In this document: positions 1 to 64,000 of the stretch, in pieces
Position numbering within the stretch: the stretch's first letter is position 1
Layout: each line of letters starts with the position of its first letter
Source: a virus
Length of the DNA stretch: 64,000 nucleotides
Virus record (IMG/VR): IMGVR_UViG_3300042890_001842
Span: 1-64,000 of that record
Direction: 5' to 3' (one strand)
The notes under the pieces: generated by a model
What the model was told of the DNA's origin: nothing
Databases searched by the model: none
What the model saw: only the letters and a program-made list of their open reading frames with translations
Program-made: the position numbers and the translations under genes

Positions 1-81
1 TCAACGATTAACCTATCAATGCCAACAGGCAAAATGTACACAAAAGTAATTGACCGCATGGGAAAGGTAACAATTAAATGA
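1..81 (+). CDS. C-terminal end of a gene that begins outside the window
   Basis: An open frame runs from base 1 to a TGA at 79-81 and gives 26 residues ending GKVTIK. Its stop overlaps the start of the next gene in an ATGA arrangement, typical of translationally coupled phage genes. Too little is present to suggest a function. Confidence 0.6.
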   Translation, partial: STINLSMPTGKMYTKVIDRMGKVTIK

Positions 82-269
82 TGACACGAAAAGACTATGT
101 AGCAACCGCAGAAATTCTAAAGTATGCTAGCGATAAATCGCACCCCGCTTTATTTTCTAAAATCGTAAATGATTTTGCTGAAATGTTTGCGAAAGATAAT
201 CCACGATTTGATGTAACGAGATTTCATGAAGCGAGTGGATACAATGTTCCAAAATTCACTTCGAGATAA
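78..269 (+). CDS. small conserved phage protein, function unknown
   Basis: 63 residues. The start overlaps the upstream stop (ATGA); a second ATG follows at 81. The protein is helical and polar, with the phrase KDNPRFDVTRF near residues 40-50, which resembles a small protein of many actinobacteriophages (N-terminal tyrosine/alanine-rich helix, then NP-F-RF). No catalytic motif is visible. It is co-transcribed with the partial upstream gene. Confidence 0.7.
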   Translation: MMTRKDYVATAEILKYASDKSHPALFSKIVNDFAEMFAKDNPRFDVTRFHEASGYNVPKFTSR

Positions 270-381
270 AGTAAAGCGAATTCAGGAGTTGCGGAGATCA
301 AATGCCGCAACCCCTGTACGCAATAAGAAAAAATATTCAAGAAAAACAAAACATAAGCGGCGTGTCGATTTGACAGATTGA
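244..381 (+). CDS. small very basic protein, unknown
   Basis: 45 residues starting MFQNSLRDK, overlapping the 3' end of the previous gene by 26 bp in another frame. About one third of residues are Lys or Arg, concentrated in the C-terminal half (KKKYSRKTKHKRR), so nucleic-acid binding is plausible. A weak purine-rich stretch precedes the ATG. It could be a fortuitous frame, but its position and composition fit phage small basic genes. Confidence 0.45.
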   Translation: MFQNSLRDKVKRIQELRRSNAATPVRNKKKYSRKTKHKRRVDLTD

Positions 382-484
382 TCAGCTGCCCGCAATAGTG
401 TGGGGGCATAGAGGCTTTTAAGTCAAGCACCAAAACTCCCTGAAAATTGTGAGGTTTATCACAAAATAAATCTGCGACACGCCG
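358..484. repeat. GC-rich 10-bp inverted repeat flanking a leader region
   Basis: CGGCGTGTCG at 358-367 and its exact reverse complement CGACACGCCG at 475-484 enclose 107 bp. The enclosed segment also contains a smaller TGCCC/GGGCA hairpin and the palindrome at 448-463. In such AT-rich DNA a perfect GC-rich pair is unlikely by chance. It could form a long-range RNA stem at the end of the upstream transcript. Confidence 0.45.
448..463. promoter_or_regulatory. CRP/GlxR-type palindrome (site 1)
   Basis: TGTGA-GGTTTA-TCACA, a perfect match to the CRP-family consensus. Its centre lies about 73.5 bp upstream of the expected transcription start of the promoter at 501-522. Confidence 0.6.
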
Positions 485-500
485 AAGGTGAATTAGTAAA

Positions 501-522
501 TGTCAGTAGGCCATGCTAAAAT
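501..522 (+). promoter_or_regulatory. early promoter P1 (TGTCAG-N10-TAAAAT)
   Basis: TGTCAG at 501-506, 10-bp spacer ending ATGC, then TAAAAT at 517-522. TG one base before the -10 makes it an extended -10. No -35 hexamer is present at 17 bp. The leader CCAACAACGAAAGG leads to ATG 552. Confidence 0.7.
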
Positions 523-551
523 ACTCTTATTCCAACAACGAAAGGTATCAA

Positions 552-755
552 ATGAAAATCGAACACAACCTAAAGTTTGTAACAGAGTTTGCAGACAATC
601 ACCCAGTAACAGCACAAATGCTAAACATGCCTGAACCTATGCGTGTATTGCTATTAGAGTCAATGCTAAAAGAATTACTTGCACCACGCTTGCAACCTCT
701 ATTAGATGAAATCAATGCAGGTGGGTCATACGCAATTCTAAAGGTGGCTGAATAA
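552..755 (+). CDS. small acidic/helical phage protein, unknown
   Basis: 67 residues beginning MKIEHNLKF. This ATG was chosen over an in-frame ATG at 513 because 513 lies inside the promoter spacer and -10, and because CGAAAGG sits 6-7 bases before 552. The protein is predicted helical, with a hydrophobic middle (MRVLLLESMLKELL). The stop overlaps the next start (TAATG). Function not recognised. Confidence 0.75.
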   Translation: MKIEHNLKFVTEFADNHPVTAQMLNMPEPMRVLLLESMLKELLAPRLQPLLDEINAGGSYAILKVAE

Positions 756-1030
756 TGGGATACACAACAGCATTAGCACTTGCAGATGACCTATCATTAG
801 AGGCAGGGTTAGCCTATCACTTACAGGCTAATCATTACCCACCCGTTCCCGTTGCTATGGTGCAACCTTGCATAGATGCTATTGATGCATACTATGATGA
901 GGACTATGGTCGTGAAGTATCTTTACCTGAAGGTATCTCATGGCGTGGGCAGGTAACTGCACCAGCACATGCAATAATTGATGCACACCACTTAGATGCT
1001 TGGCTAGTAAGCGAGGACTACGATGAGTAA
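755..1030 (+). CDS. small phage protein, unknown
   Basis: 91 residues, coupled to the previous gene by a TAATG overlap. Acidic, with an N-terminal alanine/leucine-rich helix and a central DAIDAYYDEDYG segment. No recognised domain. Second gene of the P1 operon (552-1163). Confidence 0.75.
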   Translation: MGYTTALALADDLSLEAGLAYHLQANHYPPVPVAMVQPCIDAIDAYYDEDYGREVSLPEGISWRGQVTAPAHAIIDAHHLDAWLVSEDYDE

Positions 1031-1163
1031 TCTTTATTCTATCTTATCTACTTGGTATCCTGAAGGAGACTTCAACGAAGCTGAATTGTGGGATGCTATC
1101 GCTGAAAACGAAGGCGTTGATGTAAATGAGATCATGGATGGCGATCTAACAGACTACCTGTGA
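1023..1163 (+). CDS. small acidic phage protein, unknown
   Basis: 46 residues (MSNLYSILSTWYPEGDF...), overlapping the preceding gene by 8 bp. Strongly acidic, with tryptophans at 11 and about 24. The stop TGA falls inside the palindrome at 1159-1174, so the operator of the next promoter overlaps the end of this gene. Confidence 0.7.
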   Translation: MSNLYSILSTWYPEGDFNEAELWDAIAENEGVDVNEIMDGDLTDYL

Positions 1164-1174
1164 TGTATCTCACA
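1159..1174. promoter_or_regulatory. CRP/GlxR-type palindrome (site 2)
   Basis: TGTGA-TGTATC-TCACA, a perfect palindrome. Its centre is about -64.5 relative to the expected start of promoter P2. It overlaps the stop codon of the upstream gene. Confidence 0.6.
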
Positions 1175-1180
1175 CGACAC

Positions 1181-1200
1181 TCCCCTCAGAAATGAGGGGA
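1181..1200 (+). terminator. hairpin with GAAA tetraloop directly before promoter P2
   Basis: TCCCCTCA-GAAA-TGAGGGGA: an 8-bp perfect stem with a GNRA-type loop. It is followed not by a T-tract but, two bases later, by the TGTCAG box of P2. It may end or protect the upstream mRNA; intrinsic termination would be weak. Confidence 0.55.
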
Positions 1201-1202
1201 AA

Positions 1203-1224
1203 TGTCAGTGGGCTATTGTATAAT
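1203..1224 (+). promoter_or_regulatory. early promoter P2 (TGTCAG-N10-TATAAT)
   Basis: TGTCAG 1203-1208 and a consensus TATAAT 1219-1224 separated by exactly 10 bp. CA-rich leader and CGAAAGGAAA ribosome site before ATG 1255. Confidence 0.75.
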
Positions 1225-1254
1225 ACTACCAACAACAAAACGAAAGGAAACAAA

Positions 1255-1404
1255 ATGACAACACTAGAAATCGGACAGACATACACCACTTCAACAAGCG
1301 GTGTAACAGGAACAATCGTGGCGGTAGATAATCACCCAAGCGGTGTAAATCGTGTCTTGCTTGATGTCAATGGCAAAGAGCGTTGGACAAGCGTTCCAAA
1401 CTAA
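1255..1404 (+). CDS. small beta-rich phage protein, unknown
   Basis: 49 residues starting MTTLEIGQTY. The start was set at 1255 because CGAAAGGAAA lies just upstream, whereas the longer in-frame opening at 1192 runs through the promoter. The sequence looks like a small all-beta fold (TSGVTGTIVAVDNH...RVLLDVNGKERW), perhaps SH3-like. Function not recognised. Confidence 0.75.
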   Translation: MTTLEIGQTYTTSTSGVTGTIVAVDNHPSGVNRVLLDVNGKERWTSVPN

Positions 1405-1421
1405 TTCCTGATAAGGAAAAG

Positions 1422-1448
1422 TCCTGAGCATGACTACTAAAACTGCTC
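1422..1448 (+). repeat. conserved hairpin motif CCTGAGCA..AAAACTGCTC, copy 1
   Basis: GAGCA and TGCTC arms separated by a 13-base A-rich loop. The same pattern recurs at 3493-3517 and on the - strand at 27081-27104. It lies just after the stop of the 1255-1404 gene, before promoter P3. Confidence 0.5.
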
Positions 1449-1454
1449 ACAATT

Positions 1455-1476
1455 TGTCAGACCCCTATGCTATACT
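1455..1476 (+). promoter_or_regulatory. early promoter P3 (TGTCAG-N10-TATACT)
   Basis: TGTCAG 1455-1460, spacer ending ATGC, TATACT 1471-1476 (extended -10). No CRP-type palindrome is found at the usual distances. The leader is a fourfold ACCA repeat followed by CGAAAGAGGAAA. Confidence 0.75.
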
Positions 1477-1511
1477 AACCAACCAACCAACCAAACGAAA
1501 GAGGAAAATAA

Positions 1512-1937
1512 ATGGCTAGAAACGGAAAATCTATTAGCGTGAAAATCGCTACACCAAAGGTAATCAAGGCACTAGAAACACGCCTTGCTGAATTAGAAAA
1601 GAACTACGCTACACAGGGCGAGAACGAAGCAAAGTATCAGAAAGCCCGTGATAAGTGGCAAAAAGAAATTGGCAAGTGGGCTATGTCTAACTTCTCAAAG
1701 GCTGAGAACCTTCGTACAAACTATCGTAATTGGAACAAAACTCTCAATGTAGATTTTGACCTTACAGTAAATGAGAGCGACTTCCCTAAAGAACCTGAAA
1801 AGGATTTTGAGACAATTCACCAGCACACATACAATGAGCAGAAAGAGGAAATCACGAACGCAATTCGTATCCTCAAGATGACAGATGAGGAAACAGTAAA
1901 TACCTCAACCTATAACGCTATTGCTCGTTATCTGTAA
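1512..1937 (+). CDS. coiled-coil phage protein, unknown
   Basis: 141 residues, sole gene of the P3 transcript. GAAAGAGGAAA precedes the ATG. The first 25 residues are basic; residues about 18-70 are charged and helical with heptad-like spacing (LETRLAELEKNY...KARDKWQKEIGKW), followed by an acidic region. No enzyme motif. High codon quality and a strong ribosome site suggest abundant expression. Confidence 0.8.
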   Translation: MARNGKSISVKIATPKVIKALETRLAELEKNYATQGENEAKYQKARDKWQKEIGKWAMSNFSKAENLRTNYRNWNKTLNVDFDLTVNESDFPKEPEKDFETIHQHTYNEQKEEITNAIRILKMTDEETVNTSTYNAIARYL

Positions 1938-1947
1938 ATAAATAGTG

Positions 1948-1984
1948 GGAGGGCTAGACACACTCTAGCCCTCCATGCTATAAT
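1948..1984 (+). promoter_or_regulatory. 11-bp hairpin abutting an extended -10 promoter
   Basis: GGAGGGCTAGA (1948-1958) pairs perfectly with TCTAGCCCTCC (1964-1974) around a CACAC loop. Four bases later ATGC-TATAAT gives an extended -10 at 1979-1984. The position where TGTCAG would sit is occupied by the stem, so this promoter lacks that box. The leader ACTAACAAAGGAACAAA leads to ATG 2012. Confidence 0.6.
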
Positions 1985-2011
1985 TCGTATCCCTACTAAC
2001 AAAGGAACAAA

Positions 2012-2269
2012 ATGAAAAATCGTTATCGTATCGAAATCTATGATGATGTAAAAGCAAATGATTTGACTATTTATTCTGAGTCAAATGTAGATAAAGAATA
2101 CTTAACTGAAATGGTATTCTCTAACTTAAGACAATTCTCTGGAAACATTCGTGCATACGTATATGACAATGTAAAGAAAAAGAAAACCACTGCACTGATT
2201 CTACCAATGGAATTGTTAGCTAAATATAGAAATTACAAACTTACTTCTGATGAAATACTAATGAATTAA
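2012..2269 (+). CDS. small phage protein, unknown
   Basis: 85 residues. AAAGGAACAAA precedes the ATG. A predicted alternating beta-alpha-beta pattern (RYRIEIYDDV ... YLTEMVFSNL ... NIRAYVYDNV) resembles small ferredoxin-like folds. Monocistronic, with a strong terminator directly downstream. Confidence 0.75.
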   Translation: MKNRYRIEIYDDVKANDLTIYSESNVDKEYLTEMVFSNLRQFSGNIRAYVYDNVKKKKTTALILPMELLAKYRNYKLTSDEILMN

Positions 2270-2275
2270 TAATTA

Positions 2276-2310
2276 TGAGGCGGGATCCGTGCCCGCCTCA
2301 TATTATTTTG
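2276..2310 (+). terminator. intrinsic terminator
   Basis: TGAGGCGGG (2276-2284) pairs perfectly with CCCGCCTCA (2292-2300) around a 7-base loop and is followed by TATTATTTT. It closes the 2012-2269 transcript. Confidence 0.75.
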
Positions 2311-2328
2311 GCCCGCAAAGGTAAGGGG

Positions 2329-2358
2329 TTATCCACAGCTTTAAGAGAGTTATCCACA
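2329..2358 (+). promoter_or_regulatory. two perfect DnaA boxes, 21 bp apart
   Basis: TTATCCACA at 2329-2337 and at 2350-2358, same orientation, start-to-start 21 bp (two helical turns). They lie between a terminator and the CRP-type palindrome of promoter P4, so host DnaA could bind here to regulate P4 or start replication. Confidence 0.55.
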
Positions 2359-2370
2359 ATCCCCGAAATT

Positions 2371-2386
2371 TGTGAGATTGATCACA
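2371..2386. promoter_or_regulatory. CRP/GlxR-type palindrome (site 3)
   Basis: TGTGA-GATTGA-TCACA, perfect, centred about -74.5 from the expected start of promoter P4. Confidence 0.6.
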
Positions 2387-2424
2387 CGAGACAATTCGGA
2401 CAAATGACTAACAAGACTAGTAAA

Positions 2425-2446
2425 TGTCAGTCCCCTATGTTATACT
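2425..2446 (+). promoter_or_regulatory. early promoter P4 (TGTCAG-N10-TATACT)
   Basis: TGTCAG 2425-2430, spacer ending ATGT, TATACT 2441-2446 (extended -10). Leader CCAACAACCAATCGAAAGGAAA before ATG 2479, in two blocks of CA-rich sequence and ribosome site. Confidence 0.75.
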
Positions 2447-2478
2447 CAATCCAACAACCAATCGAAAGGAAATAAATT

Positions 2479-3483
2479 ATGGCTCACAATCTAGAAGTCG
2501 AAAACGGCGAAGTTGCTTTTGCGCTACGTGGAAAACCAGCATGGCACAATTTAGCAAATCGCATCTTTACACAAGATGAAGAAGTAACTACACAAACAAT
2601 GCTTGAAGAGGCAAAGTTAGCAAATTGGAATGTTCGTCTATCTCCAATCGCTGAGCACATTCCAGAATCATGGAATGATGTTTCTACTGCATCTCTTGTA
2701 TTGCGTGACAATCCATTCAATGGCGGAACTGATGTTCTTGCAACTGTTGGAAAGCGTTATAAGCCTGTGCAGAATGAAGAATTGTTTGCATTCGCTGATG
2801 CAATTCATGATGCAAACGCTGACTGTCGCTGGGAATCTGCTGGTTCTCTAAAGCAGGGCAAAGTTGTATTTGGTACTGTTGATATTCCTCGCACAATGGT
2901 GCTTGACCCTAGCGGTGCTAATGATGAAACTAAGTTGTATCTAATTGTTTGGACATCTCATGACGGGTCTGTTGCTGTTCAGGCTGCTGTTACTCCTGTT
3001 CGTGTTGTATGCCAAAACACTTTGAATCTTGCAATGCGTAATGCAAAGCAATCTTTCAAGATTCGCCACACGCAATCTGTTGAAGGTCGCATTCAAGTTG
3101 CTCGTGAGACTCTTGGTCTTGCTCTTGGATACTTTGATGAATTTGAGAAGGAAGCGCAAGCACTCTACACTCAATCAATTACTGATTCAGAATTCTCAAA
3201 GTTGATTCAAACAATCTACCCAAAGCCTGAGAAGGATTCAAAGGGTGCTTTGAAGAAGTGGGAAAACAAAGTCGTTTTGCTTGATGACCTTTACCACAAT
3301 TCACCAACGAATGCTAATATCAAGGGAACAAAGTGGGGCGCATTCAACGCTCTAACTGAACGCCTAGATTATTATCGTTCAGGACGTGGCAATTCTGAAT
3401 CACTCATGGCTGGTGCATCAGGATTTGACCCTGTTCTAACTGCTGAGAAAAACAAAATCAAGAAATTGGTTTCTGCTTTCTAA
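2479..3483 (+). CDS. DUF932 / phage-plasmid-like protein
   Basis: 334 residues, close to the usual length of the DUF932 family (phage/plasmid-like proteins of TIGR03299 type). Recognisable family features are the opening HNLEVENGEVAFALRGKPAWH, then GKRYKPVQNEELFAFAD near residues 90-107 and VVCQNTLNLAM near 180. The biochemical role is unknown; the family is found in phages and conjugative plasmids. Driven by P4, with CGAAAGGAAATAAATT upstream, and probably strongly expressed. It is the largest gene of the + strand block. Confidence 0.88.
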   Translation: MAHNLEVENGEVAFALRGKPAWHNLANRIFTQDEEVTTQTMLEEAKLANWNVRLSPIAEHIPESWNDVSTASLVLRDNPFNGGTDVLATVGKRYKPVQNEELFAFADAIHDANADCRWESAGSLKQGKVVFGTVDIPRTMVLDPSGANDETKLYLIVWTSHDGSVAVQAAVTPVRVVCQNTLNLAMRNAKQSFKIRHTQSVEGRIQVARETLGLALGYFDEFEKEAQALYTQSITDSEFSKLIQTIYPKPEKDSKGALKKWENKVVLLDDLYHNSPTNANIKGTKWGAFNALTERLDYYRSGRGNSESLMAGASGFDPVLTAEKNKIKKLVSAF

Positions 3484-3492
3484 ATAAAAAAA

Positions 3493-3517
3493 TCCTGAGC
3501 ATGATTTAAAACTGCTC
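3493..3517 (+). repeat. conserved hairpin motif CCTGAGCA..AAAACTGCTC, copy 2
   Basis: GAGCA/TGCTC stem with an 11-base loop TGATTTAAAAC, just after the DUF932 stop and five bases before tRNA-Asp. It may act in RNA processing or 3'-end protection; no T-tract follows. Confidence 0.5.
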
Positions 3518-3521
3518 TCTT

Positions 3522-3595
3522 GGTTCCATAGATTAATTGGTTAGATCGCCACCCTGTCACGGTGGAGGCTACGGGTTCAAGTCCCGTTGGAATCG
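3522..3595 (+). tRNA. tRNA-Asp (anticodon GTC)
   Basis: A 74-base cloverleaf. The acceptor GGTTCCA pairs with TGGAATC, with one G-T. The D arm is GATT/GATC, the anticodon stem CCACC/GGTGG carries loop CTGTCAC, and the T arm ACGGG/CCCGT carries TTCAAGT. The 3' CCA is not encoded. It lies between the DUF932 gene and a tiny Lys-rich frame, probably processed from the P4 transcript. Confidence 0.93.
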
Positions 3596-3596
3596 C

Positions 3597-3728
3597 ATGG
3601 ATAAAAAAAATTACGCTCTCGCTGCATATAGAAAAGTTAAACGTGCAGAAAAATTAAAAAAGATCAAAGAGCTTGAAGAATATAATAATAAATGCGGGCC
3701 AGTAACAATAACTAAAATAAAAAAATAA
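3597..3728 (+). CDS. tiny Lys-rich open frame after tRNA-Asp
   Basis: 43 residues (MDKKNYALAAYRKVKRAEK...), beginning two bases after the mature tRNA end. There is no ribosome site, because the upstream bases are the tRNA itself; translation would require tRNA processing to leave an almost leaderless mRNA. The composition is plausible for a small nucleic-acid-binding protein, but it may not be expressed. Confidence 0.35.
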   Translation: MDKKNYALAAYRKVKRAEKLKKIKELEEYNNKCGPVTITKIKK

Positions 3729-3756
3729 ATACCCGCAGAGGTAAAAGCCAAAAAAT

Positions 3757-3772
3757 TGTGTTACGAGTCACA
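3757..3772. promoter_or_regulatory. CRP/GlxR-type palindrome, one mismatch (site 4)
   Basis: TGTGT-TACGAG-TCACA: one departure from TGTGA-N6-TCACA, centred about -63.5 from the expected start of promoter P5. Confidence 0.45.
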
Positions 3773-3799
3773 AATAAAATCCCTGAAACCCCTTGAAAA

Positions 3800-3821
3800 T
3801 GTCAGTGGCATCCGCTACAAT
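3800..3821 (+). promoter_or_regulatory. early promoter P5 (TGTCAG-N10-TACAAT), leaderless
   Basis: TGTCAG 3800-3805 and TACAAT 3816-3821. The next ATG (3828) is six bases beyond the -10, which is where transcription should begin, so the mRNA would be leaderless. Confidence 0.7.
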
Positions 3822-3827
3822 ACTCAC

Positions 3828-4445
3828 ATGACCAACGAACTAATATCAAGTAAATATACATTTGTCTGCGATCCAGGTGAATGTGATTCTTTAATTGAAC
3901 TAACATCATCAGATGGTTTTGGATTTCCATCTGGTGTGACAAGGCTCACATGTCCTTGTGGAAGAGAAACCACATTATTGTCAGTGGAGCATGCTACAAT
4001 ACAACCAACAACAACGGAAGAGGTAAAAATGGAAACAACTACAGATAATCACTACATGACACGAGAGTTTCTTGAGTCAGAGTTAGTTAAAAATAAGGCA
4101 CGTATCGCACAATTAGAGGAGCAGGTCCAACGTGTAACCCAGCGTGATTACGCAACTGCAGGAACTCTAAATAAGTTACGTGATGACATGAAGGTATTTA
4201 CCTTGGAAGGTCTTGATGATGATTCTATTTCAGAATATCAGGCAGAAGAGATTGCAAGCATTTGCGGGTTCGAACTAACTAATGAGTTTGAGTTGACTGT
4301 AACAGTACAGTATTCAGTTACAGTTAATGCTCGTGACGAGGAATCTGCTATCAATGCAATTCATGAGACAGATTTCGATACTGTGTCATATGATGACCCA
4401 ATTACATATATGTCTTCATCTGTTGATTCAGTAGAGGTGGACTAA
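3828..4445 (+). CDS. zinc-ribbon protein with in-frame downstream domain (possible two-start gene)
   Basis: The full frame is 205 residues from a leaderless ATG at 3828. Residues 1-60 form a small zinc-ribbon module (C-x4-C near 12-17, then CPCGR near 44) like a stand-alone small protein of actinobacteriophages. The rest (METTTDN..., 138 residues from ATG 4029) is helical then acidic beta-rich. Promoter P6 at 3979-4000 and the ribosome site GGAAGAGG lie inside the frame just before 4029, so a shorter product is likely. The long frame may be a fusion of two ancestral genes. No catalytic motif. Confidence 0.7.
   Translation: MTNELISSKYTFVCDPGECDSLIELTSSDGFGFPSGVTRLTCPCGRETTLLSVEHATIQPTTTEEVKMETTTDNHYMTREFLESELVKNKARIAQLEEQVQRVTQRDYATAGTLNKLRDDMKVFTLEGLDDDSISEYQAEEIASICGFELTNEFELTVTVQYSVTVNARDEESAINAIHETDFDTVSYDDPITYMSSSVDSVEVD
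3935..3950. promoter_or_regulatory. CRP/GlxR-type palindrome (site 5), inside a coding frame
   Basis: TGTGA-CAAGGC-TCACA, perfect, centred about -64.5 from the expected start of promoter P6 although it lies within the zinc-ribbon coding sequence. Confidence 0.6.
3979..4000 (+). promoter_or_regulatory. early promoter P6 (TGTCAG-N10-TACAAT), internal
   Basis: TGTCAG 3979-3984, spacer ending ATGC, TACAAT 3995-4000, extended -10. The leader ACAACCAACAACAACGGAAG leads to ATG 4029. Confidence 0.72.
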
Positions 4446-4648
4446 TGTATTTTGAGTTAACCGCTCCAAACCAGTCAGCCCTTCACAGGGCTTACTGGGA
4501 TGCGGAGGTAATTGGATTGGACCCTAAGTTGATTGGTTCATTGACTTTCAATATTGGAACTGGTAGCATTGAGAAAGTAAGTCGCATTCGTGACAAGCAT
4601 AACTTAACTGAAAGCTATGTCTCAGACTATGAGCCAACAGGATATTAG
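4445..4648 (+). CDS. small conserved phage protein, unknown
   Basis: 67 residues, coupled to the previous gene by TAATG. The pattern MYFELTAP...AYWDAEVIGLDP...IGTGSIEKV..IRDK is one I associate with a recurring small actinobacteriophage protein. No function is known to me. Confidence 0.75.
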   Translation: MYFELTAPNQSALHRAYWDAEVIGLDPKLIGSLTFNIGTGSIEKVSRIRDKHNLTESYVSDYEPTGY

Positions 4649-4657
4649 GAGGATAAA

Positions 4658-4813
4658 ATGGATTATCAAGATGGATTTGAAGACGGTGTAAAATTTGCTC
4701 GTGATGTTATTATTAATAACATTAGACTATGGGCAGAGACTTCAGATGATGGTCCCGCCTTCGATGAAATTGCAGACCGTATTGAATTTGGAAAGGTAGA
4801 CTATGACCTCTGA
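4658..4813 (+). CDS. small acidic phage protein, unknown
   Basis: 51 residues (MDYQDGFEDGVKFARD...). A very good ribosome site, AGGAGGATAAA, precedes the ATG. The YQDGFEDGVKFA opening is helical and common among small phage proteins. It overlaps the following gene by 11 bp. Confidence 0.72.
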   Translation: MDYQDGFEDGVKFARDVIINNIRLWAETSDDGPAFDEIADRIEFGKVDYDL

Positions 4814-5012
4814 AGATCTAACTAGATGGATTGGCTGTGATCAATGCGGTACAGCCCAAGCTTTATATTTAGTTAAACTAGTAGAAGGTGAGTTATTCTT
4901 TTGTGGCCACCACTACAACGCAAGCAAACGGGGCCTTGACAAGGTCGCATATGAAATAGTAGAATTGAACAAGAAAGAAGAAGTACCACAACTAACAGAA
5001 ATGGCGGAATAA
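4803..5012 (+). CDS. small zinc-binding protein, DUF7455-like
   Basis: 69 residues with C12-x2-C15 (CDQCG) and FFCGHHYN near 33-40, a C-x2-C...C-x-H-H arrangement like the actinobacterial DUF7455 family. Probably a zinc-stabilised small fold; the role is unknown. It lies in the P5/P6 operon between an overlapping 51-residue gene and the conserved 5015 gene. Confidence 0.75.
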   Translation: MTSEDLTRWIGCDQCGTAQALYLVKLVEGELFFCGHHYNASKRGLDKVAYEIVELNKKEEVPQLTEMAE

Positions 5013-5014
5013 CA

Positions 5015-5419
5015 ATGGGAGATAGAGCAAACTTCGTATTCGTACAACCAAGCGGAGAAACAATTGTATTGTACTCACACTGGGGTGGACATCAAATGCT
5101 AGCAAATTTAGCAGAGGCAGTAGCCAAGGCACAACCACGCTGGTCTGACCCTTCATATGCAACACGCATTGCTATCAGTCAAATGATTGGTGATGGCTGG
5201 GCATTTGAAACAGGCTGGGGTTTAAATGTTAACTCAATTGGAGACAACGAGCACAAGATTCCAGTAATCGACTGGGGGCAGATGACGTTTAGTCTACACG
5301 AGGAAGACTCATTCCATAATCTTGATAACAAGGTTCGTGGCATGAAGAATGAAGCAATCTTTACTCAGGACCTGCGTTCGTTTGTAGAGAAATACTCTGA
5401 CGTTCCAATCCTAGTTTAA
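5015..5419 (+). CDS. conserved actinobacteriophage protein, unknown
   Basis: 134 residues starting MGDRANFVFVQ. The string of motifs (YSHWGGHQML..., RWSDPSYATRIAISQMIGD, GWGLNV, PVIDW) is one I recognise from many actinobacteriophages without an assigned function. It is aromatic-rich and probably cytoplasmic. Last gene of the operon starting at 3828; a long 3' region with terminator 5526-5557 follows. Confidence 0.8.
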   Translation: MGDRANFVFVQPSGETIVLYSHWGGHQMLANLAEAVAKAQPRWSDPSYATRIAISQMIGDGWAFETGWGLNVNSIGDNEHKIPVIDWGQMTFSLHEEDSFHNLDNKVRGMKNEAIFTQDLRSFVEKYSDVPILV

Positions 5420-5525
5420 TTAATTAAAGGTGCCTCTATAGTCATCCAATGCGTTATGGCCAGGGGTTAAATAAAGCAGAGTTCTTTTACTTTCGTTGGT
5501 GATTCTCTAGCAGCCTTATGTAAAG

Positions 5526-5557
5526 CCCCAGCTCTGCCCCTGCAGCTGGGGTTTTTA
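5526..5557 (+). terminator. intrinsic terminator
   Basis: CCCCAGCT (5526-5533) pairs with AGCTGGGG (5544-5551), followed by TTTTTAT. Strongest terminator of the + block; it ends the 3828-5419 operon. Confidence 0.82.
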
Positions 5558-5626
5558 TATTGGCCCGCAAGAACTGAGGATAGCATAGACTATTTACGAG
5601 AGTCAATATATTTTCCTGAAATTTTG

Positions 5627-5642
5627 TGTGATCTTGACCACA
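5627..5642. promoter_or_regulatory. CRP/GlxR-type palindrome, one mismatch (site 6)
   Basis: TGTGA-TCTTGA-CCACA, centred about -82.5 from the expected start of promoter P7. Confidence 0.45.
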
Positions 5643-5688
5643 AAGCTTGGAAAATGTGGTGTGGAACACACCAATAAAGTATTCCAAA

Positions 5689-5710
5689 TGTCAGTGGGTC
5701 ATGTTACAAT
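5689..5710 (+). promoter_or_regulatory. early promoter P7 (TGTCAG-N10-TACAAT)
   Basis: TGTCAG 5689-5694, spacer ending ATGT, TACAAT 5705-5710 (extended -10). Leader ATCAACGAAAGGATATCAA before ATG 5738. Confidence 0.75.
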
Positions 5711-5737
5711 TAAGCCATATCAACGAAAGGATATCAA

Positions 5738-6478
5738 ATGCCGAACTGGGTATATAATGGTTTGACTATCGAAGGCAAGCCTGAATCTGTAAAATCTCTT
5801 ATGGAGCAAATGAATAAGCCATTTGTTAAATTGCATGATACTTGGAATTCAACAACTCATCAAATGGAAGTAAAGCAAACTACTTATCCTAATCCTGTAT
5901 TTGCTTTTCATAATATCTATAATCATTTAGATGCTGGTATTACTGATGAGGAATACTTAAAACAACCTGACCATTCCCTCCCACTTGCAGAGGCTATGAA
6001 ATTTCAGGGCAACCATTGGTATGACTTCAATGTCCGTGAATGGGGCACAAAATGGGATGTTGGTGTTCATTCAGATGATAAGTATCCTGATACTACTGTA
6101 GAGGATGCTGTTAATGGTGAGAATCATGTAGTCCATTATAATTTTAATACCGCTTGGTCTCGTCCTATGCCAGCCTTAATTAAACTATCATCTCAATACC
6201 CTGACCTTCTATTTACTTTATCATATGAGGAAGAGACAGGCTGGGGCGGAGAGTTAGAAATTCTTCGTGGCGTAGTTATCTCAGAATCAGAATATGACAA
6301 TATGTGTCGTGACTGTGATGCAACTGACCAAATGGAATACTGCGAGAACGAATGCGGTGAAATCTGTGGCAACTGTAATTGGCTAGGAGAGGCTGACCTA
6401 GAGGCTGTCAAAGAATGTCAGACCCATAGTATATACTTAGAAACCAAAGTACCTGAATATAGAAAGGCGGAAGCATGA
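5738..6478 (+). CDS. DUF1281 / Api92-like ferredoxin-fold protein with Cys-rich tail
   Basis: 246 residues. MPNWVYNGLTIEG and the later WGTKWDV..., WSRPMPALIKLSSQYPDL and ETGWGGE segments match the DUF1281/YubB (Api92-like) family of phage and plasmid proteins. Residues about 190-215 add a cysteine cluster (C-x2-C...C-x3-C...C-x2-C) likely to bind zinc. Function unknown. Driven by P7 and coupled by ATGA to the next gene; promoter P9 lies inside its 3' end. Confidence 0.85.
   Translation: MPNWVYNGLTIEGKPESVKSLMEQMNKPFVKLHDTWNSTTHQMEVKQTTYPNPVFAFHNIYNHLDAGITDEEYLKQPDHSLPLAEAMKFQGNHWYDFNVREWGTKWDVGVHSDDKYPDTTVEDAVNGENHVVHYNFNTAWSRPMPALIKLSSQYPDLLFTLSYEEETGWGGELEILRGVVISESEYDNMCRDCDATDQMEYCENECGEICGNCNWLGEADLEAVKECQTHSIYLETKVPEYRKAEA
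6416..6437 (+). promoter_or_regulatory. early promoter P9 (TGTCAG-N10-TATACT), internal
   Basis: TGTCAG 6416-6421 and TATACT 6432-6437 inside the DUF1281 gene. The sequence TGTCAGACCC is shared with P3. It would boost the genes from 6475 on. Confidence 0.6.
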
Positions 6479-6627
6479 GAACTATTGATGAATTAGTTAA
6501 TGAGATGTACATGGACAATGAGGCACATCTTGAATATATGGAGAACATGAACGGTGGGGATTGTGATTGTGGAATCCACACTACATTAAACACAATTGTT
6601 AAATACTGGTGGGATGAGGAGAAATAA
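6475..6627 (+). CDS. small acidic phage protein, unknown
   Basis: 50 residues (MRTIDELVNEMYMDNEAH...). ATGA overlap with the upstream stop, with AAAGGCGG as ribosome site. Contains a CDCGIH motif near 30-35. The stop overlaps the next start (TAATG). Confidence 0.7.
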   Translation: MRTIDELVNEMYMDNEAHLEYMENMNGGDCDCGIHTTLNTIVKYWWDEEK

Positions 6628-6812
6628 TGCTAGGTTATGAAATGGCAGATGTAGATGAAATGATTAACTCAGTGCATGATGCTAAACTATTTTATCTTAG
6701 ATCTCCGTCAGATTTGGTTGACAAGCAACCATTAATTGACGGGTTAGAGAAGACAGTTAGTTTTCTCCAAGGACTATTAGAAGAAGGGCATTTTGATGGA
6801 TATCAAGACTGA
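6627..6812 (+). CDS. small phage protein, unknown
   Basis: 61 residues, acidic and helical, coupled by TAATG to the previous gene; GAGGAG lies just upstream. No motif recognised. Part of a run of tightly overlapping tiny genes to 7976. Confidence 0.68.
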   Translation: MLGYEMADVDEMINSVHDAKLFYLRSPSDLVDKQPLIDGLEKTVSFLQGLLEEGHFDGYQD

Positions 6813-7008
6813 TTATCTAATTGAATATATGAAGATTCATTTAATTTCAATTGAGCAGGATTTAGAAAATATTGCTCAGGAAATGGAAGAATTAGACCCT
6901 GAATCTAAAGCTTGTAAAGAATTAGATTATGAGTATAACTACTTATCAGGACAGTCTATTGTAACCCGCCATTATTTGTCAGTGGCTAATGATAGAATGT
7001 CATCATGA
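6796..7008 (+). CDS. small helical phage protein, unknown
   Basis: 70 residues from ATG 6796 (a TTG at 6793 is an alternative). Overlaps the preceding gene by 17 bp. Acidic and helical (SIEQDLENIAQEMEELDPES), coiled-coil-like. Promoter P10 lies in its 3' end and the stop overlaps the next start (ATGA). Confidence 0.68.
   Translation: MDIKTDYLIEYMKIHLISIEQDLENIAQEMEELDPESKACKELDYEYNYLSGQSIVTRHYLSVANDRMSS
6977..6998 (+). promoter_or_regulatory. early promoter P10 (TGTCAG-N10-TAGAAT), internal, leaderless
   Basis: TGTCAG 6977-6982, spacer ending TGA, TAGAAT 6993-6998, then six bases to ATG 7005. Transcription from it would be leaderless for the 7005 gene. Confidence 0.6.
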
Positions 7009-7277
7009 ATATATTAGAACTAGAACCACATCTGCAAAAGCAGGTAGACGCTGGGTCCTCTGGGACCGACATACTGCATGGGCACCTAAAGGTTCTCATG
7101 TTGGACGCAGAACGCCAATTAGAATTGGCACAATCGGCAGAAGATATATCTGGAGAAGCAATGGATTCCATGGAGCGGAAATACTGGGAAGGCGTCCTAG
7201 ACGCTTATGGAGATATATACGCAATGACATATGCATTAGCATTTGCTATAGATGACAGGAGTAAAAACAATGGCTGA
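7005..7277 (+). CDS. small phage protein, unknown
   Basis: 90 residues (MNILELEPHLQKQ...). Chosen over another long frame in the same stretch because of the ATGA overlap with the upstream stop and acidic, helical codon use matching its neighbours. Rich in Ala, Glu, Asp; no known domain. Confidence 0.7.
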   Translation: MNILELEPHLQKQVDAGSSGTDILHGHLKVLMLDAERQLELAQSAEDISGEAMDSMERKYWEGVLDAYGDIYAMTYALAFAIDDRSKNNG

Positions 7278-7623
7278 ATTAGATCTATTAGAAAAGACAC
7301 GTATGCAAGATGTACATAGAGATATTAATATAATCATTGATAAGATAACTAAACTTGGTGTCTTCCCTCCCCTGGTTTGGGTATGGTCATGGGATGTTGC
7401 TATGTCTATCTATACAGACATTCAGGAAGGTGGCGACCCTGACCTATGTGTATCTAAAGATGAAGATGAGATGTGGGAACTATTCTACACTCAGGCGGAC
7501 AAGAACGGGTTCACACTAGAGTACGGCGCAGAAGACCTATATGAGGCTGTCAGAGATTGGATGATTGACGAAGAGGTCGTAGAATACTATAATGAGGAGG
7601 AGGACGAAGATGAAGATGAGTGA
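7270..7623 (+). CDS. acidic phage protein, unknown
   Basis: 117 residues from ATG 7270, preceded by AGGAGT; an earlier in-frame ATG at 7252 lies upstream of that site. The C-terminus is an unbroken acidic run (EEEDEDEDE). The middle has a tryptophan-rich segment (PLVWVWSWDVAM). Possibly a DNA-mimic-like acidic protein, but only composition supports this. Confidence 0.68.
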   Translation: MAELDLLEKTRMQDVHRDINIIIDKITKLGVFPPLVWVWSWDVAMSIYTDIQEGGDPDLCVSKDEDEMWELFYTQADKNGFTLEYGAEDLYEAVRDWMIDEEVVEYYNEEEDEDEDE

Positions 7624-7753
7624 TGAATTTATCAATGATCAACTAAACAAAGCACAAAAGCTTTTGTGGGGTGGTAGCGAAACAGAGAACATCGAAGCAC
7701 ACAACATCATTGCTAAACTAATTAAAGACAGGATGCCTAATGACGAAGTTTAA
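7610..7753 (+). CDS. tiny phage protein, unknown
   Basis: 47 residues (MKMSDEFINDQLNKAQKLLWGG...), overlapping both neighbours. The preceding GAGGAGGAGGAC, which also encodes the acidic tail of the previous gene, is an excellent ribosome site. ATG 7616 is an alternative start. Confidence 0.62.
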   Translation: MKMSDEFINDQLNKAQKLLWGGSETENIEAHNIIAKLIKDRMPNDEV

Positions 7754-7976
7754 AGTATTTGGAGACATGCTCTTCACATTCTTCATGGATGTAGAAGCAG
7801 ATTCGCCTGATGAGGCATGGGACATTGCTAATAAGGCAGAGACTCATGAATGGACTCAGATTCTAGAAGACAAGACAGTTGAGGTCCACTTCGTTGAAGA
7901 AGTTGAAACTGAACTTGAAGACGGGTATCCGTCAATGAATAATGAAATAATCATAACTGAAGGACAAGATTCCTAA
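7740..7976 (+). CDS. small beta-alpha protein, unknown
   Basis: 78 residues, overlapping the upstream gene by 14 bp. The pattern MTKFKVFGDMLFTFFMDVEADSPDEAWDIA... VEVHFVEEVE is a beta-alpha-beta small fold recurrent in phages, of unknown function. Last gene of the overlapping cluster. Confidence 0.72.
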   Translation: MTKFKVFGDMLFTFFMDVEADSPDEAWDIANKAETHEWTQILEDKTVEVHFVEEVETELEDGYPSMNNEIIITEGQDS

Positions 7977-8001
7977 AGGCGGTGGGCCTGCAGGAGGGGT
8001 A

Positions 8002-8030
8002 TTTACAAATTCCCTAAATTCGTATATAAT
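8002..8030 (+). promoter_or_regulatory. sigma70-type promoter for the Lsr2-like gene
   Basis: TTTACA (8002-8007), 17 bp, TATAAT (8025-8030). Unlike the other + promoters it has a canonical -35 and no TGTCAG. Leader ends GAAAGGATCAAACAA before ATG 8066. Confidence 0.72.
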
Positions 8031-8065
8031 ATACATAACAACTCGATCTAGAAAGGATCAAACAA

Positions 8066-8212
8066 ATGGCAACAAAGCGTGAATATCTAGCAAGCAAGGG
8101 CATTACTGTAGGAAAGCGTGGACGTTTTTCATCAGCAGCAAAGCAAGCTCTTTCTGAGGCAGAAAAGCAAGGCGTGAAGTTTACTACAGAGGCACCTACC
8201 TCAAAGAAGTAA
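8066..8212 (+). CDS. mini-protein resembling the Lsr2 DNA-binding C-terminus
   Basis: 48 residues, basic. REYLASKGITVGKRGRFSS is laid out like the Lsr2 C-terminal domain (short helix, then a G-x-x-V-x-x-RGR turn, then a second helix), where the RGR loop inserts into the AT-rich minor groove. The N-terminal oligomerisation domain of Lsr2 is absent. From known Lsr2 biology, a domain lacking oligomerisation could compete with host Lsr2 silencing of AT-rich phage DNA; that role is inference. It is the only early gene with a consensus -35/-10 promoter, suggesting prompt expression. Confidence 0.62.
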   Translation: MATKREYLASKGITVGKRGRFSSAAKQALSEAEKQGVKFTTEAPTSKK

Positions 8213-8227
8213 TACAACTTAATAACG

Positions 8228-8252
8228 GAGGGCTGGCTAAATGTCAGCCCTT
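8228..8252 (+). terminator. hairpin overlapping promoter P8
   Basis: GAGGGCTG (8228-8235) pairs with CAGCCCTT (8245-8252, one G-T). The right arm contains the CAG of the TGTCAG box, so hairpin and promoter share bases. No T-tract follows. Confidence 0.5.
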
Positions 8253-8263
8253 CGTGATATAAT
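8242..8263 (+). promoter_or_regulatory. early promoter P8 (TGTCAG-N10-TATAAT)
   Basis: TGTCAG 8242-8247, spacer ending GTGA, TATAAT 8258-8263 (extended -10). Short leader with CGAAAGGCGG before ATG 8287. No CRP-type palindrome upstream. Confidence 0.72.
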
Positions 8264-8286
8264 GGCGGTTCTACGAAAGGCGGAAT

Positions 8287-8505
8287 ATGAGAAAACGAAC
8301 CAAAGTAGATAAAGTAATAGACCAACTGGAAGAAATCCTAAATGACTTCCATTTCCACCCAGCACTAATGGCAAATATAATCACAACTACATATCCACCC
8401 TATACACAACAAAAACTAATTGAACTAATCAAGTATATCGAACGGTATCACAATGAGGAAATCCAATTAGATAAAACATGTGGAACCCAACAATACAGTA
8501 AATAA
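8287..8505 (+). CDS. small phage protein, unknown
   Basis: 72 residues (MRKRTKVDKVIDQLEEIL...). ATG follows CGAAAGGCGGAAT. Basic start, amphipathic helices, His-rich segment (FHFHP). Last + strand gene, next to the convergent region with DnaA boxes, so a replication-linked role is conceivable but unsupported. Confidence 0.72.
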   Translation: MRKRTKVDKVIDQLEEILNDFHFHPALMANIITTTYPPYTQQKLIELIKYIERYHNEEIQLDKTCGTQQYSK

Positions 8506-8518
8506 CTAAATAGGCATA

Positions 8519-8560
8519 AAGGCAGATTGATGTTTAAATAAACATTGATTTGCCTTTTTT
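8519..8560 (+). terminator. strong intrinsic terminator of the + block
   Basis: A 17-bp stem (three G-T pairs) starting AAGGCA and ending TGCCTT with an AAAT loop, followed by TTTTTT. Confidence 0.8.
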
Positions 8561-8717
8561 GCTGCCCAAAAGCTGTGCGAATACGGGCAAGAATTCCTAT
8601 TTACGAGGACATATAAAAAATCCCTGAAATTTCTAGAACTTTCTGCCAAAATGTGCACAAAATAATGTAGAATTAATCTAATATAGATCTAAATGGATCA
8701 AAATTTGTCGTGAATTT

Positions 8718-8744
8718 CGCTAATTTAGAGGGGGCAAATTAGCG
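8718..8744. repeat. 9-bp perfect inverted repeat
   Basis: CGCTAATTT (8718-8726) and AAATTAGCG (8736-8744) around AGAGGGGGC. Possible protein site or hairpin in the origin-like region. Confidence 0.5.
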
Positions 8745-8824
8745 TATTTACGAGAGCTCTTGACAAATCCTGGAACATATGGTGGCATATAATGCTATTG
8801 ACAATATCGAATACATATGCATAG

Positions 8825-8869
8825 TTATCCACAAGTTTATCCACAACATTATGACATGCCTGTGGATAA
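8825..8869. promoter_or_regulatory. cluster of three perfect DnaA boxes
   Basis: TTATCCACA at 8825-8833 and 8837-8845 on the + strand, and its reverse complement TGTGGATAA at 8861-8869. AT-rich sequence follows at once, as at bacterial oriC unwinding elements. Confidence 0.7.
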
Positions 8870-8937
8870 CGCTCAATTACTCAGTATATATCTAAATAAA
8901 TATACAGTAGTAATTACTCTAGAATTAATAGTAAATA

Positions 8938-8967
8938 TTCTCCACAATACTCCACTTTACTCCACTA
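8938..8967 (+). repeat. three tandem 10-bp iteron-like repeats
   Basis: TTCTCCACAA, TACTCCACTT and TACTCCACTA are contiguous and share the core CTCCAC, one per helical turn. Confidence 0.5.
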
Positions 8968-8985
8968 TAAAAGCCTTGTAAGGCT
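8968..8985 (-). terminator. leftward terminator
   Basis: AGCCTT/AAGGCT stem at 8972-8985; read leftward it is followed by TTTTATA. It would end the - strand transcript from the 9036 gene. Confidence 0.5.
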
Positions 8986-8999
8986 CATAGAAGGCAGAT

Positions 9000-9034
9000 A
9001 TATGGGAGGGGGATGTAGGGATATGGGAGGGGGA
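9000..9034 (+). repeat. two direct repeats of ATATGGGAGGGGGA
   Basis: 14-bp identical units at 9000-9013 and 9021-9034, 21 bp apart (two helical turns), G-rich in an otherwise AT-rich genome. Confidence 0.6.
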
Positions 9035-9035
9035 A

Positions 9036-9287
9036 TTAAGAAATTTTACTGTATCTCTCAGGGTCTGAGAGGATTGTAGCTAATAGGCCAACTGGAATAT
9101 CGTGTCCTAATTTGATGTGTTCTCTGATATGAACTATTAAATGTCCATCATCGTAGATCTTCTCAGACATTGAAAATAATGAGTATTCATCTTGAGGTTC
9201 ATTAAGCCAACATGCTGCACACTCTATATGTCCTTCTATACTGGGGTATATGTATATATCGCTATTGGTGAATCTGCTATATGCCAT
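9036..9287 (-). CDS. small zinc-binding protein, unknown
   Basis: 83 residues. CAAC at about 23-26 and HIREHIKLGHDIP near 53-65 give a C-x2-C...H-x3-H pattern with the G-H-x-V/I-P ending seen in a recurring phage zinc-finger family. GGCGGG precedes the ATG. Last gene of the - strand run. Confidence 0.75.
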   Translation of the reverse strand: MAYSRFTNSDIYIYPSIEGHIECAACWLNEPQDEYSLFSMSEKIYDDGHLIVHIREHIKLGHDIPVGLLATILSDPERYSKIS

Positions 9288-9302
9288 TGGTTCCCGCCTT
9301 TT

Positions 9303-9464
9303 TTATTCCCAGGCTCCGTATGCGTACTCATGGCTAGTTAGGGATGTCATCCTTGAATAGCCACATGGACATGGTGGTACTTTATGTATCTTGTCTTCTG
9401 GCAAGGATGTCTCTATAGACATTAAAGTCTGACATTTTGGACATTTGAACATGTACTTAGACAT
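9303..9464 (-). CDS. small zinc-ribbon protein
   Basis: 53 residues: CPKC at 8-11 and CPCG at 32-35 form a two-knuckle zinc ribbon (MSKYMFKCPKCQTLMSIET... VPPCPCG). Coupled to the upstream gene by an 8-bp overlap. Such ribbons are common in actinobacteriophages; partner unknown. Confidence 0.75.
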   Translation of the reverse strand: MSKYMFKCPKCQTLMSIETSLPEDKIHKVPPCPCGYSRMTSLTSHEYAYGAWE

Positions 9465-9549
9465 GGTCTGGTTCTTGATCTACTTCTTCTTTAAAGTCTA
9501 GAAAGCCATCCAGATCCATGTAAGCTTCTAAATTATCTAAAAATGCCAT
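9457..9549 (-). CDS. tiny acidic protein
   Basis: 30 residues (MAFLDNLEAYMDLDGFLDF...), coupled on both sides: TAATG with the oxygenase upstream and an overlap with the zinc ribbon downstream. The conserved-looking MDLD-FLDF phrase and coupling argue that it is real. Confidence 0.62.
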   Translation of the reverse strand: MAFLDNLEAYMDLDGFLDFKEEVDQEPDHV

Positions 9550-10118
9550 TACTTTGACTCCCAATATTCATTGCTATATGTAAATCCTACAATAGCATAT
9601 CTTGCTGATCCTAATACATCTTTAACTCCATGGCTATATTCCTCTGTTCCAGGAAATACAATTATGGTTCCCCGCTTTGGTTTAAACTCTATTGGCTTAT
9701 TCTTAAATATCAGTTCCCCGCCTTGGAAATCATCATTTAAGTATATAACAAATCCAGATGTAATCCATCGCTCTGGCGTATCTGGATTATTCTCAAAGTG
9801 AAAGATAAAAGCCTGTCTGCCACAACCACAACCATCTATCAGACATGGCTCATTTGGAACATATTTGCTTATTCCAGGGCTGTAGCTATACTTCTGGTTA
9901 TCATTATCTAAAAGTAATCTAATCTTCTTCTCAATTGGATCAAAATAATCCTTTGCTCCATTGATTAAAACACCAGTGAGTATGTTCTGGTGTGGATCAT
10001 TTCTTACTAGCTTCCAATCAATCTCTTGATTTAGAACCGCATCCATTTCTTCTTCAGAAAGGAAATTATCAATAAAATATATATTTGGATCTATTTGAGT
10101 TTTTCTCAAAGTCGACAT
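9549..10118 (-). CDS. 2-oxoglutarate/Fe(II) dioxygenase (prolyl-4-hydroxylase-like)
   Basis: 189 residues, a complete small P4H-type domain. Visible features: H107-x-E109 (FHFENN), the FQGGEL strand, the P-x-x-G-x-x-I-V-F segment near 147-155, H163 (YSHGV) and R173 (RYAIVGF), the 2OG-binding arginine. The metal triad uses Glu where most members have Asp. It would hydroxylate a protein or other substrate in the cytoplasm. Phages of aquatic hosts often carry such genes; the substrate is unknown. Confidence 0.85.
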   Translation of the reverse strand: MSTLRKTQIDPNIYFIDNFLSEEEMDAVLNQEIDWKLVRNDPHQNILTGVLINGAKDYFDPIEKKIRLLLDNDNQKYSYSPGISKYVPNEPCLIDGCGCGRQAFIFHFENNPDTPERWITSGFVIYLNDDFQGGELIFKNKPIEFKPKRGTIIVFPGTEEYSHGVKDVLGSARYAIVGFTYSNEYWESK

Positions 10119-10126
10119 ATTTATAT

Positions 10127-10321
10127 TTATTCTGCTGTTGGTTCTGTTGGTTCTTCTGCCATATATGGGTTACTTGGTTGAGGAAGAGTATCTTTATTCT
10201 CTTCTGTAACCAAAGTAAGCTCTGGGGTACCTTCGCATTTTAGGCATGTAGGAACAATGCCTTCTTCGATTACCTCAAGTGTATTGTTGCCACAAACTAA
10301 GCAGCGATATGTAAGTTCCAT
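10127..10321 (-). CDS. small zinc-ribbon protein
   Basis: 64 residues: CLVC at 7-10 and CLKC at 26-29, then an acidic, Pro/Glu-rich disordered tail. Rubredoxin-like knuckles suggest a zinc ribbon; role unknown. Confidence 0.72.
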   Translation of the reverse strand: MELTYRCLVCGNNTLEVIEEGIVPTCLKCEGTPELTLVTEENKDTLPQPSNPYMAEEPTEPTAE

Positions 10322-10354
10322 TAAATTGCCTCCATTTTTGTTAACTTCATTGTC

Positions 10355-10618
10355 TTATTGTACCATTTCTTCATTTTCATCCCGCAACAGGCCATGTGAC
10401 CAAAGCTCTGTCATGGTTGTATATCCTACATCATCAAATAGGTAGGTATTGTCCTTTAAAGTCCAACCCCTCCATAATCCATCCTCTTCACACCATGTAA
10501 GATTAGTCGAAGGCTCTTTGATAGCCCTATCTACTGCATCATAGAAATGTACCTCTTCAAAGATAGCCTCTCTGAGAGAGGTGAATCTAAATATACGATT
10601 AACTAACCAATCAATCAT
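10355..10618 (-). CDS. small phage protein, unknown
   Basis: 87 residues, aromatic and acidic (WCEEDGLWRGWTL...). ATGA-type overlap with the upstream 10615 gene. No family recognised. Confidence 0.68.
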   Translation of the reverse strand: MIDWLVNRIFRFTSLREAIFEEVHFYDAVDRAIKEPSTNLTWCEEDGLWRGWTLKDNTYLFDDVGYTTMTELWSHGLLRDENEEMVQ

Positions 10619-10923
10619 GCTAACTCCTTCTCAATAGCCTTAATAGTTGGGCAGGGATACATTTGACTAAATCCATTACCAGAACATTCTTGACATTGTT
10701 CTTCCCATAATTCATCTTCTTCCCCGTCATATGCGCCTGTAAATGCCATAACTGGCTTATGCAGCCCAACAGCTGAATAAAGAGCTGATAAACCCATGCA
10801 AGTCAAACATTGATTACATACTTTTGGCTCATTTAAACTATGAACATGTTCAAAGTCTATATTCTCATCACATGATACGATCTTGATTCTATTTACTCTT
10901 TCAAGTAATTCATAATGTTTCAT
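10615..10923 (-). CDS. Cys-rich protein with C-terminal MYPCPTI motif
   Basis: 102 residues. CNQCLTC near 37-43 and CQEC...MYPCPTIKAIEKEL at the C-terminus. The C-terminal motif is shared with the next gene (10920-11126), showing two related tandem genes. Probably zinc-binding; function unknown. Confidence 0.72.
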   Translation of the reverse strand: MKHYELLERVNRIKIVSCDENIDFEHVHSLNEPKVCNQCLTCMGLSALYSAVGLHKPVMAFTGAYDGEEDELWEEQCQECSGNGFSQMYPCPTIKAIEKELA

Positions 10924-11126
10924 TGCAATTCCTTCTCAATAATCTCAATAGTTCTGCATGGATACATATGACCACAACCTTCGCATCCCTTTAAATCTTT
11001 GATCTCCCATGGCAAATCCATAGGCTTATGCAATTTAACTATATCCCAAAGAATCTCCCAAGATTTACTTTTATATGAATCATGCCATTCTGCTTCTACT
11101 TTTTTATATAGCTCATCATATGTCAT
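10920..11126 (-). CDS. small protein with C-terminal CEGCGHMYPC motif
   Basis: 68 residues, ending CEGCGHMYPCRTIEIIEKEL, the same motif as the downstream neighbour. ATGA overlap with that gene. The motif is frequent at the C-termini of small actinobacteriophage proteins. Confidence 0.72.
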   Translation of the reverse strand: MTYDELYKKVEAEWHDSYKSKSWEILWDIVKLHKPMDLPWEIKDLKGCEGCGHMYPCRTIEIIEKELQ

Positions 11127-11256
11127 CTGATAGCTTTTCTAGTAGTTCCGCATTTTCATTAAATATCTTCTCTAACAACAATTTAAGACGCATTGATCTG
11201 TCTGACATAGCATGTTCTTCTAGATCAAATTCTTCGTCAAATTCATTTGAATTCAT
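11116..11256 (-). CDS. tiny acidic helical protein
   Basis: 46 residues from ATG 11256 (MNSNEFDEEFDLEEH...). This start was preferred over 11301 because GGAAAGAAGAG lies just upstream. Overlaps the next gene by 11 bp. Unknown. Confidence 0.6.
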   Translation of the reverse strand: MNSNEFDEEFDLEEHAMSDRSMRLKLLLEKIFNENAELLEKLSDDI

Positions 11257-11303
11257 GTCTCTTCTTTCCGCCGCACTTTTTGCTTCACTAATTGGGGCCA
11301 ATA

Positions 11304-11525
11304 TTATATAGTATTGACTTTATCTTTAGACCAATGAATATATGATCTAATATAAACAGCTGCATATGCTAATGCGCTGAATATGAATCCGTATTGTTTT
11401 GTTGTCAATGCATATGCTATCCACAATGTTTCATTGAATAGGAGTACAAGCCATCCCCATATCGTTTTGCGACCAACAAAGTATATGCCAGCCACACCAA
11501 TGATTGCAAGTACCCATGACCACAT
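11304..11525 (-). CDS. small membrane protein
   Basis: 73 residues with two or three hydrophobic segments (WVLAIIGVAGIYFVG, GWLVLLFNETLWIAYAL, YGFIFSALAYAAVYI). The ATG overlaps the upstream stop (TGATG). The layout recalls short PnuC-like/holin-like phage membrane proteins; no transport motif is certain. Confidence 0.72.
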   Translation of the reverse strand: MWSWVLAIIGVAGIYFVGRKTIWGWLVLLFNETLWIAYALTTKQYGFIFSALAYAAVYIRSYIHWSKDKVNTI

Positions 11526-11626
11526 CACTTATTTTCTCTCCACTCATTATCTTTACGGCTGGCGCCCATCATGAATGCTATAAATAAAATTGTGCATAAG
11601 GTGTAGCCAGCAACGAATAAAGCCAT
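11525..11626 (-). CDS. single-span membrane peptide
   Basis: 33 residues: one hydrophobic helix (VAGYTLCTILFIAFMMGA) followed by a charged tail. Coupled to the membrane protein downstream by TGATG. Position among membrane proteins supports it. Confidence 0.55.
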   Translation of the reverse strand: MALFVAGYTLCTILFIAFMMGASRKDNEWRENK

Positions 11627-11628
11627 CT

Positions 11629-11823
11629 TCACTTAATTCTAACCCTTGTCCATAGACGCTCATGGATGTAATATCCTAAAGCTTCCCAGCCGATGTAAAT
11701 TAGAGCACCAAGGCTTGCATACTCCCACTCACGAGTAAATAGGTAGATTACACCAGCAACTCCTACAAGATGAAATGTTTCCCAACTTGCAGTCTTAAGT
11801 AATGTTCTTTTTGTTGATTCCAT
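11629..11823 (-). CDS. DUF2061-type membrane protein
   Basis: 64 residues from ATG 11823, with GGAGAAAAA as ribosome site; a longer frame to 11934 lacks one. KTASWETFHLVGVAGVIYLFT, then ASLGALIYIGWEALGYYIHERLW matches the DUF2061 pattern (two membrane helices and the Y-x-H-E-R-x-W ending). Role unknown. Confidence 0.78.
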   Translation of the reverse strand: MESTKRTLLKTASWETFHLVGVAGVIYLFTREWEYASLGALIYIGWEALGYYIHERLWTRVRIK

Positions 11824-11834
11824 TTTTTCTCCAT

Positions 11835-11960
11835 CTATGATGAAAGACCTACTTGCAAATGATCTTTGCAAACAGATATAACACCTTCTTCTGAATAGTC
11901 CCAGTAAACACCATGTTCTGGGCAATAGTAACACATAGCTGTGTCTTCCTTTTTACTCAT
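11835..11960 (-). CDS. tiny zinc-binding protein
   Basis: 41 residues: CYYC at 10-13 and CKDH at 31-34 form a C-x2-C...C-x2-H knuckle pair. Overlaps the end of the endonuclease VII gene by 8 bp. Confidence 0.62.
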   Translation of the reverse strand: MSKKEDTAMCYYCPEHGVYWDYSEEGVISVCKDHLQVGLSS

Positions 11961-12429
11961 CAAGATCTAAGTCCAAAGTAATTAGTTTTTCCGTTTTATA
12001 GAATCCAAGTTCCGCTCTCTTTAGATAATCAAGTGCTCTGGTCAAAGACTCAATGTCATCTCCCAGCATGCCAATAGCATTATTACATACCTGGCATAGC
12101 CATCCCCTAAACTCATTAGTCTTATGACAATGGTCTAAAGACAGGTTAGCAGTAGTCTTTCCACAGTTATCGCATGGAGTTCCGATTGGTCTCTTTGATC
12201 CATAAACTTTCTTTAAGCTTTTCTCGCCAAGCCTTTCGTTTTTGTTGCAAGGCCTACACATATTTTTTCTATAAACTTTCTTAACAGATCTAGTAGTCAT
12301 CTCAAAGTCTTGAATGTTTTTTTCTTCAAGGCATATTCTACAGACACGAGTCTTGCTTGTGTCTTCGTATGGGCCATCGACTTCTTTATGATCCTGAATA
12401 GAATCAGGTTCGAATAAAAATGTTGGCAT
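11953..12429 (-). CDS. recombination endonuclease VII
   Basis: 158 residues. The start at 12429 follows GGAGGTAGTT. An N-terminal zinc module (CRIC...CRPCNK, about 30-62) precedes the endonuclease VII core near 86-145: CDNCG, LSLDHCHKTNEFRGWLC, CNNAIGMLGDD. T4 gp49-type enzymes cleave Holliday junctions and branched DNA before packaging. With RuvC-like and possible Hjc-like proteins at 35-37 kb, the phage may carry several resolvase types. Confidence 0.88.
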   Translation of the reverse strand: MPTFLFEPDSIQDHKEVDGPYEDTSKTRVCRICLEEKNIQDFEMTTRSVKKVYRKNMCRPCNKNERLGEKSLKKVYGSKRPIGTPCDNCGKTTANLSLDHCHKTNEFRGWLCQVCNNAIGMLGDDIESLTRALDYLKRAELGFYKTEKLITLDLDLDE

Positions 12430-12431
12430 AA

Positions 12432-13496
12432 CTACCTCCAAATCTCTAAGTTGTTTACATCCATTATATCATTTTCTTGAAGAAAAATGTGGTTATTTTT
12501 AAAAATATTTGAGAATTTATTGTAGTCAAAGTATCCTTTACTATTTAAAGATTGAACCTCTATAACTTTAACTGTGTTCTGTGACAGAATAGTATTTAGA
12601 ATATTTGTACCGTTGTACCCAGCTATTTCTGAGGATTCATTTATAATCTTATACTGGTCAATGAATGACATACCCTCAAAAGAAACAATATCAAATCCAT
12701 TCCTCTTAAACATATCTTCAACTATTAACTCATTTTCAAAAATTCTATGAAAATTCTCTTCATCTTGGTTATCTTTAAATAACCTGCTTGCTTGTATTCT
12801 GCTTATATATGTCTTCTTATCTTTAAATTCAATCTTATACTGATGCTTCAAGTTACTCTTAAGCTGATTAATCCCCTCTATAACCCACCTTTTATCAGTG
12901 TATGCCTTTGAGTAGTCTCTACTACCGTCACCAAAGTAATAATCAAGATAAAGTTCTGGGTCTTCCTTGTAAAGTTCAAGAAGGTCTAAGTCATCTCCTA
13001 TAAAAGTAAAACACTTTTCAATCTCTAAATTCATGGTTTGTCCATAAAAAAAGCTTCTGTTGTTATATATTAAACTGATGTCTTTAAAGTATTCAAAATT
13101 GCTTTTATCATCATAAATAAACTGCCTATTGTCAAACCTTTTATTATCAAGAAAAGATAAAAAACTTTGAGGATCAGAATTTACTTGACCAGAACTTAGT
13201 TCTTCATGAATAGGATACTGTACAACGAAAATTTGAACATCTAAGTTATCTATAATAGATTTACTATACTCTGCCAAAGAAACATTGTCCAATAGCATGT
13301 GAAAATACTTATTTGAAAAAAAGATTGGAAGTACATTACCACTTAAAAACTCTTTTTCTTTATTAATTGAGGACTTAGATTTTATCTGTAAATTATCAAA
13401 GACAGCAAAGTAATGATTGTCTATCTTAATTAATGTATGATCTTGAAACTTAAGATCTAAATCTTTTTTGATGTCATCTTTAGAGATATTTCTCAA
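12432..13496 (-). CDS. GT61/DUF563-like glycosyltransferase
   Basis: 354 residues. The second half has the family pattern: YISRIQASRLF (~230), NELIVEDMFKRNGFDIVSFEGMSFIDQ (~260) and EIAGYNGTNILNT (~292), corresponding to the G-x-H-G-A-x-L-x-N motif, here with YNGTN in place of the usual His-Gly-Ala. TTG start with GGAG eight bases upstream. Very AT-rich and Lys/Asn-rich even for this genome, so probably a recent acquisition. It may modify host surface glycans or virion proteins. Confidence 0.72.
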   Translation of the reverse strand: MRNISKDDIKKDLDLKFQDHTLIKIDNHYFAVFDNLQIKSKSSINKEKEFLSGNVLPIFFSNKYFHMLLDNVSLAEYSKSIIDNLDVQIFVVQYPIHEELSSGQVNSDPQSFLSFLDNKRFDNRQFIYDDKSNFEYFKDISLIYNNRSFFYGQTMNLEIEKCFTFIGDDLDLLELYKEDPELYLDYYFGDGSRDYSKAYTDKRWVIEGINQLKSNLKHQYKIEFKDKKTYISRIQASRLFKDNQDEENFHRIFENELIVEDMFKRNGFDIVSFEGMSFIDQYKIINESSEIAGYNGTNILNTILSQNTVKVIEVQSLNSKGYFDYNKFSNIFKNNHIFLQENDIMDVNNLEIWR

Positions 13497-13600
13497 AGGC
13501 TGTGCTCCTTTAAATGTCTAGATAATGTGTCATGACCAAAGATTCCCCACCTAAGTTCAATCTCTTTTTTGCATATATCACAAATTACATATCTGCCCAT
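13493..13600 (-). CDS. mini C2H2 zinc-finger protein, leaderless
   Basis: 35 residues: C7-x2-C10 and H23...H29-x3-H33, a zinc-finger-like pattern (YVICDICKKEIELRWGIFGHD). The ATG is six bases after the -10 of the promoter at 13607-13635, so translation would be leaderless. Its stop overlaps the start of the glycosyltransferase gene. Confidence 0.62.
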   Translation of the reverse strand: MGRYVICDICKKEIELRWGIFGHDTLSRHLKEHSL

Positions 13601-13606
13601 CTGTAA

Positions 13607-13635
13607 AGTATACAATAATTAGCTATAGGCGTCAA
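13607..13635 (-). promoter_or_regulatory. leaderless sigma70-type promoter
   Basis: Read on the - strand: TTGACG (13635-13630), 17 bp, TATACT (13612-13607), six bases, ATG 13600. It would drive the operon 13600-9036. Confidence 0.75.
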
Positions 13636-13648
13636 TAGACATAAATAT

Positions 13649-13680
13649 CCCCACCAATCTATAAAGATAGAAAGGTGGGG
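13649..13680 (-). terminator. hairpin terminator
   Basis: CCCCACC/GGTGGGG stem (13649-13655 / 13674-13680) with an 18-base loop, followed leftward by an ATATTTAT tract. Confidence 0.5.
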
Positions 13681-13686
13681 AATTAT

Positions 13687-13896
13687 TTATACCTTCTTAG
13701 GTCTTGTCTTCTTTGGTACTATTGAGGTTTCTCTACGAATGCCATGCTTGTTGGTATCTATTTTTGTTGGTGGCCTCTGATTTATACCAGATTTAAATTT
13801 ACCTTGAGTTGGGTTTTTTCTTGTCGCTTCTTGTGATGTAACCGCTCCAGATGGTGAGCTATTTGGAGGAGTATCCATACCTGTTCCGTTACTCAT
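13687..13896 (-). CDS. small disordered basic protein
   Basis: 69 residues, low complexity (Ser/Thr/Pro/Lys), ending KKTRPKKV. Overlaps the upstream gene by 8 bp (ATGAGTAA). Similar Gly/Pro-rich small proteins occur near the structural genes of actinobacteriophages. Confidence 0.68.
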   Translation of the reverse strand: MSNGTGMDTPPNSSPSGAVTSQEATRKNPTQGKFKSGINQRPPTKIDTNKHGIRRETSIVPKKTRPKKV

Positions 13897-14044
13897 TAAT
13901 AAATTGTCTTGTCTGCTCAGGAGTTGCAGTCATGTTTAGTGTCAATCCTGCTTCTCCATCTCTTGAAACATCAAGAATGCCTCCAGGAATGCTATCCATT
14001 CCCTTTTCGCTTCCAAATGCTTCGCAACCGCATTCTACGCACAT
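13889..14044 (-). CDS. small conserved phage protein
   Basis: 51 residues: MCVECGCEAFGS then IPGGILDVSRDGEAGLTLNMTATPEQ. The CxxCxC start and G-G-I-x-D-V-S core is a pattern I recognise from actinobacteriophages; function unknown. Confidence 0.75.
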   Translation of the reverse strand: MCVECGCEAFGSEKGMDSIPGGILDVSRDGEAGLTLNMTATPEQTRQFINE

Positions 14045-14046
14045 GA

Positions 14047-14199
14047 TTACTTACCGCCGTTGCCAAGTCCTGAGCCATCTTGTGATGACTTATCTGTTGC
14101 TGGGAAGGCTGCTGCTGGATCTGCTGCGTACTGCTCTCCAATTGTGTGCTGTGCTACTGGCTTTACATCGTTGAATCCAGTTAGATTAATTCCGTCCAT
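14047..14199 (-). CDS. small Ala/Gly-rich protein
   Basis: 50 residues (MDGINLTGFNDVKPVAQH...), ending GLGNGGK. Ribosome site AGGAGAAATAAA. Probably unstructured; companion of the two following genes. Confidence 0.68.
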   Translation of the reverse strand: MDGINLTGFNDVKPVAQHTIGEQYAADPAAAFPATDKSSQDGSGLGNGGK

Positions 14200-14275
14200 T
14201 TTATTTCTCCTATAGGTTGTTTAATTTAGATGGTTCTAGAAGGCCACCTATAAAGATATTATAGCATTTATAAGT

Positions 14276-14297
14276 CAAAAAGGTGGCCTAAGCCACC
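14276..14297 (-). terminator. intrinsic terminator
   Basis: Read leftward: GGTGGC, short loop, GCCACC, then TTTTTGAC. It separates the 14308 gene from the 14199 gene. A wider GGCCACC/GGTGGCC pairing (from 14244) also exists. Confidence 0.65.
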
Positions 14298-14307
14298 CCT
14301 TTGAATA

Positions 14308-14430
14308 TTATATCTTATACTTAGTATGCCAGCAATTTTCGCAAATTACGATATATTTAGTCTCCGTGCTTGTTATTCTGGTTGCTTCGTTTTTGCAATC
14401 CTTAATCTCGCACCGCTCTTTAGATTCCAT
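14308..14430 (-). CDS. small zinc-ribbon protein
   Basis: 40 residues: C7...C12 near the start and CENC at 32-35. Coupled by TAATG to the upstream gene. Zinc-knuckle protein of unknown role. Confidence 0.65.
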   Translation of the reverse strand: MESKERCEIKDCKNEATRITSTETKYIVICENCWHTKYKI

Positions 14431-14570
14431 TACTTTGCGTTATTAGCCTTTACACGGCTATAGCCAGTCTTCTTTTTATTCATAGATCCTGGTGCCTTCC
14501 CCGCTGGATTTTTCCAATTGCTTCTACGGATTTCTAAAGACTTAGCAATCTTGTCATGATGCTTTGCCAT
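14430..14570 (-). CDS. small basic protein
   Basis: 46 residues (MAKHHDKIAKSLEIRRSNWKN...), rich in Lys/Arg/Asn. TAATG-coupled to the histone-H1-tail-like gene upstream. Likely nucleic-acid binding by composition only. Confidence 0.62.
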   Translation of the reverse strand: MAKHHDKIAKSLEIRRSNWKNPAGKAPGSMNKKKTGYSRVKANNAK

Positions 14571-14809
14571 TACTTCTTCTTTGTCACTGTCTTCTTTGCT
14601 GGGGCCTTCTTAGCCGTCTTCTTTACTGGAGCCTTCTTTGCTGTCTTCTTAACTGTAGATTTCTTAACTGGCTTCTTCTTAGCAGCAAGATTTTCTTCTG
14701 CTTCTAGTTCTTCAAGCTTCTGATTAATAATCTGCTCAACTACTTTTTGATTTTCCAACAGGCTTGAAGGTTTGAAAAAATTTTTAATGTTATCAATAAT
14801 GTTAGGCAT
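14570..14809 (-). CDS. protein with histone H1-like Lys/Ala/Pro tail
   Basis: 79 residues. Residues 1-45 are a short helical, acidic region; residues about 44-79 are KKPVKKS..KKTAKKAPVKKTAKKAPAKK-type repeats, like the C-terminal tails of histone H1 and actinobacterial HupB. Such tails bind DNA non-specifically and compact it. It could coat phage DNA or act on the host nucleoid; it might instead be a head protein. Confidence 0.7.
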   Translation of the reverse strand: MPNIIDNIKNFFKPSSLLENQKVVEQIINQKLEELEAEENLAAKKKPVKKSTVKKTAKKAPVKKTAKKAPAKKTVTKKK

Positions 14810-14954
14810 TTCTTTTTTTATCCTCTAATCTTTTTATAACGAAACCTAAAACTTCTTCAGGCTTCCAACTTTCTGGTAATTCTAAATTGTATAAATCAGT
14901 AATTAACTGATCAATAATTCTTTTTTCTATATTATGAAAAATATATGATTCCAT
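14802..14954 (-). CDS. small helical protein, unknown
   Basis: 50 residues (MESYIFHNIEKRIIDQLITDLYNLELPESWKPEE...). Overlaps the next start by 8 bp. No family recognised. Confidence 0.6.
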   Translation of the reverse strand: MESYIFHNIEKRIIDQLITDLYNLELPESWKPEEVLGFVIKRLEDKKRNA

Positions 14955-14975
14955 ATTATTAAATATTATATTTAG

Positions 14976-15005
14976 TATGGTGGGGCGATTTCTCGCCCCA
15001 CCATA
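14976..15005 (-). terminator. strong hairpin terminator
   Basis: A 13-bp perfect stem (TATGGTGGGGCGA / TCGCCCCACCATA) with a 4-base loop, immediately after the stop of the exported-protein gene. Confidence 0.75.
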
Positions 15006-15011
15006 AATAAA

Positions 15012-16175
15012 TTACTTAATCAAAGTAACCTTAGATTTTGGATTCTTAGCATTCCATCTCTTTGCAAGATCATTAAATGACTTCTTTAGAGAAGCAATTG
15101 CTACAGCATTGTCCACCATCAATTTGGTAATCTGTGCATCCTTAGCAGCAAGAGCTGCATCAGTTACTAGCTTAAGAGCAGCAGCCTTATCAACTTCAGC
15201 CTTTACAGCAGCATCTGCTAGCACCTTAGCATCGGCTAGTGCCTTATCTGAAGCAGCCTTAGCAGTTACTGCATCAGCGTTAGCCTTTACAAGAGCAGCC
15301 TCTGCAATTGCCTTATCAGCAAGTGCCTTATCCTTAGCAGCCTTTTCTGCAGCAAGTTCTGATGCAAGATCACGAACTAGAATTTCAGCAAAAGGTGAAA
15401 GTGTTGGTGCAGCCAAACCTGGCACTGCAGCAGAGACAGCATCAGAAGATGTTGTTGCTGCAAATGTAATGAGTGATCGTGTTCCATTTACTGGAAGAGT
15501 TGCCTTGAATGTAGCAACTCCAAAGTCTGAAAGTGTTGCACCAGTTGATACTGTTGCTGTGTCTAGAGTTGCTGTTGAAGCAAATACTGTTGCAGTAATT
15601 GACTTACCAGATACCTTATTACCAAATGCATCTGTTGCTGTTACTGTAATATCCTGCTTTGTTCCAGCAGCACCTGATACAGGCGCAGAAACTGTTAGGT
15701 TATTAATTAGTCCAGCAGAACCCTGGACAAAATATGTGAGCGTTACTGGACCATTTGTAATCACAACTGTTCCAACTGCTGTTGTCTTTGTGTAAACATA
15801 AAATGTTGCTGTTGTTCCAGTTCCAGTTGCAACTGTCAAAGATGATGATCCTGAAGATGCTCCTACTGGTGCAGCAGATGAATGTAGTGCAGACACAATT
15901 GTTGAATTTGTTGAAGTTGCTGTTACGCTTGTTCCAGCAACAACTGTTGCTTCCAACTTGATAACATCAGCGTTATCAATAGTGTTATCTGCTGGTACTG
16001 GACGTACGATTGCAGTTGCTAGCGATGTTCCAGCTGTAGCTGGTGCAGCAAATGCCGTACCGTTCCATGTGGTTGCTACTACTGACATGGTGTTAGCACT
16101 TGCAGGTGTTGTTACCATTGTGCTCAAAGTCATGGCTGCAACCATGGCTAAAGCGATTTTCTTAAATGACTTCAT
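15012..16175 (-). CDS. exported Ala-rich surface-type protein with Ig-like and coiled-coil regions
   Basis: 387 residues. Residues 1-28 form a signal peptide (MKSFKKIALAMVAAMTL...PASA). Residues 29-270 are Thr/Ser/Ala-rich beta structure with a Big/invasin-like stretch (DITVTATDAFGNKVSGKSITATV, ~180). Residues 275-360 are an Ala/Lys heptad coiled coil, and the end is short and basic. It looks like a bacterial cell-surface protein rather than a virion protein. Ribosome site AGGAGAATAAATTAA. Its own hairpin terminator suggests a single-gene, highly expressed unit. Possible roles are surface masking or superinfection exclusion; none is proven. Confidence 0.78.
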   Translation of the reverse strand: MKSFKKIALAMVAAMTLSTMVTTPASANTMSVVATTWNGTAFAAPATAGTSLATAIVRPVPADNTIDNADVIKLEATVVAGTSVTATSTNSTIVSALHSSAAPVGASSGSSSLTVATGTGTTATFYVYTKTTAVGTVVITNGPVTLTYFVQGSAGLINNLTVSAPVSGAAGTKQDITVTATDAFGNKVSGKSITATVFASTATLDTATVSTGATLSDFGVATFKATLPVNGTRSLITFAATTSSDAVSAAVPGLAAPTLSPFAEILVRDLASELAAEKAAKDKALADKAIAEAALVKANADAVTAKAASDKALADAKVLADAAVKAEVDKAAALKLVTDAALAAKDAQITKLMVDNAVAIASLKKSFNDLAKRWNAKNPKSKVTLIK

Positions 16176-16227
16176 TTAATTTATTCTCCTTGTTTCCTCT
16201 GCCTCGAAATGAGCACAGAATTCTATT

Positions 16228-16416
16228 CTATTGTACTATATTTAATTTAACTTGGAAAGAGCATGGATCTCCACCCTCATCCCATTCTTTGGCCTCTTCA
16301 TCTGTAAGAGGTGGTCCATCGTGTGTATTACAAAATACATCAGAAACCCATCCTCTTTCATAGCCGTTCTTAATCCATATTTCAAACTCTAAAAAATCTG
16401 AGTCGTCTAGATCCAT
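16228..16416 (-). CDS. small conserved phage protein
   Basis: 62 residues: GWVSDVFCNTHDGPPLTDEEAKEWDEGGDPC. This C-x-x-H-D-G-x-P ... E-W-E/D-E-G-G-D-P-C pattern recurs in actinobacteriophages; probably metal-binding. The start overlaps the thioredoxin stop. Confidence 0.75.
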   Translation of the reverse strand: MDLDDSDFLEFEIWIKNGYERGWVSDVFCNTHDGPPLTDEEAKEWDEGGDPCSFQVKLNIVQ

Positions 16417-16709
16417 TCCTGAATCTCCTTGATCATCACGTGTTTAGGCTTTGCTCCAATAACTCTTTTTACTGGTTCACCATTTTTAAATAAAATAGTG
16501 GTAGGTAAGCTTGTTACTTCATACTGCAAAGTCTTTTTTGGATTTTCATCCACATTTATCTTACCAAGCCAAACACCAGTTTCAACAGAAACTTCTTCTA
16601 TAACTGGGCTAAACATTTTGCATGGCCTGCACCATTCAGCCCAAAAGTCTATCATAATAATCTTATGACTTGATATTACTTCTGAGAAGTTTTCGTCTGT
16701 TACTATCAC
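16407..16709 (-). CDS. thioredoxin
   Basis: 100 residues. GTG 16709 was chosen as start: it overlaps the upstream stop (GTGA) and follows GGAGGCATT; a longer frame to 16733 would begin inside the upstream gene. FWAEWCRPC (22-30) is the redox site, with Arg in place of the usual Gly, and SLPTT supplies the cis-proline. It would act as a cytoplasmic disulfide reductase, for example for ribonucleotide reductase, or as a polymerase factor as in T7. Confidence 0.9.
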   Translation of the reverse strand: MIVTDENFSEVISSHKIIMIDFWAEWCRPCKMFSPVIEEVSVETGVWLGKINVDENPKKTLQYEVTSLPTTILFKNGEPVKRVIGAKPKHVMIKEIQEWI

Positions 16710-17176
16710 AATGCCTCCACATGAGTTGGCCAATAGTAGTTACACTGCTCACAGCATGTATAACCAATCTCTTTATAATCTGCAAAATCACTATAAAACC
16801 AATAGTGATCAGGATCCTTTTCAAACAATCTACCCTTGTGAGTATAATGAACCTGCTCTTCTCCAAGCCACCACGGTTTATTTGACTCAAGTCCTAGGAA
16901 GTTTTCTTTATATATCTCATCAAATTGGATGTGCGTGGTATTCTTATATCCACGTAGAACTATATCCCTTATGATGGATTCATTGTACAGGAACAACCAA
17001 TCTTCATGTCCCCGCCACATTTTAACTGCTGGATGATTCTTCCATGCACCTGTTTCGTACATGCCAGCCAATGATTTTAGAATTTGTAGGTTCTCAACGC
17101 TCTGCTTAATCAAACGCTTTCGGTCAAGATTTTTAGCTGTAATATTAAAGTCTGCTTCTGGTAGAAATGTTTGCAT
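16706..17176 (-). CDS. pyrimidine-dimer DNA glycosylase-like protein
   Basis: 156 residues from a leaderless ATG at 17176. MQTFLPEADF...LDRKRLIKQSVENLQIL...WKNHPAVKMWRGHEDWL resembles the phage 'pyrimidine dimer DNA glycosylase' group (Pyr_excise family). Those enzymes excise UV dimers; direct catalytic proof is not visible. The C-terminus adds a CCEQC cluster near 144. Useful for a phage in sunlit water, which is inference. Confidence 0.68.
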   Translation of the reverse strand: MQTFLPEADFNITAKNLDRKRLIKQSVENLQILKSLAGMYETGAWKNHPAVKMWRGHEDWLFLYNESIIRDIVLRGYKNTTHIQFDEIYKENFLGLESNKPWWLGEEQVHYTHKGRLFEKDPDHYWFYSDFADYKEIGYTCCEQCNYYWPTHVEAL

Positions 17177-17182
17177 TGTCAT

Positions 17183-17211
17183 ATTCTACTAAATTGATGA
17201 CTGGGAGTCAA
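17183..17211 (-). promoter_or_regulatory. leaderless sigma70-type promoter
   Basis: On the - strand: TTGACT (17211-17206), 17 bp, TAGAAT (17188-17183), six bases, ATG 17176. It drives glycosylase-thioredoxin-16228. Confidence 0.75.
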
Positions 17212-17215
17212 TAGG

Positions 17216-17425
17216 CTAGTTGTCTTTTAATTCTTCAGCAGCAGCGTTAAATTTTTCCATAAACTTCTGAATAACGAAGAACGATGTCTCTCCTGCATTT
17301 TTTGACATGGCACGGAATGCCATTTCATTCTTTTCTTCTTCAGGCATAGCTTTAATCCAATGGTTATAAAGATCTACTGAAATCTCTTCTATGATTGATT
17401 CAAGTATAGTTAATTGTTTAGTCAT
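17216..17425 (-). CDS. small helical protein, unknown
   Basis: 69 residues from ATG 17425 (GGCGGATAATA upstream). Helical and acidic (LESIIEEISVDLYNHWIKAMPEEEKNEMA...). Overlaps the upstream gene by 8 bp. Confidence 0.7.
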   Translation of the reverse strand: MTKQLTILESIIEEISVDLYNHWIKAMPEEEKNEMAFRAMSKNAGETSFFVIQKFMEKFNAAAEELKDN

Positions 17426-17600
17426 TATTATCCGCCTTTTTTTGATACCACTTGCCAGCATCTAAATTAATTTCTGAGGCTGCTTTGCTAAGGTCTTCTC
17501 TTTCTAGCATTAAAGAAAGTGACATTGAGAGGTATTGAACCTCATATGACAACCTAACCATTTCTAACTCAAGAAGTCTAAGTCTTTCAGATTTACGCAA
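17418..17600 (-). CDS. small coiled-coil protein, unknown
   Basis: About 60 residues. The start is uncertain: TTG 17600 (GAAGGG upstream, overlapping the previous stop) or TTG 17624. Content is helical (RLRLLELEMVRLSYEVQYLSMSLSLML). Confidence 0.6.
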   Translation of the reverse strand: MRKSERLRLLELEMVRLSYEVQYLSMSLSLMLEREDLSKAASEINLDAGKWYQKKADNND

Positions 17601-17601
17601 T

Positions 17602-17949
17602 TTAGTATTCGCCCTTCGTATCAATAGGAGTTGGGGCAGTGGCTAAACTTCCACAACTTGAGCATTCCATATCAAGAAAATATGTTGCTATTTCAAAATT
17701 ATCAAAAATAACTTTTACATTAAAAATATTACATCCACATGGACATATGTGCGTTGGTGTTCCACGAAGATCCATTGACTTGTCATAGTTTTTTGGTTTA
17801 AGGTCAACTATGTTTTTTGAGCCCTCTTCTTCATCATCTTCATATTCATCATTGATAACAAGGATTCTATTTCTTTCAAGTAGATCTTTGGCTACTCCTA
17901 AAGTAAGTAATCCAAACATGAGAGCAGAAAGACGTGAAAACCATTTCAT
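17602..17949 (-). CDS. membrane-anchored zinc-ribbon protein
   Basis: 115 residues. A short N-terminal hydrophobic helix (LSALMFGLLTLGVA) is followed by an acidic linker and a zinc ribbon, CPCGC (~69) ... CSSCG (~96) with LATAPTPID after it. The ribbon portion is one I recognise from many actinobacteriophages; the membrane segment may be a variant feature. Confidence 0.75.
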   Translation of the reverse strand: MKWFSRLSALMFGLLTLGVAKDLLERNRILVINDEYEDDEEEGSKNIVDLKPKNYDKSMDLRGTPTHICPCGCNIFNVKVIFDNFEIATYFLDMECSSCGSLATAPTPIDTKGEY

Positions 17950-17963
17950 AAACTTATTATACT

Positions 17964-18530
17964 CTACACTTCTATTATTGTAAAGGGGCCTCTTACGCTC
18001 ATTATGAACTTGGCCGAAGCTTCTAGGGCTGTTTTAACACGAGTTCTTGGTGTCTTTATATTCTTTGTTGAAAAAAGTGATCCAAGTGCTACTTGCTGTC
18101 CGCTTCCTTCTGCAAGATAATCGACATCAGCCTCTGCAATATGAAAGTCGTAGTCCATTGTAAATATTCTACCAGTTCCAGCAACTGCTATTAAGAATAC
18201 TCCGCCTTCATCACCCTCATCTGTTGCTGTGCCAAATTTTCCGTAACCGTTTTCTTGAAATGTTTGCTTAATTGATTCTACAAACTTTGTACGCATAAAC
18301 TTATCTAAGTTTTTAAAACCAGCAGTTGGTTTGTATACTGGTGGTACCCATATGTACTGCAAGATCTGACCCATTCTAAATGAGTCAGTAAATCCTATTC
18401 CGTATTGACCAACCTTAAATACTTTTGGTGCAGTTATTTGTAATATGAGTCCGCTTTTTTCATCTGATGCTGCAGAGTCTCCACCAAGAAAGACTTTGTT
18501 TCCAGCAGATAAAGCAACTATACATGTCAT
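17964..18530 (-). CDS. Ntn-hydrolase of proteasome beta / HslV type
   Basis: 188 residues. After Met removal Thr1 (TCIVAL) would be the nucleophile. Asp17 (GGDSAAS) matches proteasome Asp17 exactly, Lys35 (APKVFKV) fits the Lys33 position, and GSGQQVALGSL (~139) matches the GSG-x-x-A-x-G loop. Length is near HslV (about 175) and shorter than actinobacterial PrcB. No partner ATPase gene is in the window. It might degrade host proteins, replace PrcB in the host proteasome, or mature a virion protein. Its mRNA appears leaderless. Confidence 0.82.
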   Translation of the reverse strand: MTCIVALSAGNKVFLGGDSAASDEKSGLILQITAPKVFKVGQYGIGFTDSFRMGQILQYIWVPPVYKPTAGFKNLDKFMRTKFVESIKQTFQENGYGKFGTATDEGDEGGVFLIAVAGTGRIFTMDYDFHIAEADVDYLAEGSGQQVALGSLFSTKNIKTPRTRVKTALEASAKFIMSVRGPFTIIEV

Positions 18531-18537
18531 ATAGTCT

Positions 18538-18566
18538 ATTGTACTATTTTTAATATTCTGTGTCTA
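18538..18566 (-). promoter_or_regulatory. leaderless promoter of the Ntn-hydrolase gene
   Basis: On the - strand: TAGACA (18566-18561), 17 bp, TACAAT (18543-18538), seven bases, ATG 18530. It lies inside the 3' end of the upstream gene. Confidence 0.6.
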
Positions 18567-18858
18567 TTTCGCTTAATTCAACCATATTTAGCTGGACTAG
18601 GGCATTTTCCAGCTCAGACTTAATTTCAATTAGTTCTTGTATAGCATTATAGTACTTGTCTTTCCACTCAGTAAGCTCTTTTTCTAATCTATATAAATCT
18701 AATTTAAGATCTTTAATTTCTAACTTAAGGTGGTCCTGCTCTCTTTCAGACTGTCTTACCTTTTCTTTCTTACTGTCGTTAATTCCAGAAATTATTGCTG
18801 TTCCCATGCCGCTCAAAATAGCTGCTGCGATTGCCAAAATTACTGCGGTATAATCCAT
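18550..18858 (-). CDS. membrane-anchored coiled-coil protein
   Basis: 102 residues: one N-terminal membrane helix (AVILAIAAAILSGMGTAIISG) and a long charged coiled coil (40-95). The layout recalls spanin or Rz-like proteins, but it is far from the lysis cassette, so the role is open. A TATAAT lies nine bases before the ATG on the - strand. Confidence 0.7.
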   Translation of the reverse strand: MDYTAVILAIAAAILSGMGTAIISGINDSKKEKVRQSEREQDHLKLEIKDLKLDLYRLEKELTEWKDKYYNAIQELIEIKSELENALVQLNMVELSEIDTEY

Positions 18859-18887
18859 GATAAATTAATTATACCTTATAATGTATC

Positions 18888-19124
18888 CTAAATTAATAAC
18901 TCAGAAGCGGAAATATCTTTACCAATATATCTCCTTTTTATAATAAACTCTTTAACAAATTCAGATCCATGAGATCTTGCTGCTAATACAATAACCCATC
19001 GTGGCTCAAACTTAGAAGTAATGCAAGTCTCGCACATCAATAAGTTGATGGGTAGCAGAGAAGACTTTTTAGCATTTAGCTTATTCTTTGTTTTGTTACA
19101 TGAGTAGCAAAGTATTTTTTCCAT
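18888..19124 (-). CDS. small zinc-ribbon protein, conserved in phages
   Basis: 78 residues: CYSC (6-9) and CETC (31-34), then FEPRWVIVLAARSHGSEFVKEFIIKRRYIG. The C-P-C ribbon followed by K-F-E-P-R-W is familiar from actinobacteriophages; function unknown. Confidence 0.78.
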   Translation of the reverse strand: MEKILCYSCNKTKNKLNAKKSSLLPINLLMCETCITSKFEPRWVIVLAARSHGSEFVKEFIIKRRYIGKDISASELLI

Positions 19125-19321
19125 TAATCATTTTCCTCAAAGTGCATTATTGTAATTTCATCTAGTACGATGAAATCTTCATTGTTCATCATTTCTTCAT
19201 ATTCAACATCATCAATTAAGTACCTAACGGTGGAGGTGTATAGACCCATTTGATCTACAGTTCCGTGTATTTTTTCGTTTGGAACATATACTATATATAT
19301 CGTTTCAGGATATTCTATCAC
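19124..19321 (-). CDS. small acidic protein, unknown
   Basis: 65 residues, beta-rich and acidic (ETIYIVYVPNEKIHGTV...). Shares a base with the next gene's start and overlaps the upstream gene by 17 bp. Confidence 0.65.
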   Translation of the reverse strand: MIEYPETIYIVYVPNEKIHGTVDQMGLYTSTVRYLIDDVEYEEMMNNEDFIVLDEITIMHFEEND

Positions 19322-19622
19322 TAGGCTTTCCCTCCAGTTCGCATCTTACTCCGTAGGACTCAATAATCTTCTTTACCATTTCGACATACTCTATAACCTT
19401 CATTTTTGCTGTTCCGTCGTATTGTCTAAAATTATCTTCATACAGTCTAATTGCTATAAATTCTGGATACTGAACAATATTCATCTTGAAATCGTTTACT
19501 GGCTTCTTAAGCTCTCTAATCTTGTTAGCCATCTCTTTATTATAAAATACTGGCTTGTTGGGTTCACCAGTCCATTGATTTATTCCATACTTAAAATGGT
19601 CTTTGTTTTTATCAATAAACAC
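19305..19622 (-). CDS. conserved phage protein, unknown
   Basis: 105 residues; residues about 48-98 (YPEFIAIRLYEDNFRQYDGTAKM...EYVEMVKKIIESYGVRCELEG) look like an alpha-beta domain. Overlaps the WhiB gene by 11 bp, so the two are probably co-regulated. Confidence 0.7.
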   Translation of the reverse strand: MFIDKNKDHFKYGINQWTGEPNKPVFYNKEMANKIRELKKPVNDFKMNIVQYPEFIAIRLYEDNFRQYDGTAKMKVIEYVEMVKKIIESYGVRCELEGKPSDRIS

Positions 19623-19923
19623 CTTTACCCCTTAATCTTTTCCAAACTTCCGTCTCTTTATGTAAATTCTTTGTCTTGTCTATGGAACCAGAAGTTAGAT
19701 AAACTCCACCCCAAACACCATATTCAGAATTATTTACACCAGACTCATAACATATTTTAATGACTGGGCAAGATAGACATGCCTCGTCAATGCTTTTTGA
19801 TATAGTTGAATCTGTTTCATATTTATCATAAAATAAATTAGTATTCATTCCACGACATACGGCCAGATTAAACCAATCAAAATCATCTTTATCTATACCA
19901 AGATCATTTAAAATATTTGACAT
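19612..19923 (-). CDS. WhiB-family Fe-S regulator
   Basis: 103 residues from ATG 19923 (ATG 19950 is possible). C23, C49-x2-C52-x5-C58 are the four 4Fe-4S ligands, followed by the diagnostic GVWGG turn and a basic tail (KRLRGKG) for DNA contact. WhiB proteins bind sigma-A region 4 and redirect transcription; phage WhiBs are known from mycobacteriophages (TM4 WhiB represses host whiB2 and blocks superinfection). Restricted to Actinobacteria and their phages, it is the best host marker here. Confidence 0.9.
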   Translation of the reverse strand: MSNILNDLGIDKDDFDWFNLAVCRGMNTNLFYDKYETDSTISKSIDEACLSCPVIKICYESGVNNSEYGVWGGVYLTSGSIDKTKNLHKETEVWKRLRGKGVY

Positions 19924-20164
19924 ATTTTTTAGGAAGCTCCCATACTCCAATACTGTTTACAGATATTTTTTCTGACATTCCCCAAGAATTGTTTTTAAAT
20001 AAACCTTTAATGCTTGTGTATCCTGATGGATCTTTTTTCCATATAATTAGATCATAGTTCTCCCAGTACGGAGATATGTCTTTTGCTCTCTTGATAAAGA
20101 GATTTACACCTAATTCGTTAAGCTTTAGCATGCCATCCTTAATGACTAAACCGCAGCATCCCAC
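19904..20164 (-). CDS. small phage protein, unknown
   Basis: 86 residues from a GTG start eight bases after a TATAAT box, so probably leaderless. CC near the N-terminus and an aromatic middle (PYWENYDLIIWKKDPSG). Overlaps the WhiB start. Confidence 0.65.
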   Translation of the reverse strand: MGCCGLVIKDGMLKLNELGVNLFIKRAKDISPYWENYDLIIWKKDPSGYTSIKGLFKNNSWGMSEKISVNSIGVWELPKKYVKYFK

Positions 20165-20172
20165 TACTATAA

Positions 20173-20202
20173 ATTATACAGGAGATACTACGGCTGTGTC
20201 AA
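20173..20202 (-). promoter_or_regulatory. consensus sigma70-type promoter, leaderless
   Basis: On the - strand: TTGACA (20202-20197), 18 bp, TATAAT (20178-20173), eight bases, GTG 20164. Both hexamers are perfect; it drives the operon with WhiB. Confidence 0.78.
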
Positions 20203-20205
20203 TGC

Positions 20206-21072
20206 TTATTTGATAAAAGTTCCGTTCCATACGGACTTTTTTACTGGCTCTTCCTTATCCTTTTCATCATAGGACTTTTCAATTGGTACGCAGTTTGGAA
20301 CCATTCTTCCATTCTTATCTTTCATGCCCTCTTGCTTATATCCAGTCCAGCATGCTTTGGTTAGATTATCCCACTTATCCTCTTCTTCGTTATCTGATTC
20401 ATACTCTTCGCCATTTTCATCTTTTGACTTTGTTACTGGCCAATTTACTTCATTTTTCATTGGATCTCCTACTGGAGCTGGGTTTGAAGAATTTGAATCC
20501 TCAACTTCCATTTCTTCAGAATTGGACTCTTCTTCATCCTCTTCCTCTGGAACCTCCAACATTGATTCAATAGCTTCCGTTAAATGCTCAATAATTGCAT
20601 ACATTTGTTCACGTGTTACTTCTGGGCGTAGAGCCTTTGTAATCTCTTCATCATCTGGAATTTCAATTACCTTATCAATTGGATTTACTGCATCATCAAG
20701 GATATCCTTAATTTCATCAAACATTTCTTGTTGTGAGTATGACTTCTTCATATTTTTCTCTCTCTCTACAATTTTTCTTGACCATGAAAATCCTGCATCT
20801 CCACCCCATGCCAACCACATAATCTTTCCGTTGGAAGGACTTTCAGAGTTGTCCCAATCTTTACCTTTTTTATCTACCTCATGGCGAGAAAAATAAGAAT
20901 ACATACGCTTAACTGTAGATAAGCTTAGAGTCTCTCCTCTTGACAACTGACCTGCTCTTGTCCAGCCTACTGCTGTTCCAGCGCCTTTTGCTTTACCCTG
21001 CTCCTTAAGCTTAATAGCTCTACGAGCAGCAGACTGCATTCCTGATGTTGGTTTGTATCCTTCTTTAGCCAT
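20206..21072 (-). CDS. conserved phage protein, probably virion- or head-associated
   Basis: 288 residues. The N-terminal 115 residues (GMQSAARRAIKLKEQGKAKG..., TLSLSTVKRMYSYFSRHEVDKKGKDW, SNGKIMWLAWGGDAGFSW) form a motif-rich domain that I associate with structural or morphogenesis proteins in several phages. A long acidic low-complexity segment (~170-240) and a cysteine-containing end (CWTGYKQEGMK) follow. Function unproven. A coupled 50-residue gene lies upstream. Confidence 0.7.
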   Translation of the reverse strand: MAKEGYKPTSGMQSAARRAIKLKEQGKAKGAGTAVGWTRAGQLSRGETLSLSTVKRMYSYFSRHEVDKKGKDWDNSESPSNGKIMWLAWGGDAGFSWSRKIVEREKNMKKSYSQQEMFDEIKDILDDAVNPIDKVIEIPDDEEITKALRPEVTREQMYAIIEHLTEAIESMLEVPEEEDEEESNSEEMEVEDSNSSNPAPVGDPMKNEVNWPVTKSKDENGEEYESDNEEEDKWDNLTKACWTGYKQEGMKDKNGRMVPNCVPIEKSYDEKDKEEPVKKSVWNGTFIK

Positions 21073-21217
21073 TTGATTTCTCCTTAACGCTAATTACTTT
21101 AACATTTTTGACTTCATCATCTACGCCAAAAATATCGTTAGCGTAGTCAATAGCATCTTCAGAAGAAAATGCTTCTACTTCAGCATTAATTTCTATCTTG
21201 ACGCTATAAATATTCAT
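21065..21217 (-). CDS. small beta-alpha protein, unknown
   Basis: 50 residues (MNIYSVKIEINAEVEAFSSEDAIDYAND...). Same fold signature as the 7740 gene (strand, 'A-x-S-x-E-x-A' helix, strand). Overlaps the next start by 8 bp. Confidence 0.7.
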   Translation of the reverse strand: MNIYSVKIEINAEVEAFSSEDAIDYANDIFGVDDEVKNVKVISVKEKSNG

Positions 21218-21220
21218 TTA

Positions 21221-21820
21221 CTATTTACCGCAGGTTGGGCAAACACCATTAGATGCTACTATTGGCTTAGCTGCTCCTCCAGATTTAAACTTAGGGCGAC
21301 CAAATCCTACAATAGAAACCATTACTCCCGCTTTGTTTTTCTTATAAGCACGTAATTGTTTGCATGTTTCTCCGCCATTTCTTTGGCTTCCCTTTTTATT
21401 TGAAGATGTATTTCCTTCGATACACCAAACTGTTCCATCTTCGTTGTCCTCAATAACAATTCCTACATGAGAAACTCTATCGACGCCATCTGAAGGGAAA
21501 TCAAAATAGGCGATATCTCCTGGCTCTGGATCTGCAATGTCTCCATCGATCCATGCATTAGCTTTTTTAAATGCCGTTACTCCTGCTGGAGTGTAAACTG
21601 TATTTGGAATCTTTACGCCACTTTCGTTCCCAACCCAATTAACGAAACTTCCGCACCATGGTTGGAAGTTAGCTTTTGTATAAGCACCGTACTTTGTTTC
21701 GTTATCTTTAGGACCTTCAATGTATCCTACTTGAGACTTGGCAACTTGAATTAATCTAGCAGCTGTTCCTTTTGGAGCTTTTGCAGATTCTGCTGGAACT
21801 GGAAAGTTATCTGTTGTCAT
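21221..21820 (-). CDS. CHAP-domain endolysin
   Basis: 199 residues. Cys56 in QPWCGSFVNWV and His118 in RVSHVGIV are the CHAP catalytic pair, with PGDIAYFDF between. The C-terminal 20 residues include CPTCGK, perhaps a small zinc knuckle for wall binding. It should cleave peptidoglycan at lysis. Adjacent genes encode holin-like membrane proteins. No signal peptide, so export needs a holin. Confidence 0.9.
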   Translation of the reverse strand: MTTDNFPVPAESAKAPKGTAARLIQVAKSQVGYIEGPKDNETKYGAYTKANFQPWCGSFVNWVGNESGVKIPNTVYTPAGVTAFKKANAWIDGDIADPEPGDIAYFDFPSDGVDRVSHVGIVIEDNEDGTVWCIEGNTSSNKKGSQRNGGETCKQLRAYKKNKAGVMVSIVGFGRPKFKSGGAAKPIVASNGVCPTCGK

Positions 21821-22230
21821 TATTCTTTATCCCAATCTGTATCAACTGGTTGTTCTGCTGGCATTGCACCATCTGGCTTTGCTGCCAAACGTGCCTGTGT
21901 TGCATCAATTTCTGCTTCAAGCTTTTTGTCTGCTTGTGTGTTCTTTGCATCCATTTCTTTATTAGCCAACTGTGCTGACATAATATCTTTAGCACCAGAT
22001 TGACCAATCAATAATCCTGCAAGTGTTCCTGTAATAAATGTAGCAACTGATCCAAGAACATTAAAGAACATCTTGTCGTTCTCAGATTGTGCTCCTACTG
22101 GTTGTGTAACAAACAAAAGACCATATAGAATTCCTAGTGATGTGCACAACAAAATTGTTCCAAGTGTAATGCCAAGAATAAACTTTAGTCTAGCATCTAA
22201 GTCTTGTGGTGTTAATTTTTCTTTAGCCAT
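21820..22230 (-). CDS. two-span membrane protein, holin candidate
   Basis: 136 residues with two membrane helices (FILGITLGTILLCTSLGILYGLLF and FFNVLGSVATFITGTLAGLLIG) and a charged helical C-terminus. Immediately upstream of the endolysin, stop and start sharing a base. Holin is the likely role. Confidence 0.75.
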   Translation of the reverse strand: MAKEKLTPQDLDARLKFILGITLGTILLCTSLGILYGLLFVTQPVGAQSENDKMFFNVLGSVATFITGTLAGLLIGQSGAKDIMSAQLANKEMDAKNTQADKKLEAEIDATQARLAAKPDGAMPAEQPVDTDWDKE

Positions 22231-22444
22231 TATTTACCTTTGTCTTTTGGTACTCATCCCATGTCGTTTGTCCTACTAGATCTCTGGAGCATGTACCAGT
22301 TGTTTCGCAAATTGGAGGATTACATTCTTTTAATTCCCAATTTTCTGGATCTTGGCAGGCATAACGAAAGCTTCCATCATAACCACACGATGTAATTGTG
22401 AGGGCTAGCATTAAGCTAGCTAATGAGGCACCTATTTTTCTCAT
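22223..22444 (-). CDS. small lipoprotein
   Basis: 73 residues from ATG 22444 (leaderless, six bases after TATAAT). Signal sequence MRKIGASLASLMLALTITSC with a lipobox Cys at 20, followed by a short Cys-containing domain (four further cysteines). In a lysis cassette it could be a spanin-like or superinfection-exclusion lipoprotein. Confidence 0.78.
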   Translation of the reverse strand: MRKIGASLASLMLALTITSCGYDGSFRYACQDPENWELKECNPPICETTGTCSRDLVGQTTWDEYQKTKVNNG

Positions 22445-22450
22445 ATACAT

Positions 22451-22478
22451 ATTATATCATTTACTCTTCTTTTCTCAA
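22451..22478 (-). promoter_or_regulatory. leaderless promoter of the lipoprotein gene
   Basis: On the - strand: TTGAGA (22478-22473), 16 bp, TATAAT (22456-22451), six bases, ATG 22444. Confidence 0.68.
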
Positions 22479-22655
22479 TGGTATGGTTATTAGCCAAATA
22501 GCGGTAGCTACCATGGTAGCTAATCCTACAATTTGCTGTGCCGTTCCAGTAAGAGTTAGCCAGGCAATAAAAAATCCAAGAAGTGTCCAAACCTGTGCAA
22601 TACTTTCTTTTACTGCCTCCCAGATCCAATTTAAGAATCCTTTAATTATCTTCAT
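22461..22655 (-). CDS. small two-span membrane protein (holin-like)
   Basis: 64 residues: amphipathic N-terminus, two hydrophobic spans (VWTLLGFFIAWLTLTGTAQQ, IVGLATMVATAIWLITIPL), charged end RKEE. Ribosome site AGGAGGATATA. A second holin or antiholin is plausible. Confidence 0.75.
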   Translation of the reverse strand: MKIIKGFLNWIWEAVKESIAQVWTLLGFFIAWLTLTGTAQQIVGLATMVATAIWLITIPLRKEE

Positions 22656-24700
22656 TATATCCTCCTAGTCATGGCTGCTGCCACAATATTTCCTGCAATT
22701 ATCACTGGAATTACTACTTCCTGTGCTTTTTCTCTTTGATCATCTGTCATATCTTTACCCCACTCTGATGGGCTAAATACTTTTTCAAAGTCTATATCCA
22801 ATATAGCGCCTATTGGATCTGCCAAAAATGCCTCTGTTTGTACCTCTGTAGTGGCATCTGCTAATGTGTAAGGCATGGTTGCTCCTTCGGAAGCTGCCTC
22901 TCTGTCTTTAAATTCCACAAATGCAGTTGCTAATTCGGGATTAGATTTCATTGCTTCTGCAATTACTGCGACCTCAGATGACTTAATTCCAAGATCTTCT
23001 GCAACTTCAGCCTTTGCTTCATTTGTTAGTGCACTTAATGTTTGACTAACTGCAGCAATTTGTTCTTTAGAAAGTACAACTAGTTTATTATCTTTGCTTG
23101 TTAGATTAGCTATAACTCCAGAAAGATCTTCTGAAGTTCCCTCGCCTTTTTCTGGGATAAGTGCTGCTAATTCTTCATCTTTAATCTCAACATTGTCGGT
23201 TGGTTCTGGTGTTGGCTCAACCACTGGCTCTTCAGTTGGCTCTGGTTCTGGTGTTGGGTCTACAGTAGGTTCAGGTGTAGGTTCAGGTGTAGGTTCGGGT
23301 GTAGGATCTTCTGTAGGCTCTTCTGTAGGCTCAGGAGTTGGTTCTTCTGTTGGCTCTTCAGTTGGCTCTGGGCTTGGTTCAGGTGAAGGCTCAGGACTTG
23401 GGTCCTCAGTTGGTTCTGGATCTGGTGTGGTGTCAGGGGAAGGTTCTGGTGTTGGTTCTGGTGTTGGTTGATTTGCTGCTGCTTGTGCTAAAGCACTAGC
23501 TATCTCTCTGGCCTTTTGTTCTTCATAGTAACGCCATGCGTTATCAATAGAACTATTTAAATCACTAATAGATTGATCGTATGTAGTTTGTGAATTTATT
23601 TTATTTTCATTTGCATGTGTAAGGTTTTGATTTGCAAGTGTGAGGTTTTGATTTGCAAGTGTGAGGTTTGATTGTGAGGTTTGTAAGACTTGAAGTTCTT
23701 GATTATAAATAAATAGTTTATCGTTATAAACTTCTTGTGCTGATTGCTGTGAAGCTACAGCAATATTATAAGCATTAATTTGCTCTTGAGTTGCTCCAGA
23801 TCCAGAAGAAAATGTATTAAGATCACAGCTAAATCCTACACCCCATCCACCAGTATAATCACATCCAGCGCCAGTCCAACCTCCAGGAATTGCCCATCCA
23901 AGATGATATGAACCTGGACCTCCGCCGTTGTACCACCATATTTCTACATTTAAAGTTTTATTTTGACTAACATCATATATTGGAGAAAATGGACTCCAAG
24001 TAGCTCCTTGCTCACGCCAGTTATTTACTGCAAGATTTCCATCTACATACATTTTAAAACCATCATCTGTATATCCTGCAAAATATGTAGATGTCCAATG
24101 TGATGGTACTGTAATTCGTCCAGTAAATTTAACTATAATATTTTCATACCTATTTCCACAAACTGGAAGCTGCATAGAATTTGAATTCCATGTGCCACTA
24201 CATAAAACTTCATCTGGAGTAGCGCCAGCCTGCGTTCTAACTAAGCTATATACAGTATATTGAAGTCCTTCACCACCAGCACTTTGAATATTATATTGTG
24301 CTGTTTGAAGGTTTATATTTGCTATACCAAGGGCATCCTGAGCATTATTTTTATTAGTTAAAGCTAAATCTACTGTGACAGTTTGTCCATCTACTGTTGA
24401 TTGTGCTAAATTCTTTTGTGCTAAAGCTTCTGTTTCTGCTTCCACCGCATCATCGTATGCAATTGAGGCGCTATCCCTTAATTCTTTTGCAGCAACAGTT
24501 GCTTCATATTTATTTTCCGCAATATCTATTAAGGATATAAAATCGTCCTTATAATTTAAATTGTCTACACTATTGTTTAATTTTTGTATTTCTTGAGCAG
24601 CTAAGCTTAATGGATCATCGCTATGTGCTGGGGTTATGAAAAGCCAACCAAAGCCTAAAATAGCTGTTAGCGTTAATCTCCATGCTTTAGTCCTAGTCAA
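22655..24700 (-). CDS. exported surface protein with PA14-like domain, Pro/Glu/Thr stalk and C-terminal anchor
   Basis: 681 residues, TTG start after AGGAGTTATAG. Residues 1-28: signal peptide. Residues 30-140 and 300-395: coiled-coil-like segments, the second with 7-residue NLTLANQ repeats. Residues ~150-300: PA14-type lectin domain (FAGYTDDGFKMYVDG, WREQGATWS, IWWYNGGGPGSYHLGW). Residues ~410-505: PTPEP/PTEEP repeats, a rigid stalk. Last 20 residues: membrane helix ending RR. This is a bacterial-style membrane-anchored adhesin, odd for a phage; next to lysis genes. It may change the surface of infected cells. Confidence 0.78.
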   Translation of the reverse strand: MTRTKAWRLTLTAILGFGWLFITPAHSDDPLSLAAQEIQKLNNSVDNLNYKDDFISLIDIAENKYEATVAAKELRDSASIAYDDAVEAETEALAQKNLAQSTVDGQTVTVDLALTNKNNAQDALGIANINLQTAQYNIQSAGGEGLQYTVYSLVRTQAGATPDEVLCSGTWNSNSMQLPVCGNRYENIIVKFTGRITVPSHWTSTYFAGYTDDGFKMYVDGNLAVNNWREQGATWSPFSPIYDVSQNKTLNVEIWWYNGGGPGSYHLGWAIPGGWTGAGCDYTGGWGVGFSCDLNTFSSGSGATQEQINAYNIAVASQQSAQEVYNDKLFIYNQELQVLQTSQSNLTLANQNLTLANQNLTHANENKINSQTTYDQSISDLNSSIDNAWRYYEEQKAREIASALAQAAANQPTPEPTPEPSPDTTPDPEPTEDPSPEPSPEPSPEPTEEPTEEPTPEPTEEPTEDPTPEPTPEPTPEPTVDPTPEPEPTEEPVVEPTPEPTDNVEIKDEELAALIPEKGEGTSEDLSGVIANLTSKDNKLVVLSKEQIAAVSQTLSALTNEAKAEVAEDLGIKSSEVAVIAEAMKSNPELATAFVEFKDREAASEGATMPYTLADATTEVQTEAFLADPIGAILDIDFEKVFSPSEWGKDMTDDQREKAQEVVIPVIIAGNIVAAAMTRRI
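23611..23673 (-). repeat. three tandem 21-bp coding repeats
   Basis: Units of 21 bp around TTGCAAGTGTGAGGTTTTGA encode repeated NLTLANQ heptads in the surface protein. The number of units could vary by slippage. Confidence 0.65.
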
Positions 24701-24711
24701 CTATAACTCCT

Positions 24712-24728
24712 AAACAAACAGTTTGTTT
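24712..24728. promoter_or_regulatory. 17-bp palindrome in the leader of the PA14 surface gene
   Basis: AAACAAAC-A-GTTTGTTT, perfect 8-bp arms, immediately before the ribosome site AGGAG and downstream of a TATAAT box read leftward (24745-24740 area). It may be an operator or an RNA hairpin controlling translation. Confidence 0.5.
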
Positions 24729-24751
24729 ACTTAGTTAATTATAACATGAAA

Positions 24752-25798
24752 CTATTTAGAACCTATTTCGCTAATCTTAGCTTTAGAAAACTTAAGCATT
24801 TTTGCACCTAGCGGAGAGTATCCTAAGTCTGCTGCTTTTTTGCCACAAGTATTTGCCATATAATCAAAAAACTTTTTTACAGATTCGTTATGTAAAGATT
24901 TTTCTTTGGACGCTATGCCATATGTAAATGTAGATATGGGATAAGCAAGCTTGTTAACAGTCTTATAGTTTACTTTAACTATACCCTTTTCGTCCATTGA
25001 AAAATCGCTTAAGAATACTGATGCTGCAGAAACTGTAGGCTGCATGTACCTTCCAGATTCATTTTGTATTGATGCCATTTTAAGGCCTCTTGCATATGAT
25101 ATTTCGTTATATCCAATAGAACCATTTGTTTGCGTCAAAACCATAGCCACTCCGTAGGATCCAGAAGCACTCATCATAAATGGATTACTACTTATTGATC
25201 CAGGAAATGATGAAGAGAAGTTTTTGTTGCCAGCCTTTGCCCATATACTTGGGGCAACGACATTTAAATAAGATGTAAATACTTCTGATGTTCCAGATCC
25301 ATCTACCCTGTAAGCAACTCTTATTGGGGTAGAAGGTATTTTAGGTTCTTTACCACCAATTAAATTTTCTTTTAAAATTTGAGGGTCATTCCATTTTGTT
25401 ATTTTTCCAGAAAATATTTTGGCCAATGTATCTGTACTCATCTTTATAGTTACTTTATATCCGTCTAGTCTATAAATTATTCCTATTGGACCAGCAACCA
25501 AAGGAACGTAAACAAATTCTTTTGTTGGTCTAACTTCTGATCCAGAGTACGGGACATCTGACATTGCAAAATTTGCTATACCATTTGAAAACATATTTTT
25601 TCCAGCTCCAGAACCATTTGGAGAATATGTTACAGAATCTCCACCAGACTTTACAAACTCAACTCTACATCTATCTATAAAGTTGGCAGCAAAAGTAGAT
25701 CCAGATCCAGTAATAGGTTCTGCGTTTGATGTGTTAATTAAAAAAACATTAGACAATAAGACTAATGTTGCTGTGACTACAATCAGTTTTAGTTTCAT
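24752..25798 (-). CDS. pstS: PstS-type phosphate-binding protein
   Basis: 348 residues: signal peptide to about 26, then GSGSTFAANFIDRC (phosphate-loop start), YSPNGSGAGKNMF, FAMSDVPYSG, VAGPIGIIYRLDG, IFSGKITKWNDP, RVDGSGTSEVFTSYL and ASGSYGVAMVL, all classical PstS landmarks. It captures phosphate outside the membrane for the host PstABC transporter. PstS is a known auxiliary gene of cyanophages; in an actinobacterial phage it suggests phosphate-poor water. No ribosome site; a TATTAT lies six bases before the ATG, so possibly leaderless. Confidence 0.88.
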   Translation of the reverse strand: MKLKLIVVTATLVLLSNVFLINTSNAEPITGSGSTFAANFIDRCRVEFVKSGGDSVTYSPNGSGAGKNMFSNGIANFAMSDVPYSGSEVRPTKEFVYVPLVAGPIGIIYRLDGYKVTIKMSTDTLAKIFSGKITKWNDPQILKENLIGGKEPKIPSTPIRVAYRVDGSGTSEVFTSYLNVVAPSIWAKAGNKNFSSSFPGSISSNPFMMSASGSYGVAMVLTQTNGSIGYNEISYARGLKMASIQNESGRYMQPTVSAASVFLSDFSMDEKGIVKVNYKTVNKLAYPISTFTYGIASKEKSLHNESVKKFFDYMANTCGKKAADLGYSPLGAKMLKFSKAKISEIGSK

Positions 25799-25874
25799 AT
25801 ATCAATAATACATCACATAATACTAAAATCATATATAAAATGGTTAACTAAGAATTAAATGCAAGTGAACTTTA

Positions 25875-26063
25875 TTATTTAGGATTATCAGTTTTATAAA
25901 ATCCGTTACCTTTAAATTGTATACCAAATGATGTGAAATGTCTTACCATATCTGATTCACATTCGACGCATGTGTAACCTGGGTCCTCATCTGTTATAGG
26001 TCTGTGCACTGACATTGTTGCGTGTGCATCATCGTATGAGCATTTGTATTCGTATACTGGCAT
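25875..26063 (-). CDS. FmdB-like zinc-ribbon protein
   Basis: 62 residues: MPVYEYKC opening, CVEC at 32-35 and the R-H-F-x-S-x-G-I-Q-F-K-G-x-G-F-Y-K-T-D ending are typical of the FmdB/putative regulatory protein family. Function generally unknown. Confidence 0.82.
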   Translation of the reverse strand: MPVYEYKCSYDDAHATMSVHRPITDEDPGYTCVECESDMVRHFTSFGIQFKGNGFYKTDNPK

Positions 26064-26650
26064 TAAAAATCAACCTTTTCCATCATAGACTCATCAACAT
26101 CGCATGTTATATTGATTACAACTGAAAACCTTAAGTTGTTATTTTTTGGATACTCCCAATTATGGAATATATCCCCATCAAAAAATAAAGCATGTCCAGC
26201 TTTTGGGGTAAATGATTTAAATGTCTCTAGTCCCTTTGGATCTATAACATCTCCAGTGTATCTTTGTCTAAACAAGTTGGTGCTTCCGTCTGAATCATTT
26301 GCGTAATACACAAAATTATAATTTTTCTTAACTCTTCTTAAATCTACATGTGGCTCCATTGGCCTATTATCTGTAGATTTAAAAGTAAGGTTTGCTCTAC
26401 TTCTTAGTATTTCATTTATTACTACTTTGTTTTTATCTGCAAACTTTTTTATTAAAAAATTAACAACATCAGAATTCAGATTGCTATTTAGCATTATGCC
26501 AGTATCAGAAAAAGTATCATCTGTTAGACCAGTTACTCCGTCTTTTGCCGTTCTTATGGACGGATGAAAAACATATGGAAGGGTGAATAGATATGAATTT
26601 ACATAATCCATATCTGTTTTATTTAAGAAATTGTTTGTATATAAGTACAT
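26063..26650 (-). CDS. 2-oxoglutarate/Fe(II) dioxygenase
   Basis: 195 residues. H101-x-D103 (EPHVDL), H163 (DIFHNW) and R174 (LRFSVV) form the complete metal and 2OG site. This second oxygenase differs in sequence from the 9549 one and has the normal HxD. Located between FmdB-like and SNase genes; substrate unknown. Confidence 0.85.
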   Translation of the reverse strand: MYLYTNNFLNKTDMDYVNSYLFTLPYVFHPSIRTAKDGVTGLTDDTFSDTGIMLNSNLNSDVVNFLIKKFADKNKVVINEILRSRANLTFKSTDNRPMEPHVDLRRVKKNYNFVYYANDSDGSTNLFRQRYTGDVIDPKGLETFKSFTPKAGHALFFDGDIFHNWEYPKNNNLRFSVVINITCDVDESMMEKVDF

Positions 26651-26656
26651 ACTAAG

Positions 26657-27061
26657 CTACTTAATATTTTTTCTTGCTCTAGCCAAAGCATCAAAATCTT
26701 TTACTTTGGTTTCCCCCATATATCCCCATGCGTGGCCATCTGCAATCATTTTTTCATTTAATGATATTGATGCCCCGTCAAGGAATACCCAACCTAAAAT
26801 GCGACCATATTTTTCGGACGAGTCCATTTTTTCTGTTTTAATTACAATTGATTTGGCAGAATCAATTTCATTCTTTAGATAAGCTTTCGCTTCTAGGCCA
26901 AGCGCTTTTTCGATCTTGTCAGTTGTTCTGCTCTCTGGAGTATCAATTCCAGCAAGCCTAACTCTTGAGCTAAAAGAAATATCAAATCCGAGGTCAATGT
27001 CTACATCGATTGTGTCTCCATCTACAACTTTAGTAACTTTCTTAACATAATACTCAAACAT
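26657..27061 (-). CDS. staphylococcal-nuclease-like (SNase) protein
   Basis: 134 residues with VDGDTIDVD (13-21), RVRLAGIDTPE (33-43) and EKYGRILGWV (83-92). R35, D40, T41, E43 and R87 occupy the same numbers as in micrococcal nuclease. No signal peptide, so it acts in the cytoplasm, perhaps degrading host DNA. AAGGAGAATC precedes the ATG. Confidence 0.9.
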   Translation of the reverse strand: MFEYYVKKVTKVVDGDTIDVDIDLGFDISFSSRVRLAGIDTPESRTTDKIEKALGLEAKAYLKNEIDSAKSIVIKTEKMDSSEKYGRILGWVFLDGASISLNEKMIADGHAWGYMGETKVKDFDALARARKNIK

Positions 27062-27080
27062 GATTCTCCTTAATATTTAG

Positions 27081-27104
27081 GAGCAGTTTTTAGACTTGCT
27101 CAGG
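27081..27104 (-). repeat. conserved hairpin motif CCTGAGCA..AAAAACTGCTC, copy 3
   Basis: On the - strand, in the leader of the SNase gene: GAGCA/TGCTC stem with A-rich loop, as at 1422 and 3493. A TATAAT lies upstream at about 27147-27142, so here the motif is in a 5' rather than 3' region. Confidence 0.5.
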
Positions 27105-27148
27105 TCTACCCTACGGTAGCCACGAATGGCCCGTAGATTTATTATACA

Positions 27149-27559
27149 CTACTTGATTTTAATTGTTCTAGGCTTTTTATCCTCTGGAACGATGCGGTCT
27201 ACATTGATACGCAACATTCCGTCTTGGAATTCAGCACCAACTACTTCCATATATTCACCCAATGCAAATGATCTAGTAAACTTTCTTGCAGCAATTCCCT
27301 TATGTAGGAATTGATCTTCTCTTTCTCCAATTTCACCCTTAATAATAAGAGTTCCATTGTCTACAGAAACATCAACATCTTTTTTGGAAAATCCAGCAAC
27401 TGCAAGTTCAACCTGATAAGAATCCTCATCTAGTTTAATTACATTGTATGGTGGATAGGATTGATTTGCTGAGTGTACATGGTTTAAACGATTTAACGTA
27501 TGGTTAAATCCAATAAAAAAAGGGTCATTAAAAATGGCCCATGGGTCGTTCATCATCAT
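27149..27559 (-). CDS. Hsp20 / IbpA-type small heat-shock protein
   Basis: 136 residues. The alpha-crystallin domain spans about 36-130: YPPYNVIKLDEDSYQVELAVAGF, VDNGTLIIKGE, FLHKGIAARKFTRSFALGE, GAEFQDGMLRINVDRIVPE. A chaperone that holds unfolding proteins; Hsp20 genes are common in cyanophages. ATG preceded by AAAGGAGCAAATT; promoter at 27618-27646. Confidence 0.92.
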   Translation of the reverse strand: MMMNDPWAIFNDPFFIGFNHTLNRLNHVHSANQSYPPYNVIKLDEDSYQVELAVAGFSKKDVDVSVDNGTLIIKGEIGEREDQFLHKGIAARKFTRSFALGEYMEVVGAEFQDGMLRINVDRIVPEDKKPRTIKIK

Positions 27560-27617
27560 AATTTGCTCCTTTTAAGCGAGTTAATTTATAGGCCCCGTTA
27601 AGCAGCCTACGATATAT

Positions 27618-27646
27618 ATTATATCAAAACAATATAAAACTTGCAA
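27618..27646 (-). promoter_or_regulatory. sigma70-type promoter of hsp20
   Basis: On the - strand: TTGCAA (27646-27641), 17 bp, TATAAT (27623-27618), then a 59-base leader with ribosome site. Confidence 0.68.
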
Positions 27647-27648
27647 TC

Positions 27649-28314
27649 TTAAAATTTTTGACTGCGTATGTGGTTTATTTCTATTTGATTAATATTAACG
27701 TGTGGTGGCAAAGACGCAACCCATCTAATAGCCTCAGCCATATCATCAGCAGTAATAGCTATTTCTCTTTTTTCAATTTGAGTATCTATGGTTCCTGGGC
27801 AGATCTCAGTAATCTTAATATTAAACTCTGGGTACTCAAGTCTCATCGTATCTATTAGCCCACGCTCTCCCCTTTTTGCATTAGTGTAGTTACCTCCAGA
27901 ACGATAAGGATATTTGCCAGACAAAGATGTAACAAAAACTATAGTAGGGGATTCAGACTTTTTCATATTTGGAACAAAAAGTTGGGACATATACATTGGT
28001 GCAACAACATTAATTGAGTAAGCTATATGAAAATTTTCTGGCTTTTCATTTATTAATGATGTGGGGCTAGAACCTCCACCTGCGTTATGTACAAGTAGGT
28101 CCAAAGATATATCTTTATATTTATTATGAAAAGCTTTTATTCCATCCATATCTGTTATGTCTAGCTGGAATAGTTCTAGGTTTTCTGACTCAATCTTTTT
28201 TAATTCTTGCATATTTCTAGAAACTGCTATCACACGATATCCATTATCAAGTAAACATTTTGCCGTCGCATAACCTACACCTTTACTTGATCCAGTCACT
28301 ATTGCTGTTTTCAA
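27649..28314 (-). CDS. short-chain dehydrogenase/reductase (SDR)
   Basis: 221 residues. T7-GSSKGVG14 is the NAD(P) glycine motif, HNAGG near 76-80, and S130/S132, Y143-x3-K147 and N102 complete the catalytic set. SDRs reduce keto or hydroxyl groups, often on nucleotide sugars. Directly follows a sugar/choline-kinase-like gene, so a role in a surface-glycan precursor pathway is a reasonable guess. Confidence 0.88.
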   Translation of the reverse strand: MKTAIVTGSSKGVGYATAKCLLDNGYRVIAVSRNMQELKKIESENLELFQLDITDMDGIKAFHNKYKDISLDLLVHNAGGGSSPTSLINEKPENFHIAYSINVVAPMYMSQLFVPNMKKSESPTIVFVTSLSGKYPYRSGGNYTNAKRGERGLIDTMRLEYPEFNIKITEICPGTIDTQIEKREIAITADDMAEAIRWVASLPPHVNINQIEINHIRSQKF

Positions 28315-28316
28315 TT

Positions 28317-29159
28317 TTAAAATCCTAACTCTAATAGGATGCTGTCACATTTTGACAAGAACCCTTCAACATTCTTTTGATTTTCTTTATGTAGTGGAAC
28401 CATTGATAAAAATAAAGATGCCTCATAAACTCTTAATAAGTTAAGCGATACATCAATTTCATTTAAATAGTCTAAGAATACATTCTTTATTGCATCGTCA
28501 TTGTAGTTTGAATTGTACAAAATATTTTCATATCCTCCAAGAATACTATGACTTAGCTTTGCTAAATCATAATACTCGTCCATATAGATATCCTTAAAAG
28601 AATTTGCTCCTCTTGGATCGATAAACTTTATAATATTAAATTCTTTTATCCATAATATATTAGAAAGACAAAGATCTCCATGTGATATAGTTTTATTCCA
28701 TACTTTTCTTTCATTCCTATAATATTTATAGGCCATAAATAATCTATCTAGCAACTCGCTATGCATAGAATTTAGTCTATTTTTTGTTTTATGTATAACT
28801 AAATACTCTGACTCAAGCATGCAATCAGATTCTTCTAAGTATATGATACTGCATTCTTCTTTAAATTTTTTTACAAGGTCAAACATTTTTTTAAAAGAAG
28901 TTAAATCAACCTCACCATTTGCAAGCATCTCTCCAATATTTTTTTTATTAATTTTTTCCATTTCATAGCTTGCAGAAATTTCATCAAACTTTAAGTTATA
29001 GGGCTGTACAAACCACCTTTGTAGACTTTTTGGCAGCATGTAGTAGAAATTATATTCTGATCTTAGTTTGTCTACATTTTCAGAGTACTTAGTTAAAGTT
29101 ATATCATTGCTTATAATCTTATTAAAGTATCTTGAGTTGTAGTGATCTGTATTATAAAT
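28317..29159 (-). CDS. APH/choline-kinase-like phosphotransferase, probable ATT start
   Basis: 280 residues if translation begins at ATT 29159; the first ATG (29039) would cut 40 residues. The frame is open with no stop upstream to 29159; AGGAG ends five bases before ATT; and the extra residues (IYNTDHYNSRYFNKIISND...LTKYSENVDKLRSEYNFYYM) look like the start of a kinase N-lobe. Core: ISHGDLCLSNILW and IKFIDPRG are the Brenner and DFG-like motifs. It may phosphorylate a sugar or choline, pairing with the nucleotidyltransferase at 32630. Confidence 0.75.
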   Translation of the reverse strand: MYNTDHYNSRYFNKIISNDITLTKYSENVDKLRSEYNFYYMLPKSLQRWFVQPYNLKFDEISASYEMEKINKKNIGEMLANGEVDLTSFKKMFDLVKKFKEECSIIYLEESDCMLESEYLVIHKTKNRLNSMHSELLDRLFMAYKYYRNERKVWNKTISHGDLCLSNILWIKEFNIIKFIDPRGANSFKDIYMDEYYDLAKLSHSILGGYENILYNSNYNDDAIKNVFLDYLNEIDVSLNLLRVYEASLFLSMVPLHKENQKNVEGFLSKCDSILLELGF

Positions 29160-29167
29160 TTTTGCTC

Positions 29168-29482
29168 CTAGTTATTATTATCTACGTCTGGCATTTCGGT
29201 TAAAATACCTTTTTCTTTTGCTATTCTTCTGCCTTCTTCGCTTAAAGTTAAAGTGGCTTCAAGATTTTCATCATACTCTACCTCAATATAATCTTGAGTA
29301 TATAGTTCCATTAAAGTTTTCTCTATATAATCAGTATGAGACTCCCATAATTCTGGCGCTAATTCCTGTGCAGAATCATTTATTGCAAATATTAGCTCTC
29401 CGTTTTCATCTACGCCAGCTATCTCTATTACACCTATTTCCATGTAATATTCTAGCCTATCGTTATACTCACTATCTTCCAT
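29168..29482 (-). CDS. conserved phage protein, winged-helix-like
   Basis: 104 residues from ATG 29482, with GGAGCAAA just upstream; a longer frame runs into tRNA-Met. Helical with TLSEEGRRIAKEKG near the end, like the final helix of small winged-helix proteins; strongly acidic. Its stop TAG overlaps the ribosome site of the kinase gene. Confidence 0.75.
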   Translation of the reverse strand: MEDSEYNDRLEYYMEIGVIEIAGVDENGELIFAINDSAQELAPELWESHTDYIEKTLMELYTQDYIEVEYDENLEATLTLSEEGRRIAKEKGILTEMPDVDNNN

Positions 29483-29493
29483 TTTGCTCCTTG

Positions 29494-29567
29494 TGCAATA
29501 GGTAGGACTCGAACCTACGACGACCAAATTATGAGTTTGGGGCTCTAACCGACTGAGCTACTATTGC
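29494..29567 (-). tRNA. tRNA with CAT anticodon (Met, elongator-like)
   Basis: 74 bases: acceptor GCAATAG/CTATTGC (perfect), D arm GCTC/GAGC, anticodon stem CCAAA/TTTGG with loop CTCATAA, T arm GTAGG/CCTAC with TTCGAGT. The anticodon stem lacks the three G-C pairs of initiators. A tRNA-Ile (lysidine-modified CAT) cannot be excluded. Its first 39 bases overlap the end of the upstream gene. Confidence 0.92.
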
Positions 29568-29825
29568 CTTAGCATATTGTAGTGTACCGTCGTCGTTCTT
29601 GTCAATAGTATCTTCAACTATCTGTTGTACATACTCAGAAAAATGTTTTCTTGTACTGCCAGATGGCCTTGATCCTATCGATATCCAAATATTTCTATAC
29701 TCAATTACATTTGAAAATGTTGTGGGGCACAATTTAATTCCATGATATTCTTTTAGTACCGTTGGAAGCGGAACATGCTTTCCACAACACTTACATTCTT
29801 TTGCAAGCTCTTGATATCTACTCAT
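29529..29825 (-). CDS. conserved zinc-containing phage protein overlapping tRNA-Met
   Basis: 98 residues: CKCCGKHVPLP...YHGIKLCPTTFSNVIEYRNIW. The pattern C-x-C-C-G-K-x-V-P-L-P-T is familiar in genes beside terminases. Its last 13 codons (KAIVAQSVRAPNS) are the 5' half of tRNA-Met, and the stop TAA is in the anticodon loop, so the ancestral stop was probably lost or the tRNA inserted. Overlaps TerL by 4 bp. Confidence 0.72.
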   Translation of the reverse strand: MSRYQELAKECKCCGKHVPLPTVLKEYHGIKLCPTTFSNVIEYRNIWISIGSRPSGSTRKHFSEYVQQIVEDTIDKNDDGTLQYAKAIVAQSVRAPNS

Positions 29826-31612
29826 ACTATTTCCATTCCATTTAATACATCAGACAAGTCTTTTGGCATTCTTGGTGGTCTGATTAGATTTAACCTTGTA
29901 ACATCTTCATTATTTCTTTCTTCACGCCTCATTGAGTCATAGGTATGAATATCTATTTCATCATTATTAGACTTCCTAGTTTTGCTTATTGCATTATATA
30001 TAGATCCGCAAACGGCATCAGCTAAGTCTTTTGAACCTTTTCTAGGGTGATCCACCTTGTCACGCATAATTTTTAACTGCAGTAATTCATCAACTAAAAG
30101 TTTTATATTTGGACCGTTTAATCTTTCTTCTAAGACAATCATAGCCATGTCATCATAATGCTTCTTTGCAACTGAAAGTGTCTCTGTATTAATACCGTAC
30201 TGTTTTAACTGTTGCATCATATCATGAGAATTCCAGCGGTCAAATGTGCATAGTCTTATATTAAATCCAGCTGATCTAAGTGACAATATGTAGTCTCTTA
30301 CTTCTGTAAAATCTACAGACTTGTCTGCGGTTGGAGTCCAGTATCTAACTGCATCAACTTCAACAATTGGTGCTGGCTGTGAGTAAGCGTCTGTTACTTT
30401 GACATTAACAAATTTACTAACATGAGACATTGCTACTGCACAATGGTCATGCTTTTGTGCAAGGTCAACATGTATAAAGTATTCTTTTTCTGGGTCTGGA
30501 ACGAACCAGTTTTCCAATCTTCCAAAATCATCTATTGCCAAAGACATGTTGCTAAAAGCCTTTTCAATCTTTTCACGAGACTTAAAGAATGCATCAACAG
30601 CTTCTGGTGGCATACATGCAAATCTACTTAATGCGTCAGGCATATTCTTATAAAATTCAACTTTAAAGTCTTCAATTTTTTTAGTAGGATTAACATCCCA
30701 AGTCGGCCTCTTTAAAGCATACACCTTTGGAATCTTATAAGATATGATGTTATCTTCTTCCCACTCAACTGTAACTTCGTTGCCATCAGTTCCATCTGGA
30801 AGATCGTCAACCATCTTCAGAGTTTTACTCTGCAAGATTGTTTCTTTTTCCGCAATGACTGAGTCATAAAATTTTTGAATTGGATCATTTTTAAAACGAG
30901 GAAAAGATAGCAAAATAATCTTTCCGTAATCTGGAAAACGGGATATAACAGAGCCACGATACATGTCGTATATGGCATCAGCAGTTTTTGCTTGATCATG
31001 ACCTGTAGTATTCTCAGTAGCAAAACCAGAAATTTCGTCAAGGATGACTGCGATTACGTTGTAACCCTCAAATGCTTCACGTTCTGAGTGACCAGAGTAT
31101 ACGTTTACATTCTTATCAAATCTAATCTCTGACGCCTTTGGGTCATATTTTCCTATGAACCATGGTGATCTTTCAATTCTTGTCTTAAAGCCTTTAAAGA
31201 AAACGTTATTTGCCTGCTGTGCGTTAACAGCAATATTGATAATATCAATTGTATCTCCAGGAGGCTTTCCATAATAAGTTGCAGGGTCTTTTAAGCACAA
31301 TAGTAAATATACTATATATGAAACTGAGATAGTAGATGTGTAATCTTTTCCTGAACCCTTTCCTAGCTGTGCAATTATTTCTGTGCAGGTCTGTTTGTAT
31401 CTAAGACTTCCTTCTTTTTCTCCAAAAAGTTTGATAAGAGTAGACTCTTTATATATCTGAGAACCTTTTTCAATTAATGTATATTGATGCTCTGAAAGTG
31501 GTGGTAGACCAAGATAGTCTGGGCTGGTTACAAATGTTTGTAGATCAACTGGACGCTCTTCAAATTCTTCGCCATCAAGAATATCAATAAGATCATTAAA
31601 ATTAAGATCCAC
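29822..31612 (-). CDS. terL: terminase large subunit
   Basis: 596 residues, GTG start overlapping the stop of the 36-residue gene upstream. Walker A G84-KGSGKD90, Walker B VIAVILDE near 190, then the RNase H-like nuclease with FIHVDLAQKHDH (~388), FDRWNSHDM (~450) and DLADAVCGS (~548). It packages DNA by translocation and cleavage of concatemers. TerS lies 110 bp upstream. Confidence 0.93.
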   Translation of the reverse strand: MDLNFNDLIDILDGEEFEERPVDLQTFVTSPDYLGLPPLSEHQYTLIEKGSQIYKESTLIKLFGEKEGSLRYKQTCTEIIAQLGKGSGKDYTSTISVSYIVYLLLCLKDPATYYGKPPGDTIDIINIAVNAQQANNVFFKGFKTRIERSPWFIGKYDPKASEIRFDKNVNVYSGHSEREAFEGYNVIAVILDEISGFATENTTGHDQAKTADAIYDMYRGSVISRFPDYGKIILLSFPRFKNDPIQKFYDSVIAEKETILQSKTLKMVDDLPDGTDGNEVTVEWEEDNIISYKIPKVYALKRPTWDVNPTKKIEDFKVEFYKNMPDALSRFACMPPEAVDAFFKSREKIEKAFSNMSLAIDDFGRLENWFVPDPEKEYFIHVDLAQKHDHCAVAMSHVSKFVNVKVTDAYSQPAPIVEVDAVRYWTPTADKSVDFTEVRDYILSLRSAGFNIRLCTFDRWNSHDMMQQLKQYGINTETLSVAKKHYDDMAMIVLEERLNGPNIKLLVDELLQLKIMRDKVDHPRKGSKDLADAVCGSIYNAISKTRKSNNDEIDIHTYDSMRREERNNEDVTRLNLIRPPRMPKDLSDVLNGMEIV

Positions 31613-31722
31613 TATTTATCTTCTTCTTGTGAGCATAAGCAATTGCCACATTCACAATTGCTATTTAAAGGTAGTATTTCTCTTCCCATGTTATCAGTCT
31701 TTTTTATTTTTTCAGATGACAT
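31612..31722 (-). CDS. tiny Cys-rich protein between TerS and TerL
   Basis: 36 residues with a CECGNCLC motif near the C-terminus. Its stop shares a base with the TerL GTG (TAGTG). Coupling and the metal-binding motif support it. Confidence 0.58.
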   Translation of the reverse strand: MSSEKIKKTDNMGREILPLNSNCECGNCLCSQEEDK

Positions 31723-31724
31723 AA

Positions 31725-32261
31725 TTAAACCGCTGGATCTTCTTCGCTAATTAAAACTGGCTCGACTATGCCAGTTATTTGAGATAATCTTTTTGCAACC
31801 TCTATTTTACACTTTGGGCATGATGCAGTTACTTCTTTTAATATCTTGACAAGGATTTCTTGCTTCCGCTCTGTTTCAGCAACTTGGCTTGCTATCTCTT
31901 GATTATCTAGAAGTCCAACCTCTTGAAGCATTCCAATTCTTTTGCCTTCAATATCTGCAATTAGTTTTAATGCCGTGGACTTTACGTTTAATTGCCCAGC
32001 TTGATCTGCATCTTCTACAGTTTTCCAGGCTTCTTTAATAAGCATCGCATAGTGTTGGTCAGCCCCAGAGATAGCCTCCTTAGCCCTCTCACGAGAGCCA
32101 GAATCGTTTCTAACAACCTGCTTCCACTCATCTATGTGTTCAAGTACTTCAGCCCTCTTGAAGCCTGTTAGAGAGGCGATCTGGGTTGGGCTATTTCCTT
32201 TAAGTAGTTCTTCAACTACCTTGTTCATGCGATCAAAATGATCAGCTAATTCGATATCCAT
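31725..32261 (-). CDS. terS: terminase small subunit-like protein
   Basis: 178 residues: N-terminal helix-turn-helix (LLKGNSPTQIASLTGFKRAEVLEHIDEW, ~18-46) for DNA recognition, a long helical middle and a C-terminal region with CPKC. Position next to terL and the HTH-coiled arrangement support the small subunit. Confidence 0.78.
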   Translation of the reverse strand: MDIELADHFDRMNKVVEELLKGNSPTQIASLTGFKRAEVLEHIDEWKQVVRNDSGSRERAKEAISGADQHYAMLIKEAWKTVEDADQAGQLNVKSTALKLIADIEGKRIGMLQEVGLLDNQEIASQVAETERKQEILVKILKEVTASCPKCKIEVAKRLSQITGIVEPVLISEEDPAV

Positions 32262-32294
32262 ATAAATACATTATAATCTTAGTTGACTAAAAAA

Positions 32295-32630
32295 TCAAAT
32301 GGCTTTTGCTTTTGCAATCTTTAGTAGGACTAAATATCCTATTAAATCGTCAATATCATTATCACCAGGATAATCTGTGCCCTTCATTAATCTATTCAGT
32401 TTGTCATCAATACGGACATGAAGCTGCTCTCTTGGTCCCGCCTTTGAAAATATACGCACAGGATCAAGGGCTGAATTCCCATAGGAAATATTCTTTTTTA
32501 TTAGCATCTCTGCAATATCTAAACATTCTCTAATTATTGAATTTCCAGAAGGAGCCTCTGTTGCTATTAGTTGCAAGTCTGTTACCCATGTTTGATAGTT
32601 ATCTTTATTAGGATAGTCTGTAGCCGCCAT
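32295..32630 (-). CDS. Nmad1/DUF1599-like protein
   Basis: 111 residues. LIKKNISYGNSALDPVRIF and IDDKLNRLMKG...DIDDLIGYLVLL match the nucleotide-modification-associated domain 1 (DUF1599) pattern. The family is linked to nucleotide metabolism or base modification in phages. TAATG-coupled to the nucleotidyltransferase gene upstream. Confidence 0.75.
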   Translation of the reverse strand: MAATDYPNKDNYQTWVTDLQLIATEAPSGNSIIRECLDIAEMLIKKNISYGNSALDPVRIFSKAGPREQLHVRIDDKLNRLMKGTDYPGDNDIDDLIGYLVLLKIAKAKAI

Positions 32631-33286
32631 TATTTCATCTCCTTGTACAATAGTTTAAGTCCTTCGAAAGTTCCAATATCCATATATTGTCCTCCAGGTA
32701 ATACTGATCTTACATCAAGACCTTTATCTACCCAATCTTGTATTTGTAAGCCTACGTGTGCAAGAGCTGGATCTATATCTTTAGATAAATTTCTTAACAA
32801 CATTGTTCCCCACATAAATGGGTAATCACAGTCTGAAACTTTGTCTCTAGACCCAATAACCTTATTTCCGTCTAATTGAATCTGACCTACTCTGCCTTTA
32901 ATTTCTTCGTGACAATCCCATGTACCAAGAACAATATCTCCATCAGATTCTATCATTTTCTTATAGATATTACTAGTACATCCAACCATATAAGTATCTG
33001 GAAGACCAATTAATAAAGTATCGCTATCTCCGCCAGCTAAAAGTTTAACTGCATCTGACATCGTTGAAGGCTCTTTAACAATAATCTTCACATCCATATC
33101 CATACTTTGAACCATTGGAACCCATGCTGCTCTTGTGGCAACTCTAACCTCATCACATACTTCAAGCATTTGATTAACATGCCATTTTAAAATTGAGCTA
33201 TCGTTAGATATTGGCAATGCAAATTTTGCTATCCCACCAATTCTTGTAGCTTTACCAGACGCTGGAAGTACTCCTATAATTGACAT
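32630..33286 (-). CDS. sugar-nucleotide/choline-type nucleotidyltransferase
   Basis: 218 residues. IGVLPASGKATRIGG-x-x-K is a variant of the G-x-G-T-R-x(4-9)-K nucleotide-binding loop, with LLIGLPDTYMVG (metal-binding D) near 93 and PGGQYMDIGTFEGL near the C-terminus, as in glucose-1-phosphate thymidylyltransferase-like enzymes. It would activate a phosphorylated sugar or choline; the kinase at 28317 could supply it. Confidence 0.8.
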   Translation of the reverse strand: MSIIGVLPASGKATRIGGIAKFALPISNDSSILKWHVNQMLEVCDEVRVATRAAWVPMVQSMDMDVKIIVKEPSTMSDAVKLLAGGDSDTLLIGLPDTYMVGCTSNIYKKMIESDGDIVLGTWDCHEEIKGRVGQIQLDGNKVIGSRDKVSDCDYPFMWGTMLLRNLSKDIDPALAHVGLQIQDWVDKGLDVRSVLPGGQYMDIGTFEGLKLLYKEMK

Positions 33287-33296
33287 TGTAATTCTC

Positions 33297-34724
33297 CTAC
33301 TGAACTTGTGATTCGTATTGTGTATCTATGGCAAGAGGGTTCTTGACATTCGGAGGCAAAGTATATACATTGAATATACCCTTTTCCCCTTTTCTAAATA
33401 TAAACCAATCTGTTGGGTGGTCCATTCCTATATCTTCAACATACTTGCACAACTTTTTAGCACCTTGTTTCGAAATAACATATCCAAGTGTAGACCAGTC
33501 TTGATAAGCTTTTGAGATATTATCACTTAAAGCATAAGATGCATTGAATCTTGAGTGCTGGTTACTGTCTACATATATGCTAAAGACATCATAATTTTTA
33601 GGTAAACTATTCATAGATATTTGATACTTATTATTAAACGATTCATCTACAATAATATCGTCTTCAAAAACCACAAGCTCATTTAAATCACTTGAGCATA
33701 AGTATTTCCATGCCATGTAGTGGCTTCCAAAATTTCCTATCTCTCCTAATTTAAATCCATCCCAAGCAAATTTAAACTCTGGGTTTTCTTTTTTAAATAG
33801 TTCTATCTCTCCATCTTTTTTTGCATTTAAAGATTTAATAGATACCTTATTGCCACCTACAATTTGATCTAGAACATCCCTATTATTTTTTCTAGAATCA
33901 TCTATGTATATTGTATGATAGTTGACAGGATACGTTTTTTTTAATAGATCAGGGTTAGATTTATAGAAAGACTCTACAGACATACAGTCTTCTAAATGTT
34001 GCATTCTTCCATAAATCTTGCTAGCAATAGATCTTAATTCCTTATCATGCATTTCATATTTTTCAGAAAAATCATAAAAGTGGTCTAATATCAAGGACAA
34101 TTCTTGAGATGCTACTGAATGGTCGTAGCTGCTTCCAGCTGGATGATTTAAAACATACTTTCTATCTCTTAGGATTAACTTATTGCTATTTATAATATCA
34201 GAACACCAGATCATATCCATGCCCCACCCACTAGTTAGCGTACTCATATCAACTTTACTGGAAAGGTATTCAAAGTATTGTTCAAGCAAGTCTACAACAT
34301 TTCTGTTTAGAAATACTGCTATGCCATCAGTTTGAATAGATACATTTAATCCAGTATCAAATTCTGACTCTTTTATCTTACAAGAATTCTCACTCCATGG
34401 CTCATTTGTTAAGTGGGGAGCATAGGCCCAAACATCATACATTGAAGTTACTTGTTGAGCTCTATTTATAAACTTCATCCAATTATCTGATGATACGTCT
34501 CCGCATAGCCAAAACATGTATTCATATGATCTATCAAAATCTTTAACTGCAGCATACAGTTGTCTATAAAATCTAATGTCTCCGACATTCATCCAGTTTT
34601 CACGAGGGTATGATCCAGAATTTATAACCTTATGAGGAATATTATTTGTAGTAAATATATCTTCTATTTGAAGAACATTGTTCTCTACTCTATCCCAACT
34701 TACAATATATGTAAAAAAATTCAT
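33297..34724 (-). CDS. two-domain glycosyltransferase (C-terminal GT25 type)
   Basis: 475 residues. Residues 1-235 form a first domain (WLCGDVSSD, GWGMDMIWCSDI) that looks like a GT-A-type transferase. Residues ~265-475 are GT25-like: TIYIDDSRKNN, GEIGNFGSHYMAWKYL (a G-x-x-G-x-x-x-S-H motif), VVFEDDIIV (the E-D-D motif), STLGYVISKQGA. It would add sugars to host or virion glycans. ATGA-coupled to a HTH mini-protein upstream. Confidence 0.78.
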   Translation of the reverse strand: MNFFTYIVSWDRVENNVLQIEDIFTTNNIPHKVINSGSYPRENWMNVGDIRFYRQLYAAVKDFDRSYEYMFWLCGDVSSDNWMKFINRAQQVTSMYDVWAYAPHLTNEPWSENSCKIKESEFDTGLNVSIQTDGIAVFLNRNVVDLLEQYFEYLSSKVDMSTLTSGWGMDMIWCSDIINSNKLILRDRKYVLNHPAGSSYDHSVASQELSLILDHFYDFSEKYEMHDKELRSIASKIYGRMQHLEDCMSVESFYKSNPDLLKKTYPVNYHTIYIDDSRKNNRDVLDQIVGGNKVSIKSLNAKKDGEIELFKKENPEFKFAWDGFKLGEIGNFGSHYMAWKYLCSSDLNELVVFEDDIIVDESFNNKYQISMNSLPKNYDVFSIYVDSNQHSRFNASYALSDNISKAYQDWSTLGYVISKQGAKKLCKYVEDIGMDHPTDWFIFRKGEKGIFNVYTLPPNVKNPLAIDTQYESQVQ

Positions 34725-34861
34725 TTAATAATACCAACCTCTTTTAGGCATCTATATATAGTCATAACTGAAACACGGCATTCAGTTGCTATCTCTTCCA
34801 TTGTTTTTCTTTGAACAACATATCTACGATAAAGCCAGTCCTTATTCTTATACAGCTTCAT
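34721..34861 (-). CDS. mini helix-turn-helix protein
   Basis: 46 residues: WLYRRYVVQRKTMEEIATECRVSVMTIYRCLKEVGI is a complete homeodomain-like helix-turn-helix. Overlaps RuvC upstream and the glycosyltransferase downstream (ATGA on both sides). May regulate this operon or replication. Confidence 0.72.
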   Translation of the reverse strand: MKLYKNKDWLYRRYVVQRKTMEEIATECRVSVMTIYRCLKEVGIIK

Positions 34862-35424
34862 CGCTCAGTTAAAACCTTATTTGCATAATGAGCAATTCCA
34901 AATGAGTCTGCTACATCAAAATCATTTAAAGACAACTTATATTTATTATTAAAGTAATCCACTGTTCTTTGCTTTCTCATATTTCTAATTTGATTCTTAT
35001 ACCAAGAGTCTGCGTAGCCTGGGTTGGCTAATCTTATTGCAGACTTCTCATCTTTCGTCGGATTTTTGTTGCCAATATACGCCTGCCAAGCGGTAGGGCT
35101 AATTGTAATAACCTTAGCACCAGTAGACATAAGCTCAGCAATAACAACTCCATAGACATATGATAATTTTATCACAGCATCTGGTGATCTGACAAGTACT
35201 GCTCCTTCAACAACAATATAATCTGCTTTTAATTCAGTTAACATTGCATTCATTTTAACCTTAGCGTCATAAATTTTTGCATATATATCAGATCCAACTA
35301 ACTCAACTTTACCCCATTTAATCGGAATATCATTTTCCATAAGGCAAAATGCTACTGAGTTAGTGGATGCGTCTATGCCAAGAACTCTATGTGCCTTGGT
35401 CTTAACAAGCTCAGCTAACTTCAT
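34858..35424 (-). CDS. RuvC-like Holliday junction resolvase
   Basis: 188 residues with RNase H-fold motifs: VLGIDASTNSVAF (Asp18), DYIVVEGAVL (Glu73) and FDVADSFGIAHYA near 168-180. Phage RuvC-like enzymes resolve recombination junctions. It sits in a recombination block with the Cas4-like nuclease and RecA. Confidence 0.85.
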   Translation of the reverse strand: MKLAELVKTKAHRVLGIDASTNSVAFCLMENDIPIKWGKVELVGSDIYAKIYDAKVKMNAMLTELKADYIVVEGAVLVRSPDAVIKLSYVYGVVIAELMSTGAKVITISPTAWQAYIGNKNPTKDEKSAIRLANPGYADSWYKNQIRNMRKQRTVDYFNNKYKLSLNDFDVADSFGIAHYANKVLTER

Positions 35425-35689
35425 CTATCATCCCTAATAATCTATAATTGTTTTCAGAATTTATTTTCTTTGTGCATTGTGAGCATAAGTCAGATTCATT
35501 ATATCTACTCAACTGAGATTTGCATTTCTTACATAGTCGAGCAAGACCATTTCTAATAGCCTTCTTTTCATAATACTTCTGCATAATACGACGATTTGTT
35601 GCAACTCTGCAACATTCATCACAGCAATACTTTTGATTATGAGTCTTTGACTCAAATTCTTTTGCACACTCTGTATTAGCGCATATCAT
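35411..35689 (-). CDS. multi-zinc-finger protein
   Basis: 92 residues with paired cysteines: C3...C8, C22-C23...C26-C27, CKKC (~53), CSQC (~69). The first half (CAKEFESKTHNQKYCCDECCRVATNRRIMQKYY) is like phage zinc-finger/HTH proteins. Likely nucleic-acid binding. Confidence 0.7.
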   Translation of the reverse strand: MICANTECAKEFESKTHNQKYCCDECCRVATNRRIMQKYYEKKAIRNGLARLCKKCKSQLSRYNESDLCSQCTKKINSENNYRLLGMIDEVS

Positions 35690-36477
35690 TACTTTGTCAT
35701 CTCATATAACTCAATTTGTACTGTGCCCACTGGAGTGTCTTTGCTGTAGCATTCCTTTTTGATTGGACAGTATGTGCATGGCATTTTAGACTTAGATGCT
35801 CCTGCTGGACGCATTGGTAGATCTCCGTCTTTAAAATTGTCATAAACTTCCTGCATCCACAAAAATGCATCCTCAATAATCTTTTTATTTGTCTCATTCA
35901 TTGAGACTGGAATTATAAGGATCTCCTGTGTGTTCTTGTTCTCATACAAGAAGAATCCTTCTTTAGCATTCTTGAGCTTCATATATGTAAGTAGCTGGAG
36001 CATATGGTTAGTTGAGGATTTCATTTCAGACTGTCTTGTATCCCATACCTCTTGCTTAGCCGTCTTAATTTCTCCAATTACAGTCTCGCCATCATATTCC
36101 ATAATAAGGTCAATGAATCCTCTGATTGGTGGATACTCATTAATAATCTCCTCTTCTTCTGCTCTCCACTCTGGCATAGTTTTAATTAGATTTTGCAATC
36201 TCTCATGAGCTTGAGTTCCCTGTGCCATATTAGCAACAGCAATAGCATCATTATCATCAATAAAAACTGCACCAGAAAAAGCCATGTACCAGTATCTTGG
36301 GCATTTGCCATGACCATAACCAAGTGAGCTTGGGCTAAACGACCTCTTTGTCATTTCTCCGTCTGCACGTTTTGTATTTCTGTATGCCTCATCAAGAAGC
36401 TCAGCAAATTTTTCTGGGTCAAAGAACTTTCCAGTATGCTTTTTAAATTTAAGATTTCTTACTATATCTCTACCCAT
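35689..36477 (-). CDS. Cas4/RecB-family exonuclease
   Basis: 262 residues. Motifs: FSPSSLGYGHGKCPRYWYMA, an E-x-x-I-x-G-F-I-D core (PPIRGFIDLIMEYDG), TVIGEIKTAK (E-x-K of PD-(D/E)XK nucleases), QLLTYM (Q-x-x-x-Y) and the C-terminal CTYCPIKKEC. With the Cys near 60 these give the four Fe-S ligands of Cas4. It probably resects DNA ends for recombination; no CRISPR array is present. Confidence 0.88.
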   Translation of the reverse strand: MGRDIVRNLKFKKHTGKFFDPEKFAELLDEAYRNTKRADGEMTKRSFSPSSLGYGHGKCPRYWYMAFSGAVFIDDNDAIAVANMAQGTQAHERLQNLIKTMPEWRAEEEEIINEYPPIRGFIDLIMEYDGETVIGEIKTAKQEVWDTRQSEMKSSTNHMLQLLTYMKLKNAKEGFFLYENKNTQEILIIPVSMNETNKKIIEDAFLWMQEVYDNFKDGDLPMRPAGASKSKMPCTYCPIKKECYSKDTPVGTVQIELYEMTK

Positions 36478-36815
36478 TATGAATTATACCTAACGACATA
36501 CTTAAGTGCATCTACAAGTTTGTCTATGGACTCTTTTACTGAATAATAAATGTTCTTTTTATTGTTGTTTGCAGTTCCAGCCTTGTCTTTTGCAATAGTT
36601 GAATATACTGATGCAAGTATAGCAAACTTAGTTGACATTGCTTGAAGTTCCATAATAAGCATTGGCGCTTTTGCAGAAGGAACATCTGGGTTCATTAGTA
36701 GCTTAACTACAATCGCCAGAGTTTTATCAAGATGTTCGTCTTTCATAAAATCATGTAAATCATTAAACTCTGTAATGTCGCTTATTAACTCTAGAGTATT
36801 TTTATCTTGTGTCAT
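36477..36815 (-). CDS. helical phage protein, unknown
   Basis: 112 residues from ATG 36815 (AAAGGATTATTTC upstream; a longer frame to 36851 overlaps the XapX gene). Helical, Met-rich (MLIMELQAMSTKFAILASVYSTIA). Frequently such a gene accompanies the Cas4-like nuclease; function unknown. Confidence 0.72.
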   Translation of the reverse strand: MTQDKNTLELISDITEFNDLHDFMKDEHLDKTLAIVVKLLMNPDVPSAKAPMLIMELQAMSTKFAILASVYSTIAKDKAGTANNNKKNIYYSVKESIDKLVDALKYVVRYNS

Positions 36816-36973
36816 GAAATAATCCTTTGCACTAATCCATATCCCATCCATAATCCAAATATACCCATCAATCCAGCAAATACAGGAGGTGCTGGAACTG
36901 GGAGTCTAAAAATGCTGAATACCGCACCAACTCCCATACCAGTAATAGTTGTTAAAAATACTTCTTTAATCAT
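36812..36973 (-). CDS. XapX-domain small membrane protein
   Basis: 53 residues: TGMGVGAVFSIFRLPVPAPPVFAGLMGIFGLWMGYGL is the XapX signature (two short membrane spans around the P-x-P-A-P-P turn). GAGGAGAATC precedes the ATG. Role in phages unknown. Confidence 0.82.
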   Translation of the reverse strand: MIKEVFLTTITGMGVGAVFSIFRLPVPAPPVFAGLMGIFGLWMGYGLVQRIIS

Positions 36974-37274
36974 GATTCTCCTCATAAAACTGGATCAGTT
37001 CTTCTAAAACTGCCCACTCAATAATTCCAAGACGGACCTTAGAATCTTCACCTATAATAATCTTTAAAGCTGGATGCATGTCTCTGCTTACTTTAAAAGT
37101 GTCTGTGCATATTTTTGACCAAACATCTTTGTTTAAAGTAAATGATCTACCAGCTTCTTTGTAATCTACTAAAAACTGTTTCCACTTTGCATCTCCTTTT
37201 TGATAATCTCCACGCCCACTATTTTTTTGAGCCTTGGCATTATCTCTTTTTACTTCTGATCTCTCTGACATCAA
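36966..37274 (-). CDS. possible Hjc/PD-(D/E)XK resolvase-like protein
   Basis: 102 residues. VKRDNAKAQKNSGRGDYQKGDA..., FLVDYKEAGRSFTLNKDVW resembles the GR-x-GD...V-D-x-K...S-x-x-L layout of archaeal Hjc or RecU resolvases. The gene family is common in actinobacteriophages. Catalytic assignment is tentative. Confidence 0.6.
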   Translation of the reverse strand: MMSERSEVKRDNAKAQKNSGRGDYQKGDAKWKQFLVDYKEAGRSFTLNKDVWSKICTDTFKVSRDMHPALKIIIGEDSKVRLGIIEWAVLEELIQFYEENHD

Positions 37275-37474
37275 TTTACCTGTACAGAATTATCATGACC
37301 ATTATCACATTTCCAAGTTAATAATAGTCTGTCGGGATCCCACCACCCACCATCCACATCAAGCTCACATTTGCCACAAGGACGAATGCCGTTGAGCTTT
37401 TCCAATGTGGAATGTACTTGCTCAACTACTTCTTCTTTTTTTAAAAACTCATTCAGATCTGGCACGTATCTCAC
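37271..37474 (-). CDS. small zinc-binding protein
   Basis: 67 residues, GTG start overlapping the end of recA. CGKCELDVDGGWWDPDRLLLTWKCDNGH is a zinc-ribbon-like C-x2-C...C-x3-H. Role unknown. Confidence 0.7.
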   Translation of the reverse strand: MRYVPDLNEFLKKEEVVEQVHSTLEKLNGIRPCGKCELDVDGGWWDPDRLLLTWKCDNGHDNSVQVN

Positions 37475-38456
37475 CTATCAATTTACCAACTACTTCTTTG
37501 TTAGAACGAAGATAATCTACAGCTTTAGCTCTACCTTGAAATCTTTCTTCACCAATAGTATACCAAGCTCCGCCCTTTTGAACAATTCCCATCATCTCTG
37601 CAACATCAAGTGTTTCTCCAACAGTATCTACACCAAGAGCTTCCCCTTGGTAATAAAAGTCGTACTGTCCTGATAGATTTGGGGGGCCAAGCTTGTTGTA
37701 ATCAATAATCCAGTTAACTGGCCTTCCAACCCTTTGTTCAATAATCTTGTCGCCAACTTTAATACCAGCCTTGATAGCATTAGCCTCAGCTTCAGACGAC
37801 CAAAGTTTAATGACTGTAGAAGAAAAGAACTTGACTGCCATGCCACCTGTTGGTATGTGACTAGCATGCATAGATCCAAATTGATTTCGTTGTTGTGAGA
37901 TGAGTACAAGTAATGTGTTTTTGTTTGCATAGTTTAACATCTTGACTGCGTGGGTCATATCCTTTGCTTCAGCGCCGATCTGCTTGGTATCTTGCAGATC
38001 CTTCATTTCATTTCCATCTTTTTCAAAATATATTCCTGGCAAAAGAGCTGAGATGGAATCTACTACAATAAGGTCTACTCCAGCTTCCATTAGCTTTACG
38101 CCAACGTCAACCATATCGTTTACTGTTTTTGCAGAAGAGTATATTAGCGCCTCTGAATCTACGCCAAGTTCTTCTGCCCACTTCTGATCGTATGATGCTT
38201 CTGCATCAATCCAAGCACATGTCTTTCCTTCTTGTTGTGCCAAAGCAATCATCTGTAGACAGAAAGATGACTTTCCAGCAGACTTATTGCCCCAAACAAG
38301 CACTTGTCTTCCATAACCAAGACCACCCTTTAATGCCATATTTAAGCCAATGCTTGGTGTTGCTTGCTTATCAACTTTTACATCTTGTGCTGATTGAACT
38401 CTTGCTCTTGTTTTAGGATCTAATTTAGCTAATATATCGTCTAATGCTATTGTCAT
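37449..38456 (-). CDS. recA: RecA recombinase
   Basis: 335 residues, a full-length phage RecA. Walker A G56-NKSAGKS63, IDAEASYD, Walker B VDLIVVDSISAL (~128), and the L2-side LISQQRNQFGSMHASHIPTGGMAVKF. Drives strand exchange for recombination-dependent replication and repair. No intein is seen in the Walker A loop, a frequent insertion site. Extended -10 promoter upstream. Confidence 0.95.
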   Translation of the reverse strand: MTIALDDILAKLDPKTRARVQSAQDVKVDKQATPSIGLNMALKGGLGYGRQVLVWGNKSAGKSSFCLQMIALAQQEGKTCAWIDAEASYDQKWAEELGVDSEALIYSSAKTVNDMVDVGVKLMEAGVDLIVVDSISALLPGIYFEKDGNEMKDLQDTKQIGAEAKDMTHAVKMLNYANKNTLLVLISQQRNQFGSMHASHIPTGGMAVKFFSSTVIKLWSSEAEANAIKAGIKVGDKIIEQRVGRPVNWIIDYNKLGPPNLSGQYDFYYQGEALGVDTVGETLDVAEMMGIVQKGGAWYTIGEERFQGRAKAVDYLRSNKEVVGKLIGEIRARSE

Positions 38457-38478
38457 TTTACTCTTTCTTCTCTATAGT

Positions 38479-38484
38479 ATTATA
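38479..38484 (-). promoter_or_regulatory. extended -10 promoter of recA
   Basis: TGA-TATAAT on the - strand, about 22 bases before the ATG, which follows AGAAAGAG. No -35 hexamer visible. Confidence 0.55.
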
Positions 38485-38488
38485 TCAT

Positions 38489-38836
38489 TTAGAATAGGTT
38501 GCCGTGAAGGGCTGGGCGTAACTTATTTTTTTCTATTTTGTTATTTAAAATTTCATCTAAACTATGAGTAACTGTTTCTTCATTTCTCATTGCTGCATAT
38601 ACATCTAGAAGCCTGATAATAACATCTGCCATTTCTTCTACAACTTCTTGAGACCCTTTGTTTTTACGGATAGCTTCCAAAACCTCAGTAACTTCCGAAT
38701 GTACGAGAGCCAATTTATTACCAATCTTGTCATGTGTATATTCGCCATGCCAAAATCCTTTTTCAATAGCAGTCTCATGTAGTACTGCAGATAATGCGTC
38801 TAAACCGTATTCAGTAACAATTTGATTACTATTCAT
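38489..38836 (-). CDS. MazG-like NTP pyrophosphohydrolase
   Basis: 115 residues. HSEVTEVLEAIRKN (E-x-x-E) and EEMADVIIRLLD (E-x-x-D) are the metal-binding helices of the all-alpha NTP-PPase fold. It could adjust nucleotide or ppGpp pools, as proposed for phage MazG. Confidence 0.85.
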   Translation of the reverse strand: MNSNQIVTEYGLDALSAVLHETAIEKGFWHGEYTHDKIGNKLALVHSEVTEVLEAIRKNKGSQEVVEEMADVIIRLLDVYAAMRNEETVTHSLDEILNNKIEKNKLRPALHGNLF

Positions 38837-39017
38837 CTTTATTCCTTAAGCTAAACTTAAACGTCAAATTTTGATCGTCATAGTCAACAACTAACTCTTT
38901 ATCTTCATTTTTTGCATTTATAAATTTATCTGTTTTAACTTCAAGTGTTCCATATTCTTCAAGCAATGCAACCAATATCTTATTTAAAGATAAAGATTGG
39001 ATAATTTCTTCTGTCAT
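38829..39017 (-). CDS. small phage protein, unknown
   Basis: 62 residues, helical then beta (VDYDDQNLTFKFSLRN). Coupled to dnaE upstream and mazG downstream by short overlaps. Confidence 0.65.
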   Translation of the reverse strand: MTEEIIQSLSLNKILVALLEEYGTLEVKTDKFINAKNEDKELVVDYDDQNLTFKFSLRNKDE

Positions 39018-42000
39018 TTTATCTCCTTAATCATAAAAGTCCCGTCATCTAGTTTAGATAAAACTGGGTTACAAACCATTCCATCTCTCATTTTTGCTAG
39101 AGTTATTTTATACATAGTCGGAAATGCAATTGCTCTGACTAAATTCTTATCTTTATCCGTCATTACAATATGAGACATAGTCTTTCCAGCCTTTGTTTGA
39201 TACGGCGTAAAGTTAATAACCATCTTTTCATTTTCATCTATATCGTATTGTTTCCTATATAGAAAATCTACAAATATATCTTTTGAGTCAGGGGTTACAT
39301 CATTTACATCAACGTATCTAGCTATTCTGTTATCTCCAACCAATATAAAGTACATCTTGCCAGACTCAATCTTTGTCTGTTCATGATCGAATAATCCAAT
39401 GCTGCCCGTCTCGTCAACCAACTCGACACGAGCCCAACCCTTTCCACGCTTAATACTCTTAACCATACCAAACATTACAAAGGATCCAATTGGATCAAAT
39501 TGATCAATTGTTAAAGCTTGAGCCTTAATTCTTGGAGGAATATTCTTTAACTCAAAAGAAGGTATACCAAGAAACTCATAATAGTTTTCTTTTTCTTTAC
39601 CCGTTCTTAAGTTATCTTCAAATGCTGCTCCGCCAATTGCATTCAATGAGCTTATTGCTCTGCTGTTAATACCACTACCTTTTTTTGAAGCCTTATCTAC
39701 AAAGTCTTTATATGTCTTGTATGGCCTATTCTCAATAATCTTATTAGCAATGCTATCTGAAATGTATTTGATTTCTGCTAGCCCAAACATTAAAGAGTCT
39801 TTTTGTAAAGAGAAATATACCTCTGACTCATTTATATGTGGAAGCTTAACCTTTAATCCAAGTCTTTTTGCCTCAATCAGATATTCTGTTCTTGTGTCTT
39901 TGTCTCCTTCGTTTTTGAGCGCTGCGAAAATAAACTCCAAAGGATAATGTAACTTAAGCCAAGCGGTATAATAAGAAAGCATAGAGTAAGCAACAGCGTG
40001 AGACCTATTGAACGAGTATCCAGCATGTGCCTCAAAGTCGTGCCAAAGTCTTTCTGCTTGCTTTTTTGAAATATGCTTTGAAGCACCTTCGACAAACTTA
40101 TCTTTGAACTGATCGAATTCTTTTGCATCTTTCTTCTTTCCAATGATCTTTCTAACCTTGTCTGCCTCAGACCAAGTCATTCCACCCAAGTGTACGCATG
40201 CCTGCATAACCTGTTCCTGATAAATAATCACACCATAAGTATTTTTTGTAAATGGCTGCATTATAGGATGAACATACTCTGTAGCCTCTTTGCCATTCTT
40301 TCTATTGATGTATGAAGCACCTACTGTATTCATGGCTCCTGGACGTACTAGGGCATTTGAAACAACAAGGTCTTCAAATTCATTTGCGCCCATCTTTATC
40401 AATAGGTTTGTATATGGCGTTGCTTCGGCTTGAAATACACCTTTAGTATAACCATCGCTCAACATCTTAAATACGTTTGCATCATTAAAGTTTATCTTAG
40501 CAAGTTCTATCTTCTTGCCCGTTCTTTTATTTACGGAAGCAATTGTATCTGAAATTACAGAAAGGCACTTAAGGCCTAGAGCATCAAGCTTGATCAGTCC
40601 AATATCAGCAACAGTGTCCATATCATATGCTATAACTGGGATTCTACCAGAAGCCTTATCTTCACGATCTTCTCTTGTTTCAACAGGGCCATAGTTTCTT
40701 AAGTCATCCTTTGCAACAATTACTCCAGCTGCGTGGATTCCAGTGCTTCTAATCTTTCCACGTAGTCTTTCAGCAAGCCATGTTACTTCTGGATACTTAA
40801 GTCTAAACTCTTTTGTATTTGGTGAAGATACGTATTCCTCAAATGTGTCAACAGATTTTAATGCATGATTAACTTCTCCAAGAGGAATCATAAAGGCACG
40901 AGCAGCATCTCTAATAACTCCCTTATCTTTAAAATAAGTAAAGGTAGAAATAGAGGCAACATATTTAAATTTCTTTTTTAAATATTCCTTTACCTCTTTA
41001 CGACGACGGTCTTCAAAGTCTGTATCGATATCAGGAAAGTCATTTCTATCTGGGTTGATAAATCGGAAAAACAGTAAGTCATACTCAATTGGATCTACAT
41101 CTGTAATTCCTAATGAATAACAAGTTAATGATCCAGCAGCAGAACCACGTCCTGGACCAACCATAATATTATTTTCTTTAGCCCAATTGATCATGTCTGC
41201 TACGATAAGAAAGTAGGAAGCAAAGTTCTTGTCCTTGATTACAGAAAGCTCTTCTTCTAAACGATTGATATATACTTCGTCTAAATCTTTGCCTATCTTC
41301 TTTAGTCCAGCATAAGACAACTCTCTCAACTTGTCATCCGCATCAGTCTTTGGTACTGGAAGTAGGTCTAAGTTTTTATGAAGATCATAATCCTTAATCT
41401 TGTCTGCCACCTCTAAAGTGTTATCAAATATATCTGTTCTATTTATTCCAGAGGTCTTAAAGTCTGCTTCAATTTCTTCACGAGTTTGCATAAACAAATT
41501 CATGCCCTTGAATGTCATTCTACGATCAGGATAAAGATAATCAAATCTATCAGACATATCATTCATTTGTCTAGACATGTCAAAGTCTGCATCCTTGTTC
41601 ATCTTAGGATTAGTAGAGATAATCAACAAAGCCTCTTCTAAAAGCCTATCCTCTTCTTTTGCATAATGCATATCGCTTGTAGCAATTGGCTTTATCTCAA
41701 GCTCGTCTGCTAGTTCTAAAAGAGATGAGTTTATTTCTGGCGGGTTATGAGATTGTACTTCAACATAAAAATCATCTTGAAAGATTTTCTTAAAATCTTT
41801 GAGCATAAGTCGTGCTTCAGACAGATCTCCTTTACTAATAGCCTTGCTAACAAGTCCATTAAGACATCCAGACAATACAATAATGCCTTCTGCATATTCC
41901 TTTAAAACCTCTCTATCAATTCTTGGCTTTGAGTAAAAGCCTTCTGTCCATGCTATCTCTTGCAGCTTATGGATATTGCTTAAACCCTTTTTGTTTTTTG

Positions 42001-42283
42001 CCAACAAAATAATATGGTTGTAAGCCTGAATACTCTTATCTTTAAATGATGACCTATCAAATCTATCAGTTGGAGAAATATATGCCTCTACCCCAAGGAT
42101 TGGCTTAATGCCATGCTCTTTACAAGCAATTTGCATATCACGATGAGATGACAATGTTCCATGATCTGTAATTGCAATTGCTGACATGCCTAGGGCTTTT
42201 GCCTGCTTTGCAATCTCGTCTGGTGAGTTCAAGCCATCCATCATTGAATAATGAGAATGTACGTGTAAATGTATAAAGTTCAT
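39014..42283 (-). CDS. dnaE: DNA polymerase III alpha subunit
   Basis: 1089 residues, near full DnaE length. PHP domain at the start (HLHVHSHYSMMDG), GPGRGSAAGSL at ~376, catalytic D418 and D420 (PDIDTDFE), the third Asp in IKLDALGLK, and an OB-fold near 960-1000 (GSFVMFGMVKSIKRGKGW). It is the phage replicase, unlike phages with a Pol I-type enzyme. Clamp, clamp loader and epsilon are not seen, so host partners are likely used. Ends within the operon with MazG and RecA. Confidence 0.95.
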   Translation of the reverse strand: MNFIHLHVHSHYSMMDGLNSPDEIAKQAKALGMSAIAITDHGTLSSHRDMQIACKEHGIKPILGVEAYISPTDRFDRSSFKDKSIQAYNHIILLAKNKKGLSNIHKLQEIAWTEGFYSKPRIDREVLKEYAEGIIVLSGCLNGLVSKAISKGDLSEARLMLKDFKKIFQDDFYVEVQSHNPPEINSSLLELADELEIKPIATSDMHYAKEEDRLLEEALLIISTNPKMNKDADFDMSRQMNDMSDRFDYLYPDRRMTFKGMNLFMQTREEIEADFKTSGINRTDIFDNTLEVADKIKDYDLHKNLDLLPVPKTDADDKLRELSYAGLKKIGKDLDEVYINRLEEELSVIKDKNFASYFLIVADMINWAKENNIMVGPGRGSAAGSLTCYSLGITDVDPIEYDLLFFRFINPDRNDFPDIDTDFEDRRRKEVKEYLKKKFKYVASISTFTYFKDKGVIRDAARAFMIPLGEVNHALKSVDTFEEYVSSPNTKEFRLKYPEVTWLAERLRGKIRSTGIHAAGVIVAKDDLRNYGPVETREDREDKASGRIPVIAYDMDTVADIGLIKLDALGLKCLSVISDTIASVNKRTGKKIELAKINFNDANVFKMLSDGYTKGVFQAEATPYTNLLIKMGANEFEDLVVSNALVRPGAMNTVGASYINRKNGKEATEYVHPIMQPFTKNTYGVIIYQEQVMQACVHLGGMTWSEADKVRKIIGKKKDAKEFDQFKDKFVEGASKHISKKQAERLWHDFEAHAGYSFNRSHAVAYSMLSYYTAWLKLHYPLEFIFAALKNEGDKDTRTEYLIEAKRLGLKVKLPHINESEVYFSLQKDSLMFGLAEIKYISDSIANKIIENRPYKTYKDFVDKASKKGSGINSRAISSLNAIGGAAFEDNLRTGKEKENYYEFLGIPSFELKNIPPRIKAQALTIDQFDPIGSFVMFGMVKSIKRGKGWARVELVDETGSIGLFDHEQTKIESGKMYFILVGDNRIARYVDVNDVTPDSKDIFVDFLYRKQYDIDENEKMVINFTPYQTKAGKTMSHIVMTDKDKNLVRAIAFPTMYKITLAKMRDGMVCNPVLSKLDDGTFMIKEIK

Positions 42284-42296
42284 AACCGCCTTTGAA

Positions 42297-42318
42297 ATGG
42301 GGGCCCGTAGGCCCCCAT
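42297..42318 (-). terminator. GC-rich hairpin between ssb and dnaE
   Basis: ATGGGGGCC (42297-42305) and GGCCCCCAT (42310-42318), loop CGTA. Only a short T-run follows leftward, so partial termination is likely, lowering dnaE relative to ssb. Confidence 0.62.
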
Positions 42319-42322
42319 CATA

Positions 42323-42994
42323 TTACCAATCTAAGCTGCTACTTGAAGCAGAAGACTCTTCTGTGTTGCTAGTTTCTCCAGTATAAAAAGCTTCTTGCTC
42401 TGCATACGGTACGTGACGAACTGCTGTCTTTTCTAAATCAAATAGTTCTAGACCAGAAAAATCAAATGGTGTTTCATCCTTTGCTAACGGAATAATTGTG
42501 TAACTGGTATCAGTCTTAGATCCGTTTCGCTTGATTCTCCACATAAGATTAGTAATGCTTCCAATCTCACCAGCATATTCAATTAGTGTAGGTGTAATTG
42601 TTTTACCGCTTGTTCCTTGAGAAAGAATTGCTACATATGGCTCTTCTTTTCCGTCATCAACAAGAACATTAATGTAAAGGCGTGTACGTGCCTTCCATCC
42701 TGCCTTTGGGTCCTTGCGATGCTGTTCATTAGCCCAGTCACGACCTTCTGTTTCCATAGTGTCTAGAGCCTTACGACGATAGTCTGCAGGATTAGTATGT
42801 TCCAATGCGATAAATCCACAGCCAAGCTTATCGTTATAATTTGGTGAATCTGGGTCTAGTTCTTGGAGGAATCGAATCTTTACGCTCTCTCCATCTTCAA
42901 CCTTTAGCCAACGTGCTTTGTTTTCATCCCCACCGCTGTAGGTAGGCTTATCTAGTGCTTTGTTTAAGTCTTTTAGACCTTTTACTATACTCAT
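42323..42994 (-). CDS. single-stranded DNA-binding protein (phage type)
   Basis: 223 residues. The layout is gp32-like: a short N-terminal arm, KVEDGESVKIRFLQELDP, a CG-x-x-ALEH segment, LYINVLVDDGKEEP, and a Ser/Glu-rich tail ending SSSSLDW, an acidic tip for partner binding. It coats ssDNA during replication. Promoter and leader hairpin are directly upstream; high expression expected. Confidence 0.8.
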   Translation of the reverse strand: MSIVKGLKDLNKALDKPTYSGGDENKARWLKVEDGESVKIRFLQELDPDSPNYNDKLGCGFIALEHTNPADYRRKALDTMETEGRDWANEQHRKDPKAGWKARTRLYINVLVDDGKEEPYVAILSQGTSGKTITPTLIEYAGEIGSITNLMWRIKRNGSKTDTSYTIIPLAKDETPFDFSGLELFDLEKTAVRHVPYAEQEAFYTGETSNTEESSASSSSLDW

Positions 42995-43013
42995 ATTATC
43001 TCCTTATATATTT

Positions 43014-43045
43014 GACGGTATAAATCCGTCTGTTCTTTTATTATA
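43014..43045 (-). promoter_or_regulatory. extended -10 promoter and leader hairpin of ssb
   Basis: TGA-TATAAT (43045-43040) is followed by a GACGG/CCGTC hairpin (43030-43014) in the leader before AAGGAG and the ATG. The hairpin could stabilise the mRNA or be an autoregulatory site. Confidence 0.55.
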
Positions 43046-44044
43046 TCACGAGTTCCAAGATCTGTATTCTATATCAGATACAGAGTTTTTGATACAGGCT
43101 TTAATCTCTTCATCAGTCATATCGCCTACATCTTTTGCATCATGTGGGTATATCTTACCATATTCGTAAGAAGCCCACAAGATGTCCTTATTTTTTAGTC
43201 TAGAAGCAATGCTTAATCCAAGCTCTCTTCCAGCTAAATCTGAGTCTGTCATTATAGTAATCCTATTAAAATATCTATTTAACAGGAATATGTTTTCTTT
43301 AGACAGGTGTCCTCCAAGTGTAGCAACTACATTTGGAAATCCCGCCTGATGTACACGTATCGCATCAAAGCTAGACTCAACAATGATTACATGTTCACCA
43401 ATTCTTTTAGCCCTATGTATATTGAACATAGTCTTATTCTTTGGCAAGTTTGTGCTATTCTTAAATACTTTTTCTTTTATTGATCTCCCAACAAGACCTA
43501 CTGGCATTCCATCTGGACTATGTACTGGAACAATGACCATGCCCATTTTGTTTGAATATCCCAACTTAAAATGTTTCATAGATTCTTCATTGATTCCACG
43601 AGATACAAAATAATCTTTAGCTTCTTGAGATCCACCAAGCTCAACGTATAGGTTGTCTAAAGTTTGCTGTGGAAACTCTTGAAAGTCTGGCTTTTCTTCA
43701 AGTACTGAGTTTAGGGTATCTTCAAACATGTCATCTGCACTTGGTTTTTTTGAAAGTATAAACCTTAAAGTTTCAAACTCATTTTTACCTAATATCTTCT
43801 TTACTAATTCTTTTATGCCACCAGCTTCTCCACATGAAGGGTTAAAGCATATCCATGCTCCAGTTTCTTCACTAATATAAAAGCATGCAGTATGTGTATT
43901 ATTGTGAAATGGGCAGTACAAGATGATGTTGTTATTAGACTCACCAACAATATTAAGGCCTAAGCCTTTTACTACTGCCTTGATTTGTCTAGGGGGATAG
44001 AGCGAGGTATCAGCTTGTTTTGAGATATTCCCTCTGTCTGCCAT
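43046..44044 (-). CDS. DnaG-type primase
   Basis: 332 residues from ATG 44044 (AAAGAAGAAGTC upstream). CHC2-type zinc finger (CPFHNNTHTACFYI...CFNPSCGEAGG, ~42-80), then the TOPRIM core with VIIVESSFDA (~220) and TDSDLAGRE (~268). Makes RNA primers for DnaE. Overlaps the 43972 gene by 73 bp, unusually long. Confidence 0.9.
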   Translation of the reverse strand: MADRGNISKQADTSLYPPRQIKAVVKGLGLNIVGESNNNIILYCPFHNNTHTACFYISEETGAWICFNPSCGEAGGIKELVKKILGKNEFETLRFILSKKPSADDMFEDTLNSVLEEKPDFQEFPQQTLDNLYVELGGSQEAKDYFVSRGINEESMKHFKLGYSNKMGMVIVPVHSPDGMPVGLVGRSIKEKVFKNSTNLPKNKTMFNIHRAKRIGEHVIIVESSFDAIRVHQAGFPNVVATLGGHLSKENIFLLNRYFNRITIMTDSDLAGRELGLSIASRLKNKDILWASYEYGKIYPHDAKDVGDMTDEEIKACIKNSVSDIEYRSWNS

Positions 44045-44271
44045 GACTTCTTCTTTCCTACATATACACCATGGATAGTCATTATGAATTTCCATGTCTC
44101 GCCTGTGAATTCTACCGAAAAGGCTGGGTCTATGTCAAGTACTCTGACATATCCCTTCCCTCTCATATCTTGAACTAGCAAATTCTCATACTGTGGTCTT
44201 AAACTAATTAACTGTGCATTGTCATAAAACTTTACATCAATTTGGAATCTTTTAATTTTTCGATGAGTCAC
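43972..44271 (-). CDS. conserved phage protein in the replication block
   Basis: 99 residues: RPQYENLLVQDMRGKGYVRVLDIDPAFSVEFTGETWKFIMTIHGVYVGKKKSWQTEG. This strongly patterned beta-rich protein recurs next to primase and helicase genes in actinobacteriophages; function unknown. Overlaps dnaB upstream and primase downstream. Confidence 0.8.
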   Translation of the reverse strand: MTHRKIKRFQIDVKFYDNAQLISLRPQYENLLVQDMRGKGYVRVLDIDPAFSVEFTGETWKFIMTIHGVYVGKKKSWQTEGISQNKLIPRSIPLDKSRQ

Positions 44272-45502
44272 TGTTTAGCTCTGGCAAATTCTCATATATT
44301 GGAGTGATAACTCCACGATTAATATCCCAATCAAGATAAAAATCAAACTCTGAGCCGTGACGATTCTTTCTGCTAACTACCTCAATCATATTTGTATTGG
44401 TATACTTATGAATCGCAATAGCCATATCAGCATCATACTCAATTGCTTTAGACCAAGCAACTTGAGACAACATTGGAGGAGCATCTTGATCTGAGATATC
44501 ATCCATTGTTGCAGCAGTAATATCAATAACTGGAATACCATTTGTCATTGCAAGCATTTTAAACTCACGAGAGATATTCATATTACGTTCAGTTGCACCT
44601 TGGCTTCTCTTTGTATCTGAAAACAGCTGGTGGTAATCTAGAATAACTAAATCTGGCTTATGCTGATCAATCTTTGCCTGAACAGTATTAGCACTCACCT
44701 CACCCATACCCTCATTTGAAACTAAAATGAATCCGTTTTTATTCTCAAATTTTTTATTACCCCAAGATCTTAAGCTGTCAATATTTACATCTCCCTTTGC
44801 AAAATCACTTGCTTTGAATAAGCCAGAGCCCATCATTGTATAAATACGGTTACGCATATCTTCAGGTGACATTTCAAGCGATATAATCATTGGCTTGAAG
44901 CCTTGTTCCCATGCCTTACATGCAAGGTAAGATGTAAACCACGTCTTACCACGACCTGGCCAACCAATAGCAACAATTAAATGTCCTGGAGCCATACCTG
45001 TAGGATATGCTTTATCAATAGCATCAAACCCAGTTAGAATTCCTGGGCTTCCGCCCATTACTGCAGATCTTTCTTTAACTGACTTAAAGTGTTGTTCTGC
45101 TAAATCAATATCTGTAACATCAACATCTCTTACAGCATTTGTAAACTTTGAAAGACTAACTAGCTTACCTTGCAAATCTACAAGAACTCTTGCAGCAGCA
45201 TCTTCTTTTAACGCTGATCCAGATTGAATTAATATACTCTTTAGTTTATTTGAGATATATTCATTCTTCAAGGTATCTAAATAATATCCAGTCTCTGCAC
45301 TTGTCTTAGCTGGCTCAAAGTCCTTGAATCTTTCCATAAGAATTCCTACATCTGGAACTGCTTTAAACTTATAATAGTAAGACTTTAGTCCATCCCATAC
45401 GTCTCTATGGGAAACAAATAGCTCATCTACATTCTCTGCCAACAAAGTACTGATGTCTTTGTTGTGACATACTGCTGAGATTAATGTTGCTTCTGTATTC
45501 AT
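44252..45502 (-). CDS. replicative DnaB-type helicase
   Basis: 416 residues. Small N-terminal domain, linker, then the RecA-like core: G180-WPGRGKT187 (Walker A), LVILDYHQL (~283, Walker B), and SKAIEYDADMAIAIHK plus KNRHG (arginine-finger region). Unwinds DNA at the phage fork. Confidence 0.93.
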   Translation of the reverse strand: MNTEATLISAVCHNKDISTLLAENVDELFVSHRDVWDGLKSYYYKFKAVPDVGILMERFKDFEPAKTSAETGYYLDTLKNEYISNKLKSILIQSGSALKEDAAARVLVDLQGKLVSLSKFTNAVRDVDVTDIDLAEQHFKSVKERSAVMGGSPGILTGFDAIDKAYPTGMAPGHLIVAIGWPGRGKTWFTSYLACKAWEQGFKPMIISLEMSPEDMRNRIYTMMGSGLFKASDFAKGDVNIDSLRSWGNKKFENKNGFILVSNEGMGEVSANTVQAKIDQHKPDLVILDYHQLFSDTKRSQGATERNMNISREFKMLAMTNGIPVIDITAATMDDISDQDAPPMLSQVAWSKAIEYDADMAIAIHKYTNTNMIEVVSRKNRHGSEFDFYLDWDINRGVITPIYENLPELNSDSSKN

Positions 45503-45822
45503 TATTCTCCGCTCTCAACTAATTTCTTAGTAGCTTCTCGCAATTTGCGCCGCCTTTCTTCATCTTTAGCCTGTGCTTCCATCATTCCAGCCATTCTATC
45601 AAAGTTGTTAAAGAAGAAGTTAAGTGGGTGTCCAGCTTTAGATACTCCAAAATAATAATGTAACAGCTTAGAGGCTTCTTCAAATCCTACGCTATCAATA
45701 ACATCTTGCATGGCCCACTTCTCACGAAACTTATTTATTGTCACAGCCTTGTTGTATTTCTCTTTGTATAAGTTCTGATACAGAGTAAGCAGCACATATG
45801 GGTCTTTATTTTTTACGGCCAT
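45502..45822 (-). CDS. helicase-adjacent protein, possible loader
   Basis: 106 residues, helical and basic: YVLLTLYQNLYKEKYNK..., REKWAMQDVIDSVGFEEASKLLHYYFGVSKAGHPLNFFFNNFDR. The pattern recurs directly before dnaB in actinobacteriophages. Position suggests a helicase loader or replication organiser; not proven. Confidence 0.7.
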   Translation of the reverse strand: MAVKNKDPYVLLTLYQNLYKEKYNKAVTINKFREKWAMQDVIDSVGFEEASKLLHYYFGVSKAGHPLNFFFNNFDRMAGMMEAQAKDEERRRKLREATKKLVESGE

Positions 45823-46042
45823 TGAGCTCTTCTTCTACTTCACGAGTTTTTTGAATTAGCTTATCTTCAACAAACTTATATACACGTTCTGTAGCAGATT
45901 CAACATTCTCACCATTCCTGATAGAGTCTTCTACGCCAATCCCTATTTTAATACTTTCATAGTTACCTAAATTTCGTGTAAAAGATAAATCCACTTTAAC
46001 ACGAGTAGGTTCATTGGTTACAACATATGATTCTGACATCAT
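45806..46042 (-). CDS. conserved small phage protein, unknown
   Basis: 78 residues from ATG 46042, which overlaps the upstream stop (ATGA) after GGAAGGCGGA. VKVDLSFTRNLGNYESIKIGIGVED... RVYKFVEDKL is a recurring replication-block family. No known role. Confidence 0.75.
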   Translation of the reverse strand: MMSESYVVTNEPTRVKVDLSFTRNLGNYESIKIGIGVEDSIRNGENVESATERVYKFVEDKLIQKTREVEEELNGRKK

Positions 46043-46521
46043 TCCGCCTTCCATACTGGTATAAACTTGCCTTCAGAACTCTTAGTATACAATATAACAT
46101 TATTTTTGAGAAGAGCCTTGAGTTCATTTCTTGAAGGCAATTCTTTTGAGTATCCTGAATCTAATATAAATTCATGCAAATCTAATATATCAGATTCACT
46201 AAACATAAATTTAGACCATGTGCTTTCTGGATTTCCGATTGGGTATACTCTTTGAGGAACTTTTATCTTTCCATCTAAAATATAATCCTCTAAAGTAACC
46301 TTATGCCTATCAAGAATTTTTGCTACCTCTGAAGTTGAGTATGCGTTCTCCATATTCTTCTTTACTTGAGAATATGGGTACAGCACTCTTTTTCTATCTG
46401 GGTAACACCAAGCTATCAATTCATCTTTTGATCTGTTGCTTCTTAGTACTTTATGGATTTTACCATTTAAGAAGAAATAGACAAACTTTTTTGATATTGG
46501 TTTTCTCTGTTTTCTAGCCAT
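46039..46521 (-). CDS. helix-turn-helix protein (excisionase/MerR-like)
   Basis: 160 residues. YSTSEVAKILDRHKVTLEDYILDGKIKVPQRVYPIGN (~60-97) is a winged-HTH of MerR/excisionase type, followed by helical C-terminal part. Probably DNA-binding in replication or its regulation. Confidence 0.72.
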   Translation of the reverse strand: MARKQRKPISKKFVYFFLNGKIHKVLRSNRSKDELIAWCYPDRKRVLYPYSQVKKNMENAYSTSEVAKILDRHKVTLEDYILDGKIKVPQRVYPIGNPESTWSKFMFSESDILDLHEFILDSGYSKELPSRNELKALLKNNVILYTKSSEGKFIPVWKAE

Positions 46522-46655
46522 TTACCCAACCTATTCGTATCTTTATTTAACATCCACCTTTTGCCACATAGTATACAAAAAAGCTCAATATGAAGTTTTT
46601 GAGAAAAAACTCTATCTACAAACACTCTTCCATTACATCTCTTACATGTCATCAT
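46467..46655 (-). CDS. small zinc-ribbon protein
   Basis: 62 residues from ATG 46655 (ATGA overlap with the phosphoesterase stop). CKRC (4-7) and CILC (~27-30) with GKRW. Overlaps the HTH gene by 55 bp. Confidence 0.65.
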   Translation of the reverse strand: MMTCKRCNGRVFVDRVFSQKLHIELFCILCGKRWMLNKDTNRLGKWLENRENQYQKSLSISS

Positions 46656-47452
46656 ACTTGAAAAAACTTTCCATCCACGACGCATGAGTAGTCTGAAGAC
46701 ACATGAATCATTTGAATATGTGGGTAATCATTTACAATATGGGCAATAGCAAATCCCTTTTGCCAGTCATGGTGCTGAGTATACTTCATTCCTGGACCCT
46801 TCTCATCGCACATGTGACCAATCTCATATCCACGAAGAGTTTCACCTTCACCACCGTTCCTAAGCTCATATGTAACCATGTGTGAAGCAATTCTATGTGA
46901 GTGTCCTCTAATTAAAGATACCTGCAAGTCTTCCATGTCTTTGCGTACAGAGCCTGTTGCTGAAATTGAAATTCCATGATGTACGTGAACATCTCCAAAT
47001 CTTTGCTTAGGCAGTGAATCGTAGTATATGTATTCATATCCCAATGAGTCTAGGCTCCATAATGATTCTGGAGTAACCTCTTTTAAATAATCTGGAAGCT
47101 TGGCGTCCATGTAATTAAATATTCTAACATCATGATTTCCTAGCGCTGAAAACAATTGTGCATCTGGAAGCATGTCACGAGTCTTTGTATAAAATTCTCT
47201 TGCTCCTTTAGCCTCGTGTCTCATCATAGGAACAATTAAATCTTTGCTGTCTGTCTTGTGTAAATTTAGAAACTCTGCAGACCGACCCTCTGTATACTTG
47301 CTGTAGCAAGCTTGGTCGTCGGTATCGCCAAGATAGTCTACTACATCTGGCTTAAACCATTTCATTACTTTAAACCAAAGCTCAATCATTTTATCGTCTT
47401 GATACGGGAACTGCTGATCAGATGACAGCATCCATTTTAAATCGTTGCTCAT
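46652..47452 (-). CDS. calcineurin-like metallophosphoesterase
   Basis: 266 residues with the full motif set: SSDQQFPYQD, LGDTDD, GNHD (~102), HHG (~156) and GHSHR (~183). It could be a nuclease (Mre11/SbcD-like superfamily) or nucleotide phosphatase. First gene of the replication operon, directly after a promoter-terminator pair. Confidence 0.85.
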   Translation of the reverse strand: MSNDLKWMLSSDQQFPYQDDKMIELWFKVMKWFKPDVVDYLGDTDDQACYSKYTEGRSAEFLNLHKTDSKDLIVPMMRHEAKGAREFYTKTRDMLPDAQLFSALGNHDVRIFNYMDAKLPDYLKEVTPESLWSLDSLGYEYIYYDSLPKQRFGDVHVHHGISISATGSVRKDMEDLQVSLIRGHSHRIASHMVTYELRNGGEGETLRGYEIGHMCDEKGPGMKYTQHHDWQKGFAIAHIVNDYPHIQMIHVSSDYSCVVDGKFFQV

Positions 47453-47470
47453 TTAATTCCTTATGATAAA

Positions 47471-47492
47471 AAAGTCACGGATACGTGACTTT
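47471..47492 (-). terminator. intrinsic terminator / possible attenuator
   Basis: AAAGTCACG/CGTGACTTT, 9-bp perfect stem, followed leftward by a T-run. It lies downstream of the promoter at 47505-47532 and upstream of the 47452 gene, so it would stop tail-operon transcripts and also act in the leader of the replication operon. Confidence 0.72.
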
Positions 47493-47494
47493 GA

Positions 47495-47532
47495 TGTTAC
47501 AGTAATTGTAACATATAATTATTGGTTGTCAA
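47495..47532 (-). promoter_or_regulatory. sigma70-type promoter with overlapping palindrome
   Basis: On the - strand: TTGACA (47532-47527), 16 bp, TACAAT (47510-47505). TGTTAC-N7-GTAACA (47495-47513) overlaps the -10 and start point, a plausible operator. It would drive 47452 and the replication genes. Confidence 0.7.
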
Positions 47533-47534
47533 TA

Positions 47535-47987
47535 CTACGCTATTGTTGGTTTTGCTACTGCAAAGTAGTGAACTTGTACGTTAAATGATCTTGATGTTGT
47601 GTATGCTGCACCGTCTGCTTTATTTACGCCAGCTACTCTGTTTACCATTAACTTAAAGCCTTGTCGATTTGCACTTTGAATATAATGAACTAAGTCCATG
47701 TCTTCGCTTCCACACTGAAGGGTAACAATTACAGAATATGGATCATTAGACAAAGGCTTATCAAATGAAACATCAATTGGCACCGCTTTTCCAGAAAATG
47801 TAATTGGAAATGATTTCGATACCCCAGTAGTCATAACTGAAGCAACTACATCTCCAGCAATATCTGCTCCACTTGGCAACTTTAATGCTTTTGCATTTAC
47901 CTCATTAATAAATGTAACCAGCTTCTGTAACTTTGTTGCATCTATTGGCTCCCCCTCATTAAATTGAAGGCTATACTCTTGTGTCAT
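47535..47987 (-). CDS. tail-associated protein, H-lectin-like
   Basis: 150 residues. The C-terminal half (PYSVIVTLQCGSEDMDLVHYIQSANRQGFKLMV...FNVQVHYFAVA) has the alternating strands and final W/Y-x-A-x motif of H-type lectin domains found in phage tail fibres. Last gene of the tail block. Confidence 0.62.
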   Translation of the reverse strand: MTQEYSLQFNEGEPIDATKLQKLVTFINEVNAKALKLPSGADIAGDVVASVMTTGVSKSFPITFSGKAVPIDVSFDKPLSNDPYSVIVTLQCGSEDMDLVHYIQSANRQGFKLMVNRVAGVNKADGAAYTTSRSFNVQVHYFAVAKPTIA

Positions 47988-48397
47988 AAATTTTCTCCTA
48001 ATAAATGCATTTCTGATTCTTCACTACCTACTTCAATAACCTTAGATCTGTCTAGACCATAATTATCAAATACGTCTGGGCTGGTAATGTGACGTCTTTT
48101 ATTCTGTGATATTAAATATATTTTACCATCTGATATATCCTTTATCAAAGTGCCATCACGAAACCCAAGCTTGCCAACAACTTTATACTTTGACAATGCT
48201 GATTCTGCAGCATCAACTGTTGTAAAAGACCATGAGCTTGCAGCCCTATTTGAAATAAGCCTGTAAAGCTTTCCATCTTTAACCCAGTAAGTATTCTTAT
48301 CTGTTTTTACAGCAATTCCAGAAGGAAAGCTAGTTGATTTTACTATTAAGCTCTTCTTTGTATTCTTGAATAGCTTGTTCACGCTGTCCCTTTTCAT
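47984..48397 (-). CDS. tail-block protein, unknown
   Basis: 137 residues if it starts at ATG 48397, which overlaps the upstream gene by 68 bp; a later start is possible. GTLIKDISDGKIYLISQNKRRHITSPDVFDNYGLD is a repeat-like motif seen in phage tail and bacterial surface proteins. Confidence 0.68.
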   Translation of the reverse strand: MKRDSVNKLFKNTKKSLIVKSTSFPSGIAVKTDKNTYWVKDGKLYRLISNRAASSWSFTTVDAAESALSKYKVVGKLGFRDGTLIKDISDGKIYLISQNKRRHITSPDVFDNYGLDRSKVIEVGSEESEMHLLGENL

Positions 48398-48512
48398 TTA
48401 TTAGCTCTGTAACCTCTGCACGAAGTACTGCTATCTGTGTCTCATAATTTGAAACAAGTTCACCAATTCTTTGTTGGAGTGCTGTTACAATAAGTTCAAT
48501 CTTTTCTGTCAC
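48330..48512 (-). CDS. small coiled-coil protein
   Basis: 60 residues, entirely helical heptads (ELIVTALQQRIGELVSNYETQIAVLRAEVTELI). Shares ATGA overlap with the upstream gene. Likely oligomeric. Confidence 0.72.
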   Translation of the reverse strand: MTEKIELIVTALQQRIGELVSNYETQIAVLRAEVTELINEKGQREQAIQEYKEELNSKIN

Positions 48513-48727
48513 TCAGGTAGCCCTTCTATTTCATTCATCAAAGCATCTATTTGAGCTTGACGAGTTGCAACTTCAGCATTTATTTCTGAAATTTTTGTTG
48601 CATTAGGAACAGCTACAGCATTTTCAACAATTAGCTGAACTTCTGACGAATACTTATTATAAGTTAGTTGACGAATCTGTCCTCTTATAATATCTATCTT
48701 TTCTGCTCTTGTTAGGTCATATATCAT
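48509..48727 (-). CDS. small helical protein, paralogue A
   Basis: 72 residues, M-x-YDLT-x-x-EK-x-x-II...L..NKY..E..LIVE opening then a coiled coil. Clearly related to the 48783 gene, so the pair arose by duplication. Function unknown. Confidence 0.75.
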   Translation of the reverse strand: MIYDLTRAEKIDIIRGQIRQLTYNKYSSEVQLIVENAVAVPNATKISEINAEVATRQAQIDALMNEIEGLPE

Positions 48728-48782
48728 TTTATTCCTCCTTTCATATTATAGCATAAACATTAAAAATTTTGTATACCCTATT

Positions 48783-48998
48783 TTAATCAATTTCATTTAA
48801 TTTTATCGACAACGCCTCTATTCTTAGGCTACAGTCATTTATTTGATTTTGAAGATCCGTAATTATTGATTCTTTTGGATTAGAAACAGAAGATTCTTCA
48901 ATCATTAAAAGCTCAATATTGAATTTATGATTAGATAGACGCTTTAGGCTGCTACCTATAATTTCCTTTTTTTCATCATTTGTTAGATCATATGTCAT
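48783..48998 (-). CDS. small helical protein, paralogue B
   Basis: 71 residues, same plan as the 48509 gene (MTYDLTNDEKKEIIGSSLKRLSNHKFNIELLMIEES). A good ribosome site (AAAGGAG) precedes it. Probably a tail-block accessory. Confidence 0.75.
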   Translation of the reverse strand: MTYDLTNDEKKEIIGSSLKRLSNHKFNIELLMIEESSVSNPKESIITDLQNQINDCSLRIEALSIKLNEID

Positions 48999-49015
48999 TT
49001 TTTACTCCTTTCATT

Positions 49016-52000
49016 TTATGTATAGGATGTCTCACTTGGAACCCATGCTGAATAAGCTGAGGATAGTCCACCAGTATTAGCTCTTACTCTTACTCTAGCA
49101 TAGTTATTAGGAGATGCATATGGAGTAGTAAGCTGGTAAGAACCGTTAACAGTGGTAGACTGTGTATACGGTCCAGCCACAGTGGAAACTCCATTAGTAA
49201 AGCCAGTAGCACTTTGTGCAGTATAGAATTCTATTGTAAATGTACTAGCTCCAGGATGAGACCATCCTACAGCTCCAATTCCACTAAATGTAACATTTGT
49301 TGGAGTAGCTGGCGCAGTTCCACCAAAGGTTGGGAAGTAAGGGAAGTAAGGTGGGAAGAATGGGAAGAACGGTGGGAAGAATGGGAAGAATGGATTAACA
49401 GCTGGACTTCCAGTATTTGCAGTAATAATTGTTGTTTGTCCAATATCATAATCTACTACACCAGTTGATGTTCTTATTGGATTTGGAGCAAGAAACATGT
49501 TTGCAGTAGCTCTTGGTGTATATCCTCCAGGAAGGCTAGTTGGGCCAGTTGTATTAAAATTGACACGGTATCTGCTATTATTAGATAGTGTAATTGGATA
49601 ACTAGTTACAGCAGATCCACCACTAAGATAGGCAAAATTATTAGCTGCAGTAACAGCCATATTTATAATAAAAATATCAGCATACTGTTGTCCTGGATAA
49701 AACTTTGCTTCATATTCCATTACATTTGTTGTAATTCCATACTGATGTCCTCTCCATCTTACAACATATGAAGATGAATCTCCAAAATAATGAAGTGAGG
49801 TTTGCTGCAGATCTCTTGGCATTACGGCAAGGACTAATCCAGTTGTATTAGTTACTGAATCACTATCATTTCCAGTTACTTCAGTAGATGTTCCCAAACT
49901 TATATAACCATTGGTAGATACGCTTATTCTATTACCAAGTGCAAATGTGTATGATGGGGTTGTCCATATAGCAGCAAAATTTGTATTTTGAGTAGGGGTA
50001 TAAGTTTGACCAGGTTGTCTTGTAGCAACTAATTCTCCAACTGCAGGAGTTCTCCAAAAAGAAAATTGAAAACCTGCTCTGGTTCCAGGATCTGGTGCTG
50101 TATGAGCTGTTCCTGAAACAAATGGACCTGTTGTTTGAATCCCATTAGTTCCTCCAGCAGCATCCCAAGTTATACTATAAGATAAAAGTGTTGTTATTTC
50201 ATTAGTAATAACAACTTGATTTGGTAATACTCCGTTTGACCATGTAACTTCTGCACGTATTTTATAACCAATATCTGCAGCTTGAACTGTATATGTTGTG
50301 CCATTTGTTTGAACTATTGTACCACCAGCAAAAGTACCACCACTAGTGCCTCCGTCGTTTCTTCTCCAAACCCAAGTAGCTGTCGTAGCAGGGTTTCCAG
50401 TAGCATCTGTCTTTGAAAGAGTAAGATTAGATGATTGTGCACCTGTTCCAGAAATTGAGGCTGAACCTCCAGAAGGTGCTGTAGCAGTATAAGTAACAAA
50501 TGTGCTAGACCAATTTGTAAATGTATTTAATGTGGCATTTCCATTTAAAGTTGTATTTCCTAAATTTTGATTTGAAGACCTAAGCCAAAAATTCCAAGAT
50601 CCTGGTGAAGTGACAGGCAAAGATTCAAAAATGCTTCCAAGACTTGTTGATGCTGCATCGTAATACGTAGTATTTGCTGGAGCAAATCCTGATTGATTCC
50701 AGTATAACTGATAATACGGACCTGTGCCAGTGGCAGAAAATGTAACATTAAAAATTTGTGTTCCTGAATTATATGTAACTCCAGATGGAGTTGGTATTGA
50801 GCCAAGAAGTGGATTTACGGTAACAGTTGTTGTTGACTGTACATTTCCAGGTTGAGCTGTTATAGTAATAGTTTTTGATCCAGTTGTAGCATAAGTATGT
50901 GCTCTACTTTGAGAAATAGTATTACCTGAAAATGAAGAATATGTTTCCGCGCTTGTGCCATCTCCCCAGTTTATTGTATATTGAGTAGGGTATCCAGATA
51001 TTGAAAAATTGTAGGTTTTAGAAACGGTGGCCTGAACAAGAGGTGGAGAAACTCCATCAACACTAATAGCTCCTATTGAAACTGCAGGATCAACATTTGT
51101 ATTAAGGTCTCCCCAGGTTGCAAATGCTTCTACTCCTGGGTCTGTTCCATTTTTTGCAGTTACTCTACATCTTACTTTAGTGGCATAAGTTGATGATGTA
51201 GGAATAACAAATATATTTGAAGTGTTCCCAGACTCCGTCATGTTCCTATACCCGCTAAGAACTCCAGCGTCCTCATAATATTGCCATTGATATGAATATA
51301 CAGTACTAGCATTTACATTTGTCCAAGTTCCAGTGCTACATGTAAGCTGTACTCCTCTTGGCGCATATCCTCTACTGTTTAATGGTGTAACTGTAGGAGC
51401 AATTGTATTGACTGGTAATACTCCTGTTGTTTGAAATGTTACGTTCCTTACTTGAAGTGTTGGGTTCGTAGATGTTTTCCAACCATCATTTGCTACCACT
51501 TCAATTCTTCCGTAATAAGTAGTATTTGTAGATAGGCCAGGACTGTCAGTTACTGTATAAACTCTAGTATTTACTGAGGGTATTGTTATTGGAGAAATTA
51601 CATCAGGGCCAGTTGTGCTACCAGACCTTATTTTTAAAGTTTGACTATGTATATAAGTAGAATCAGTTATTCCTCCAACGGACCAAGTAAAAGTAACATC
51701 GTTATCCGTTACGTTTGAAGTTGTTAATGAATCAACTGTATGTGATACTTTAGATAATCTAGCTGCGCTTACTATTGGAAAATTATAAATAGGAGAGTTT
51801 ATATCTGAGGGGTCGGTATCTACTCTTATTCTTCCTCCAATATAATATCCTCCTTTTGCATCATCGTCAGTAACTGTGTAGGTAATTCCTGTAGATGCGT
51901 TTGAAGTATTGCCATAAAAAATAGTTGGTCCAGAAACTATTTCCCAATTTGCAATGCTGGTTTCAAGATTAATACTTCTAACTATCTGCATAGTATATTT

Positions 52001-52345
52001 TGTATTAGCATCTCCAGTTGTATTTGTGTAACTTCCTCTAGTAAGAGTAACTACATTTCCGCCTTTAAATAAAGACGCTTCAATTGCAGAATCAGGTTCT
52101 GTATTTGTTGCATTTCTTAAAGTTGGGAGAGTGCTAACTTCTGGACGAGGGATTGCACTATGTACTTTTCTCCACTCTGGAATTCCATCATTGCTGTATC
52201 CATTGGCATCATATCGCCAAATTGATTTTACTGTTTGCCATTTAGCCGCTATAGAATTATTAAATCTGTAAAAATTTCTTACAGCTCTCCATTCTGGAGT
52301 TCCATCATTTGCATATCCGTTGCTATCGTATCTATAGATTGGCAT
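49016..52345 (-). CDS. large tail/fibre-type adhesin with Ig, PKD, FN3 and aromatic-proline repeats
   Basis: 1109 residues. Two N-terminal copies of a short repeat (YRYDSNGYANDG, WRYDANGYSNDG). Then many Ig/FN3-like beta domains; a PKD domain near 490 (YTINWGDGTSAETY); an InlB-type B-repeat (ITWDAAGGTNG, ~735); a C-terminal run of Phe/Pro repeats (NPFFPFFPPFFPFF, ~1010) and a final FN3. No signal peptide. Likely part of the tail tip or fibre that contacts the host surface. Confidence 0.78.
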   Translation of the reverse strand: MPIYRYDSNGYANDGTPEWRAVRNFYRFNNSIAAKWQTVKSIWRYDANGYSNDGIPEWRKVHSAIPRPEVSTLPTLRNATNTEPDSAIEASLFKGGNVVTLTRGSYTNTTGDANTKYTMQIVRSINLETSIANWEIVSGPTIFYGNTSNASTGITYTVTDDDAKGGYYIGGRIRVDTDPSDINSPIYNFPIVSAARLSKVSHTVDSLTTSNVTDNDVTFTWSVGGITDSTYIHSQTLKIRSGSTTGPDVISPITIPSVNTRVYTVTDSPGLSTNTTYYGRIEVVANDGWKTSTNPTLQVRNVTFQTTGVLPVNTIAPTVTPLNSRGYAPRGVQLTCSTGTWTNVNASTVYSYQWQYYEDAGVLSGYRNMTESGNTSNIFVIPTSSTYATKVRCRVTAKNGTDPGVEAFATWGDLNTNVDPAVSIGAISVDGVSPPLVQATVSKTYNFSISGYPTQYTINWGDGTSAETYSSFSGNTISQSRAHTYATTGSKTITITAQPGNVQSTTTVTVNPLLGSIPTPSGVTYNSGTQIFNVTFSATGTGPYYQLYWNQSGFAPANTTYYDAASTSLGSIFESLPVTSPGSWNFWLRSSNQNLGNTTLNGNATLNTFTNWSSTFVTYTATAPSGGSASISGTGAQSSNLTLSKTDATGNPATTATWVWRRNDGGTSGGTFAGGTIVQTNGTTYTVQAADIGYKIRAEVTWSNGVLPNQVVITNEITTLLSYSITWDAAGGTNGIQTTGPFVSGTAHTAPDPGTRAGFQFSFWRTPAVGELVATRQPGQTYTPTQNTNFAAIWTTPSYTFALGNRISVSTNGYISLGTSTEVTGNDSDSVTNTTGLVLAVMPRDLQQTSLHYFGDSSSYVVRWRGHQYGITTNVMEYEAKFYPGQQYADIFIINMAVTAANNFAYLSGGSAVTSYPITLSNNSRYRVNFNTTGPTSLPGGYTPRATANMFLAPNPIRTSTGVVDYDIGQTTIITANTGSPAVNPFFPFFPPFFPFFPPYFPYFPTFGGTAPATPTNVTFSGIGAVGWSHPGASTFTIEFYTAQSATGFTNGVSTVAGPYTQSTTVNGSYQLTTPYASPNNYARVRVRANTGGLSSAYSAWVPSETSYT

Positions 52346-52355
52346 AGTTATCTAA

Positions 52356-55300
52356 TTATACTAAACTCATGTATAAATCACCAGTAGAAAAATTCCCTGG
52401 ATTTGTAGATGTATATCTTGGAACACCACCAACAAAACCTTGTGTTGATCCTGGGTTAGCGGCATTAAATGCATATCTTGAAGTAATTGTTGAGTTTGGA
52501 GTAGTGCTGCCTCCGTACCAAATTGCTCTACCTGTAACTATTTTTCCATCTGGAATACCGCCAACAACTGCTGGATTAATAATTCTAGTAACTGTTGGGT
52601 CTCCAGCAGTACCATCATCTCCTCCAGTTGTGTCTGCAAGAACAAGATTTGTTCCAGATATAGTTGTCGTACCTCCAGTTGGATTTGAAATGCTTAAATT
52701 TGTGCCATTATATAATAATGCTCCTTTTCCAAATTTAAAGTTTCCAGTGTCATAAATATAATCTGTTGTTGATCCAATATATAATCCATTTAGACCTGTG
52801 CCGCCTGCTGCCTGTCCGAAGGACATGGTTCCTCCGCCTGTAACTGTAATCTTTCCAACAATGTTAGCATTAGTTGCAGTTAAAGCTCCGTCTGCAGTAA
52901 CTCTAAATGCTGCTGAGCTTCTTGTAGCAAATGCTTGTTGTCCAGACCACAAAACAACATCGCTTGCAGAAGTTGGAACTGTCATTCCAGTGCTGTACGC
53001 CAATGAAGATATTGTAGTAGAAATAGCAATATAGTTAGATGATGAGTTTAAATCTATTACAGATCCGCTAGTGCTTTTATTTAGACCAGTTGATGAAATT
53101 GTCCATCCGCCAATAAATCCAGTTTTAAACATTGCAACACCATTTCTAGTTAATGCAAAGTTTGCTGTACCAAAAGCAGCTTGAGTAGCCTCTGTTCCAG
53201 TAAGTCCAGAAGTTGCTGCATCAGAATTTGGATATGCGCCAATTCCTCCAGCATTGAAAATCATTCTATCGCCAGATAATACTGTTGGAATTGCAGCATT
53301 TGATATGTACAAAGATGCTGAATCTATATTTATGTTACCAATTTTGCCACTACTTGCAGTAATCTTACCAGTTATATCAGCACTTGTAGCAGTTAATTTT
53401 CCATCTTGTGTTACCTTAAATAATCCACTGCCTGCGTTTATGAAATCTGCCGTTGTTCCAGAACCAACAAGAGATATATTGCTTGCTCTTACGGATCCAT
53501 CTGGTTTTACCCAGAATGGAGCAACATCTGCTCCTCCACTTGTTGTACTGCCTGCCCAAAATGTATGGTTTCCAGTTGAAGATATTCCAGCATACAGATT
53601 GCCTGTTGCTCCAGTTCCTCTTTGTAATTTTGAAGAATCAACTGTCCATCCGCCAATGCTTGCAGATATTGTTGTAATTCTTCCAGTTGCAGCATCAATT
53701 ATAGTATTGTTTCCAAATGTTAAACCTTTAGTATTTAATATATATCCAGCGGAAACGTTTAATAGAGCACCTGATTGTGCAGTTTGTTGTGCTTGAACTG
53801 GAATTGTATTAGTTGATGTTTGTGGATTTGCAACAATAGTAGATGCTGTTGTTCCAGTCTGTGTAATGAATGTTCCGTTAAATGCTGAAGAGTTAGCTCC
53901 AGTTAAACCAGATACAGTTATTACAACTCCAGTTCCTAATCCATGTGCTGCTGATGTGGTGTATGTAGCCTGACCTGATGCACCACTATATGCGGTAACT
54001 GTAGGAGTAATTTCTGTTCCGCTATATACAGAGCCATCAGTTACTTTAACGTTGCCTTGAAAATTACCACTTCGTGCATTTATTGCACCCGTTACAGTTA
54101 ATGCATTTCCGTTCCAAGTTACAGTATTATTTGCAGCACCTACAGAAAATAATCCATTTGAAAACCAATAATTATTTGTACCTATATATATACCATCTAA
54201 AGATCCTGCTGTTGTTGGATTTACAGGAACATTAACAGGATTTACGCCTTTACCTATTAACATTGTTCCGCTATTTACTTTTACTGCTCCCTTAAAATCT
54301 CCATCAAAAGCATTTATAGTTCCATTAACTGTCAAAGTTGATCCGTCAAAGTATAGTCTATCTCTTAAAGAAAATTTTCCATTAGTATCTAGATAAAAAG
54401 GAGTTCCTGGATTTGTTCCAGCATCTGCATATGTACCAACTCCACTATAGAATTTAAATGGGTTGGCAGAAAGACCTGTTCCAGTAGCATCAATTTTAAT
54501 AGCAGTATTTGAAGTTGATGTAGCTGATCCTGCCACTGGTGCTGTCGCTGATGTGTTGGCTGTAAGTCCAGTACCAGAAGCAAGAACTGTAAATGTATTT
54601 GAAGTTACAGATTGTATTGACCTATCAGTTATATTAAATCCTAATGGAGTTAAGAATCTAGCAGTTACTAATGTCCCTGCAGCAAAACCATGATTTCCAG
54701 AAGTTGTATAAGTAATATTTGTTGCTGTTCCGTCAACAACTGCATTTATTACTACTGCAGATCTTGCTCCTACTGTAATAACATTATTTGAAAGAAGTCC
54801 ACCAGCATTTATCTGATCTCCTGTTATTTCTCCTCCCCTAATTACGTTTGCACGAACTGCGCCTGGGGCGATATCTCCATTATCTACTTTTAATGTTACT
54901 GCAGATCCTTCTGTTCCTAATGTAGCCGCTTCTCCGTCTGCATCTGTAGCTCTTATTCTTACGTAATATGTTGTGCCATATGTTAAAGGAGTTTGTGTTC
55001 CTGGCAATGTATCTATAATTGCAAAAGTTCCTGTAACTCTTAAGGCTAAGTTAGCTGGAACTACAGATGTTATAGGGCTTGTTGACAGATAAACTTCATA
55101 ATTTACTGGATCTGCGTTTGAAATTGCTGTCCATTTAACTTCTAGGGCACCATACAAAGGATTTACAATTGCTGCTGGTGATGAGGCTGGAGGATTTCCG
55201 TCAGATGTGCCAACACCAGTAACAGAAACTGTCGATGAAGTTCTTGCTGTGCTAGATACACCATTAGAATCTTCAGCATAAACGTTTACATAATATGAAC

Positions 55301-57320
55301 CAGCAGCAAGTCCGCCAAACGACATATTTGTACTAAATGAATATTCTGTAGAAACTAAAACATTTGGAGTTCCAGTTCTATATAATTCAACCTTGTATCT
55401 AGATATCGGTGCTCTTATTACAGATGGTGCTGTCCATGAAGCAACGGCTCCTGCTGTAGAAGCAGTTAGGGTAGCGGTTGCTGGAGGGTCTACTGCTAAT
55501 GATCCAGTAGTAAAATTAACATCAGTAGAGTATGCGCTAGTATTATTTGCTGCATCTACTGATGCAACTGAAATATTGTATGTGGTTGAAGGGTTTAAGT
55601 CAAAGATTGTATGCGTTGTACTTGTTGATACATATTTAACCAATTCTGTTGTGTATACAGATGATGCGCTTGGTTTATATCTTAAACGATATTCTTTTGT
55701 GTCACTTCCAGCTGACTGTGTTATGGTAGCCACTGCTTGATACTTTGATCCAGAAAGTGTTGGAGTTGCAACAGTCACTGTTGGTACTGGCGGTGGGGTT
55801 GTATCTAGGGTTACTGGATTTTGAGCTATCGTGGTTAATTCATTTGAATACAGTGATAAATCTCCGCAATCATTTGAAAATGCTAATCTAACATATATAG
55901 TTGTATATGTTGTATCTGCAACGTATACAGGAGTTACTCCAGATCCGCCAATCTCTGCAGCTGTTGGAGTTGTTGTTGGTTGTCCACTTGGATTTCCCCA
56001 GCTAGTTGCCCTCTTGTAAACTTTTGCATGTGTTGCTCCTGTTGGCAAAGTAAATTTAATGCTGAATCCGTCAGCCAATGCAGTTATATCAGATGCGCTT
56101 ATCGTTGGTGTGACTCCAGATAGTGCACTAGTTCTTGTTGGTGTTGAAAAAGCTGTACCAGTATTGATATTGTCAGCTTTATCTGCTGATTTCCAAGTTC
56201 CAGTAAATGATGTGTAAGCACATGAGCCAAATCTATTATATATATCAAGTGCAGATAATGTTAGTTTGCCTGCTACTAAATCACTTCTCCATACAAAGAA
56301 TGTTCTTGTTGTAGTTACAGAATTTAGGACTCCAGTTAAATCAATTAAAAATCTTACGCTGTCATCACCAGTTGCAAATGTTGGAGTTAGTTCTAATGAT
56401 GCACCATTCCATGCTGAAGCAACTGAAACTACATTTGGCGGAGGAGTGACATCTATAGCATCAAAAATAGGATCAATTGGAGTAACTGAAACTGCATTAC
56501 TGTAACCTGTTTGTTGACCATTTGTGCTAACAAAATAAGCTCTCACCCATCTTTTTTGAGCAGTTGCTGGAACTAATACTGGATTATCTGTAGACTTTTT
56601 AACAAAAGCCCAGCCAGTTGTCGGAGCAGTCAAACTGTTACTTACCACTTCTTCTATATATATTGCTTCGCAAAGCGTCATATCTTGAGCATTCCAAGAC
56701 ACTAAGTATGAAAAGTCATCTCCTACTACAGTTATAACTGGCGGATCAAGTGGGTTTGGTGCAACATCTGAAGTTATTGTAACTGGGTCGCTCTCAGTTT
56801 TATTTAAAGTATCTATTGCAATTACTGTAACTGTAAATTGGCTCCTAAAAAATCCACCAAACTTCGCTTTATTATCTGCGCTTGTAAGTGTCCAAACTTG
56901 TGAACTTCCAGTTTTATTTATTCCAGTATGATAGAAATCTATTGGATTTGCACCATTTGTTATTGGTGTAAGTCTTATTAAATACTTATCTACGCCAGTA
57001 TTGTTATTAGTTCCGTTATTTAATGTTGTATCATGATTAAATCTTACATGCAGTGTACCAGTTTTTTTACCAGTATCGTCAAGCCAAGTTCCAGTCAAAT
57101 TTGTTACTGGTGAAGGCTTGGCTGCAGACTTTGACAAATACTCATATGTTGCAGACCAATTGTCTCCAACCAAATCATTTAACTTTTGATCTTCAAAAAT
57201 CCATTGAAATTGAAATTTATATGGTGTTCCAACTTTTAACGGGCTAATATCAATAAAAATATATTCATTATTTTTATCTGGCTCACTTGGATTAAACTTT
57301 AAATCTTGTGGTCCTGCCAT
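52356..57320 (-). CDS. giant tail-fibre/receptor-binding protein with FN3 domains
   Basis: 1654 residues. The first ~800 are tandem FN3 domains. From ~830 on there are repeating beta elements, e.g. GAVRANVIRGGEITGDQIN, FSLRDRLYFDGSTLTVNGTI, FKGAVKVNSGTMLIG, GNFQGNVKVTDGSVY, each a strand-loop-strand unit typical of siphovirus central fibres and host-specificity proteins. Ribosome site overlaps the neighbouring gene. Largest gene in the window. Confidence 0.85.
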   Translation of the reverse strand: MAGPQDLKFNPSEPDKNNEYIFIDISPLKVGTPYKFQFQWIFEDQKLNDLVGDNWSATYEYLSKSAAKPSPVTNLTGTWLDDTGKKTGTLHVRFNHDTTLNNGTNNNTGVDKYLIRLTPITNGANPIDFYHTGINKTGSSQVWTLTSADNKAKFGGFFRSQFTVTVIAIDTLNKTESDPVTITSDVAPNPLDPPVITVVGDDFSYLVSWNAQDMTLCEAIYIEEVVSNSLTAPTTGWAFVKKSTDNPVLVPATAQKRWVRAYFVSTNGQQTGYSNAVSVTPIDPIFDAIDVTPPPNVVSVASAWNGASLELTPTFATGDDSVRFLIDLTGVLNSVTTTRTFFVWRSDLVAGKLTLSALDIYNRFGSCAYTSFTGTWKSADKADNINTGTAFSTPTRTSALSGVTPTISASDITALADGFSIKFTLPTGATHAKVYKRATSWGNPSGQPTTTPTAAEIGGSGVTPVYVADTTYTTIYVRLAFSNDCGDLSLYSNELTTIAQNPVTLDTTPPPVPTVTVATPTLSGSKYQAVATITQSAGSDTKEYRLRYKPSASSVYTTELVKYVSTSTTHTIFDLNPSTTYNISVASVDAANNTSAYSTDVNFTTGSLAVDPPATATLTASTAGAVASWTAPSVIRAPISRYKVELYRTGTPNVLVSTEYSFSTNMSFGGLAAGSYYVNVYAEDSNGVSSTARTSSTVSVTGVGTSDGNPPASSPAAIVNPLYGALEVKWTAISNADPVNYEVYLSTSPITSVVPANLALRVTGTFAIIDTLPGTQTPLTYGTTYYVRIRATDADGEAATLGTEGSAVTLKVDNGDIAPGAVRANVIRGGEITGDQINAGGLLSNNVITVGARSAVVINAVVDGTATNITYTTSGNHGFAAGTLVTARFLTPLGFNITDRSIQSVTSNTFTVLASGTGLTANTSATAPVAGSATSTSNTAIKIDATGTGLSANPFKFYSGVGTYADAGTNPGTPFYLDTNGKFSLRDRLYFDGSTLTVNGTINAFDGDFKGAVKVNSGTMLIGKGVNPVNVPVNPTTAGSLDGIYIGTNNYWFSNGLFSVGAANNTVTWNGNALTVTGAINARSGNFQGNVKVTDGSVYSGTEITPTVTAYSGASGQATYTTSAAHGLGTGVVITVSGLTGANSSAFNGTFITQTGTTASTIVANPQTSTNTIPVQAQQTAQSGALLNVSAGYILNTKGLTFGNNTIIDAATGRITTISASIGGWTVDSSKLQRGTGATGNLYAGISSTGNHTFWAGSTTSGGADVAPFWVKPDGSVRASNISLVGSGTTADFINAGSGLFKVTQDGKLTATSADITGKITASSGKIGNINIDSASLYISNAAIPTVLSGDRMIFNAGGIGAYPNSDAATSGLTGTEATQAAFGTANFALTRNGVAMFKTGFIGGWTISSTGLNKSTSGSVIDLNSSSNYIAISTTISSLAYSTGMTVPTSASDVVLWSGQQAFATRSSAAFRVTADGALTATNANIVGKITVTGGGTMSFGQAAGGTGLNGLYIGSTTDYIYDTGNFKFGKGALLYNGTNLSISNPTGGTTTISGTNLVLADTTGGDDGTAGDPTVTRIINPAVVGGIPDGKIVTGRAIWYGGSTTPNSTITSRYAFNAANPGSTQGFVGGVPRYTSTNPGNFSTGDLYMSLV

Positions 57321-58195
57321 CAGAAGTTAATACCCAACTTGTATTCTATATCTAATGGCCTTCCAGATAGCTTTACTATCTCAGATACAGTTGATCTTGC
57401 AATAATTCCAAATGTTGGATCAAAACTATCTTCATCATTAATTCTAATTCCATCAAAGTAAACTGTTGTTGCTCCGCCTGCCTTTGCAGCAACAAATACA
57501 GAAACTTTTGAAATCAGTTGTCCAGGACTATTTACTGAAGTCATAGTTGATAAATTTCTAACTAAAATTTTATTTCCTGTGCCAGAATCAATATCTGCGC
57601 CGTCAAATGAAACTTGATAGTATGAAGTATCTGAAGAATAGAATCTGACATTGATATAGTCTAGATTCAGGTCAGCTTGATTTATTGCAAGCGTTAGACT
57701 GTCATTTCCACTGTATCCAGAAATATCTATAAAAGGAATTGACGATTTAAATTCTTTTGTTGTATTGGCTGTACATGTTACCTGTACCATAGATACTCCA
57801 ATTCTTGGAGTTGGGGTTGATACTAATGCAGGATTTGCGCTTGATGAATCTGTCCATAACAAATTATCTTCAAAGTCTGCTATAAATTGGCTATCGTAAT
57901 TATTTACAGATGTTCTAGAACTTGGGTACAATCCAATCTCTCTAATCACGCCAGCGACATCTTGAGGAATTGTAGTTTTATAAACAACAGAATATGTAGT
58001 GTTCCCGCCAACTGTTTGAATATCGATTCCGCCAAATGAAACTGGTAGGCGGTAGAATTCAAATCCTAACCTTGTATCATTTCCACTTACGTTTGGAGTT
58101 GTAGAGTCAATGCCTATTGCAATACTCTGCTTATTAAATGAGTTCATTCCAGCAATACAGGAAGTTAAAAACCTTTTACCAAATTTAGTTATCAT
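57320..58195 (-). CDS. minor tail protein
   Basis: 291 residues, beta-rich (GFEFYRLPVSFGGIDIQTVGG..., SQFIADFEDNLLWTDS), no motif. Position between tail-fibre and minor tail genes and overlaps of stop and start (ATGA with 58192) support a structural role. Confidence 0.72.
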   Translation of the reverse strand: MITKFGKRFLTSCIAGMNSFNKQSIAIGIDSTTPNVSGNDTRLGFEFYRLPVSFGGIDIQTVGGNTTYSVVYKTTIPQDVAGVIREIGLYPSSRTSVNNYDSQFIADFEDNLLWTDSSSANPALVSTPTPRIGVSMVQVTCTANTTKEFKSSIPFIDISGYSGNDSLTLAINQADLNLDYINVRFYSSDTSYYQVSFDGADIDSGTGNKILVRNLSTMTSVNSPGQLISKVSVFVAAKAGGATTVYFDGIRINDEDSFDPTFGIIARSTVSEIVKLSGRPLDIEYKLGINF

Positions 58196-58548
58196 TGTGG
58201 GATTCTACCTCTTATTCCTTTTATTACTGAATCAGTTCTATCAATAATCTTTAATTTTAACTTAATTGTAGCAGGAACTGTGGAGTAGTCAAATTCTTCT
58301 GATACTATTGATATATCTGAAAGCTGTGGTAGATACTTAGAAATTGATGGATCTTCTTCTCCACCATCATCTCCACCGTCAGATCCTCCAGGCAATCCAT
58401 TAAACGAAAATGCCGCTCTTCCAAGGCTGTTGCTGTACCTTAATTCGGTTGGATCTATTGTTGATGTTCTTGGATCTCCATAGGTAGCAAAAAGAGGAGG
58501 GTTCTTGTCTACCTCATTTTTAGATATTTTTTTCTTATCCGTTGCCAT
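58192..58548 (-). CDS. small tail-block protein
   Basis: 118 residues: acidic Gly/Asp-rich linker (GGSDGGDDGGEEDPS, ~52-67) between a basic N-terminus and a beta C-terminal part. Structural by location. Confidence 0.65.
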   Translation of the reverse strand: MATDKKKISKNEVDKNPPLFATYGDPRTSTIDPTELRYSNSLGRAAFSFNGLPGGSDGGDDGGEEDPSISKYLPQLSDISIVSEEFDYSTVPATIKLKLKIIDRTDSVIKGIRGRIPQ

Positions 58549-58564
58549 TTTTTTATTATACCAT

Positions 58565-59797
58565 TTAAGCCACTATAGATCTAGCGGTTATGGTAGTCTC
58601 CAATCCATCATTCCATGAATGACTGATACTAGTAATAACAAATTTTTGATTTGGGTCTATTTCATTAAAAGAGTGGCTTACAGTTATAATATCATAAATA
58701 GAAAGTAGCGGGTTCCCAAAAACTTCTATTTCAAGAACAGTATTATTTTTGCTCCATTGAGATTTAATAAAGTTGGAAAGCTCTATGGCATCACTTTGGT
58801 CTTGTAGCCATTCTGAAGTAAATGTTATGGGCTCTTGAGAAGCATATTTATTTATTTGATCATCTTGATATACTATGCCAGCCGTTTTAATTAAATTATT
58901 GCCGATTACATTTATCTGTGTTCCCAGTGAAGAGTCAACAAGCGTAGACATTCCAGAATTATTAATTAGATACAACTCAGTTTCAAATGGCATTAAGTTA
59001 GCATATAATACCTTTACGCTTGAATTTAAATTTTCGTATGTAAATTTAGGAATTGATGGTGCGGTGTCATATCGCTTTTTGACATATCTAATTTCTCTTG
59101 CGATAGACCCAAATTCTTCAATGTACTTTTCTTTAGTTGCAGCAGCCACTCTCTCAATGCCATTTGCAAAAAATTCACCATAAGCCAAACTTATAATGCT
59201 TTTTGAAAATTGAGATTCATAAATATCTGTTAAAGATGGGGAATTAAATTCTTTTGCTGTAATTTTGAGTGCGTATGCATAATCAAAATATGCAGATCCA
59301 AGATTTGCAAACAATGACATTCTTGAGCTCTTGGCTATAACTGAACTGCTATCTATTGCTTGAATTAAAAATCCATTTACGTATGCATTTATAGTTACTA
59401 CACTGCCAGTATGTCTTGCAAATATATCGATCTTGTAAGACTTTCCCTCTTGTATTCCAATAGTATCTTTTTGTAAATTTATATTGTCATTAAAAACTTT
59501 TACTACTGCTCCATTAACAACTTTTATAATTCTAAATTCATCTCCATACAAGCCAGCAGTTTGTGATGTTTTTGCTCTAACAAAATATCCAGTATTTGAT
59601 GTAGCGTTTGTAAAAATGCCCACTCCACCTGACTGTCTTGTTGTTGATGCTTTTGGCTGAAAGTACATTGTTGTTCCAAATGAAAAGTACTGGCCAGTTA
59701 TATCTATACCAGTATCCTTAACAGCCCCAGAAAAACTATTTGGACTTGTTGAGTTTGATGTTGTAACTAAAAATGATTTAGAAAGATTAGATGGCAT
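58565..59797 (-). CDS. minor tail protein
   Basis: 410 residues from ATG 59797, preceded by GGGAGGG; an earlier in-frame ATG has no ribosome site. Contains a concanavalin-like beta segment (MYFQPKASTTRQSGGVGIFTN...) and a C-terminal WSKNNTVLEIEVFGNP...HSFNEID as in siphovirus minor tail proteins. Confidence 0.75.
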   Translation of the reverse strand: MPSNLSKSFLVTTSNSTSPNSFSGAVKDTGIDITGQYFSFGTTMYFQPKASTTRQSGGVGIFTNATSNTGYFVRAKTSQTAGLYGDEFRIIKVVNGAVVKVFNDNINLQKDTIGIQEGKSYKIDIFARHTGSVVTINAYVNGFLIQAIDSSSVIAKSSRMSLFANLGSAYFDYAYALKITAKEFNSPSLTDIYESQFSKSIISLAYGEFFANGIERVAAATKEKYIEEFGSIAREIRYVKKRYDTAPSIPKFTYENLNSSVKVLYANLMPFETELYLINNSGMSTLVDSSLGTQINVIGNNLIKTAGIVYQDDQINKYASQEPITFTSEWLQDQSDAIELSNFIKSQWSKNNTVLEIEVFGNPLLSIYDIITVSHSFNEIDPNQKFVITSISHSWNDGLETTITARSIVA

Positions 59798-61820
59798 AGA
59801 GTCCCTCCCGATAATCATTTCCTCCAAAAGATCCAGATCCTGAATTAGTAGAGACTACATTGCTTGTATTTAATATTCCATCAGTAAAAGGTATCCATCC
59901 ATTTGGAACTCCAGTTTGTACATAATGTGTTGCTAGCTCTGTACCAAATTTTGCTCTAGCTTTAATTCTATATTTTTCAGTTGGGATGAACCCAACTAGT
60001 GATCCTAATACAGCTGCTGATCCTCTATACTTAGCAAAATCTGCTGGTCCAGTGATATCTACCTGAACTCTTGATCCACCAGTTATAGGCTGATATTCAT
60101 ACTGAATGGCGTCATACTCTATAACTTCTTCATCAATCAGCAGGTATCCAGAAAAACTTTGCAATGCTTCAATTGTTCTATCTTCTGCAGGCTTTATAGA
60201 AATTACTGCAAGGCTAACATATCCACCTGCTCCAGTTGAGCTAAGTAATGTTTCTTTTAAAGCTGCTGATGAGAAGGAAGTTTTATCTACATCTACTATA
60301 GACTTATTACTTTGCTCATAACCAGCAACATAAGCACTATTATAAAATACTTTAATATTATTTGAAGATGCTATATTGTCTGCTCTTAAAGAAATTATAT
60401 TTGGCAAGCTACTTCCACTAGCAGTATTTCTAAATGTCCAGTCTTTAGTCAATGAGGCTTTTTTGGTAAATATAAAATCTCTACTGTAAAATTGCAATAC
60501 ATTGTTTTCATCAAATAATGCTGACATCTGAGTATCTGAACATAACTCTTGTATAGCTGACCATACTGTTTTTGTACCGTCGCTCCACCACCATCTAAAA
60601 GATATTACAGATTTGTCTGCATCTGCCAGATTAAAATTATATGTTGTAAATCCTATTGAATCCAATATTCTTCTTATTACTGCAGTAGCTGAATAGTCGT
60701 CACAAAGAATATCTGGGCATATGGTTTCTTGTAAAAACTTAGCTGCATCTAATGCAAAAAATTCAAGCTCTCCATTCTCGCCTATCTTCCAGTTGTCTAA
60801 ATAATAAGATCCTTGAAGTACTTTAAAATATGTTCCATTTGAATCAGAAAGATTACCAGCAGCATCATATATTTTATAAAAAGGTTTAACCTCTGCCTTT
60901 TTAGACATATAAATATATGCATTATTTATTGCAATGCTTTCTTGAAAATTATAATTTCTAAACAATATGTTTGCATTTCCGTATGAATTAAGCTCCATGT
61001 CTAATGAATTTGCTGTTGCTAATCCAATTGGAAGGATATCGTTTGTTTCTGAGGATGCTTCTTTTTGTATTCCAAAAGATACAATTCTGTCAGTTAAATC
61101 TTTTATCCAGTGTGGAGCAACTTCAATCAATCCGATATACTTATCTCCGCCTGGATTTGTAGCAGTTACCCTTAAGTTATTTACTGTTACTTGAGAATTA
61201 TAGTTAATGCTTGACTCAGTAGTTGTCCAAGTAGTGCCGTTATAATAAATAGCAACAATACCATTCGAGTCTATTGTTTTTGTCATACCAGATGTTACAT
61301 CTGTACCATTAATAAATATAGACCAAGAGCTTGGTGTGCAATGTGATAATTCAAATTTTAAAACAATTTTATTTGCTGGCACGGCCTTGTTCTCGTATGA
61401 GATTGGCGATGTGCCATCATAATATCTAATAGATACATCAAGGTTTGTATTCTTCTGTGTAACATAATATTTATAATTTGTATTTTTTGATGGAGAGTAA
61501 GTCCTATATGTTACTGGAGTCTGTGTTGTGTATGTAGTGTTTCTTGGATTATTATAAGTACCAGTCAGTAGGTCTCCAATTATTCCATACTTAATTCCAA
61601 ATTTTTCTGGTCTGAATGGCTTTACAACTGAATCCAGCGGAAACAATAATTTAAATGGCTGAGCTCCGTCTGGAGATGTATAGTAATTAGCTCCAGTAAA
61701 ATCATTTTCAGAAAATGATACTAACGTGTTACAATTTATATCAAGAGTTGCGCCAAGTCCAATATTAATACTTGTGCTTTGATCAAACTTATTAGTAACT
61801 TGTGAAGGTGCCTGTATCAT
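59787..61820 (-). CDS. minor tail protein
   Basis: 677 residues; ATG 61820 follows GGAAGAGGTATA and overlaps the upstream stop. Contains ILFRNYNFQESIAINNAYIYM, LEFFALDAAKFLQE, FRWWWSDGTKTVWSAIQELCSDTQMSALFDENNVLQFYSRD, the tail-hub-like arrangement of actinobacteriophage minor tail proteins. Assembles the tail tip. Confidence 0.78.
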   Translation of the reverse strand: MIQAPSQVTNKFDQSTSINIGLGATLDINCNTLVSFSENDFTGANYYTSPDGAQPFKLLFPLDSVVKPFRPEKFGIKYGIIGDLLTGTYNNPRNTTYTTQTPVTYRTYSPSKNTNYKYYVTQKNTNLDVSIRYYDGTSPISYENKAVPANKIVLKFELSHCTPSSWSIFINGTDVTSGMTKTIDSNGIVAIYYNGTTWTTTESSINYNSQVTVNNLRVTATNPGGDKYIGLIEVAPHWIKDLTDRIVSFGIQKEASSETNDILPIGLATANSLDMELNSYGNANILFRNYNFQESIAINNAYIYMSKKAEVKPFYKIYDAAGNLSDSNGTYFKVLQGSYYLDNWKIGENGELEFFALDAAKFLQETICPDILCDDYSATAVIRRILDSIGFTTYNFNLADADKSVISFRWWWSDGTKTVWSAIQELCSDTQMSALFDENNVLQFYSRDFIFTKKASLTKDWTFRNTASGSSLPNIISLRADNIASSNNIKVFYNSAYVAGYEQSNKSIVDVDKTSFSSAALKETLLSSTGAGGYVSLAVISIKPAEDRTIEALQSFSGYLLIDEEVIEYDAIQYEYQPITGGSRVQVDITGPADFAKYRGSAAVLGSLVGFIPTEKYRIKARAKFGTELATHYVQTGVPNGWIPFTDGILNTSNVVSTNSGSGSFGGNDYREGLYAI

Positions 61821-62266
61821 TATACCTCTTCCAAAGTTATAGATACATTCCACAATTCTTGAGGCGTATCCCCAGTGTTCATTTTAGCATTTCTTCTTAT
61901 AATTTCAAAACTACATGATGTAAAAATCATAGTCAAATTTTCAGCATTAGCTGTATTGCCATATTTTACAGTAACTGGAAATGACGCCTTTCCAGTTGCA
62001 CCTTCATAAAAATCTTTAATGTCTCTAGCTCCATAGAATCCATCTACAGTATATGTTGCTCTTGAAGGAAGTGCATCCCAAGATACACTAATTTCTTTCT
62101 TGTCTGCAATAAAAAACTTTCTCATTGTTCCGTTAGACATTCTTTGTGTCTTTTCAATTCTATTAATAGATATAGAAACTGGTGAACGGTTATGCTCTGA
62201 TAGGCTAAATCCGCCAACTGTTATAAGGGCTCCTACTGGCAATGTTATTGGGTATGATGTTGGCAT
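61820..62266 (-). CDS. tail structural protein
   Basis: 148 residues, all-beta (VSISINRIEKTQRMSNGTMRKFFIADKKEISVSWDALP). Lies between the tape-measure gene and minor tail genes; tail-tip or distal tail-like. TAATG overlap with the following gene. Confidence 0.72.
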   Translation of the reverse strand: MPTSYPITLPVGALITVGGFSLSEHNRSPVSISINRIEKTQRMSNGTMRKFFIADKKEISVSWDALPSRATYTVDGFYGARDIKDFYEGATGKASFPVTVKYGNTANAENLTMIFTSCSFEIIRRNAKMNTGDTPQELWNVSITLEEV

Positions 62267-64000
62267 TATTTACTCCTATTGTATCCGATTCTCTTTAATT
62301 CTTTTACTTCAAGGTCAACAATGTATCTTCCGATTTCTTCCTTTGTAAGACTTTGAGGTATGTTATATGTATTCTGCATAACAACATTGCTTCCAAATAT
62401 TGGAGCCTGTCCTCCGCTAGCCATAGATACTCTATTTGATGTTCTGCTTGGAACAGAGTACTTTGTTGCTAATCCTCCCATTGCCATTCCATTAATTTTA
62501 TCAAGCAATGGTACTCCAACATTTTGAACTGATTGAGCTCTTATTACATACTCTCCACTTGAAAGCATTGCTGGTATGGAATCAGAAGTTCCGCTTCCTG
62601 GACCTCTTATAATACCACCCATGGCTTTACCCTGCGCTCTTGTCTCCCATGAGTTTGGATCCATATTTCCTTGTGGACCGTAGATCTTATACTTAACTCC
62701 CTTGTATTCAAGAAAGTCTCCAGGTTTTAATCCTTTATCTTGAATTAATTGCTTTCCGCCCTTTGTGCTTAGGGTACCTCTTTCGTTTAATTCGTAAGAT
62801 CTAAATCCAGCACCACTATTAACTTTAAGAGGATTATTAGCTCCGTATTGAGGTGCACCTTCTTTACTCATGTCCAACTTCTTGCCATTTATATAAATGT
62901 CGCCAGTTGTACTAATTCCTTCTTTAGACAAAGCCTCTGAAAGACCCTTGTCCAGTCCACTCAAAAGATTCATTGCAGTTGTAGCGATATCTTCTGGTCC
63001 CAATTTTCCGTTAACAACATCTGGAAGTCTGGCAGTTCCTACTGGCAATCCAGCCTTTTGAACCGCATTAATAAAATCAGCAGCAAGACCCTTAAACTCA
63101 GCAGTTGTTTTAAACTTTGCTAAATCATCTTTATTGGCAAGTAGTGCAAGCTTAAGTCTAGACATTGCACCATTTACGCCATCAATTTCTGTTTTTTGTT
63201 TTGCAATTTTTGAAGTTAGTGCGTCTAAGCTTTCTCCAGCAAGTGCTGCTTTGTCAGCTAACTTTTCATTTTTATTTTGAATAGCTTCTCTTTGTGCTTC
63301 TAAAGGCTTGACCTGTTTATCTCTGTCAGCATCGATCTTATTCATTGCAAGAGTAGTTTGTCTACCAGATACAAGCTCACGCATTCTTAATTGTGCTTGT
63401 GCGGCAGCTTGCATATCTCCAGTTGCTATATTTTGCTGATATTCTAATTGAGCTTTTTGTAACTCAAGTTGATAATTTTCTCCTGCTGCTTGATCTTGCA
63501 ACGCTTTCTTTCTTGCATCAGCCTCTTCATTAATTTTTTTAATCTTTTTATCAATTGCTCTTATTGCATCACGATCTTTAATCTGTTCAGCTACCGTCTG
63601 TCCCTTGGTAGCCTTAAGCAATTCTTTTTGTCTTGCTGTAAGTTTATCTAGGTTTTCATACTGCTTTTTTAATAGCCCCGTTTTATTTGTTTCAACTACA
63701 GCTTTTTGAACTGCAACTGATAGCTTGTATAATTGATCTACTTGATCAGTATTTAACTGTGTTAAATCTCCAGCAAATCCAGCAGCTTGAATTCTTAACT
63801 TTTGCCAAATGCTTAATATGGTATCTGAAGATGTAGCAAACTTCTTAACTTCTGGGTTTTGCTTAATTAGGTTTTGTAAAACAGCATCTCCAATTGGTTT
63901 CTGTTCTTTAACCTTAGCATTAATCATAGAGATCTGCTTATTCTCTGCTTCGTATAAACTTAACTTTTGAGTCTTTCCAGTCTTATCTTTTTTAGCAGCT
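62266..64000 (-). CDS. tape-measure protein, C-terminal part (runs off the window)
   Basis: The frame stays open to base 64000 (at least 577 residues), so the start lies outside. N-terminal part shown is long, helical, Lys/Gln/Ala-rich. The C-terminal part has GGIIRGPGSGTSDSIPAMLSSGEYVIRAQSV and a second MAMGGLATK, hallmarks of tape-measure C-termini. Sets tail length. Confidence 0.88.
   Translation of the reverse strand, partial: AAKKDKTGKTQKLSLYEAENKQISMINAKVKEQKPIGDAVLQNLIKQNPEVKKFATSSDTILSIWQKLRIQAAGFAGDLTQLNTDQVDQLYKLSVAVQKAVVETNKTGLLKKQYENLDKLTARQKELLKATKGQTVAEQIKDRDAIRAIDKKIKKINEEADARKKALQDQAAGENYQLELQKAQLEYQQNIATGDMQAAAQAQLRMRELVSGRQTTLAMNKIDADRDKQVKPLEAQREAIQNKNEKLADKAALAGESLDALTSKIAKQKTEIDGVNGAMSRLKLALLANKDDLAKFKTTAEFKGLAADFINAVQKAGLPVGTARLPDVVNGKLGPEDIATTAMNLLSGLDKGLSEALSKEGISTTGDIYINGKKLDMSKEGAPQYGANNPLKVNSGAGFRSYELNERGTLSTKGGKQLIQDKGLKPGDFLEYKGVKYKIYGPQGNMDPNSWETRAQGKAMGGIIRGPGSGTSDSIPAMLSSGEYVIRAQSVQNVGVPLLDKINGMAMGGLATKYSVPSRTSNRVSMASGGQAPIFGSNVVMQNTYNIPQSLTKEEIGRYIVDLEVKELKRIGYNRSK

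Follow-up and report, generated by a model that had tools for sequence, protein, structure and literature searches.

CRP/GlxR-type palindromes in helical phase upstream of predicted early promoters in a freshwater relative of the Stanwilliamsviridae

Introduction

The class I CRP promoters of E. coli (lac type) resemble the arrangement reported here in their operator, the position of the dimer upstream of the promoter (predicted in the phage), whole-turn spacing and a weak -35 element. They differ in register, with E. coli sites centred at -61.5, -71.5 and -82.5 and those of the phage at -64.5, -74.5 and -84.5, so that the phage lattice is set back from the -10 element by about 3 bp more. The phage promoters also carry an invariant TGTCAG at -28 to -23, and they belong to a phage. 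GlxR and CRP respond to cAMP. Corynebacterium GlxR and the CRP of Mycobacterium tuberculosis (Rv3676) are actinobacterial regulators of this cAMP type with the same kind of palindrome, but their sites serve host genes whereas the palindromes described here serve phage genes. GlxR activates ldhA in Corynebacterium (PMC7999487), and sites for the M. tuberculosis protein, CRP-Mt, cluster upstream of start sites, at -60 to -40 (PMC4117774).

Host nutrient regulators have already been connected with phage genes in cyanophages, where P-SSM2 pstS and genes of S-PM2d are under the control of host PhoB (PMC10976474). As there, lytic phage genes appear in our case to be equipped with operators for a nutrient regulator of the host, here predicted from sequence. 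The PhoB case concerns phosphate, cyanobacteria and a few genes, whereas the sites considered here are of CRP type, belong to an actinophage clade, cover much of the early region and keep fixed helical positions. A first-pass annotation of this DNA, which proposed that its early genes are wired to a host cAMP-type activator, knew of no such link for phages of this kind. That statement has to be qualified, because the PhoB work documents wiring of phage genes to a host nutrient regulator. Our literature search returned nothing on point for early phage genes controlled by CRP or for GlxR in phages.

Results

The window, meaning the whole 64-kb stretch of DNA analysed, belongs to a phage record of 112 kb. 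A motif search of the window recovered all six palindromes listed in the first-pass annotation, TGTGA-N6-TCACA being perfect at 448, 1159, 2371 and 3935 and carrying one mismatch at 3757 and 5627. Each stands upstream of a promoter of the form TGTCAG-N10-TANNNT (at 501, 1203, 2425, 3979, 3800 and 5689, respectively). The features concerned are as follows.

448..463, + strand: CRP/GlxR-type palindrome TGTGAGGTTTATCACA, perfect, centre -73.5, preceding the 501 promoter by 53 bp
501..522, + strand: early promoter TGTCAG-N10-TAAAAT (fixed-spacing motif, logo)
513..755, + strand: early ORF, listed at 80 aa, probable start codon at 552, without a Pfam match (ORF list)
1159..1174, + strand: palindrome TGTGATGTATCTCACA, perfect, centre -64.5
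1203..1224, + strand: early promoter TGTCAG-N10-TATAAT (fixed-spacing motif)
1455..1476, + strand: early promoter, same type but no palindrome (fixed-spacing motif)
2329..2358, + strand: two perfect DnaA boxes TTATCCACA with a start-to-start distance of 21 bp, located upstream of the palindrome at 2371
2371..2386, + strand: palindrome TGTGAGATTGATCACA, perfect, centre -74.5
2425..2446, + strand: early promoter TGTCAG-N10-TATACT (fixed-spacing motif)
2479..3483, + strand: DUF932 gene (Pfam DUF932, E 4.8e-56)
3757..3772, + strand: palindrome TGTGTTACGAGTCACA, one mismatch, centre -63.5
3800..3821, + strand: early promoter TGTCAG-N10-TACAAT, near-consensus -35 (TTGAAA)
3935..3950, + strand: palindrome TGTGACAAGGCTCACA, perfect, centre -64.5, within reading frame 3756-4445
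3979..4000, + strand: early promoter TGTCAG-N10-TACAAT, internal to reading frame 3756-4445
5627..5642, + strand: palindrome TGTGATCTTGACCACA, one mismatch, centre -82.5
5689..5710, + strand: early promoter TGTCAG-N10-TACAAT (fixed-spacing motif)
6416..6437, 6977..6998 and 8242..8263, all + strand: early-type promoters without palindrome (fixed-spacing motif)
19612..19950, - strand: WhiB-family regulator (PF02467, E 2.6e-11, at 19702-19875)

Terminator-like GC-rich repeats, as well as DnaA boxes, lie near the palindromes.

The early promoters are not plain sigma-70 promoters, since TGTCAG is invariant at -28 to -23 and the -35 element is weak, and the genes behind them are presumed to be early from their position and homology. 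With the start predicted from sequence by placing +1 seven nucleotides after the -10 hexamer, the palindrome centres fall at -73.5, -64.5, -74.5, -64.5, -63.5 and -82.5, in exact agreement with the values given before.

When up to one mismatch is allowed, 46813 is the sole match in the window beyond these six, and as 2.9 +/- 1.8 matches are expected from such a search by chance, it is the perfect sites that bear statistical weight. The non-redundant record of 108.7 kb holds eight perfect palindromes, compared with a mean of 0.15 and a maximum of one in 60 simulated runs. Those in the remainder of the record, outside the window, are at 105233, 105827, 106662 and 108013, and three of the palindromes are copied in a 3,269-bp identical record end. 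All eight are confined to an 8.9-kb early region, and a search of the whole phage record found no perfect palindrome outside it, so the abundance elsewhere that would have spoken against the proposal was not seen. One of them, at 106662, has no early promoter within 110 bp. A chance origin is ruled out by the simulation together with the control-palindrome counts that follow.

Relatives were found through the DUF932 gene at 2479-3483, the main set comprising 80 contigs (L001-L080; 1.32 Mb). These contain 475 perfect copies of TGTGA-N6-TCACA, whereas ten controls, with another palindrome or another spacer length, gave 0-3 matches each; spacers of 4, 5, 7 or 8 instead of 6 gave 0-2. For 435 of the copies a plus-strand early promoter follows at a distance of 16-110 bp, and none serves a minus-strand promoter, the remaining 40 having no early promoter inside 110 bp. 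In an unbiased scan for pentamer palindromes upstream of the promoters, the same pair came out top in the near clade and again in the middle clade. Among the relatives, 12 are long (106-120 kb); each of these has its perfect sites gathered in a single early cluster, and none contains the reversed pattern used as a control. The palindrome before the DUF932 gene is kept at 53 or 54 bp in all 81 loci, and half-site conservation is 0.995, compared with 0.71-0.81 in the surrounding positions (71-77% in the flanks). The same site-promoter architecture is found in relatives down to 59% DUF932 identity, whereas those at 45-56% identity keep the promoters and have no palindromes. The sites are therefore not essential to this type of promoter, whose invariant TGTCAG is older than they are, and their expected conservation wherever the promoters are kept is borne out within the clade but not at this greater distance.

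Spacing in these sequences is periodic. For the 12 site-promoter pairs of the phage record R is 0.74 at a period of 10.3 bp (p about 0.001), and in the related contigs the distances from site to TGTCAG peak at 34, 44, 54, 64 and 75 bp, with a period of 10.1-10.4 bp, placing the site centres on a lattice of -54.5/-64.5/-74.5/-84.5/-95.5. With the segments clustered at 70% identity (88 clusters), helical phase (R 0.55-0.71) gives a Rayleigh z of 36.5; clustering at 60% identity (53 clusters) gives 15.8. Orthologous genes show distances of 34/44/54 or 54/64 bp, which amount to insertions and deletions of whole turns; orthologues of the 1159 palindrome, for instance, stand at 34, 44 or 54 bp. The 3935 palindrome keeps its 44-bp distance in all 20 units grouped with its gene, and many orthologues of that at 5627 have an extra proximal site at 34 bp (34+61 pairs). 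At least two gene families include a minority class at 49/50 bp, which departs from this phase by half a turn. Thus the steps of nearly 10 bp claimed in the first-pass annotation are confirmed, and as at class I sites the palindromes lie upstream of the -35 region with spacings that differ by whole turns. The absolute register of the E. coli sites is not reproduced, the offset being about -2.9 bp, and for this reason we call the arrangement class-I-like rather than a member of that class.

Neither the phage record nor 13 relatives were found to encode a cNMP-binding domain, and no phage-encoded CRP was found in these genomes. The Pfam matches include no sigma factor or CRP-type regulator, and the early promoters must therefore use host machinery. 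As with cyanophage PhoB, operators of a host-regulator type stand at phage promoters and the regulator is not encoded by the phage.

By its core genes the record is related to Streptomyces phages of the Stanwilliamsviridae (57% amino-acid identity for the polymerase, 56-58% for the portal); WhiB and DUF932 are 50% and 52% identical to their Streptomyces phage homologues. EGole, Samisti12 and Muntaha are Streptomyces phages that resemble this phage in all four of these genes. WhiB being a marker of an actinobacterial host, and given the 50-58% identity of WhiB and the core genes, the lake virus group probably infects Actinobacteria. The sole match in a binned genome is a phage contig placed in a MAG of 5.4 Mb that is labelled as a cyanobacterium; in view of WhiB and the actinophage core genes in the phage, that contig is probably mis-binned, and we left it out of the host evidence. 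In EGole the DUF932 homologue is duplicated and sits in the terminal repeats. The 16-kb left end of EGole has neither a palindrome with up to one mismatch nor a TGTCAG-N10 promoter, so no CRP input was seen there for the Streptomyces relatives.

Discussion

Wiring of the early genes to a host activator of the CRP/FNR superfamily is the simplest reading of the predicted operators, their phasing and conservation, and the lack of a phage cNMP-binding protein; to this extent the original proposal is upheld, with the cAMP link made conditional. In the mechanism that we favour with good confidence, the palindromes would be operators for a dimer of this superfamily from the actinobacterial host, most likely the GlxR/CRP orthologue, sitting ahead of the early promoters in steps of a whole helical turn (-54.5, -64.5, -74.5, -84.5 and -95.5). 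Always on one face of the DNA, it would touch the RNA polymerase of the host, presumably through the alpha subunit as in class I CRP activation, and increase transcription of the early phage genes, in whose promoters the -35 element is weak. If the host protein is cAMP-responsive, then the early programme would be tied to the metabolic state of the host.

The bound protein could belong to the superfamily without sensing cAMP or nutrition, as a paralogue that is constitutive or that responds to a different ligand, in which case the promoters would be boosted and not wired to carbon status. Members of the CRP/FNR superfamily with different effectors can indeed have similar recognition motifs. 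The exact TGTGA-N6-TCACA, however, belongs to the cAMP-binding CRP/GlxR branch and other branches favour other half-sites (for NtcA, GTA-N8-TAC; PMC3898017), and we regard such a binder as rather unlikely. It is also conceivable that host CRP represses or insulates the early genes, or competes with a silencer such as Lsr2, without contacting RNA polymerase. CRP can repress, the 49/50-bp class is out of phase and an Lsr2-like gene lies in the repeat of one Streptomyces relative, but the palindromes almost never overlap the promoter, and whole-turn phasing across hundreds of units and among orthologues is the mark of a face-specific contact with RNA polymerase, making this improbable.

We judge it very unlikely that a phage protein, virion-borne or made early, binds the palindromes to activate or shut off the early genes. 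The restriction of the sites to the early region would suit a phage-specific control circuit, and no known domain is seen in many of the small early proteins, but no cNMP-binding protein was found in the record or in 13 relatives, the motif is the same as the consensus of a host regulator, and the sites stand upstream and in phase rather than over the promoter. That the palindrome, being an inverted repeat with DnaA boxes and terminator-like repeats close by, is an RNA or DNA hairpin, part of a terminator or a replication repeat is scarcely credible: the half-site sequence itself is invariant beyond what pairing requires (99.5% identical, without compensatory changes), other spacer lengths are virtually absent, arms of 5 bp pair too weakly to form a stable hairpin, and the phasing with the promoters would go unexplained.

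Freshwater Actinobacteria are among the most abundant bacteria of lakes and, to our knowledge, what decides the outcome of infection in them is mostly unknown. CRP-type sites before many early genes, nearly always on one face of the helix, suggest that the nutritional state of the host helps to set the strength with which infection starts, and phased CRP input on early genes predicts that infection speed should depend on host cAMP or carbon supply. More tentatively, and with some doubt, we can envisage that in a widespread clade of freshwater actinophages a host cAMP-CRP/GlxR switch governs much of the early region, integrated with the DnaA boxes and the unusual TGTCAG-N10 element, such that host carbon and replication status would gate the lytic start and, in deeper relatives, a different set of upstream operators, TTAAGAA/ATAACA repeats, would replace the CRP input. 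The hundreds of natural promoters with whole-turn changes in spacing offer a ready test of the contact between actinobacterial CRP and RNA polymerase, and the palindromes may serve as a marker of host physiology readable from metagenomes.

Elsewhere in the virome, 33 contigs combine a CRP site with a canonical TTGACA-N17-TATAAT promoter. Most of these single matches could be due to chance, while one podovirus-like family with this combination looks real.

Palindromes and early promoters in the genome

The window covers bases 1-64000 of a virus record that is 112,011 bp long with a GC content of 37%; the two record ends share 3,269 identical bases, leaving 108,742 non-redundant bases. All six TGTGA-N6-TCACA palindromes that the first-pass annotation had placed at window 448-5642 were found there, and the complete record contains 8 distinct perfect sites and 6 with one mismatch. 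Its estimate that chance would supply well under one perfect site agrees with simulation (mean 0.15 per genome versus the 8 observed), and the whole-genome search it had proposed confined 13 of the 14 sites to 105.2-108.7 kb plus 0-5.7 kb, one early block contiguous across the record ends; the sole site outside lies at 46813. One perfect palindrome (record 106662-106677) has no early promoter within 110 bp, the nearest being 144 bp downstream and having its own one-mismatch site.

The early promoters form a single tight class, on the plus strand throughout, in which TGTCAG is followed after exactly 10 bases by TANNNT; 16 promoters in the early region have this spacing and none there has the motif at 8, 9 or 11.

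Early promoters identified by motif
Window 501, 1203, 1455, 2425, 3800, 3979, 5689, 6416, 6977, 8242; plus strand; TGTCAG promoters
Record 105283-108414; plus strand; further TGTCAG promoters

With +1 set seven bases past the -10 hexamer, which agrees with a pyrimidine-A preference there, the logo shows TGTCAG to be invariant at -28 to -23, at a distance from the hexamer of exactly 10 bp; an A/T triplet precedes TGTCAG and CC/GG follows it. This position is too near the hexamer for a sigma -35. In relatives TTGACA-AA-TGTCAG forms an inverted repeat across the -35. Both the palindrome at 3935 and the promoter at 3979 sit within an open frame (window 3756-4445). This frame also contains an in-frame internal start (METTT...), so it may be expressed as both a long and a short protein through two CRP-linked promoters.

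Conservation and helical phasing

Searching IMG/VR with the DUF932 gene gave 308 close relatives, of which 80 were kept (1.32 Mb). These hold 475 perfect palindromes, whereas ten controls, five with a different palindrome and five with a different spacer length, gave 0-3 each in the same sequence. A plus-strand early promoter lies 16-110 bp downstream of 435 of the 475, and no site is positioned to serve one on the minus strand. When all pentamer palindromes with gaps of 0-19 were scanned without bias upstream of promoters, TGTGA-N6 ranked first in both the near clade and the middle clade. The DUF932-gene site lies 53/54 bp from TGTCAG in 81/81 loci, its half-sites being 99.5% conserved versus 71-77% for the flanks, a slightly favourable figure as only segments with the site at 54 bp and at most one mismatch were used. 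In each of 12 long relatives (106-120 kb), all perfect sites fall in one early cluster.

The proposed helical phasing was upheld by the 12 site-promoter pairs of this genome (R = 0.74 at 10.3 bp) and, in relatives, by a period of 10.1-10.4 bp that survives strict de-replication. Measured from the start of the site to TGTCAG, the distances show sharp peaks at 34, 44, 54, 64 and 75 bp (centres at -54.5, -64.5, -74.5, -84.5 and -95.5). When units were sorted by the gene that follows, the spacings of orthologues proved to be whole turns apart: 34, 44 and 54 bp for the gene behind the 1203 promoter, 54 and 64 or 44 and 54 bp for others. The likeness to E. coli class I CRP positions holds for these whole-turn steps but not for the register, the lattice being about 2.9 bp off, a shift that may stem from the actinobacterial polymerase or from a protein on TGTCAG. 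One class, at 49/50 bp, falls half a turn out of phase, sometimes with a second, in-phase site at 75 or 65.

Proposed regulation by the host

The operator sequence is the CRP/GlxR consensus; no CRP or sigma factor is among the phage's Pfam matches, and no cNMP-binding domain is encoded in any of 13 relatives. Because of this, and because the sites lie upstream on one face in one-turn steps ahead of a weak -35, the simplest account of the sequence would be that the early promoters are under host CRP/GlxR, which would bind one DNA face and work in the manner of class I CRP. The 2.9-bp shift and the half-turn-off class keep this account from being closed.

The host is pointed to as actinobacterial by a WhiB gene, the usual freshwater-actinophage marker (PMC6802176, PMC10202952); the polymerase III alpha subunit, portal, WhiB and DUF932 proteins show 50-58% identity to Stanwilliamsviridae Streptomyces phages. 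Since Streptomyces phage EGole carries its DUF932 homologue inside a direct terminal repeat roughly 11 kb long, and one deep relative has two DUF932 copies near its ends, the region studied is probably a terminally repeated, first-entering early region. The phage also encodes a PstS-like phosphate-binding protein, Hsp20, thioredoxin, an NMN-transporter match, class II ribonucleotide reductase, MazG and RecA (window 9-32 kb, record 64-104 kb), several of them nutrient-related.

Among 63 further contigs graded by DUF932 identity, conservation of the sites with the promoters held at 59-76%, with phase mostly retained, but failed at 45-56%, where the TGTCAG-N10 promoters mostly persist and the perfect palindrome is absent save for one exception in 18 loci. 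CRP input is therefore a property of one large clade, a younger layer added onto an older promoter type. L108, a 110-kb phage contig of this clade with 72% DUF932 identity, has the same sites, at distances of 64, 43, 64, 43 and 74 bp, and seven bases before TGTCAG it shows a clear -35 (TTGATA); its binning in a MAG labelled uncultured cyanobacterium is probably an error. In deeper relatives that have no CRP sites (L255-L272), TTAAGAA, TTTACGA and ATAACA repeats stand some 30-50 bp ahead of TGTCAG; they may be operators that occupy the same position for a different host regulator.

The open-access literature searched gave no account of phage early genes under CRP-type control, so the suggestion that such a link was undescribed stands for this regulator but not in kind, as lytic phage genes under a host regulator are established for PhoB in cyanophages (PMC10976474). 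Binding to predicted PhoB boxes was not always borne out there (PMC10976474), and by analogy the CRP sites predicted here may not all bind.

A different phage family (L123, L124, L125, L132, L133, L138, L140, L141, L145, L149), weakly similar to Roseobacter SIO1-type and Limnohabitans phages, has TGTGA-N6-TCACA at -70.5 or -80.5 ahead of a TTGACA-N17-TATAAT promoter, one turn apart between relatives and near the E. coli register; judged by sequence, it is an independent instance of putative CRP-type input on a phage promoter.

Other repeats

Window 2329-2358, 8825-8870; record 107948; DnaA boxes, perfect matches
Window 359-368, 474-483; record 105850, 106695, 107900; repeats CGGCGTGTCG / CGACACGCCG

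Perfect DnaA boxes (TTATCCACA/TGTGGATAA) number 394 in the 1.32 Mb of L001-L080, a strong enrichment over the 4 counted for two permuted controls. Those ahead of early promoters are paired, with starts exactly 21 bp (two helical turns) apart in 43/50 pairs, and the three at window 8825-8870 may mark an origin. The second repeats border many early cassettes, are enriched in all clades and often have a GCCCGCA...GTGGGGG hairpin ahead of them.

Follow-up and report, generated by a model that had tools for sequence, protein, structure and literature searches.

A 64,000-nucleotide stretch of viral DNA (positions 1 to 64,000 of the IMG/VR virus record IMGVR_UViG_3300042890_001842; hereafter the window) carries a real and intact gene of an already known family, which codes for a proteasome-like Ntn hydrolase most likely belonging to the AAH group. 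As the family is known from other phages and from bacteria, the enzyme does not represent a new kind. We consider it probable that the protein is expressed from a leaderless transcript and acts during infection as a Thr1-active, homo-oligomeric protease that resembles BPH and is independent of an ATPase. For most proteasome-like proteins beyond 20S, HslV, Anbu, BPH, and connectase, we know of no function. Those borne by phages are convenient to study, since the gene can be removed from the phage and the effect on infection read, and the identity of the substrate would provide the first role of an AAH protein and reveal whether proteasome-like machines are used by phages in the absence of unfoldases. 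New here is the presence of an AAH-type gene in phages of Actinobacteria, the host group in which a survey of 2021 found none, and the fact that freshwater actinophages keep this gene under strong purifying selection and with a conserved private promoter.

The gene and the phage that carries it

The gene occupies positions 17964-18530 of the window on the minus strand, starts with an ATG at 18530 and encodes a protein of 188 amino acids (MTCIVALSAGNKVFLGGDSAASD...PKVFKVGQYGIGFTDSFRMGQ...); the plus strand across the same interval contains many stop codons. The protein begins with Met-Thr and a propeptide is absent, the predicted mature N-terminus being Thr1-Cys-Ile-Val. Within the freshwater phage clade, the gene is under purifying selection, with a median pairwise dN/dS of 0.09. 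In HMM searches, the protein matched PHROG 1040, named 'peptidase HslV family' (E 2.9e-14), and the Pfam family Proteasome (PF00227) with an E value of 0.0022, which lies below the curated cut-off, and an archaeal proteasome-beta model of NCBIfam gave a marginal match far below the cut-off. A phmmer search of PDB sequences returned nothing relevant, and the protein matched no defence system in PADLOC. When the phage record was searched with the protein's own sequence, this gene was the single proteasome-like one, and an alpha partner was thus not found. Matches to AAA (PF00004) or AAA_2 (PF07724) were likewise absent from the whole record of 112,011 bp, in agreement with the original prediction, which had described the enzyme as lacking a partner ATPase.

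The two ends of this record (1-3269 and 108743-112011; the former corresponding to window 1-3269) are identical over 3,269 bp, so that the genome is probably complete and comprises about 108.7 kb of unique sequence. Its major capsid protein shares 59-62% identity with those of Streptomyces phages of the Stanwilliamsviridae, and a gene for a WhiB-like regulator (19612-19950, minus strand), which is present in 72 of 75 related loci, is located 1.1 kb upstream of the Ntn-hydrolase gene. WhiB has been used as a marker of actinophages (PMC6802176; PMC10202952), and the two features together place the phage clade in Actinobacteria, which supports the host assumed originally. Judged by its sequence, the virus is a dsDNA tailed phage of freshwater Actinobacteria that is capsid-related to the Stanwilliamsviridae. 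The AAH gene is absent from the two Stanwilliamsviridae reference phages that were searched whole, and no Streptomyces phage is present among the tblastn matches listed for the Ntn hydrolase. Among longer IMG/VR contigs that share this capsid, 4 of 14 carry the gene, including all three above 90 kb; the remaining ones may be fragments and carry no information on this point.

The genome also bears on the idea that the enzyme processes a phage protein, which in its most obvious form would make it a virion or capsid-maturation protease. Some bacterial copies of the gene do lie near prophage terminase or prohead-protease genes, but in the phage studied here a separate S78 prohead protease is encoded next to the major capsid gene (record 75680-76999), at a distance of roughly 57 kb from the Ntn-hydrolase gene, and the related Streptomyces phages build the same type of capsid without an AAH gene. 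A role in capsid maturation was rejected because of this separate protease, and we regard it as highly improbable.

Active site and predicted fold

The residue following the initiator codon (ATG, GTG, or TTG) is threonine in 250 of 251 relatives and serine in the remaining one, and both Asp17 and Lys35, the equivalent of Lys33, are invariant in the two alignments (77/77 and 31/31 rows). The claim that Thr1, Asp17, and a lysine near positions 33-35 are in place is therefore borne out; it had been staked in advance on the conservation of Thr1 in homologues, and on this count it survives. The 'GSG loop' that had been listed with these residues is present in this phage's protein as Gly-Ser-Gly at positions 141-143 (Thr1 numbering), but its serine is not conserved across the family, in which Ser, Cys, or Ala occupies that position. 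In a relative from a Moorella phage, the deposited start (6043) omits a TTG-Thr start at 6001 and thereby loses Thr1; the annotated start is probably wrong.

Beyond the core triad, which is intact, the family does not keep the accessory residues of the proteasome. The set Ser129, Asp166, and Ser169 of 20S beta subunits was not recovered in the family, in a region where the proteasome numbering is approximate; with the same approximation, the Ser129 position is occupied by Ser, Cys, or Ala, an aspartate at the Asp166 position is absent from the alignments and position 177 is either serine or glycine. Because the Ser129 and Asp166 positions are not kept, efficient proteolysis cannot be assumed, and from sequence an altered or restricted chemistry appears possible. 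A further family feature is the motif SFRMGQ at the start of helix 1, which is invariant in the 77-row alignment.

AlphaFold2, supplied with the 77-row alignment, confidently predicted an alpha-beta-beta-alpha Ntn fold (pLDDT 89.7, pTM 0.86), as expected for a proteasome-like Ntn hydrolase, with four flanking helices (residues 51-59, 75-93, 145-154, and 161-175). The original claim would also have failed had such a fold not been predicted, and it thus passes this second check as well. In a Foldseek comparison with the PDB, the best match was BPH (5ovs, TM 0.75), followed by HslV (TMq 0.57-0.68); 20S subunits were also matched, among them the proteasome subunits of Mycobacterium tuberculosis (TMq 0.64-0.66). 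Phage relatives in BFVD reached TM values of up to 0.89. BPH is thus the closest solved structure (5ovs, 5ovt, 5ovu; PMC5777263), and the two proteins have in common the lack of a propeptide and of a known unfoldase as well as an acidic pore loop, the region taken as such in the phage protein (residues 95-110) being net negative in 72 of 77 sequences. They differ in that their identity is only 15-20%, that BPH is encoded by a chromosomal gene of beta-proteobacteria, and that BPH retains all active-site residues.

The main rival to a BPH-like ring is an active Thr1 Ntn enzyme that works as a monomer or small assembly and, in the manner of connectase, acts on a single phage or host protein by cutting or ligating it. 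Connectase, a relative that functions as a ligase, shows that the fold is capable of such chemistry (Fuchs et al. 2021; PMC8665760), the equivalents of Ser129 and Asp166 are not conserved, and the invariant, family-specific SFRMGQ motif, at a place that in the proteasome holds residues close to the active site, would be in keeping with one particular substrate. On the other hand, all four ring-contact helices are predicted, whereas connectase lacks H1 and H2, the connectase-type insertion is absent, and the nearest fold is that of the ring-forming BPH. We therefore take this explanation seriously but regard it as fairly unlikely.

The pore-loop region is also relevant for a second alternative, according to which the protein would be HslV-like and driven by a host ATPase such as ClpX, ClpC, Mpa/ARC, or another one. 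HslV (ClpQ) has the Ntn fold and the N-terminal threonine in common with the phage protein, the PHROG name points in this direction, and the phage has no AAA or AAA_2 protein of its own. Yet neither a match to the HslV model of NCBIfam nor an HslU partner was found for the phage, and the pore-loop region is acidic here and in BPH and basic in HslV (PMC5777263). Moreover, Fuchs et al. (2021; PMC8665760) found no AAA+ partner co-occurring with these homologues, and in their Table 1 the HslV entry for Actinobacteria is empty, which makes HslU unlikely in the host. An enzyme of the HslV type thus seems improbable.

Relatives and probable assignment to the AAH group

By tblastn, 199 phage records with relatives were retrieved (best identity 40%), which include phages of Vibrio, Aeromonas, Salmonella, and Escherichia, and a scan of IMG/VR yielded 80 close loci with 71-100% identity. 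Bacterial relatives (36-45% identity) are found mainly in alpha-proteobacteria and Actinobacteria, but also in Firmicutes and Myxococcota, with Frankia, Dactylosporangium, Actinoplanes, Rhizobium, and Azospirillum as examples. In a phylogenetic tree, the sequences of the freshwater phages group together in a single clade (SH-aLRT 100) that is distinct from the bacterial AAH proteins, and this speaks against recent transfer from the bacteria that were sampled.

This distribution weighs on the proposal that the phage protein joins or poisons the PrcAB proteasome of the host. The actinobacterial host and the resemblance of the fold to the M. tuberculosis subunits are in its favour, but the fold is closer to that of BPH, none of the bacterial proteasome-beta models of NCBIfam was matched, and the proposal would not explain the occurrence of the family in phages of Vibrio, Aeromonas, Salmonella, and Escherichia, hosts in which we know of no PrcAB. 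The spread of the family over phages and bacteria of several phyla and the BPH-like fold indicate that the protein has not been adapted specifically to the proteasome of Actinobacteria; the proposal found no support, and we consider it very unlikely.

In a survey of proteasome-like proteins, Fuchs et al. (2021; PMC8665760) described 22 new groups, two of which are prominent in phages: PPH, proteins of about 140 residues without H2, and AAH (group I), which occurs in alpha-proteobacteria, Actinobacteria, and phages. The protein described here most likely belongs to AAH, an assignment based on comparing the distribution of its relatives, the four predicted flanking helices, and the absent propeptide with the published description of AAH proteins (e.g. 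WP_035979212). Its relatives are mainly from alpha-proteobacteria and Actinobacteria plus phages, H1-H4 are predicted, and neither a propeptide nor a large insertion is present. PPH proteins are likewise phage-borne and proteasome-like, but with 188 residues and four helices the present protein does not fit their description, and a 146-residue 'proteasome subunit beta' of a Caulobacter phage was matched by Foldseek only at a TMq of 0.56. With AAH it has in common the distribution, the occurrence in phages, the compact four-helix architecture, the Met-Thr start, the triad of the T1/D17/K33 type, and the lack of an AAA+ partner. The present clade differs by its occurrence in phages of Actinobacteria, its own branch in the tree, and its identity of only 36-45% to bacterial members.

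Fuchs et al. (2021; PMC8665760) could find no Actinobacteria-specific phage with an AAH protein, and this gap is filled by the present clade and, more remotely, by the Actinomycetia phage DSL-LC01 (OQ999401). The latter is also a lake actinophage, and its related protein (WJZ48484, E 2e-14) is encoded next to a WhiB gene, but it is only 26-30% identical, has a lysine-rich C-terminal tail, and forms a very long branch. The other members of PHROG 1040, from T5-like Demerecviridae, 121Q-like jumbo phages, and phages of Vibrio, Aeromonas, Geobacillus, and Moorella, belong to the same HMM family and have the same triad at 26-41% identity; some of these phage proteins carry C-terminal extensions of 100-200 residues after the Ntn domain, which are missing from the present protein. 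In Aeromonas phage 2L372X, the gene at 3001-3552 and the following one are both annotated as 'peptidase HslV family', which suggests a two-subunit pair of the proteasome type in some phages. In several gammaproteobacterial phages, PhoH-like genes lie at distances of up to about 3 kb from the AAH-like gene, possibly reflecting a functional link or a shared gene module.

Among bacteria, nodulating rhizobia and Paraburkholderia carry AAH-like genes on large plasmids, Frankia has them as well, and on a plasmid of Sinorhizobium terangae the gene is located between those for NifQ and an Fe-S assembly protein. A link to nitrogen fixation was rejected, because this nif neighbourhood was present nowhere else among the 84 loci examined. 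No gene is conserved beside the bacterial AAH-like copies across actinobacterial families. In eight proteobacterial or firmicute loci, a phage terminase is encoded near the AAH-like gene, which identifies these loci as prophages.

Expression, proposed function and gene neighbourhood

The original prediction also assigned to the gene a leaderless promoter of its own, and this is well supported by comparison of upstream sequences. The putative sigma70-type promoter (18531-18566, minus strand) consists of a TACAAT, which ends 7 nt ahead of the ATG, and a TAGACA 17 nt upstream of this hexamer. Each of the 67 distinct upstream regions contains a TANNNT hexamer whose end lies 7-8 nt ahead of the ATG (TATACT in 40, TACAAT in 21), the best TTGACA-like hexamer is found at a spacing of 17 nt in 64 of the 67, and a Shine-Dalgarno-like motif was found in none of 66. 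As the -35 box extends into the 3' end of the upstream gene, this overlap may contribute to how well the box is conserved. Throughout the phage, a TANNNT at this distance of 7-8 nt precedes 21 of the 116 genes of at least 80 codons, compared to a background of about 0.028 per position, and leaderless starts thus look like one of the normal modes of this phage.

We infer activity, oligomeric state, and substrate of the BPH-like protease favoured here as follows. From its conserved promoter, the gene would yield a leaderless mRNA whose 5' end lies at the AUG or directly beside it, and the start methionine would be removed by the methionine aminopeptidase of the host, baring Thr1 with no propeptide to be cut; for BPH, removal of the methionine was seen by mass spectrometry (PMC5777263). 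Within the triad Thr1-Asp17-Lys35, the threonine would act as N-terminal nucleophile, and the subunits would self-assemble through H1-H4 into rings, giving a homo-oligomeric, probably double-ring, self-compartmentalising protease. Like BPH, it would not need an AAA+ partner and may act on loosely folded, unfolded, or specific substrates during infection. For BPH itself, the authors raise the possibility that a cofactor was missing or that the model substrates were unsuitable (PMC5777263). A further proposal, which is speculative and in our view rather doubtful, is that the AAH ring or enzyme serves a widespread clade of freshwater actinophages as a device dedicated to ATP-independent proteolysis (or protein ligation) and aimed at one particular target of the host or the phage, its chemistry being altered from that of the proteasome (no Ser129/Asp166). 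If true, a function would for the first time be assigned to the AAH family.

The genes surrounding the Ntn-hydrolase gene are also located on the minus strand. The upstream neighbour (18550-18858; 102 residues, PHROG 10127, present in 72 of 75 related loci) has a hydrophobic N-terminus and a coiled coil and gave a weak match to Rz-like spanins (E 0.0048). The downstream neighbour (17602-17949; 115 residues, 73 of 75 loci) has a hydrophobic N-terminus and paired cysteines resembling a zinc ribbon, and a TATAAT ends 7 nt before its own ATG. Farther downstream are genes for a pyrimidine-dimer DNA glycosylase (Pyr_excise, 16706-17182) and a thioredoxin (16407-16733). WhiB and thioredoxin are thus indeed encoded nearby, but to call this a host-takeover neighbourhood, as had been done, is an over-reading: the region also encodes a CHAP-domain endolysin-like protein (21221-21820) and the small membrane and coiled-coil proteins, and a common gene order was seen only within one phage clade. 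Elsewhere in the window, a small protein encoded at 14570-14809 has a lysine/alanine/proline-rich tail resembling histone H1, and similar tails are found at the ends of two phage AAH-like relatives. A PstS-like phosphate-binding protein (PBP_like_2, E 1.5e-41) is encoded at 24752-25798 and likely represents an auxiliary metabolic gene.
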